IMG/VR virus record: IMGVR_UViG_3300030389_002941
Coordinates: 2,221-23,837 of that record
From: a virus
DNA: 21,617 nt
Direction: 5' to 3' (one strand)
Each line of letters opens with the position of its first letter. Positions within the stretch are counted from its first letter, which is position 1. The notes below the pieces were generated by a model. The model saw nothing but the letters and a program-made list of their open reading frames with translations, did not search any database and was not told the DNA's origin. Both the position numbers and the translations under genes were made by a program. Below are positions 1 through 21,617 of the stretch, piece after piece.

Positions 1-408
1 AAAGGTGATGTCGGTAAAATAATGTTCCATAACGCTGCTGGAACAGAAGCTGATATATCAGGTCTTAGAAATTGGTCTTTATCAATTACTAAAGATACTC
101 AAGAAACCACAGTTCAAGGTGATACTTCAAAAACTTTTGTTGGTGGCCTTATCTCTGGTGAAGGTTCAGCAACTTTGATTTATGACAATGCTGGTAACTC
201 TGATTACTTGGCATTCGTAGAAGATATTTTGACAACTGGTGATGCTGGTGATGCCTTATTTGAATTATTTCCAGACAGTTCAGCAAGTGCTAAAAAGTTT
301 GGTTTTTCTGGAATAGTTACAGGTGCTGAATATGGAGCAACAATTGGTGAGATCCAAGAAATAAACATTTCATTTATAACAACTGGTGCAATCACTTCAG
401 ACATATAG
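1..408 (+). CDS. Major tail tube protein, 3' part (5' end outside window)
   Basis: Tail tube subunit of a siphovirus-type phage; it would polymerise around the tape measure to form the tail tube. The reading frame is open from the first base of the window (it begins KGDVGKI before the first ATG at 22), so the real start lies upstream and 22 is probably an internal Met. Visible features are the tail-tube pattern 'RNWSLSITKDTQETT', then 'GDTSKTFVGGL', and a glycine- and threonine-rich beta-type composition ending in TSDI. It is followed after 30 nt by the G-type chaperone, as expected for tail-tube genes. The family assignment is by pattern recognition. It is secure as a tail tube protein but not to a specific subfamily. 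Confidence 0.83.
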   Translation, partial: KGDVGKIMFHNAAGTEADISGLRNWSLSITKDTQETTVQGDTSKTFVGGLISGEGSATLIYDNAGNSDYLAFVEDILTTGDAGDALFELFPDSSASAKKFGFSGIVTGAEYGATIGEIQEINISFITTGAITSDI

Positions 409-438
409 TAAATTTTAAATAACTAACCCCACATAAAC

Positions 439-810
439 ATGGCAACAAAAAGAACCGTTGATTTAATCACTGAGGCTTTCAGTGATGTAATGACTGCAAG
501 AAGAAAATATGAACTTAAAAAGCCAAATGGAGATTTATTAAAAGAAATATATTTTCCACCTTTAACAAGATTTGATAGAAAAAAAGCTCAAGTTGCTGCT
601 GGAACTGATGATGCTTTAACAATTTCTACAAAACTTCTTTGCCAAATTGCAGAAAATGAAGATGGTTCAAAAGCATTTCATTCTGCTGATGCTGAAAACC
701 TACAAAGATTTCTCCCAGAAAGTGTATTGAATGAACTTGAGCTATTCATGATGGATATTCAAGTTGATTTAGATACAGCAAAAAACGAATCAAGCGAGAT
801 AACTGGTTAA
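439..810 (+). CDS. Tail assembly chaperone, short form (lambda gpG-like)
   Basis: A 123-aa soluble protein between the tail tube and tape measure genes, the position of the tail assembly chaperone G in lambda-like phages, where it coats the tape measure during tube assembly. It opens MATKRTVDLITEAF, is helical and charged, and ends SSEITG. Near its 3' end, codons aaa-aac (781-786) are preceded by a, forming a slippery heptamer. This means two products are likely, this one by normal termination and a longer -1 form. No convincing Shine-Dalgarno sequence precedes the ATG. The function rests mainly on gene order plus the frameshift architecture. Confidence 0.78.
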   Translation: MATKRTVDLITEAFSDVMTARRKYELKKPNGDLLKEIYFPPLTRFDRKKAQVAAGTDDALTISTKLLCQIAENEDGSKAFHSADAENLQRFLPESVLNELELFMMDIQVDLDTAKNESSEITG

Positions 811-968
811 ATTTTGAGTTTTTTCTCGCAACAGAATTAGGAAAAACATTAATTGAATTACGAAAAAGTATTACGGAGGAAGAGCTTGTTTACTGGGCTG
901 CATATTATGAAGTTAAAAATGACAGGGAAAAACAAGAAATGAATCGTCAAAAGAACAAAACAAGGTAA
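439..968 (+). CDS. Tail assembly chaperone, long frameshifted form (gpGT-like), -1 shift at 786
   Basis: The -1 frame is open from 768 to a TAA at 966-968. Slippage on A AAA AAC (780-786) would join the first 116 codons of the short form to 60 more residues, giving about 176 aa. The extension reads RIKRDNWLNFEFFLATELGK and continues through 'EEELVYWAAYYEV' to a Lys/Arg-rich tail ending KTR. An acidic/aromatic 'WxxYY' segment like this is typical of T-domain extensions that contact the tape measure. No start codon with a ribosome site explains this second frame, so programmed frameshifting is the simplest reading. This follows the well-known conservation of tail-chaperone frameshifts in long-tailed phages; efficiency cannot be judged here. 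Confidence 0.8.
780..786 (+). promoter_or_regulatory. Slippery heptamer A AAA AAC for -1 frameshifting
   Basis: In the zero frame of the 123-aa chaperone the codons are gca-aaa-aac, so the heptamer X XXY YYZ is in register. The zero-frame stop lies 24 nt after it, and the -1 frame stays open for 60 codons. I did not identify a stem-loop or pseudoknot stimulator with confidence. Confidence 0.8.
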
Positions 969-993
969 TATAGAATAAAGGTTATTTGTATTT

Positions 994-2811
994 GTGGCAC
1001 AATCGACAGTCAGATTAATAGTTGATGCACAGAACGCAATTTCTCCGTTAAGAAAAGTTAATGATATTACAAAAAATTTAAGTAATAACACAGATAAATT
1101 AAAAAACAGATTAAATAAATCAAACAGATCAATAAGGGAATCAGGACGTTCTGCAAAAGCAGCAGCGGGAGGATTTAGAACATTAAATAGGTCACTTGGG
1201 CCATTACTTAAAATATTAGCTTTAATTGGGGCCACAAGATTCGTTTTTATTAATACTGCTGAATTAGAAACACAAAGAAAAAGCTTAGAAGTACTTACTG
1301 GATCTCTTTCTGAAACAAACCAAATAATAAAACAGTTACAAGACTTTGGTGCTGTCACACCTTTCAAAAGTAGTGAGTTAATAGAGCAAACAAAAAGATT
1401 AAAAGCTTTTGGTTTTGAAACAGAAGAACTTGTGGATACAACAAAACGTCTGGCAAATGTCGCTGGTGCTACTGGTGCTGACTTACAAGGTATTGCTACA
1501 GCTTTTGGACAAATAAGAGCTAAAGGTAAATTGGCAAGAGAAGAGGAACTTCAGTTATTAGAAAGAGGAGTTGATATTACAACAGAACTCAAACGAATAA
1601 CAGGCTTGCAAGGAGAAGAATTTGAATCTGCAATGCGTAAGGGAAAAATTGGAGCTGATCTTGTAAATCAAGCCTTAATTAATCTCACGAGTGAGGGTGG
1701 TGCTTTTTTTGGTGGAGCAACAAAGCAAGCAACAACTTTAAATGGAAAACTATCAACTTTAATTGATTCTGTTGAAACTTTAGCAAGAACTATTGGAAGT
1801 CAGTTATCACCAGCAATAAAAGGTGCTTTAGATTTAGCAATAAAAGGTGTAAATGCTATTGATAAAATATTTCAAAGATTTGGAGATATAGGTAATATTG
1901 GTTTAGGAAATGTTGCAAAAGCAGAACAAGATGCACGAAGAGATGCGGCAAGACTTACAGCAACAAGATTCGGAACAAATTTTAAAGGCGAAAGTATTTT
2001 TGCTAGTAAAGAAGAGAATGAGTTTTTTAAACAACAGTTTAACCTTTTAAAAAAAGCAAATATTGAAAGAGAAAAGTTAAGACGTAAATCTTTTGAAGAA
2101 GTAGAAATTATTGAAGAAGGTAATAAAAAACAAACAGAGCAAACAGAAAAAATAATTGAAACCAATAATGCAGCAAATGCTTTTAATATCACACTAGATA
2201 AATCAGTTTTTAAATTTGATCAAATTCTCTCAGAAACAGATAAATTAAAACAAAAATTTATGGAGATTGGACAAGGTATAGAAGATGGTATTGTTTCTGG
2301 ATTAACTGATGCAGTTATGGGAACAAAAACTTTAGCTGAAGCAGCAACTGGTGTTTTAAATAATTTAAAAAGAAAACTTGTTGAAGTTGCAATGCAACGT
2401 GCTGTTTCTGGTATTGGTAATTTCTTCGGGAACGCTCTAAGCGGATTATTCGGAGGTGGCGGTGGCGGCATACCTTTTGCTACTAATACTGCACTCGGAA
2501 CTGGTGGAAGTAAATTTTTAGATATGGCTCCCTCTTTGAAATTTGCAAATGGTGGTCGACCTCCTGTTGGTCGTGCATCTTTGGTTGGTGAAAGAGGGCC
2601 AGAATTGTTTGTTCCTTCCAGAGCAGGTACTATTATTCCTAATAATCAATTAGGTGGTGTTGTAAATAATATTAATGTTTCTGTAGATGCTTCTGGGTCA
2701 TCTGTAGAAGGTAGTACGGCACAAGCCGATGCATTAGGGATGGTTTTGGCTTCCGCAATACAATCACAACTTATAAAAGAAAAAAGACCTGGAGGATTAC
2801 TTACTAGATAA
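994..2811 (+). CDS. Tail tape measure protein
   Basis: A 605-aa protein that sets tail length and runs inside the tail tube. It starts with GTG; an in-frame TAA at 976-978 rules out an earlier start, and AAAGG lies about 12 nt upstream. Order of parts: charged helical N-terminus; hydrophobic stretch at about 69-88 (LGPLLKILALIGATRFVFIN); a tape-measure N-terminal-type domain at about 90-270, with ELETQRKSLEVLTGS and an EEELQLLERG motif; a coiled, charged middle; a Gly-rich run; and a lambda gpH-like C-terminus at about 529-555 with 'LVGERGPELF' and 'GTIIPN'. The short length suggests a tail of roughly 90 nm by the usual ~1.5 angstrom per residue rule (inference). Lambda gpH is about 850 aa. 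Confidence 0.92.
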   Translation: MAQSTVRLIVDAQNAISPLRKVNDITKNLSNNTDKLKNRLNKSNRSIRESGRSAKAAAGGFRTLNRSLGPLLKILALIGATRFVFINTAELETQRKSLEVLTGSLSETNQIIKQLQDFGAVTPFKSSELIEQTKRLKAFGFETEELVDTTKRLANVAGATGADLQGIATAFGQIRAKGKLAREEELQLLERGVDITTELKRITGLQGEEFESAMRKGKIGADLVNQALINLTSEGGAFFGGATKQATTLNGKLSTLIDSVETLARTIGSQLSPAIKGALDLAIKGVNAIDKIFQRFGDIGNIGLGNVAKAEQDARRDAARLTATRFGTNFKGESIFASKEENEFFKQQFNLLKKANIEREKLRRKSFEEVEIIEEGNKKQTEQTEKIIETNNAANAFNITLDKSVFKFDQILSETDKLKQKFMEIGQGIEDGIVSGLTDAVMGTKTLAEAATGVLNNLKRKLVEVAMQRAVSGIGNFFGNALSGLFGGGGGGIPFATNTALGTGGSKFLDMAPSLKFANGGRPPVGRASLVGERGPELFVPSRAGTIIPNNQLGGVVNNINVSVDASGSSVEGSTAQADALGMVLASAIQSQLIKEKRPGGLLTR

Positions 2812-3381
2812 ATGGCTACTTTCCCATCTATACAACCAACTTATGGAACGCGAAAACAAAGCAATCCAAAATTTAAAACAACTCAGATGGGTGATGGGTA
2901 TGAGTTTAGAACGTTGTTTGGCTTACCTTCAAATCAAGACCCTAAAATTTACGATTTAACATTTAATGTTTCTGAAACTGAAGCAGATGTAATTGAAGCT
3001 TTTTTAAGAAGTCGTGTGGCAGACCAAGCAAGTTTTACATTTACACCACCTGAAGAAGGGAGTACACAAACAGGTACATATTCGCAAAGTGGTGGCACAA
3101 CTGTCACTATCACCATTGCAAATCATGGCCTTGCCATCAATGATGTTGTTACCATTGACTACACTTCTGGTACGGCTGCTGATGGTACTTTTACAGTTGC
3201 AACAGCTCCAGATCAAAATACATTTACAGTTACTTCGTCATCCTCAACAACAGCATCAGGCAACGTAACTGTTACTTTTTCAGGTGCTGGAAAGTTTGTC
3301 TGCGAACAATGGACTAAGACAATACCTTATAACGATAGAGCAATTATTAGCTGTAGTTTTAGAGAGGTATTTGAACCATAA
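2812..3381 (+). CDS. Minor tail protein M-like, with inserted beta-module
   Basis: A 189-aa minor tail protein of the lambda gpM type, part of the tail-tip complex. The ATG follows the tape measure TAA directly (taaatg). The family shows at the N-terminus ('QMGDGYEFR', 'IYDLTF') and at the C-terminus ('WTKTIPYNDRAIISCSFREV'). Between these, residues about 88-155 form an insert starting TYSQSGGTTVTITIANHGL and ending in a Ser/Thr-rich run. Lambda-type M is about 110 aa, so the insert accounts for the extra length. A related insert occurs in the J-like protein of this window. Confidence 0.82.
   Translation: MATFPSIQPTYGTRKQSNPKFKTTQMGDGYEFRTLFGLPSNQDPKIYDLTFNVSETEADVIEAFLRSRVADQASFTFTPPEEGSTQTGTYSQSGGTTVTITIANHGLAINDVVTIDYTSGTAADGTFTVATAPDQNTFTVTSSSSTTASGNVTVTFSGAGKFVCEQWTKTIPYNDRAIISCSFREVFEP
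3073..3276 (+). other. Inserted 'YSQSG...HGL...D' beta-module inside M-like protein
   Basis: Residues about 88-155 of the M-like protein. The pattern is TYSQ(S/T)G, ITI, HG, D, 'SGTA..G.F.V...P..NTFTV', with a Ser/Thr-rich tail. It looks like a small beta-sandwich or ligand-binding-like domain. The same pattern recurs at 8240-8401, and the 14 bases at 3075-3088 are identical to 8242-8255. Confidence 0.7.
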
Positions 3382-3956
3382 TGGCAATTCCAGTATCTGA
3401 ATTACAATCACTTACAAATAAATCTATTATTGAACTTTATTCTTTAACTCTTGATAATAGTCTGCATGGATCTACCTCTGTAAGTAGATTTCATTCTGGG
3501 GTTGGTATGAATAGTAACGCCTCTATTATTTGGCAGGGCAATACTTATGATAAATTCCCAATTAAAGCCGAAGGGTTTGAATATAAATCATCTGGTGCAT
3601 TTCCTAGACCTAGTGTAAGCGTTTCTAATATTTTAAATACTATTACAGCATTAATGGCATCTGTTAATGCTACAACCCCATTTAATGACCTTCAAGGTGC
3701 AAAATTTATACGTCATAGAACGATGGCTCAATTTCTTGACGCTGCAAATTTTCCAAATAATACTAACCCATTTGGCACTCCTTCAAGTTCAACAGAACTG
3801 CCACAAGAAATTTATTATGTAAATCAAAAAGTATCAGAAACTAGAGAAGTTGTTGTTTTTGAATTAGTATCTGCTTTAGATATGGAATTTGTTACTGTTC
3901 CCTCAGCACAGGTTACAGATAAAGATTTTCCAGGAGTAGGAATGTTTATCGGATGA
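3381..3956 (+). CDS. Minor tail protein L-like (no C-terminal Cys domain)
   Basis: A 191-aa tail-tip protein of the lambda gpL type. It opens MAIPVSELQSL and contains 'IELYSLTLDN', 'IIWQGNTYDKFPIKAEGFEY', 'GAFPRPSVSVSNI', 'FIRHRTMAQFLD' and 'ELVSALDMEF', which is the usual order of L-family landmarks. It overlaps the M-like stop by 1 nt (taATG) and the K-like start by 4 nt (ATGA). There is no cysteine in the whole protein. Lambda gpL is about 232 aa with a Cys-rich C-terminal domain reported to hold an iron-sulfur cluster, so that domain is absent here. Confidence 0.8.
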   Translation: MAIPVSELQSLTNKSIIELYSLTLDNSLHGSTSVSRFHSGVGMNSNASIIWQGNTYDKFPIKAEGFEYKSSGAFPRPSVSVSNILNTITALMASVNATTPFNDLQGAKFIRHRTMAQFLDAANFPNNTNPFGTPSSSTELPQEIYYVNQKVSETREVVVFELVSALDMEFVTVPSAQVTDKDFPGVGMFIG

Positions 3957-4663
3957 TTTGGAAAACTGAAGCAGAAAAACACGCACAAGATTGTTTTCCT
4001 CAAGAATCTTGTGGATTACTTGCAATTATTAATGGCCAAGAAACTTATTGGCCTTGCAAAAATTTAGCAGATAATAGCATTGGTTTTTTTATTATCGACC
4101 CTGATGATTGGGCTGAGTGTGAAGATACAGGAGAAATTGTTGGAGTTGTTCATAGTCATCCAAAAGGGTGTGCAACACCATCTGAAACTGATTTTAAATC
4201 TTGTGAACACCTTGGGTATCCTTGGTATATTTTTAGCTTACAAGAAAAATACTGGCATGAATTCAAACCAAAAGGGTATGATAAAAAAGCAGAAATTATC
4301 GGCAGAAGATGGGTCTGGGGATTACACGATTGTTGGTCTGTAATTCATGACTGGTATGAACAGGAAAAAAATATTAAATTAAAAAATTGGGAAAGGCCTA
4401 AGAATTTAAAAGAATTTTGTAAAAATCCAATGTTTGAAAAATGTGCAGAAGAAACTGGTTTTGTATTAAGAAATAAAAACGAAGATCTTGAAAAAGGAGA
4501 TGTTCTTTTATTTGAAGGTTCATATAAAAAATTAAGTCATGTTGGTTTGTATATTGGAGATCAAACAATTTTGGAGCATAATTTAAATCAACTAAGTTGC
4601 AGAAGGATATATGATCTAAACTATATACAAGCTACAAAAAAAGTTTATTATTATGCAGCTTAA
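3953..4663 (+). CDS. Tail-tip K-like protein: JAB/MPN plus NlpC/P60 peptidase
   Basis: A 236-aa lambda gpK-like protein with two predicted peptidase domains. The N-terminal JAB/MPN metallopeptidase domain has ESCGLL (Glu18), VHSHP (His67 and His69) and a downstream Asp80, the expected zinc-site set. The C-terminal NlpC/P60 domain has GLHDCW (candidate nucleophile Cys127) and SHVGLYIGD (His196), with His209 as possible third residue. In this family the NlpC/P60 part cleaves cell-wall peptides at the tail tip during infection. No other cell-wall hydrolase was seen in the window. The start overlaps the L-like stop as ATGA, so translation is probably coupled. Confidence 0.9.
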   Translation: MIWKTEAEKHAQDCFPQESCGLLAIINGQETYWPCKNLADNSIGFFIIDPDDWAECEDTGEIVGVVHSHPKGCATPSETDFKSCEHLGYPWYIFSLQEKYWHEFKPKGYDKKAEIIGRRWVWGLHDCWSVIHDWYEQEKNIKLKNWERPKNLKEFCKNPMFEKCAEETGFVLRNKNEDLEKGDVLLFEGSYKKLSHVGLYIGDQTILEHNLNQLSCRRIYDLNYIQATKKVYYYAA

Positions 4664-5264
4664 AAAAATAAAAGTTTATGGAACATTAAGAAAATTTTTA
4701 GGCCAAAGTTATTTTGAAGCTGCTGTAAAAAGTCCGAGGGAAGCATTTAAGTTTTTAACTTGTAATTTTCCAAAGCTTGAAAGACACATGAACAATCAAA
4801 TTTATAAAATAAAAATGAATGGTGTAATAATATATCAAGATAATTTTGATTTAAATGGTGATGGTGACATTCAAATAATACCTGTAGCTACTGGTAGTGA
4901 ACCTTTTATTTCTGTGGCTACTGGTGTTGCTTCTTTGTTTGCTGGTTCTGCCGTTGCAAAAGCAACAACAGGTTTTTTAGCGAAAGAATTAATTTTTGGT
5001 GCTACGGTAGGACAATTACTTGGTGGTGCATTGTCATTAATCGGAACTAATTTAGTTACTACTGGCGTATCGCAGATGTTAACTCCTACACCAGATTTTA
5101 TCCAAGACGATGACCCTGAAAAATCATTTGCCTCACAAAGTTTTTCTGGAATTGAAAATACTGCTGTTTCTGGAATACCAAAACCTATAATTTATGGTGA
5201 GGTGTTTACTGGTTCGATAGTTATAAGTGCATCAACTGATGTACAACAATTTCAAAGTTCTTAA
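4653..5264 (+). CDS. Tail assembly protein I-like
   Basis: A 203-aa lambda gpI-like protein needed for tail-tip assembly. The N-terminal ~80 residues have the beta-grasp pattern of the family (KKIKVYGTLRKFLG, 'AFKFLTCNFPKL', 'IQIIPVATG'). A Gly/Ala-rich hydrophobic stretch follows at about 85-145. The C-terminus, 'AVSGIPKPIIYGEVFTGS' followed by IVISASTDV, is characteristic. It overlaps the end of the K-like gene by 11 nt and lies 5 nt before the J-like gene, giving the conserved K-I-J order. Confidence 0.85.
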   Translation: MQLKKIKVYGTLRKFLGQSYFEAAVKSPREAFKFLTCNFPKLERHMNNQIYKIKMNGVIIYQDNFDLNGDGDIQIIPVATGSEPFISVATGVASLFAGSAVAKATTGFLAKELIFGATVGQLLGGALSLIGTNLVTTGVSQMLTPTPDFIQDDDPEKSFASQSFSGIENTAVSGIPKPIIYGEVFTGSIVISASTDVQQFQSS

Positions 5265-5269
5265 ATAAA

Positions 5270-8200
5270 ATGTCAAACAGTTCTAATTTTTTTAATTTCA
5301 GTAGTTTACAACAAAATATTCTTCTTCCATCGTTACCTGCTGGCACACTTGCAAGCACTCAATCAATAACAATTTTCGATTTATTAGGTTCTGGAGTAAT
5401 AAATGGTTTTCCTAGTGCGATTGCTGCAAATGCTACTCTAGGCACTGAATCTTATCTCAAAGCTGCACTCAAAGACGTATTTCTTAACGGGACACAGATA
5501 TTAAAACAAAGCGCAGATTTAGCAAATCCAAAAGCAGACGATTTTAATTTTGGTGGAATTACTTTTGAAGTAAGAGTTGGAACACATAATCAAGAAGCTA
5601 TAAAAAATGAACTTTTAATTTCTCAAGCACAAACAGAAACAAGTGTTCAAGTTCAAGTAACACAAGGTTCACCAATTTCAAGAACAATTACAAATCCTTG
5701 TGATCAGCTAAGGGTGACTATGGCTTTCCCTTCAATGCAAACATTTAATGACGATGGAACCATTAGTGGCGCGAGTGTGAATATAAAAATGAAAATTACA
5801 CAAAATAATGGAACAGTAAATGATCCTGTTATTGATGACACAATTACAGGACAATGTGGAAATGTTTATAAAAGAGATTATGGAATTACAACAGCTGGTT
5901 TTGATTTTCCGATAACTCTTACAGTAACAAGAGTTACAGCTGATTCAAATGTAGCTGCTTTACAAAATGATACTTTTTTTGACAGTTTTACAGAAATTCA
6001 GGCTGACCCTAATGCGTATGTTAACTCTGCTTACACAGCATTAAGATTATCTTCTCAAAGTTTTAGCGGTAGTGTTCCGCAGAGAATGTTTAGAGTTCAA
6101 GGTACAAAGGTATCAATTCCTCATAACGCTACCGTTCAAACAAATGGGGCTTTAGCTTATTCAGGCACATTTAATGGAACTTTTAAAACAGACAAAGAAT
6201 GGACAAATGATCCAGCGTGGATTTTGTATGACCTTTTGACTACAGATAAAGGTTTAGGACAACACATTGATTCTTCAAAAATTGATGTATTTAGTTTTTA
6301 TTCTGCTTCTGTATATTGTGCTGAAGGTGTTGATGATATGACTGGAACAGGAAATTTAGAGCCAAGATTTGCACTGAATACCGTTATAAGAGGTCAAACT
6401 TCTGCTTATAACATTATAAATAAAATTTGTTCTGTGATGAGGGCAACTGCTTATTATACAGCAGGTACTATTGAGCTTGGGCAAGATCGCCCCTCCGATC
6501 CAGTGTATTTGTTTAACTTATCTAATGTCACAGAGAATGGTTTTACTTATACAAACGCAAGCGTAAATACTAAATTCAACACTATAAATGTCAAGTATTT
6601 TAATACAGATATAAGAGAACCAGATTTTGTAACTGTAACTGATGATGCATTAATTTCAAAATATGGAGGAATTTTTGTTAAAAATATAGAGGCTTTTGGC
6701 TGCACTTCTTTTGGACAGGCAAGAAGGCTTGGAAAGTGGTTTCTCTACACTCAAAATAATGAAGCAGAGGTTATTTCATTTACAGCCACACTTGAAGCTG
6801 GTGTTATCGTAAGGCCAGCAATGAATATTGCTGTAAGTGACCCGATGAGGGCTGGTGTTAGACGTGGTGGAAGGATACAAAGTGCTACAACAACTGCTAT
6901 TACCGTAGATGATGAAGCTAATACAGATTTGACAAGTGCTAATTCTGCAACTTTATCAGTAATTTTGCCAGATGGATCGTTAGAAACAAAAACCATATCC
7001 AGTATTTCTAATAGAACAATTACTGTAAGCTCTGCCTTTTCTGCCGCACCAAATGCAAACAGTGTATGGGTTTTAGAAAATACAACAGTTGAAGCGCAAA
7101 CTTATAAAGTTATTAGTATTAAAGAGGTTCAAGATTCTTTATATGAAATTAGTGCGCTTATACATAATCCCAATAAATATGCAGAAGTTGAAGATGGTAC
7201 TTTTGTTGCAAAAAAAAGCACTTCTGTTTTAAATCAACCTTTATCAGGGCCGGAAAACCTTTCGGCAGCAGAATCTATTGTTGTCATAAATGGTAAATCC
7301 GTATCAAAAATTAATTTTAGTTTCAGTGCTGTAAATAACGCAAAAGAATACATAATTCAATATCGTTTTAATAATGGAAATTTCATAACAACTAAAACAC
7401 AATCTCTTGATTTTGAAATAATGAACTCTGTTTTAGGAACTTATGAGTTTAGAGTCTTTACTGTAAATAGCTTGGATCAATTTAGTGCAGTTCCATCAGA
7501 ATTTACTTTTAACGCTATTGGTAAAACTGCTTTACCTGAAGATGTAACTAATTTGAACAGTCAGCCGATTGATGAAAAAAACCTTAAGCTTACTTTTGAC
7601 CCGTCATTTTCAAAAGATGTTATTCATGGCGGTAATGTAGTTATTAAACATTCTTCAGATACAGCAACAAGTAGTTTTGCAAATAGTACTTTGATTGCTG
7701 GAGATATTGCTGGAAATGCATCAGAGGCAATTGTTCCAAATATTTCTGGAAAATATTTTGTTAAATTTAGGGACGATACAAATAATCTTTCTGAAAATGC
7801 AGCGGTTATTGTAATTTCAAAACCTGTTGCACAGCCTAACTTAGGAATACAGACAAGAAGAGAAGACACTGATAGCCCACCTTTTCAAGGTAATAAGGTA
7901 AGCACTTTTTATGATTCAACTTTAGATTTACTATTGTTATCAGGAGATTTAGAATTTGACAGCGTTACAGATGTAGATGCTTTATCAAGCTTTGATTTCT
8001 CAGGAGATATTGCAGAAAAAGGAATATATGATTTTGCTACTATTCTTGATTTAGGTTCCAAATTCACTTTAGAACTAGAAAAACATTTCAAAGTAAATGC
8101 ACTTTTAATTAATGATTTGTTTGATACAAGAAATGCTTTTATCGATACATGGGATGATTTTGATGGCACTAAAGCTGAAGCAGTAGACGCGCAATTATTT

Positions 8201-9133
8201 GTTTCAACAAGTGATAGTGATCCATCTGCAACAGTAGCAGCTACATATTCGCAAACTGGAAAAGATATTACAATCACAAAATCTTCACATGGAATAGTTG
8301 TTGGTGATCGTTTAAATATAACTTTTAGCACAGGAACCGCGACAAGTGGTTCTTTTGAAGTTTTAACAGTACCAAATGCCAATACCTTTACTGTTCAGGC
8401 AGCAATGATTGAGGCTTCATATACTTCATTCCCATTTGACTTGGCTAAAGTACAAGTGGCGACAAACAAAACACACCCTGCAGTTGATGATGTTGTTGAT
8501 ATAGTTGTTTTAACAGGATTTTTACCAAGTGGGCAATATAAGCTAACTGCTGCAAATTTAGATTCAGTTTTTGGAAAGCTCTTTATTGCTGATTCTTTTC
8601 CTGATGTTGCAAACCCTACAGCTGGTTCGATAGGAAAAGGGAAACTTCTTTTTACTGCTTCAACTGCCTCAACAAGTGGAAATTGTACAATAAGCAATAA
8701 ATTTAGTAAATTTAACAAATTTAACAGTGGTGAATTTGAGGGAAGGGCGTTTCAATTTAGGGCAATATTAAATTCTTTTGACCCTGCTCAAAATATTGGT
8801 ATTGAAGAATTAGGTTATACAGCATTTTTTAAACCAAGAGTAGAAAATTCTATTGAAAACAGCGGTGCAACTAATGGAATTTTTGCTTCTGGAACAAATA
8901 CAAAAGCAGTGACATTTCAACACCCGTTTTTTGCGGGTACTTCTGATTTGGGTGGATCTACATCTAAATATTTACCAAGTATTGGTATCACAATACAAAA
9001 TGCTCAAACTGGGGACTTTTTTATAGTGCATACAGTTACAGGGACAGGTTTTGAAATTGATGTAAAAAATGGAAGTAGTTTTGTAAACAGAAACTTTACA
9101 TATATTGCGTCTGGTTTTGGTAAAGGAGGATAG
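5270..9133 (+). CDS. Central tail-tip / host-specificity protein J-like
   Basis: A 1287-aa distal tail protein that would form the tail spike or fibre hub and contact the host receptor. The N-terminal landmarks fit lambda gpJ: DLLGSGVINGFPSA, 'ALKDVFLNGTQIL', then 'WTNDPAWILYDLLTT' at about 315 and FALNTVI. Residues about 650-860 look like one or two fibronectin-III-type domains ('KEYIIQYRF', 'YEFRVFTVN'). Residues about 991-1044 carry the same YSQTG module as the M-like protein. The last ~200 residues are Thr/Ser/Phe-rich and are the likely receptor-binding, variable part (inference). It ends GFGKGG. Confidence 0.9.
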   Translation: MSNSSNFFNFSSLQQNILLPSLPAGTLASTQSITIFDLLGSGVINGFPSAIAANATLGTESYLKAALKDVFLNGTQILKQSADLANPKADDFNFGGITFEVRVGTHNQEAIKNELLISQAQTETSVQVQVTQGSPISRTITNPCDQLRVTMAFPSMQTFNDDGTISGASVNIKMKITQNNGTVNDPVIDDTITGQCGNVYKRDYGITTAGFDFPITLTVTRVTADSNVAALQNDTFFDSFTEIQADPNAYVNSAYTALRLSSQSFSGSVPQRMFRVQGTKVSIPHNATVQTNGALAYSGTFNGTFKTDKEWTNDPAWILYDLLTTDKGLGQHIDSSKIDVFSFYSASVYCAEGVDDMTGTGNLEPRFALNTVIRGQTSAYNIINKICSVMRATAYYTAGTIELGQDRPSDPVYLFNLSNVTENGFTYTNASVNTKFNTINVKYFNTDIREPDFVTVTDDALISKYGGIFVKNIEAFGCTSFGQARRLGKWFLYTQNNEAEVISFTATLEAGVIVRPAMNIAVSDPMRAGVRRGGRIQSATTTAITVDDEANTDLTSANSATLSVILPDGSLETKTISSISNRTITVSSAFSAAPNANSVWVLENTTVEAQTYKVISIKEVQDSLYEISALIHNPNKYAEVEDGTFVAKKSTSVLNQPLSGPENLSAAESIVVINGKSVSKINFSFSAVNNAKEYIIQYRFNNGNFITTKTQSLDFEIMNSVLGTYEFRVFTVNSLDQFSAVPSEFTFNAIGKTALPEDVTNLNSQPIDEKNLKLTFDPSFSKDVIHGGNVVIKHSSDTATSSFANSTLIAGDIAGNASEAIVPNISGKYFVKFRDDTNNLSENAAVIVISKPVAQPNLGIQTRREDTDSPPFQGNKVSTFYDSTLDLLLLSGDLEFDSVTDVDALSSFDFSGDIAEKGIYDFATILDLGSKFTLELEKHFKVNALLINDLFDTRNAFIDTWDDFDGTKAEAVDAQLFVSTSDSDPSATVAATYSQTGKDITITKSSHGIVVGDRLNITFSTGTATSGSFEVLTVPNANTFTVQAAMIEASYTSFPFDLAKVQVATNKTHPAVDDVVDIVVLTGFLPSGQYKLTAANLDSVFGKLFIADSFPDVANPTAGSIGKGKLLFTASTASTSGNCTISNKFSKFNKFNSGEFEGRAFQFRAILNSFDPAQNIGIEELGYTAFFKPRVENSIENSGATNGIFASGTNTKAVTFQHPFFAGTSDLGGSTSKYLPSIGITIQNAQTGDFFIVHTVTGTGFEIDVKNGSSFVNRNFTYIASGFGKGG
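8240..8401 (+). other. 'YSQTG...HG...GD' beta-module inside J-like protein
   Basis: Residues about 991-1044 of the J-like protein: ATYSQTGKDITITKSSHG, then 'VVGDRLNITFSTGTA', then 'VPNANTFTV'. It is clearly related to the insert in the M-like protein (3073-3276), with the same order of motifs and a shared 14-nt stretch at the start. Confidence 0.68.
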
Positions 9134-9184
9134 ATTTTGTTTAAATTTATTTATCAGTTATTATTAAAAGAAAAGAGTTAAACA

Positions 9185-10534
9185 ATGGCTACGCATGACT
9201 ACGTTATAGATAATGGAACAGGTTCTGCTGTTCGCGCGGATATTAATCTGGCTCTTCAAGCGATTGTAAGTTTAAATTCTTCAGCTACCGAACCATCTAC
9301 AAAATATGCTTACCAACTATGGGCCGACACTAATACAGGAATTTTAAAAATAAGAAATAGCGCCAACAACGCATGGATTGAGTTGCTCCAGTTGGATGGC
9401 ACCCTAACAATGGAGGATGGAAGTGCATCAGCCCCCGGTTTAGCTTTTAGGGATGATTTAGATACTGGAATCTTTCAAGGTGCTGCAAATGATTTAAGAA
9501 TCACAACAGGTGGTACAGAGGTAATGAGGATTGAAAATACAAACGTTGGTATTGGTGCTGGTTTAACAAGTGTTCCAAGAGCTTTAACAATAAGAACAGG
9601 TACTCAGTTTGATGGTGTTAGAATTATAAATGCTTCTGATCAAACCGTTGCGGAGTTAGGCGGTGCTGATACTGATAATGATACAGGCTTGCTAACGCTA
9701 TCAAATGATGGCTCTGGAAAAGTTCAATTAAATGCAAATGGAACATCTTTTATAAATAACACACTAGGTTTAGTTGTTGGAAGTGATCAGACTGTTAGAG
9801 GATTAGGGACTTTTGTAAATACAGGAGGGGATTGTAATCTTGCAGTGATAGGCGGTGACAGTAATAATTCACAACTTTTGATGGGCGACAATACTGATAT
9901 TGATGCTGGAAAAATACAATATGCAAACGCAGATAATTCATTACGATTCGTGGCAAATGCAACTGAAAGATTGCAACTTCATTCTAATGGTGGTGTATTT
10001 ATTGGCGTTAGTACAAGTCATGGCAGCAGTTCTTCAGGAATTGTAAATTTCGCTGGTTTTAGTTCTAGGAGAGGAACAGGAAATAATAATACTAGCAATG
10101 CTATCAACTGGGCATGGAACACCAGTGGAGGAACTAATGTATTAGAAGGTTGGGTTGACAATAGTAATGTCTGTTCAATAAATCAAAGTGCTTTCAATAT
10201 TACGTCTGACTACAGAATAAAAAAATCTGTAAAATCCATTACTTATAGTGTTTTAGATAAAATTCAAAAATTAAGACCTGTTCAATTTAATATAAAAGAT
10301 TATAAGGTTAATGGTCTTCTTTTACATAAAGATGATGATTTTGTGAAAACTGGTTTTATTGCACATGAAGTACAAGAACTTATTCCATCAGCTGTAAGAG
10401 AAAAAAAAGATGATGAAAAATTACAACAAATAGATCTTGCAGCCATTGTTACTACCCTTACAAAAGGCATGCAAGAATTAATTGATAAGGTTAATGTATT
10501 AGAGTCCGAACTTGCAGTATTGAAAGGCAATTAG
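9185..10534 (+). CDS. Tail fibre with C-terminal S74 intramolecular chaperone
   Basis: A 449-aa fibre-type protein. The N-terminus (MATHDYVIDNGTGSAVRADI, then 'STKYAYQLWADT', 'LKIRNSANNAWI') is a virion-attachment type common in marine phage fibres (recollection). The middle is a repetitive beta-rich shaft ('GLAFRDDLDTGIF', 'LQLHSNGGVFIG'). The C-terminal ~110 residues are a peptidase S74 / endosialidase chaperone domain: SDYRIKKSV with the Ser341 and Lys346 pair, 'RPVQFN', 'GFIAHEVQELIP', and a terminal heptad helix. In this family the domain trimerises the fibre and then cuts itself off before the Ser. It follows the J-like gene after a 51-nt gap. Confidence 0.88.
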   Translation: MATHDYVIDNGTGSAVRADINLALQAIVSLNSSATEPSTKYAYQLWADTNTGILKIRNSANNAWIELLQLDGTLTMEDGSASAPGLAFRDDLDTGIFQGAANDLRITTGGTEVMRIENTNVGIGAGLTSVPRALTIRTGTQFDGVRIINASDQTVAELGGADTDNDTGLLTLSNDGSGKVQLNANGTSFINNTLGLVVGSDQTVRGLGTFVNTGGDCNLAVIGGDSNNSQLLMGDNTDIDAGKIQYANADNSLRFVANATERLQLHSNGGVFIGVSTSHGSSSSGIVNFAGFSSRRGTGNNNTSNAINWAWNTSGGTNVLEGWVDNSNVCSINQSAFNITSDYRIKKSVKSITYSVLDKIQKLRPVQFNIKDYKVNGLLLHKDDDFVKTGFIAHEVQELIPSAVREKKDDEKLQQIDLAAIVTTLTKGMQELIDKVNVLESELAVLKGN

Positions 10535-10563
10535 TATATTTGTAATATTATATTAATTTTAAT

Positions 10564-10890
10564 ATGGCTGTTACTTGGAATGTTTTAGGTATTAGAAAAT
10601 TAGCAACTGAGGGTTCTTTATCTGATGTCTGTAAATTTATCGATTGGGAGTGTAAAGATTCTGAAACTGTAGATGACAAATTGCTAAGAGGATACGTTTG
10701 TAGCGATGTTGTATTGTCTGCTGCTGATTCTTCAAGTTTTGTTGCGTATGCAGATATTACATCTGATACGGCTGTCACATGGGTCAAAAATATATTAGGA
10801 ACAGAAAAAGTTGCAAAAATAGAAGCTGAAGTTACACGTCAAATTACAGAGCAAAAAACACCAACTTATACAACTGGCGTACCTTGGTAA
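10564..10890 (+). CDS. Small conserved phage protein after the tail fibre, unknown function
   Basis: A 108-aa protein opening MAVTWNVLGIRKL and ending TTGVPW. I recognise the general type ('FIDWECKDSE', 'FVAYADIT', 'AVTWVKNILG', 'QITEQKTP') as a small protein often found beside fibre genes in marine phage genomes, but know no function. There is no signal peptide or membrane segment. The probable roles are a minor virion component or fibre accessory (inference from position). Its TAA directly abuts the stop of the - strand ORF at 10891. Confidence 0.75.
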   Translation: MAVTWNVLGIRKLATEGSLSDVCKFIDWECKDSETVDDKLLRGYVCSDVVLSAADSSSFVAYADITSDTAVTWVKNILGTEKVAKIEAEVTRQITEQKTPTYTTGVPW

Positions 10891-11022
10891 TTAATTAGCT
10901 TTTACAGGAATATTTCTATCAAGTAGGCCATACATGACACGCAATGGTGCGAGTCCTATAATTAGAAAAAGCACCATTAATGTTATTGGTACGCTTGCCT
11001 TAAGAAGAGCATCACGAATCAT
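10891..11022 (-). CDS. 43-aa single-helix membrane protein (small ORF)
   Basis: Reads MIRDALLKASVPITLM, a hydrophobic run VLFLIIGLAPLRV, then YGLLDRN and a basic tail ending KAN. It has one clear membrane helix, and its codon third positions are mostly A/T like its neighbours. It fills the gap exactly: its stop abuts the TAA at 10888-10890, and its ATG shares the bases CATG with the + strand ATG at 11021. No Shine-Dalgarno sequence is visible. The + strand reading of the same stretch is unlike a protein. The function is unknown. Confidence 0.55.
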   Translation of the reverse strand: MIRDALLKASVPITLMVLFLIIGLAPLRVMYGLLDRNIPVKAN

Positions 11023-11335
11023 GTTTCAAAAAATAGCTAATGTTTTATCAATTATTTCATTTTTAATGGTTTCGTCAATGAGTGTTGGGGCATACTTAGC
11101 AATTCAATACATGAGATCGCCAGAATTTGAAAGAACCCTTAAAAACAAGATCATGGGTGATTTAAAAGAAAAAATGATTGAAGAAATACCAAAACAATTA
11201 CCAGAATTTAGTGGCCCATCTATACCAATGGTTAACAAAAAACAACTAGATCCTGATAATTGGTTCGATAACTATATTGAGAAAGAAAATAAAAAAAATT
11301 TAGACTGGGAAATAGAAGGTAAATGGAAAAGATAA
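11021..11335 (+). CDS. Membrane-anchored 104-aa protein, unknown (MFQKIANVLS type)
   Basis: The start is placed at MFQKIANVLSIISFLMV because the open frame upstream (from 10934) reads an unlikely Arg/Ser-rich sequence antisense to the 43-aa ORF. One membrane helix lies at about 9-31, followed by a charged helical and Pro-containing tail ('IPKQLPEFSGPSIP'). Proteins with this type of N-terminus occur, from memory, in marine cyanophages. The location after the fibre module and three bases before the next gene suggests a virion or envelope-associated accessory role, not proven. Confidence 0.65.
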   Translation: MFQKIANVLSIISFLMVSSMSVGAYLAIQYMRSPEFERTLKNKIMGDLKEKMIEEIPKQLPEFSGPSIPMVNKKQLDPDNWFDNYIEKENKKNLDWEIEGKWKR

Positions 11336-11338
11336 TAG

Positions 11339-11560
11339 ATGATATTTGGATTTTTTAAAAAACTTATAAAATATTACATTGATAAGGTTGTGTCTTGGTT
11401 AAGAGTAAAAAAATTACAACTTGAGCTTGATAGTGAAATAAAAAAATATCATGAAGAATTAGACGAAAAGATATTAAAACCCAAGATAATAGAAACTGGC
11501 AAGTTTGGTGAGGATGGGTGGTCTATTTCTATAGGAGATATAGAAGATGGAGATACCTGA
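11339..11560 (+). CDS. Small 73-aa amphipathic/coiled protein, unknown
   Basis: Opens MIFGFFKKLIKYYIDKVVSW, an amphipathic or membrane-touching N-terminus, followed by a Lys/Glu-rich coiled-coil-like segment and an acidic end ('GDIEDGDT'). It starts 3 nt after the preceding TAA and overlaps the next gene by 14 nt, so it is part of the same operon. No family is recognised. Confidence 0.6.
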   Translation: MIFGFFKKLIKYYIDKVVSWLRVKKLQLELDSEIKKYHEELDEKILKPKIIETGKFGEDGWSISIGDIEDGDT

Positions 11561-12188
11561 TATATCTATACCAAAAATAGATATACAACTAATAAATATT
11601 CCAATAAGTAATCCATACCAAGTTTTAAGCGTACCACTTCCATCATTAAAATTACCTGGATGTGTAAGGTATCACAGAGATGCTAGTCCAAAAAATACTG
11701 CTTTATATGATGATGACCCAAGGGGTACTACTATTTCATGTCCACATGGTTCGATGCCTACATTCCAGCCATTATTGTATGACAGAAGAAAAATAACAAT
11801 TACTGAAGGTAAAAAAGAAGATAAAAAAGTAAACAATGATGAGCAACCTAAATATGAACAAAAAAAACCTGAACTACCTAAGAAGAAAGAAGAGGAGTTT
11901 TTTATAAAATGTCCAGGTGACAAAGATCAAAGAGTAGGGGATTTCAGAAATTCCAAAAAATTAGAGGTTGTCGTATCTCATAAGTTATCAGATGATAAGA
12001 GTGAGTGCATAACGGTTTATGAAGACACAAAGTTTATCGACCAGTATCTTCCTACAGCCAAAGATGCTACTACTGCTGCTGGCATTGCTTTGGTCGCTGC
12101 TACTACTCCACTTCTTATTAATGCTATCAAGCCTTTGGTAAAACAATTGATAAAAAAACTGACAAAGAAGAAAAAAGATGTAAAATAG
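11547..12188 (+). CDS. MEIPDIS-type Pro/Lys-rich protein with C-terminal hydrophobic segment
   Basis: A 213-aa protein. The N-terminus is rich in Ile-Pro-Asp-Ile repeats ('MEIPDISIPKIDIQ', 'INIPIS'), then 'GCVRYHRDA', 'TTISCPHGSMPTF', a Lys/Glu/Pro linker at about 90-117, 'CPGDKDQRVGDFRN', 'ECITVYED', a hydrophobic segment at about 173-193 and a strongly basic tail (KKLTKKKKDVK). Four cysteines (two before the linker, two after it) could form disulfides outside the cell (inference). An AGGAG lies 9 nt before the ATG, one of the few good ribosome sites here. I recall similar proteins in cyanophages near structural genes; the function is unknown. Confidence 0.72.
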   Translation: MEIPDISIPKIDIQLINIPISNPYQVLSVPLPSLKLPGCVRYHRDASPKNTALYDDDPRGTTISCPHGSMPTFQPLLYDRRKITITEGKKEDKKVNNDEQPKYEQKKPELPKKKEEEFFIKCPGDKDQRVGDFRNSKKLEVVVSHKLSDDKSECITVYEDTKFIDQYLPTAKDATTAAGIALVAATTPLLINAIKPLVKQLIKKLTKKKKDVK

Positions 12189-12190
12189 AC

Positions 12191-12300
12191 ATTAGTAAAA
12201 GGATTTGACTCCTTGAGAGGTTCTAGGCTCTCTCTTAATGCTCACAGCTAACACTCAATAGGCAAGGTCGTTCTTATTTGAAATACCACCTTTTACTAAT
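12191..12300 (+). repeat. 110-nt element closed by a perfect 12-bp inverted repeat
   Basis: ATTAGTAAAAGG at 12191-12202 is exactly complementary to CCTTTTACTAAT at 12289-12300. Smaller hairpins fall inside: AAGGA/TCCTT (12200-12215 area, competing with the outer stem) and GAGAG/CTCTC around an 8-nt loop, plus AAGGT/ACCTT near the 3' side. It sits at the convergent end of the tail operon. There is no T-tract, so it is not a standard terminator. The strand of any transcript is unknown. Confidence 0.7.
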
Positions 12301-12302
12301 TA

Positions 12303-12369
12303 AGCAACAGGCCCTACATATCCTCCTGTTAAATCAGGATGTGAGTTTCTGATGGATCGTTCTGTTGCT
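12303..12369 (+). repeat. 67-nt element closed by an 8-bp inverted repeat with inner hairpin
   Basis: AGCAACAG at 12303-12310 is complementary to CTGTTGCT at 12362-12369. Inside, TCCTG (12324-12328) pairs with CAGGA (12335-12339) around a 6-nt loop. Its right arm overlaps the stop codon of the - strand gene ending at 12368. It follows the 110-nt element by 2 nt, so the two form a tandem structured block between convergent operons. Confidence 0.6.
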
Positions 12370-13165
12370 ACTCTAATTTATGTTTGTGCGGTAATATCTG
12401 ATTAGCTTTTTCTACAATTTCTATATCTTTGCATAAATTATAGTAAGGGCTGTTTTTTTTAAATCTAATACCCGAAATTGCCTTCTCTCCGCAATGACGC
12501 AAACGTGCCATATGCCAGTCAAGTTCTAAATTTTTAAGCTTTTGTTTGTTTATATCATTCTGCACTTGAGCTGCCTCCTTGCACTGTTTTGTATATTGGC
12601 GATCTAATGGAATACTAAAATTCAATGTGATTCCTGTGCCAAGTGCATAACTATCTTTGTTTGTACCAGAATAATTCAATTGCTCAAAAAGTACGACACC
12701 TGGGTTATCTGGTGTGCCATCTCCAATAGGATTGCCATCATCATCAAAATCACCAACAATATCTGTTTGGTCATAAACAGGTGTCTTGTAATAATCTCGA
12801 TATGGTTTGCGAAAATTTGAATTAAATGTAGTGAATGGAGTTATGGTCATCATTGCACCTTGACAAACAACACCGCCACCATATTGATTTGTATGAAACC
12901 CACCATTATTAACATTCCAGTTTTGATTTGTCACGCTACCACTATTTGATTGACTAACTGAATTAGCAAAAACTCCTGTTGGTAAAAGGGCTATTGAAAG
13001 ACAGAGGTAGTAGTAACTACGGATTCCGTTTCTATTGTTCGATTTATGGTTGTTACGTTTTGTAATCCAGGGCCTGAATATGTTTCTGTAAATTGAAAGG
13101 CATCTCCTGAAGTGGGATTTGTAAGTGTCCAGTTTGGTTTTGTTGTCATATCTGCTCCTGTCCAT
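12368..13165 (-). CDS. Secreted/virion-associated protein with signal-peptide-like segment; start uncertain
   Basis: The open frame is 265 codons, but the first ~58 codons overlap the preceding gene and read as an Arg/Asn-rich out-of-frame sequence. The protein-like part begins around residue 51 with YYYLCLSIALLPTGVFANS, which resembles a signal peptide with cleavage after GVFA. No ATG, GTG or TTG occurs in frame between the ATG at 13165 and the region after that signal. The mature part has 'GGGVVCQG', an acidic Gly/Asp stretch, 'LNFSIPLD', then a helical 'DWHMARLRHCGEKAI' with several Cys. It is the last gene of the - strand cassette and resembles, from memory, a cyanophage hypothetical protein. 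Function unknown. Confidence 0.65.
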   Translation of the reverse strand: MDRSRYDNKTKLDTYKSHFRRCLSIYRNIFRPWITKRNNHKSNNRNGIRSYYYLCLSIALLPTGVFANSVSQSNSGSVTNQNWNVNNGGFHTNQYGGGVVCQGAMMTITPFTTFNSNFRKPYRDYYKTPVYDQTDIVGDFDDDGNPIGDGTPDNPGVVLFEQLNYSGTNKDSYALGTGITLNFSIPLDRQYTKQCKEAAQVQNDINKQKLKNLELDWHMARLRHCGEKAISGIRFKKNSPYYNLCKDIEIVEKANQILPHKHKLE

Positions 13166-13416
13166 GTATAACTTTGCCCTCCTACTGTTCCTGTGACTTG
13201 AGTTGCATCGGGCGACATATTACCTCCATCATGTTTGATGCCTGTTCCTGTAACGGTATATTCGTAGCCTGTTTTATAATCTTTACTGGTAATAGATTCT
13301 GTAATTGTACTCTGCGTATTTGTTGTACTGGACATTGTTCCAGTTGTAAAATTTGGAACGATATTTGCGTTAACTGGTAAAGCATATATAAAAAACAGTA
13401 ATAAAAGCTTCCGCAT
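12991..13416 (-). CDS. Secreted Ser/Thr-rich protein, paralogue of its upstream neighbour
   Basis: A 141-aa protein with a clear signal peptide (MRKLLLLFFIYALPVNAN, cleavage about 16-18) and a Thr/Ser/Gly-rich beta-type body with no membrane segment after the signal. 'YEYTVTGTGIKHDGG' corresponds to 'YSVSGTGVNTTDG' in the 160-aa gene upstream, so the two look like distant duplicates. It starts 6 nt after its neighbour's stop, and its 3' end overlaps the open frame of the next gene. No known function; possibly a surface or virion decoration protein (inference). Confidence 0.72.
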   Translation of the reverse strand: MRKLLLLFFIYALPVNANIVPNFTTGTMSSTTNTQSTITESITSKDYKTGYEYTVTGTGIKHDGGNMSPDATQVTGTVGGQSYTWTGADMTTKPNWTLTNPTSGDAFQFTETYSGPGLQNVTTINRTIETESVVTTTSVFQ

Positions 13417-13422
13417 AGCTCA

Positions 13423-13905
13423 TTAGTCTACTGTTACGGAGGTTACATATTGTCCTGTTGCAGTTGTACCTGAACCGCCTGCTGTTATTTGTACAACGTG
13501 ATTATCAACTGTACCTGCAAGTGTACCTGCTGTACCTCCCGAAGTACTGGTCAAATCTCCAAAAGGTGAGACTTCGCCAGTGGTCAAACTTGTTGAAATA
13601 GTATCACCTGTCGTATGTGAGACTGTATATGAGAATGATTCACCATCTGTCAGTTGACTTGCTGTAATTGGCGTATAAGAATTTATGCCATTAGTGGCTG
13701 CACCTAATCCTCCTAAACTTCCAGCAGTTGTGCCATCAGTTGTATTTACTCCCGTTCCAGAAACACTGTATGAGTTTCCAATACGATCTGCTGTAGTTCC
13801 TGGGGCTGCTACTTCAAGCTTGACACTTGAAGTAATTGAAGATGTTATATCAGCATACGAAGCTGGCATAACAGCAAGTAACAAAATTGGAAGAAGCTTT
13901 TTCAT
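13423..13905 (-). CDS. Secreted Ser/Thr/Gly-rich protein, unknown
   Basis: A 160-aa protein with a signal peptide (MKKLLPILLLAVMPASYA, cleavage after Ala18). The body is rich in Thr, Ser and Gly with repeated 'GTTAG', 'GGTAGTLAGT' and 'GGSGTTATGQ' motifs and no Cys, consistent with an extracellular beta-structured protein. The ATG overlaps the stop of the upstream membrane-protein gene as ATGA, so translation is coupled. I recall similar proteins in cyanophages; no function is known to me. Confidence 0.72.
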   Translation of the reverse strand: MKKLLPILLLAVMPASYADITSSITSSVKLEVAAPGTTADRIGNSYSVSGTGVNTTDGTTAGSLGGLGAATNGINSYTPITASQLTDGESFSYTVSHTTGDTISTSLTTGEVSPFGDLTSTSGGTAGTLAGTVDNHVVQITAGGSGTTATGQYVTSVTVD

Positions 13906-14207
13906 TTTTTTACAACTCCAACTTTAGAGTCTTTATTGTCAACTATCTTAACATTATCATTTAGTTTTCTTTTGTCAGCACCTTTTTTAATATTTAGGCC
14001 GTACTGAGCAGTGACAGCACTCAGCAAACCTGCTGCAAAAGTTGTATCAATTTGCCTTGTAGGGTTTGGATTAAAATACGACCAAGAAATTACTCCCAAA
14101 CTCCAAAAAAGTATAATCATCTGCACCACATTGGCAATCAGACTATTGCCTTCTTTTTCCTGATCTTCCATGTAAAAAAAAAGCTGCTTGTGGGTATCTC
14201 TAAGCAT
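13902..14207 (-). CDS. Small two-helix membrane protein, holin-like candidate
   Basis: A 101-aa protein: short polar N-terminus, helix 1 at about 22-44 (SLIANVVQMIILFWSLGVIS followed by WSYF), a short loop 'NPNPTRQID', helix 2 at about 55-70 (TTFAAGLLSAVTAQYG), then a Lys/Asp-rich tail. Size, two helices and charged C-terminus fit small phage holins, but no lysis enzyme lies next to it, so this is only a candidate. A second Met at residue 13 could be the start; neither has a good ribosome site. It is first in the - strand cassette. Confidence 0.62.
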   Translation of the reverse strand: MLRDTHKQLFFYMEDQEKEGNSLIANVVQMIILFWSLGVISWSYFNPNPTRQIDTTFAAGLLSAVTAQYGLNIKKGADKRKLNDNVKIVDNKDSKVGVVKK

Positions 14208-14235
14208 TGACCACTGCTTAACAAACAGCTATGTG
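14207..14235 (+). promoter_or_regulatory. Possible sigma70-type promoter for the + strand gene pair
   Basis: TTGACC at 14207-14212 is followed after 17 nt by TATGTG at 14230-14235. The -35 matches well and the -10 poorly. It lies between the divergent genes at 14207 (-) and 14284 (+), where a promoter is needed. Confidence 0.3.
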
Positions 14236-14283
14236 CCAAATTTAGCAAATACTGTTATGTTTGGAAAGTAACACAATAAAACA

Positions 14284-14445
14284 ATGTCAAAGTTTCTAAT
14301 TAATTTATTTATCAAGTTCGGCAAAAGTGAATCGCTTCGTAAGGCAACGTTGTCACTACTTAAAAATTTAGTGGCCAAAACTGATAATGATGTAGACGAT
14401 GCCATCGTCAAGATGATCGAAGAAAAACTCTTCCCAGTAAAATGA
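14284..14445 (+). CDS. 53-aa small protein, first of a coupled + strand pair
   Basis: Reads MSKFLINLFIKFGKSESLRK, then 'LSLLKNLVAKTDNDVDDAI' and ends EEKLFPVK. It is helical, amphipathic and charge-balanced. It is shorter than most gene-finder limits, but its stop overlaps the next start as ATGA (14442-14445), which strongly supports that it is translated. The - strand reading of the same bases is unlike protein. I recall similar short proteins in marine phages but no function. Confidence 0.7.
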   Translation: MSKFLINLFIKFGKSESLRKATLSLLKNLVAKTDNDVDDAIVKMIEEKLFPVK

Positions 14446-14720
14446 AAAGAAAATTTTTAAACATTGATATTGATGAAGCTCCACTTGAGCTTGAACTATC
14501 AGTAGAACAGAGATGTCGTGACATTCTTGCCTCCGATGACGTCTACAGTATCAAACGCTATTCTACTTATTTGGTAAGGCATCAAATGAAACAGGATGTA
14601 TTTCTTGCATCTTTACTAGGACGCCTTGTAGAACTTGAGGCTGCTCTTGCCACTTATCAAGTAAGAAAAGATAAAAAAGGCTTTATTTGGAAGATGAAAC
14701 GATTTCTTCGTATTGTTTAA
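14442..14720 (+). CDS. 92-aa helical protein, second of the + strand pair, unknown
   Basis: Opens MKRKFLNIDIDEAPLELELS; the middle is a mixed charged helical region ('RYSTYLVRHQMKQD', 'LVELEAALATYQ') and the end is basic ('KMKRFLRIV'). It is translationally coupled to the 53-aa gene by the ATGA overlap. Its last 38 nt overlap the 3' end of the convergent gene at 14683. No known family; possibly a small regulatory or scaffolding protein, which is only a guess. Confidence 0.66.
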   Translation: MKRKFLNIDIDEAPLELELSVEQRCRDILASDDVYSIKRYSTYLVRHQMKQDVFLASLLGRLVELEAALATYQVRKDKKGFIWKMKRFLRIV

Positions 14721-14967
14721 CTTCTTCTTTTGTAAAATCTTTTACCAACAATTTTGCAATTTTATCAATTTCAAAATTATATTTTAGGATTGCTGTTCTT
14801 ATATGCTCTGTTACCCAACTTCCACTTTTAGCAACTATTTCTGCTTTATTTCTGGCATTTATATTTATCCTATGTTCAATTCCTTTTAGTTGTATATCAA
14901 GAAGATTTTTTTGAAGGTTTTTTATTCTTATTTCTTTAAGTTTTCTAAGTTTTTTTGAATCACTCAT
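14683..14967 (-). CDS. 94-aa Lys/Glu-rich helical protein, unknown
   Basis: Opens MSDSKKLRKLKEIRIKNLQK and continues as a Lys/Ile/Glu-rich, probably coiled-coil or helical, protein ending EEIVSSSK. The ATG overlaps the end of the 48-aa ORF (ATGAGTGA), supporting the start. It is the last gene of the early operon and overlaps the convergent + gene by 38 nt. No recognised domain. Confidence 0.62.
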   Translation of the reverse strand: MSDSKKLRKLKEIRIKNLQKNLLDIQLKGIEHRININARNKAEIVAKSGSWVTEHIRTAILKYNFEIDKIAKLLVKDFTKEEVKQYEEIVSSSK

Positions 14968-15106
14968 TTTCCAACTCTTGTATCCTTTTATTTATAGCAT
15001 CATATCTTACACAATATTCTTTCATATCTAACCTTTCAAACCAGAATTTTTTCTGTAATTCTGCAAGCTGGTCATAATAATTTTTGATCAGGTCTTTATT
15101 TTTCAT
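14960..15106 (-). CDS. 48-aa small helical protein
   Basis: Reads MKNKDLIKNYYDQLAELQKK, then 'FWFERLDMKEYCVRYDAI' and ends IQELENE. It is a charged helix, plausibly coiled-coil. Its TGA overlaps the start of the 94-aa gene by 8 nt (ATGAGTGA), and the codon use is A/T-rich like its neighbours. Too short for most gene finders. Function unknown. Confidence 0.62.
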   Translation of the reverse strand: MKNKDLIKNYYDQLAELQKKFWFERLDMKEYCVRYDAINKRIQELENE

Positions 15107-15121
15107 AATTATGTAATATCT

Positions 15122-15205
15122 TTATTTTTTGCTCCATAATTTTATGAGAAGTTCAAGTTCAGCAACTCTTTTTTTTGCTGCTGCGATTTTTTCGGCGGTT
15201 GTCAT
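15122..15205 (-). CDS. 27-aa mini-protein after the SSB terminator
   Basis: Reads MTTAEKIAAAKKRVAELELL and ends IKLWSKK, a regular amphipathic coiled-coil heptad. The ATG immediately follows the nine-T tract of the hairpin terminator, so there is no ribosome site. I recall similar short 'MTTAEKIAAA' peptides in marine phages. Supported by helix regularity and spacing only, so moderate confidence. Confidence 0.45.
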   Translation of the reverse strand: MTTAEKIAAAKKRVAELELLIKLWSKK

Positions 15206-15249
15206 AAAAAAAAAGGGGTCTTACATGAACTCTTCCAAGACAATGCCCC
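15206..15249 (-). terminator. Rho-independent-type terminator downstream of SSB
   Basis: On the - strand GGGG (15249-15246), a CATT bulge and GTCTT (15241-15237) pair with AAGAC (15222-15218) and CCC(C), followed by nine T (15214-15206). The stem is imperfect, with a long loop, but the T-tract is strong. It would separate the recombination genes from the small ORFs at 15205-14683. Confidence 0.6.
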
Positions 15250-15255
15250 TATAAC

Positions 15256-15576
15256 TTAGGCTGGGATTGCTTCTGAGTTTCTACTCTTCACAGGTAATGT
15301 AAAGTCATTCACTCTTACCTGAATGGATGCTCCAGGGCTGCCATCTCTTTTTTCAAAAGTATTTAGGTTGCCAGATCCTGTGACGGTAATTTGACTGCCT
15401 TTTTTTATGTAGTCCATGACGACATCTCCTCGATTGCCCCATACAGTGCAATCAACTTGCACAGTCACATCTTGGATGTCTGTTAGTAGTCTGAAATTAG
15501 TAACTTTAGTACCTTGAGAAGTTTCCTTCTGTACTGGATCTGAGGCTAAGTTGCCAACTGCTGTAATGCTTAACAT
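15256..15576 (-). CDS. ssb: Single-stranded DNA-binding protein
   Basis: A 106-aa OB-fold SSB: MLSITAVGNLASDPVQKETS, 'VTNFRLLTD', 'VDCTVWGNRGDVVMDYIKKG', 'ITVTGSGNLNTFEKRDGSPG', 'VRVNDFTLP'. It coats single strands for recombination and replication. It lacks the disordered linker and acidic DDDIPF-type tip that cellular SSBs use to recruit partners; it ends SRNSEAIPA. It is downstream of the HTH gene with a 10-nt gap and upstream of a terminator. Confidence 0.88.
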   Translation of the reverse strand: MLSITAVGNLASDPVQKETSQGTKVTNFRLLTDIQDVTVQVDCTVWGNRGDVVMDYIKKGSQITVTGSGNLNTFEKRDGSPGASIQVRVNDFTLPVKSRNSEAIPA

Positions 15577-15586
15577 GATAATTTAA

Positions 15587-15781
15587 TTAGTCAGGGTTGT
15601 TAGTTTTGTTTTGCCAATCCTCAATATCTTCTCGGTTGTACCGAATAGTGTTATTAAGGATGACAGTCCATTTTGGGCCACTGGGATGACCCTTGCGAGT
15701 TTTGGTTCTCCAAAGTCGCACAGTTTGAGGTTTTACACCAAGCTCTTCAGCCAATTGATCTGAGGTTATAAGTTCATTCAT
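15587..15781 (-). CDS. Helix-turn-helix (HTH_17 / excisionase-like) DNA-binding protein
   Basis: A 64-aa protein: 'TSDQLAEELGVKPQTVRLWR' is a winged-HTH DNA-reading helix pair, followed by 'RYNREDIEDWQ', the standard MerR/excisionase HTH_17 pattern. The role may be transcription control or excision; no integrase is visible to choose between them. The ATG overlaps the stop of the Rad52-type gene as ATGA, so it is coupled to the recombination module. Confidence 0.8.
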   Translation of the reverse strand: MNELITSDQLAEELGVKPQTVRLWRTKTRKGHPSGPKWTVILNNTIRYNREDIEDWQNKTNNPD

Positions 15782-16410
15782 GAATCCTCCTTCTCTAAAA
15801 TAAGTGTCAGTAATCCATCTCTTTGATCTTCACTAATAGCATTAGTTTCATATCGTTTTGAAATGTTTTTCTTTAACAAACCGAGCTTGTCTTTATTACT
15901 TGGTTTATTGATAAAGGCTTCACATTCTTTGATGAACTTATCACTTTCGGATCTGTCAATCGGTTTATTACTTGAGACAGCTGGTTTACTATCATCAGGT
16001 TTTAACCATGCCTTGTCTTTATCGTATAAAGACAGGCCAAATTGATCTCCAAACTGCATCAGCGCACGTTTTCTTGCATCACTTTCCGCTTCTTTAATCG
16101 CTGATTCATGCTTCTCACCGATACTACCCATGCGACCATGACCAGAGCCATAACCTTCTCTAATTACATCACCGACAGTAATTCTTACTTTTGCAATATA
16201 AGAGACACATTTAGGATCTTCTGCAACAAGGCCAGCTTCTATTGTTTCAGAACTCCAACCATCAAAACCAAAGATGCGGTTGGCTTCCTGTATAACGTGC
16301 CAGCTTTCAACATAAGCTAACTTCTGACCACCGCCACCAGGTCTGAAAGTAACATTGTCTTTGTTAATTTTTTGGTTAAGCAGTTTTTTCTGCTCTTCAT
16401 TAAAACTCAT
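15778..16410 (-). CDS. Rad52-family single-strand annealing protein
   Basis: A 210-aa protein. The start is placed at MSFNEEQKKLLNQK (16410) because that ATG overlaps the exonuclease TGA as ATGA; a longer frame from 16437 exists. The N-terminal ~135 residues fit the Rad52/Rad22 fold: 'KLAYVESWHVIQEANRIFG', 'GFDGWSSETI', 'YIAKVRITVGD', 'EGYGSGHGRMG', 'AIKEAESDARKRAL', 'FGDQFGLSLYDKDK'. It anneals complementary strands produced by the exonuclease next to it. The C-terminal ~75 residues are charged, probably for partner contacts (inference). Confidence 0.85.
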   Translation of the reverse strand: MSFNEEQKKLLNQKINKDNVTFRPGGGGQKLAYVESWHVIQEANRIFGFDGWSSETIEAGLVAEDPKCVSYIAKVRITVGDVIREGYGSGHGRMGSIGEKHESAIKEAESDARKRALMQFGDQFGLSLYDKDKAWLKPDDSKPAVSSNKPIDRSESDKFIKECEAFINKPSNKDKLGLLKKNISKRYETNAISEDQRDGLLTLILEKEDS

Positions 16411-17210
16411 TTTTCTAAGGGGGTTGTAAATGCCCATCTAGGCAAGGATAAAGATTGAACACCTGTTTGACACCAGCTTGGCCAATCATCAAGCAGGCGA
16501 CATTCGGCAATCTTATCTAGTGCTTCTCTAGACAGTTTTTGCCCTTCTTGCAATGCATCATCATCAAGCTCCCACAAACCAACATCAAATGGATACTCAG
16601 ATTGCACTACAAGAAAAATAAATCTTTTTGCTGATGGAATACCATTGAGATAATGTTTTGCCTGCAAATGATAGGTGAAATTGGCTACAGCTTTTGCAAA
16701 GTCTCTAGGGTTTGCTCCTGTTCTACTGGTTTTTAAATCCACAATAGTTTCTTTATTCAACCAGTCAGGTCTACACTTACAAGTTAAACCAGAGGTCTTA
16801 TCATCCCACCAGTATGATTTCTCTGCAATACCAAAACTCAGTAATTTCTTGGCATGAGGTTCTGCAAAGACCGCATCTCTCATCTTAATTGCATTTTCCA
16901 TATCAGATTCAGTAACAGCAGTAAGACCTTTTGCTTCAGCTTCCTTTGCCTCTTCCTTACCTTTTTTGGTTGTCCTAGAAGATACTGCCACAAATCTTTT
17001 TGTCAGTTCATCTGGTTCAAGTACAGCACAATGAGTTAAGGTTCCCAAAAGCATTGCACTTGTCGGTTTATGTTCTGGCCTTTCAGGATTAAGAAAAGAG
17101 TTCCAATAAGCCTTTGGGCCATGCTTGACCATAGTTTTTTGCATGGATGCTGAGATCGCATCATCAGCATGGTATTTTTCGTTTGAAATTTGTATTGATC
17201 CTGTTGTCAT
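16407..17210 (-). CDS. RecE-like / PD-(D/E)XK exonuclease
   Basis: A 267-aa protein. The start is at MTTGSIQISNEKYHADDAIS (17210), which overlaps the previous stop as ATGA; the frame is open further upstream, inside the 95-aa gene. The RecE/ExoVIII-type pattern is 'AISASMQKTMVKHGP', 'LGTLTHCAVLEP', then the nuclease core with Asp149 (RPDW), Asp158 and Lys160 (VDLKT), and YHLQAKHYL with Gln183. It degrades one strand at DNA ends and hands the remainder to the Rad52-type annealing protein encoded next. Confidence 0.87.
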   Translation of the reverse strand: MTTGSIQISNEKYHADDAISASMQKTMVKHGPKAYWNSFLNPERPEHKPTSAMLLGTLTHCAVLEPDELTKRFVAVSSRTTKKGKEEAKEAEAKGLTAVTESDMENAIKMRDAVFAEPHAKKLLSFGIAEKSYWWDDKTSGLTCKCRPDWLNKETIVDLKTSRTGANPRDFAKAVANFTYHLQAKHYLNGIPSAKRFIFLVVQSEYPFDVGLWELDDDALQEGQKLSREALDKIAECRLLDDWPSWCQTGVQSLSLPRWAFTTPLEK

Positions 17211-17494
17211 GAGTCTGTGTACCTCTTTGTATGAGGGCCATACTGCATCATCAAACGTGGCCATGTTTTCAAGATAAGTGCTTTATCCTGTGGCATTGCA
17301 ACAAGACCAGCTTGAGCAATTCTTTTTAAAAATGGTGATGCTTCTGGAGAATCAATAACAGATGCAAATGTATTAAAGATTTCTTTCTCAGTCATAGTTA
17401 AGATTGGGTTGCCGAGGTCGGAGCGTTCAGGGGTTGGTCGCTTCTTCCTCGGTGATTTATGAAAACGCAGACCAAGATCATATTCACTCATCAT
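17207..17494 (-). CDS. 95-aa conserved-looking protein before the exonuclease, unknown
   Basis: Opens MMSEYDLGLRFHKSPRKKRP (either Met may be used), then a basic/Pro segment and a helical part ('NTFASVIDSPEAS', 'KRIAQAGLVAM', 'MMQYGPHTKRY'). It is coupled on both sides by ATGA overlaps. No domain is recognised. Position suggests a partner or regulator of the recombination proteins (inference). Confidence 0.68.
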   Translation of the reverse strand: MMSEYDLGLRFHKSPRKKRPTPERSDLGNPILTMTEKEIFNTFASVIDSPEASPFLKRIAQAGLVAMPQDKALILKTWPRLMMQYGPHTKRYTDS

Positions 17495-17625
17495 CGTCTT
17501 GCAAGCTCCTCACACGCAGCTTGGATATTATTAAGGCAATGAATTTCAGTAGAGCGTGTCAAAGAGTCATTGAGCGAAATAAATCCAATGCCAAAAATGC
17601 AGAGATAAAGAAATAAATGTTTCAT
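17491..17625 (-). CDS. 44-aa small protein with hydrophobic N-terminus
   Basis: Reads MKHLFLYLCIFGIGFISL (a membrane or signal segment), then 'NDSLTRSTEIHCLNN' and ends CEELARR. The TGA overlaps the next start as ATGA, and a good promoter lies just upstream, so it is the first gene of the transcript that carries the recombination genes. Function unknown; two extracytoplasmic Cys are possible. Confidence 0.62.
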   Translation of the reverse strand: MKHLFLYLCIFGIGFISLNDSLTRSTEIHCLNNIQAACEELARR

Positions 17626-17650
17626 GGGGTTGGGTTTCAGGGGCTTTCTA

Positions 17651-17678
17651 ATAATAACTAACGGTCAACAGTTGTCAA
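17651..17678 (-). promoter_or_regulatory. Strong sigma70-type early promoter (TTGACA-16-TATTAT)
   Basis: On the - strand TTGACA at 17678-17673 and TATTAT at 17656-17651 are spaced by 16 nt. The -35 lies in the 9-nt palindrome GTTGACAAC, with a second GTTGAC 9 nt downstream. It fills the 55-nt gap between the methyltransferase stop (17681) and the 44-aa start (17625), so transcription of the recombination genes would begin here. Confidence 0.65.
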
Positions 17679-17680
17679 CT

Positions 17681-18298
17681 TTAGAAAAGATTTAGTTGCT
17701 CAACAGGTATTGGGAGGTTTGTCTCATTTCCCCATTGCCTGCCGATGGCATCGCAAATACCTGGAAAACTTTTACTTCTCTCCTTTCCTTTGCCACTACC
17801 CATCTTTGCATACCATAAAGGTAGTTTTTTACCACTTGGAGAAATATAAAATTCACCCTTATCGACAACCTTTGTCGGTTTAAGTTTGGGTAAGTTCTTA
17901 AGCCATAGACAGGTGGTCTTTTGAAAACTGTCACCAAATTCCCAAGGCTGAATTATCTGATCTGGAGGTCTTATTGCAGAGCTTATAACACTGATCGGGT
18001 TTTCAATAGCCCATCTTGGTATGTTGCAATCCATAAGCATACGCACAAAATCAAGTGCCTCTTTCTGTTCCTTCTGCTTTCGCCAAAAATGGCGGCTACC
18101 ACTGACCGCCAAATGCTGACAACTCGGATGAGCTACCATCAAATCAAATCCATCATTGATAATATCTCTCACATCTCCCTGATAATGCTTGCCCTCAGAT
18201 TCTGTCGGCAACAGATCGCAACTGATTACATCATGCCCAAAGCGAGCAAAACTGTTTCTGATCTGTCCTGAGTATTCACAGGCTATAAGAATTTTCAT
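17681..18298 (-). CDS. Cytosine-methyltransferase-like phage protein
   Basis: A 205-aa protein with a SAM-binding start (MKILIACEYSGQIRNSFARF), an acidic strand end ('CDLLP', 'GDVRDI'), the catalytic-type loop 'MVAHPSCQHLAVSGSRHF' (Cys60 in place of the usual PPC) and the motif IV-like AIENP (Glu99). It is about half the length of full C5 methyltransferases and has no obvious separate target-recognition domain. The family is common in phages. It may modify phage DNA or protect it from host cleavage (inference). It is coupled to the 51-aa ORF by TAATG. Confidence 0.74.
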   Translation of the reverse strand: MKILIACEYSGQIRNSFARFGHDVISCDLLPTESEGKHYQGDVRDIINDGFDLMVAHPSCQHLAVSGSRHFWRKQKEQKEALDFVRMLMDCNIPRWAIENPISVISSAIRPPDQIIQPWEFGDSFQKTTCLWLKNLPKLKPTKVVDKGEFYISPSGKKLPLWYAKMGSGKGKERSKSFPGICDAIGRQWGNETNLPIPVEQLNLF

Positions 18299-18453
18299 TA
18301 AATATCTTCTTGCTGTCTGTCTAGAAATTTAAGACATCGGTTTATAGATTCCAACTCTCTTCCAAGAGAAAGAGTTATAAAATGTGTTTTATCAATATGC
18401 TTTTTTCGATCAGAAAGCATACACATCATGTAATCTAAATCTGCTTGGGTCAT
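18298..18453 (-). CDS. 51-aa helical small protein
   Basis: Reads MTQADLDYMMCMLSDRKKHI, then 'THFITLSLGRELESI' and ends DRQQEDI. It sits exactly between the stop of the 310-aa gene (6-nt gap) and the methyltransferase start, which it overlaps by 1 nt (TAATG). The spacing and balanced composition support it. A second Met at residue 9 is possible. Function unknown. Confidence 0.62.
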   Translation of the reverse strand: MTQADLDYMMCMLSDRKKHIDKTHFITLSLGRELESINRCLKFLDRQQEDI

Positions 18454-18459
18454 TAGTTG

Positions 18460-19392
18460 TTAACTTAACAATGCTTTTATTTTTATTAATTCTTCTTCCA
18501 AAACTTTTACTTTAATGTCTAAATCATTAATGCTATAAACTCCAACATCTATATTTTTTAATGCTTCTAATGCTTCTAATCCATTTTCTTGAATAAAATT
18601 ATATAAAGTAAATTTAAAGGTAAATAATGATTCTTTTGCCTGATGATAAGAACTTGCAATAGCTTTACATTTTACTGAGGGATCAATACTACCATCATAT
18701 TTTTCAAGTTCATTAAATGATATTTGTGGTTTTTCAACTATAGGCTCTTCAATAAAATTAGTTGATTCTTCTTCAACCTCTTCCTTTTTAAATTTTGGTT
18801 GGTTATAAAATTTATCTTTTTGATGTTGAACTCTTAATGTAGCTGCTTTCTTTGGACCATGTAATATAAATGCGTGTTGAACATCATCATTAGAAGGGTG
18901 TTCTTTATCACCTTTACAAGCTAACGCACCTTTCCATACTTCTTCAGCTTTATCTAAATCATTTAATATCAAGTGAGTCATTGGTGTTATTTGGTGCATT
19001 ATTACAGGTGGACAAAAATTTTTGTGGCTTAACATTCTGTCACATAATAAGTAAAAAGCTTGATAATTTTTTGCAGATTCAAAAGTTAGATTTTTATGTC
19101 TTTTAAAAAACTTTTTAGAATCTTCTTTTAAAAAATCTTCAAATTGTCTATTTTCTATTTCTTCATATAAACCAGTTTCTTTATTAAATTTAAGTTTATA
19201 TAATTTTTCATTAACTATCTCTCTTAAAATTCTACCTCTCTGTAGATAAATGTCTTTTTCAGTTTTTATGCTAGAAAACCATTCTTCTCCAAGTGATTGA
19301 AGTGCTTGTACTTTTTCTTCGGTTGTAAGGTATGAAGTAACAACTTCATTGTTGTCATTTACAATTTCTGTTTTTGATAATTGTGTGGTCAT
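18460..19392 (-). CDS. 310-aa Lys/Glu-rich protein, unknown
   Basis: Opens MTTQLSKTEIVNDNNEVVTS, with a helical charged body ('YLQRGRILREIVNEKLYKL', 'FKRHKNLTFESAKNYQAF', 'HQITPMTHLILNDLDKAEEV'), an acidic linker ('EEVEEESTNFIEEP') and a helical C-terminus rich in Leu/Glu/Lys. No catalytic motif is seen. The 'AKNYQAFYLL' and 'ILNDLDKAEEVW' helices recall ParB-like or replication-adaptor proteins only vaguely. It starts 11 nt after an intergenic hairpin, between the 197-aa and 51-aa genes. Confidence 0.7.
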   Translation of the reverse strand: MTTQLSKTEIVNDNNEVVTSYLTTEEKVQALQSLGEEWFSSIKTEKDIYLQRGRILREIVNEKLYKLKFNKETGLYEEIENRQFEDFLKEDSKKFFKRHKNLTFESAKNYQAFYLLCDRMLSHKNFCPPVIMHQITPMTHLILNDLDKAEEVWKGALACKGDKEHPSNDDVQHAFILHGPKKAATLRVQHQKDKFYNQPKFKKEEVEEESTNFIEEPIVEKPQISFNELEKYDGSIDPSVKCKAIASSYHQAKESLFTFKFTLYNFIQENGLEALEALKNIDVGVYSINDLDIKVKVLEEELIKIKALLS

Positions 19393-19398
19393 AATTTT

Positions 19399-19428
19399 AA
19401 AAAAATATGCCCCTACAAAAGTAAGGGC
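19399..19428 (-). terminator. Intrinsic terminator/attenuator between the 197-aa and 310-aa genes
   Basis: On the - strand GCCCTTAC (19428-19421), tetraloop TTTT, GTAGGGGC (19416-19409) form an 8-bp stem with one G-T pair, followed by ATA and seven T (19405-19399). It lies 6 nt after the 197-aa stop and just before the 310-aa start, so it probably reduces or gates transcription into the downstream genes. Confidence 0.65.
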
Positions 19429-19434
19429 TTTAAT

Positions 19435-20028
19435 TTATTTTGCAGGTGCTAAAGCTGCGATAGCTTGTTGTTGCTTATCTGTTAAAACATTAACTTCAAA
19501 ATTTAATGCCTTTGCATTTTCTACTTGAGCAGCGATTTTTTGTATTTGAGGCAATGCCCTTGCAAAATATTTATCTATATTTTGTTGAGTAGCAATACCA
19601 TTAGATACTTGAATTCTTAACGCTTTTCTGTCAGGGATAAGACAGATACCAAATGCTGCCTGTACATATCTAACTGCTTTACTTAAATTAGATAGAACAG
19701 AACCAACCGTTACTGGTTTTTTCTTTTGACTAATTAAAGTGTCATTAACATTTTCTAAAACATCCATGATGCTGATTTCTGGAAATTCATCATTAGATTC
19801 TTTTCGAGTTAATCCAAGTTCTTCGGCTGCTATTAAAGCTCGAATTGGTGCAGATACTTCTAAACCTTTTCTTGTAAAAAAAATCCAATTTGAATCTTTA
19901 ATTAAAATTTTGGAAAGAGCATGAGGATCTCTTGCCATTGCATCTTTAAGTTCTAAAGGGTCAAATTTCAACCTTGGGCCAACTTGAGGTGCTGACTCTG
20001 TAAATGTTGGTAGTTCTAAAACAGCCAT
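19435..20028 (-). CDS. 197-aa protein, unknown
   Basis: Opens MAVLELPTFTESAPQVGPRL, then 'FDPLELKDAMARDPHALSK', 'NWIFFTRKGLEVSAPIRALI', a helical middle ('VLSNLSKAVRYVQAAFG') and an Ala/Gln-rich C-terminal helix. It appears soluble, with no motif I recognise. Translation starts 50 nt downstream of the promoter's -35 box, making it the first gene of the transcript from the promoter at 20055-20083. Early position suggests a DNA-metabolism or host-takeover role (inference). Confidence 0.7.
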   Translation of the reverse strand: MAVLELPTFTESAPQVGPRLKFDPLELKDAMARDPHALSKILIKDSNWIFFTRKGLEVSAPIRALIAAEELGLTRKESNDEFPEISIMDVLENVNDTLISQKKKPVTVGSVLSNLSKAVRYVQAAFGICLIPDRKALRIQVSNGIATQQNIDKYFARALPQIQKIAAQVENAKALNFEVNVLTDKQQQAIAALAPAK

Positions 20029-20054
20029 TTCATTTTTAAGTAAATTACATCTTT

Positions 20055-20083
20055 ACACTAATAACACTTAAGAGTGTTGTCAA
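20055..20083 (-). promoter_or_regulatory. Early promoter with palindromic operator
   Basis: On the - strand TTGACA (20083-20078) is spaced 17 nt from TAGTGT (20060-20055). Between them lies the perfect palindrome AACACT-4 nt-AGTGTT (20063-20078), which would let a repressor block the promoter. The -35 lies at the 3' end of the VRR-NUC gene. The flank shares AAGTTGACAAC with the promoter at 17651. Confidence 0.6.
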
Positions 20084-20319
20084 CTTGGTTTCATTACTTT
20101 TACATCAAATCCTTTTTCTTTCAGCTCCTCGATCCTATATTTTTGGATTTCACTTAGTCTCCCCTTTTCACTCTTGACCTCAATAAACTTAACCTCATTT
20201 GGTTTCATACATATCAAATCCGGCAAACCTGCCTTGTTGCATAAAATAACTTTTATCACTGTCCACCCTTCTTTCTCGTGCCTGTCGATCAGCTTCTTCT
20301 GATATTGAGCCTCTGTCAT
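20080..20319 (-). CDS. VRR-NUC domain nuclease
   Basis: A 79-aa single-domain protein: MTEAQYQKKLIDRHEKEGWT, then GLPDL (Asp34), IEVKS (Glu47, Lys49) and 'GRLSEIQKYRIEEL' (Gln59), the PD-(D/E)XK core of VRR-NUC proteins. This family acts on branched or structured DNA. Its start lies inside the helicase gene: 125 nt overlap in a different frame, with both frames coding. Confidence 0.85.
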   Translation of the reverse strand: MTEAQYQKKLIDRHEKEGWTVIKVILCNKAGLPDLICMKPNEVKFIEVKSEKGRLSEIQKYRIEELKEKGFDVKVMKPS

Positions 20320-21532
20320 TTCTGTAATGCTTGATCGTATAGCTTTCCTTTGATTGTACTACCTGATAAACTTTTGGCTCGATTCCCTTCTCAGCAAAAA
20401 TATAATGGATTTTATTTTTTCTATCCCTACCAAGAAAACTTGCCCTCTCTCTGCCCTGTAAATAACTAAGTGCAGAATAATCTATTCCAAGAAATATTAG
20501 ATGATCGGCACTGCTTAAATTTACACCTTCTCTGCAACTCTTGACTTGACCGATAAAAACAGAATCACTGACAGCGTTAAATATATCAGGATCATCGGTT
20601 GCTCTAACACCAAAACTTTCTCTAAGCATTTTGCCTTCTGCAATGAAGCAATATAATATGGCAATCCTTCCACTAAAATTATTTTTAATATAATCAATCT
20701 TGCTTTTATCAAATACAACAGTACCATGGTTTTCTGTAATCACATGACCGTTATAAATCTGACGTAATTTGCTCATAACTTTTGCACCAGTATCTGCAAC
20801 AACAGATCTTCTTCCAGGTCTACCAATAACACCATCTTTTATTATTCTCAAAGCTAACCTGTAAGTTCTTCTAGACATTTTTACAAGATGCACTTCTTCC
20901 TCAACTTCCTGAGTAAACCCAGCTTCTTTCTGGGTCATCTGCACTGTATAAGGTTCAATGTCCTTTAATATTCTGGTTTGCTTTGCATCTGAATAATCTT
21001 TTATCACAACACCAGTTCCTACTCTTTTTTCCTTTACATCAACATAGTCACTAGCCCACCTGTAAAAGTTCTGATATTTACTCCATAAAAAAGGTGTTAA
21101 TGACCATTGATGATAAAGCTGGCTGAAGCTTTCAGGGCTTGGTGTTCCACTCATTAAAATTATGCTGTTATATCTAAGCTGCAAGATATTCTGATATCGT
21201 TGAGATGGTTTTGGAAATGCACCCACACTATGGGCTTCATCAACAATGATCATGTTCCAGCTTGTACCCTTAAAATTTTTTAACTGTTCAAAATTAGTAA
21301 TGGATACTATCCTTTCAAGATTCATCTTCTCAATATCACTTTTAATGCTAGGGATTGCTTTTTTCTTAGTAATCACCAACACCTTTTCAAGTGCCATATT
21401 CCTGACAACAGATAATGCAACCATTGTCTTGCCTGTTCTACATTCACCACTTAAATATGCACATTTTTTGATCTGACAAAGCCTGGTCAACTTTCTACTT
21501 GCTGCTTTTTGATATTCTCTTAATTTAACCAT
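20195..21532 (-). CDS. SNF2/SF2-type DNA helicase
   Basis: A 445-aa ATP-dependent DNA translocase. Motifs in order: Q-motif-like 'LREYQKAA', Walker A SGECRTGKT (about 28-36), 'VLVITKKKAIPS', DEAH at 98-101 (VDEAHSVGA), SGTP at about 128-131, then 'YCFIAEGKML', 'QVKSCREGVNLSSADHLIF', and motif VI-like 'SYLQGRERASFLGR'. It probably acts in phage DNA replication or branch processing with the VRR-NUC nuclease. It is the first gene of the early operon. The last ~41 residues overlap the VRR-NUC start. Confidence 0.9.
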   Translation of the reverse strand: MVKLREYQKAASRKLTRLCQIKKCAYLSGECRTGKTMVALSVVRNMALEKVLVITKKKAIPSIKSDIEKMNLERIVSITNFEQLKNFKGTSWNMIIVDEAHSVGAFPKPSQRYQNILQLRYNSIILMSGTPSPESFSQLYHQWSLTPFLWSKYQNFYRWASDYVDVKEKRVGTGVVIKDYSDAKQTRILKDIEPYTVQMTQKEAGFTQEVEEEVHLVKMSRRTYRLALRIIKDGVIGRPGRRSVVADTGAKVMSKLRQIYNGHVITENHGTVVFDKSKIDYIKNNFSGRIAILYCFIAEGKMLRESFGVRATDDPDIFNAVSDSVFIGQVKSCREGVNLSSADHLIFLGIDYSALSYLQGRERASFLGRDRKNKIHYIFAEKGIEPKVYQVVQSKESYTIKHYRNDRGSISEEADRQARERRVDSDKSYFMQQGRFAGFDMYETK

Positions 21533-21554
21533 TGCACATACTGTATATGGTGGT

Positions 21555-21582
21555 ATCTTACCCTATAGTTACACATAAACAA
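21555..21582 (-). promoter_or_regulatory. Possible promoter upstream of the helicase
   Basis: On the - strand TTGTTT (21582-21577) is spaced 16 nt from TAAGAT (21560-21555), upstream of the helicase ATG at 21532. The matches are moderate. A divergent + gene begins at 21591, so this region should hold promoters in both directions. Confidence 0.32.
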
Positions 21583-21590
21583 CCCTAGAT

Positions 21591-21617
21591 ATGGAACAAG
21601 AACAAACTTTAAAAACA
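21591..21617 (+). CDS. Start of a + strand gene, truncated by the window end
   Basis: The open frame from ATG reads MEQEQTLKT to the last base. It lies 58 nt from the divergent helicase start. With only nine codons visible, its identity is unknown and it may be spurious. Confidence 0.35.

Follow-up and report, generated by a model that had tools for sequence, protein, structure and literature searches.

Here, we show that a block of genes encoding membrane and exported proteins is conserved as a unit, in a fixed order, across cyanophages of unrelated virion types, that its products carry export signals, and that two of its genes, g3 and g4, overlap out of frame, with the start codon of g4 lying inside g3. 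The block was examined in a stretch of viral DNA of 21,617 nucleotides (the window), which belongs to a 27.6-kb virus record (IMG/VR record IMGVR_UViG_3300030389_002941). Signal peptides or hydrophobic segments are predicted to send the cassette proteins to the envelope. Judging from this topology, the position of the locus and the lack of spanins, we tentatively propose that the cassette may be an envelope-spanning module that breaches the outer membrane at egress in place of spanins. New here are the recognition of a cross-morphotype unit, the co-occurrence of its genes, the dual-coding overlap kept in all classes, and a connection, open to testing, with the question of the missing spanins; the cassette is larger than first described, and part of it was published in 2010.

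The core consists of four ORFs on the minus strand: g1 (13902..14207), a small membrane protein of DUF6450 (E = 1e-8; P-SSP7 gene 43); g2 (13423..13905), a Ser/Thr-rich secreted protein of phrog_564 (9e-48); g3 (12991..13416), a secreted protein of DUF6322 (7e-32)/phrog_650; and g4 (12368..13165), a 265-aa protein of phrog_848 (2e-68)/'gp165'. All four match curated families and are therefore not chance ORFs, which bears out their place and strand in the earlier note. The description of g2 and g3 as two paralogous signal-peptide proteins is likewise confirmed, by BLASTP (E = 1e-4) and by 299 ORFs matched by both HMMs; the structural model of g3 also retrieved a g2-like S-SCSM1 protein with a Foldseek probability of 96%. 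The bounds proposed for the operon hold only in part. Although the ORFs are as described, g4 does not follow g3 but starts within it, the true start of g1 is probably the ATG at 14171 (90 aa, MEDQEK...) rather than 14207 because g1 relatives begin MxxQE, and the unit does not end at 12368, as the convergent genes c1 and c3 belong to it.

On the plus strand, c1 (11547..12188; phrog_570) converges with g4 and encodes a Cys-containing protein with a Pro-rich middle, a C-terminal hydrophobic segment and a basic tail. It is accompanied by c2 (11339..11560), a small protein with a weak match to phrog_6464 found in only part of the siphoviral loci, by c3 (10934..11335; phrog_568) and by c4 (10564..10890; DUF7936/phrog_7802), which is frequent but not constant and adjoins the module also in the T7-like phage 9515-10a and in P-HS2. 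On the other side, x0 (14284..14445, plus strand; 53 aa) diverges from g1 in the window; it lies 3' of g4 in most T7-like members, and Syn5 gp48 (phrog_2738) is x0. The divergent intergenic region between g1 and x0 (14172..14283, unstranded) contains a conserved element, probably a shared divergent regulatory element: positions 14226-14270 are 89% identical over 45 bp to P-SCSP1 T7-like podoviruses at the same g1/x0 junction. Other siphoviral loci have a different core at this junction, TTTCCAAACATAGC. An Rfam search returned no RNA family.

The window phage is related to two siphophages of Prochlorococcus, MED4-117 and P-HS2; its tail protein J (5270-9133) is nearest to those of the Prochlorococcus MED4 siphophages MED4-117 and MED4-184/P-HS2 (44% over 90%). 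From these relatives and the distribution of the cassette, we infer that its hosts are marine picocyanobacteria. The cassettes of MED4-117 and MED4-184/P-HS2 share with the window their genes, the gene order and the location between tail and early modules, whereas their g4 starts 139 nt before the end of g3 (175 nt in the window) and their mature g4 is about 30% identical to that of the window. Elsewhere, the window encodes a lambda K-like JAB + NlpC/P60 tail protein (3953-4663), which holds the only peptidoglycan-hydrolase-like domain among the window proteins scanned, a fibre-like protein with a C-terminal Peptidase_S74 self-cleaving chaperone domain (9185-10534), and one operon (15256-17264) of an SSB, a Rad52/22-family annealing protein and a DUF3799 PDDEXK nuclease. 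The cassette is flanked by the tail operon on one side and the replication/recombination operon on the other, in agreement with the earlier view of an intact, coupled unit of membrane and secreted proteins between late and early modules.

Among 50,697 phage records, g4 was detected in 440 (462 at E 0.1) and g3 in 407, and all matches among named phages are marine cyanophages or marine single-cell viruses. We fetched about 300 loci with g4, and mapping them with HMMs resolved three layouts. In siphoviral loci (layout A), x0 is divergent and g1, g2, g3 and g4 converge with c1, (c2), c3 and (c4); in T4-like loci (layout B), g2, g3 and g4 converge with c1 ... c3 and g1; and in T7-like loci (layout C), a c1-like gene, g1, g3, g4 and x0 lie on one strand between the tail-fibre genes and the terminase small subunit. 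Selection on g4 was avoided by fetching loci with g1 or c1 instead. Every locus fetched by g1 (51/51) or by c1 (63/63) carried both g3 and g4, gene order was kept in all 62 of 62 such loci, c1 converged with g4 in 69/69 loci fetched by c1, and c3 was found in 63/63. Independent scattering of the genes, named beforehand as the outcome that would speak against a unit, is ruled out by this co-occurrence.

The cassette core occurs in Kyanoviridae, S-TIM5, T7-like and siphoviral cyanophages, that is, in four virion lineages, suggesting that the constraint on it follows the host and not the virion. For example, P-SSP7, MED4-117 and S-SM1 carry both g3 and g4. The T7-like phages P-SSP7 (042-045), 9515-10a, P-SSP3, P-SCSP1, S-TIP37 and P-RSP2 resemble the window in having g1-g3-g4 with the overlap and, upstream of g1, a c1-like protein; they differ in that g2 is missing from most of them, c3 is absent, and the c1-like protein is short, Cys-poor and encoded on the same strand as g1-g3-g4. 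The family of this protein, phrog_9426, is a probable homologue of c1 (hhalign probability 93%, E 3e-7, 45 columns in the C-terminal segment), and no more than probable because the matched segment is rich in Ala, Thr and Lys. In a scan of genome contigs for host homologues, T4-like g4 was found only on two contigs of ~188-189 kb: QCLS01000003.1 from a Prochlorococcus single cell (AG-418-C09), probably an infecting phage, and NZ_RMVE01000006.1 from Nonlabens xiamenensis, probably a contaminating cyanophage genome.

The cassette had been taken to be undescribed, which cannot be upheld, since its T4-like version was published in 2010. Sullivan et al. reported that T4-GCs 218, 219, 234, 235 and 237 cluster in 15/16 T4-like cyanophages, often together with a 'plasmid stability' gene, and regarded them as possibly mobile, functionally linked hypothetical genes (PMC3037559). 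The cluster as listed there matches that of the window in most genes, with g1 corresponding to T4-GC 218, g2 to 237, g4 to 235, c1 to 234 and c3 to 414 ('plasmid stability'), in the same convergent layout. T4-GC labels on the Syn19 and S-SM1 record matches tie g2 and g4 to the adjacent 237 and 235, and Syn19 T4-GC 218 is a DUF6450 protein (E = 1e-35), as is g1 of the window. The two differ in that g1 heads the g2-g4 operon in the window and ends the convergent operon in T4-like phages, and no homologue of T4-GC 219 was found in the window cassette, where c2 occupies its place. The cluster list of that paper does not name g3 (T4-GC 236), and its main text describes neither g3/g4 dual coding nor a T7-like link. 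The name 'plasmid stability' has been copied through many cyanophage records and looks unsupported; c3 is a short protein with a single TM segment and no Pfam match. The cassette is also present, unremarked, in the MED4-117, P-HS2 and P-SSP7 records. Nothing on its function appears in the freely readable main texts of papers that deal with the transcription, evolution, structure or engineering of cyanophages, none of these texts connects the copies in siphoviruses with those in T4-like and T7-like phages, and we found no paper that mentions DUF6322.

In all four phage classes, g4 starts inside g3, with an out-of-frame overlap of 139-208 nt. In the window, the overlap spans 175 nt (12991..13165, minus strand), which form the 3' part of g3 and the 5' part of g4, and a Shine-Dalgarno-like AGGAGGG within g3 (13177..13183, minus strand) lies 11 nt 5' of the g4 ATG (13165); no other ATG, GTG or TTG precedes the signal peptide of the window g4. 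Counted from the end of the g3 stop, the ATG lies at -175/-178 in the window group, -172/-178 in T4-like, -139 in MED4-117-like and -208 in T7-like phages. Across distinct but related sequences, which are not independent trials, the g4 frame is open through the overlap in 65/65, 43/44, 71/72 and 76/79 members of the four classes, while it stays open in only 2-9% of synonymous reshufflings of g3. The ATG is kept in 62/65 window-group sequences, against 59% expected if the g3 codon before it were drawn at random among its synonyms. Likewise, Shine-Dalgarno-like motifs stand 5' of this ATG in 97% of window-group sequences (background 14%), 67% of the MED4-117 group (background 6%) and 26% of T4-like sequences (background 11%), and in 0% of T7-like ones.

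Synonymous-site constraint gives a mixed picture as proof of dual coding. Conservation is higher within the overlap for window-like (0.36 vs 0.44), T7-like (0.38 vs 0.47) and T4-like (0.30 vs 0.32) sequences, but not for MED4-117-like ones (0.44 vs 0.41); the open-frame, start-codon and Shine-Dalgarno tests are the stronger evidence. Taken together, open frame, ATG and Shine-Dalgarno-like motif make the predicted start of g4 inside g3 well supported for the siphoviruses, while the predicted T7-like start is based on open frame and ATG. By eye, there is no slippery heptamer at the overlap that would indicate a g3-g4 frameshift fusion. In P-SSM2 and Bellamy, g4 is annotated as starting after the g3 stop, yet the upstream frame is open and homologous. 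For the window group, a start after g3 was rejected because most loci have no downstream start codon and conserve the ATG within g3. The P-SSM2 and Bellamy starts are probably misannotations owing to the overlap, which often causes g4 to be given a wrong start or to be missed. Since g4 starts inside g3, its signal peptide is preceded by a long basic n-region of 34-57 residues (about 50 in the window) with a mean net charge between +4 and +12; next come a hydrophobic stretch and an A-x-A-like cleavage site.

How might these proteins act together? The inner membrane would hold g1 and, through its hydrophobic C-terminus, c1, whereas g2, g3 and g4 would be exported through Sec, with the basic n-region of g4 on the cytoplasmic side. 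The signal peptide of g2 is MKKLLPILLLAVMPASYA, and mature g4 has four invariant Cys. A class II holin has two TMDs (N-in/C-in) and short soluble ends; hydropathy of g1 shows one segment over the threshold and one weaker segment in the window and two segments over the threshold in Syn19, its tail varies in length, and two TM regions are given for the homologue in the P-SSP7 record. The proteins would work late in infection, come together in the periplasm or outer membrane and, as infection ends, open up or disrupt the outer membrane, the job done elsewhere by Rz/Rz1-type spanins, with g1 as the holin-like member and g3/g4 as the members acting on the outer membrane. In T7-like cyanophages, the module occupies the interval that in T7 contains holin 17.5, and Syn5, in which g3 and g4 are missing, encodes at this place gp47, which is 86 aa long with a hydrophobic N-terminal part and a coiled-coil-like remainder (gp47/gp48 at 10393-10836 of locus L312).

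Kongari et al. (2018) could find no spanins in 20 phages of Prochlorococcus and Synechococcus; in their view, the substitute might be a type I inner-membrane protein whose TMD is C-terminal, together with an outer-membrane protein (PMC6139136). Consistent with this, a lipobox regex scan of all frames yielded no candidate either in the window or in the whole MED4-117 genome, and no i-spanin (N-terminal TMD plus periplasmic coiled coil) was found among g1-g4, the hydrophobic segment of c1 being C-terminal instead. Two-component spanins (lambda Rz/Rz1, T7 18.5/18.7) and g3/g4 have in common overlapping genes, an exported or membrane pair and periplasmic Cys; the cassette differs from them in having no lipobox, no i-spanin with an N-terminal TMD and no sequence similarity, and we propose a functional analogy only.

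Envelope topology, distribution by host group, the holin interval in T7-like phages and the lack of spanins together favour an egress module, a possibility we nevertheless rate as short of even. Somewhat less probable is the fuller version, in which the module would be an outer-membrane-disruption system specific to the host group, would supply the egress machinery that spanin-less marine cyanophages otherwise lack, and would be shared horizontally among T4-like, T7-like, TIM5-like and lambda-like phages, with outer parts g3 and g4 that overlap out of frame and an export of g4 that depends on an n-region inside g3. The main objection to an egress role is that spanins as well as g3 and g4 are missing from S-PM2, Syn5 and PSS2, so that the module cannot be the only answer. 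Further points against it are that the module contains no peptidoglycan hydrolase and that g2-g4 have neither a lipobox nor similarity to spanins.

The absence of g3 and g4 from S-PM2, Syn5 and PSS2, indicating that the cassette is dispensable, would suit superinfection exclusion or receptor masking, in which exported proteins coat or remodel the outer surface and block adsorption or injection by other cyanophages. Membrane and exported proteins without an enzyme domain, confined to phages of one host group whatever the virion type, are in line with such a function. However, exclusion genes are usually early and diverse, whereas the cassette is deeply conserved in sequence and order, and its place among late genes in T7-like phages, along with a weak late-promoter signal, points to late expression. 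This signal, which also speaks weakly for egress, is CTAAATA 31-36 nt before g2 in 9/32 T4-like upstreams and in 0/37 before c1; it is weak because the reverse hexamer is equally frequent, and a late promoter before g2 is suggestive only. We regard exclusion as unlikely.

Structure predictions bear on a more doubtful alternative, namely that g3/g4 form an oligomeric outer-membrane pore that alters permeability, either to let in nutrients in short supply, phosphate for instance, or for export. In the AlphaFold2 model of g4 (pLDDT 65, pTM 0.30), beta-hairpins are followed by a 43-residue helix, with a local strand-helix motif (SIPL...) like that of TolC/OEP (PF02321), and many T4-like copies of the cassette adjoin hsp20/pstS. 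Against a channel, the model offers only two to four strands per chain at low confidence, and the pstS link is absent from siphoviral and podoviral loci. Membership of g4 in the TolC/OEP family was rejected: the best Pfam match (E = 0.005, in 3/55 members) is below the cut-off, hhalign gives a probability of 2%, HMMER finds no match to TolC/CusC, and the Foldseek likeness to outer-membrane pores has E>0.8. Neither g3 nor g4 has a significant match in the PDB by sequence or by fold, their pore-like fold matches being poor (E>0.2, rmsd 17-35 A, TM ~0.15), and in BFVD g3 retrieves members of its own family with no significant fold match outside it.

The model of g3 (pLDDT 82, pTM 0.43) has strands of 22-23 residues at its N- and C-terminal ends. 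Exported Ser/Thr-rich beta proteins with predicted long strands, such as g2 and g3, could also be surface structures or adhesins released in infection, for instance in aggregation or vesicle formation, and have no part in lysis. We consider this less probable again, given their obligate partnership with the membrane proteins g1, c1 and c3 and a search that found no adhesin-typical repeats or anchors. Least likely of the listed functions, and very improbable, is virion decoration or a tail role, to which the position opposite the tail operon in the window and after the tail-fibre genes in T7-like phages might point, because the cassette proteins have cleavable Sec-type signals and an identical block occurs in contractile, long-flexible and short-tailed phages; moreover, the record of S-SM1, whose virions were analysed by MS (PMC3037559), keeps the cassette genes 'hypothetical' while labelling others structural, and S-TIM5 gp59-62 have no structural label while gp67, 69 and 70 do.

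Much of the photosynthesis in the ocean is the work of marine picocyanobacteria, and canonical spanins, by which their phages might break out, could not be found in ~20 sequenced cyanophages (PMC6139136). A gene-deletion method for cyanophages has been published and demonstrated on S-TIP37 and Syn9 (PMC8776855), both of which carry g3 and g4, and together with the fixed four-gene core it makes the egress question directly testable. Conserved across cyanophages that are otherwise unrelated, and undetected in other named phages, the block is a strong candidate for a function imposed by the host envelope.
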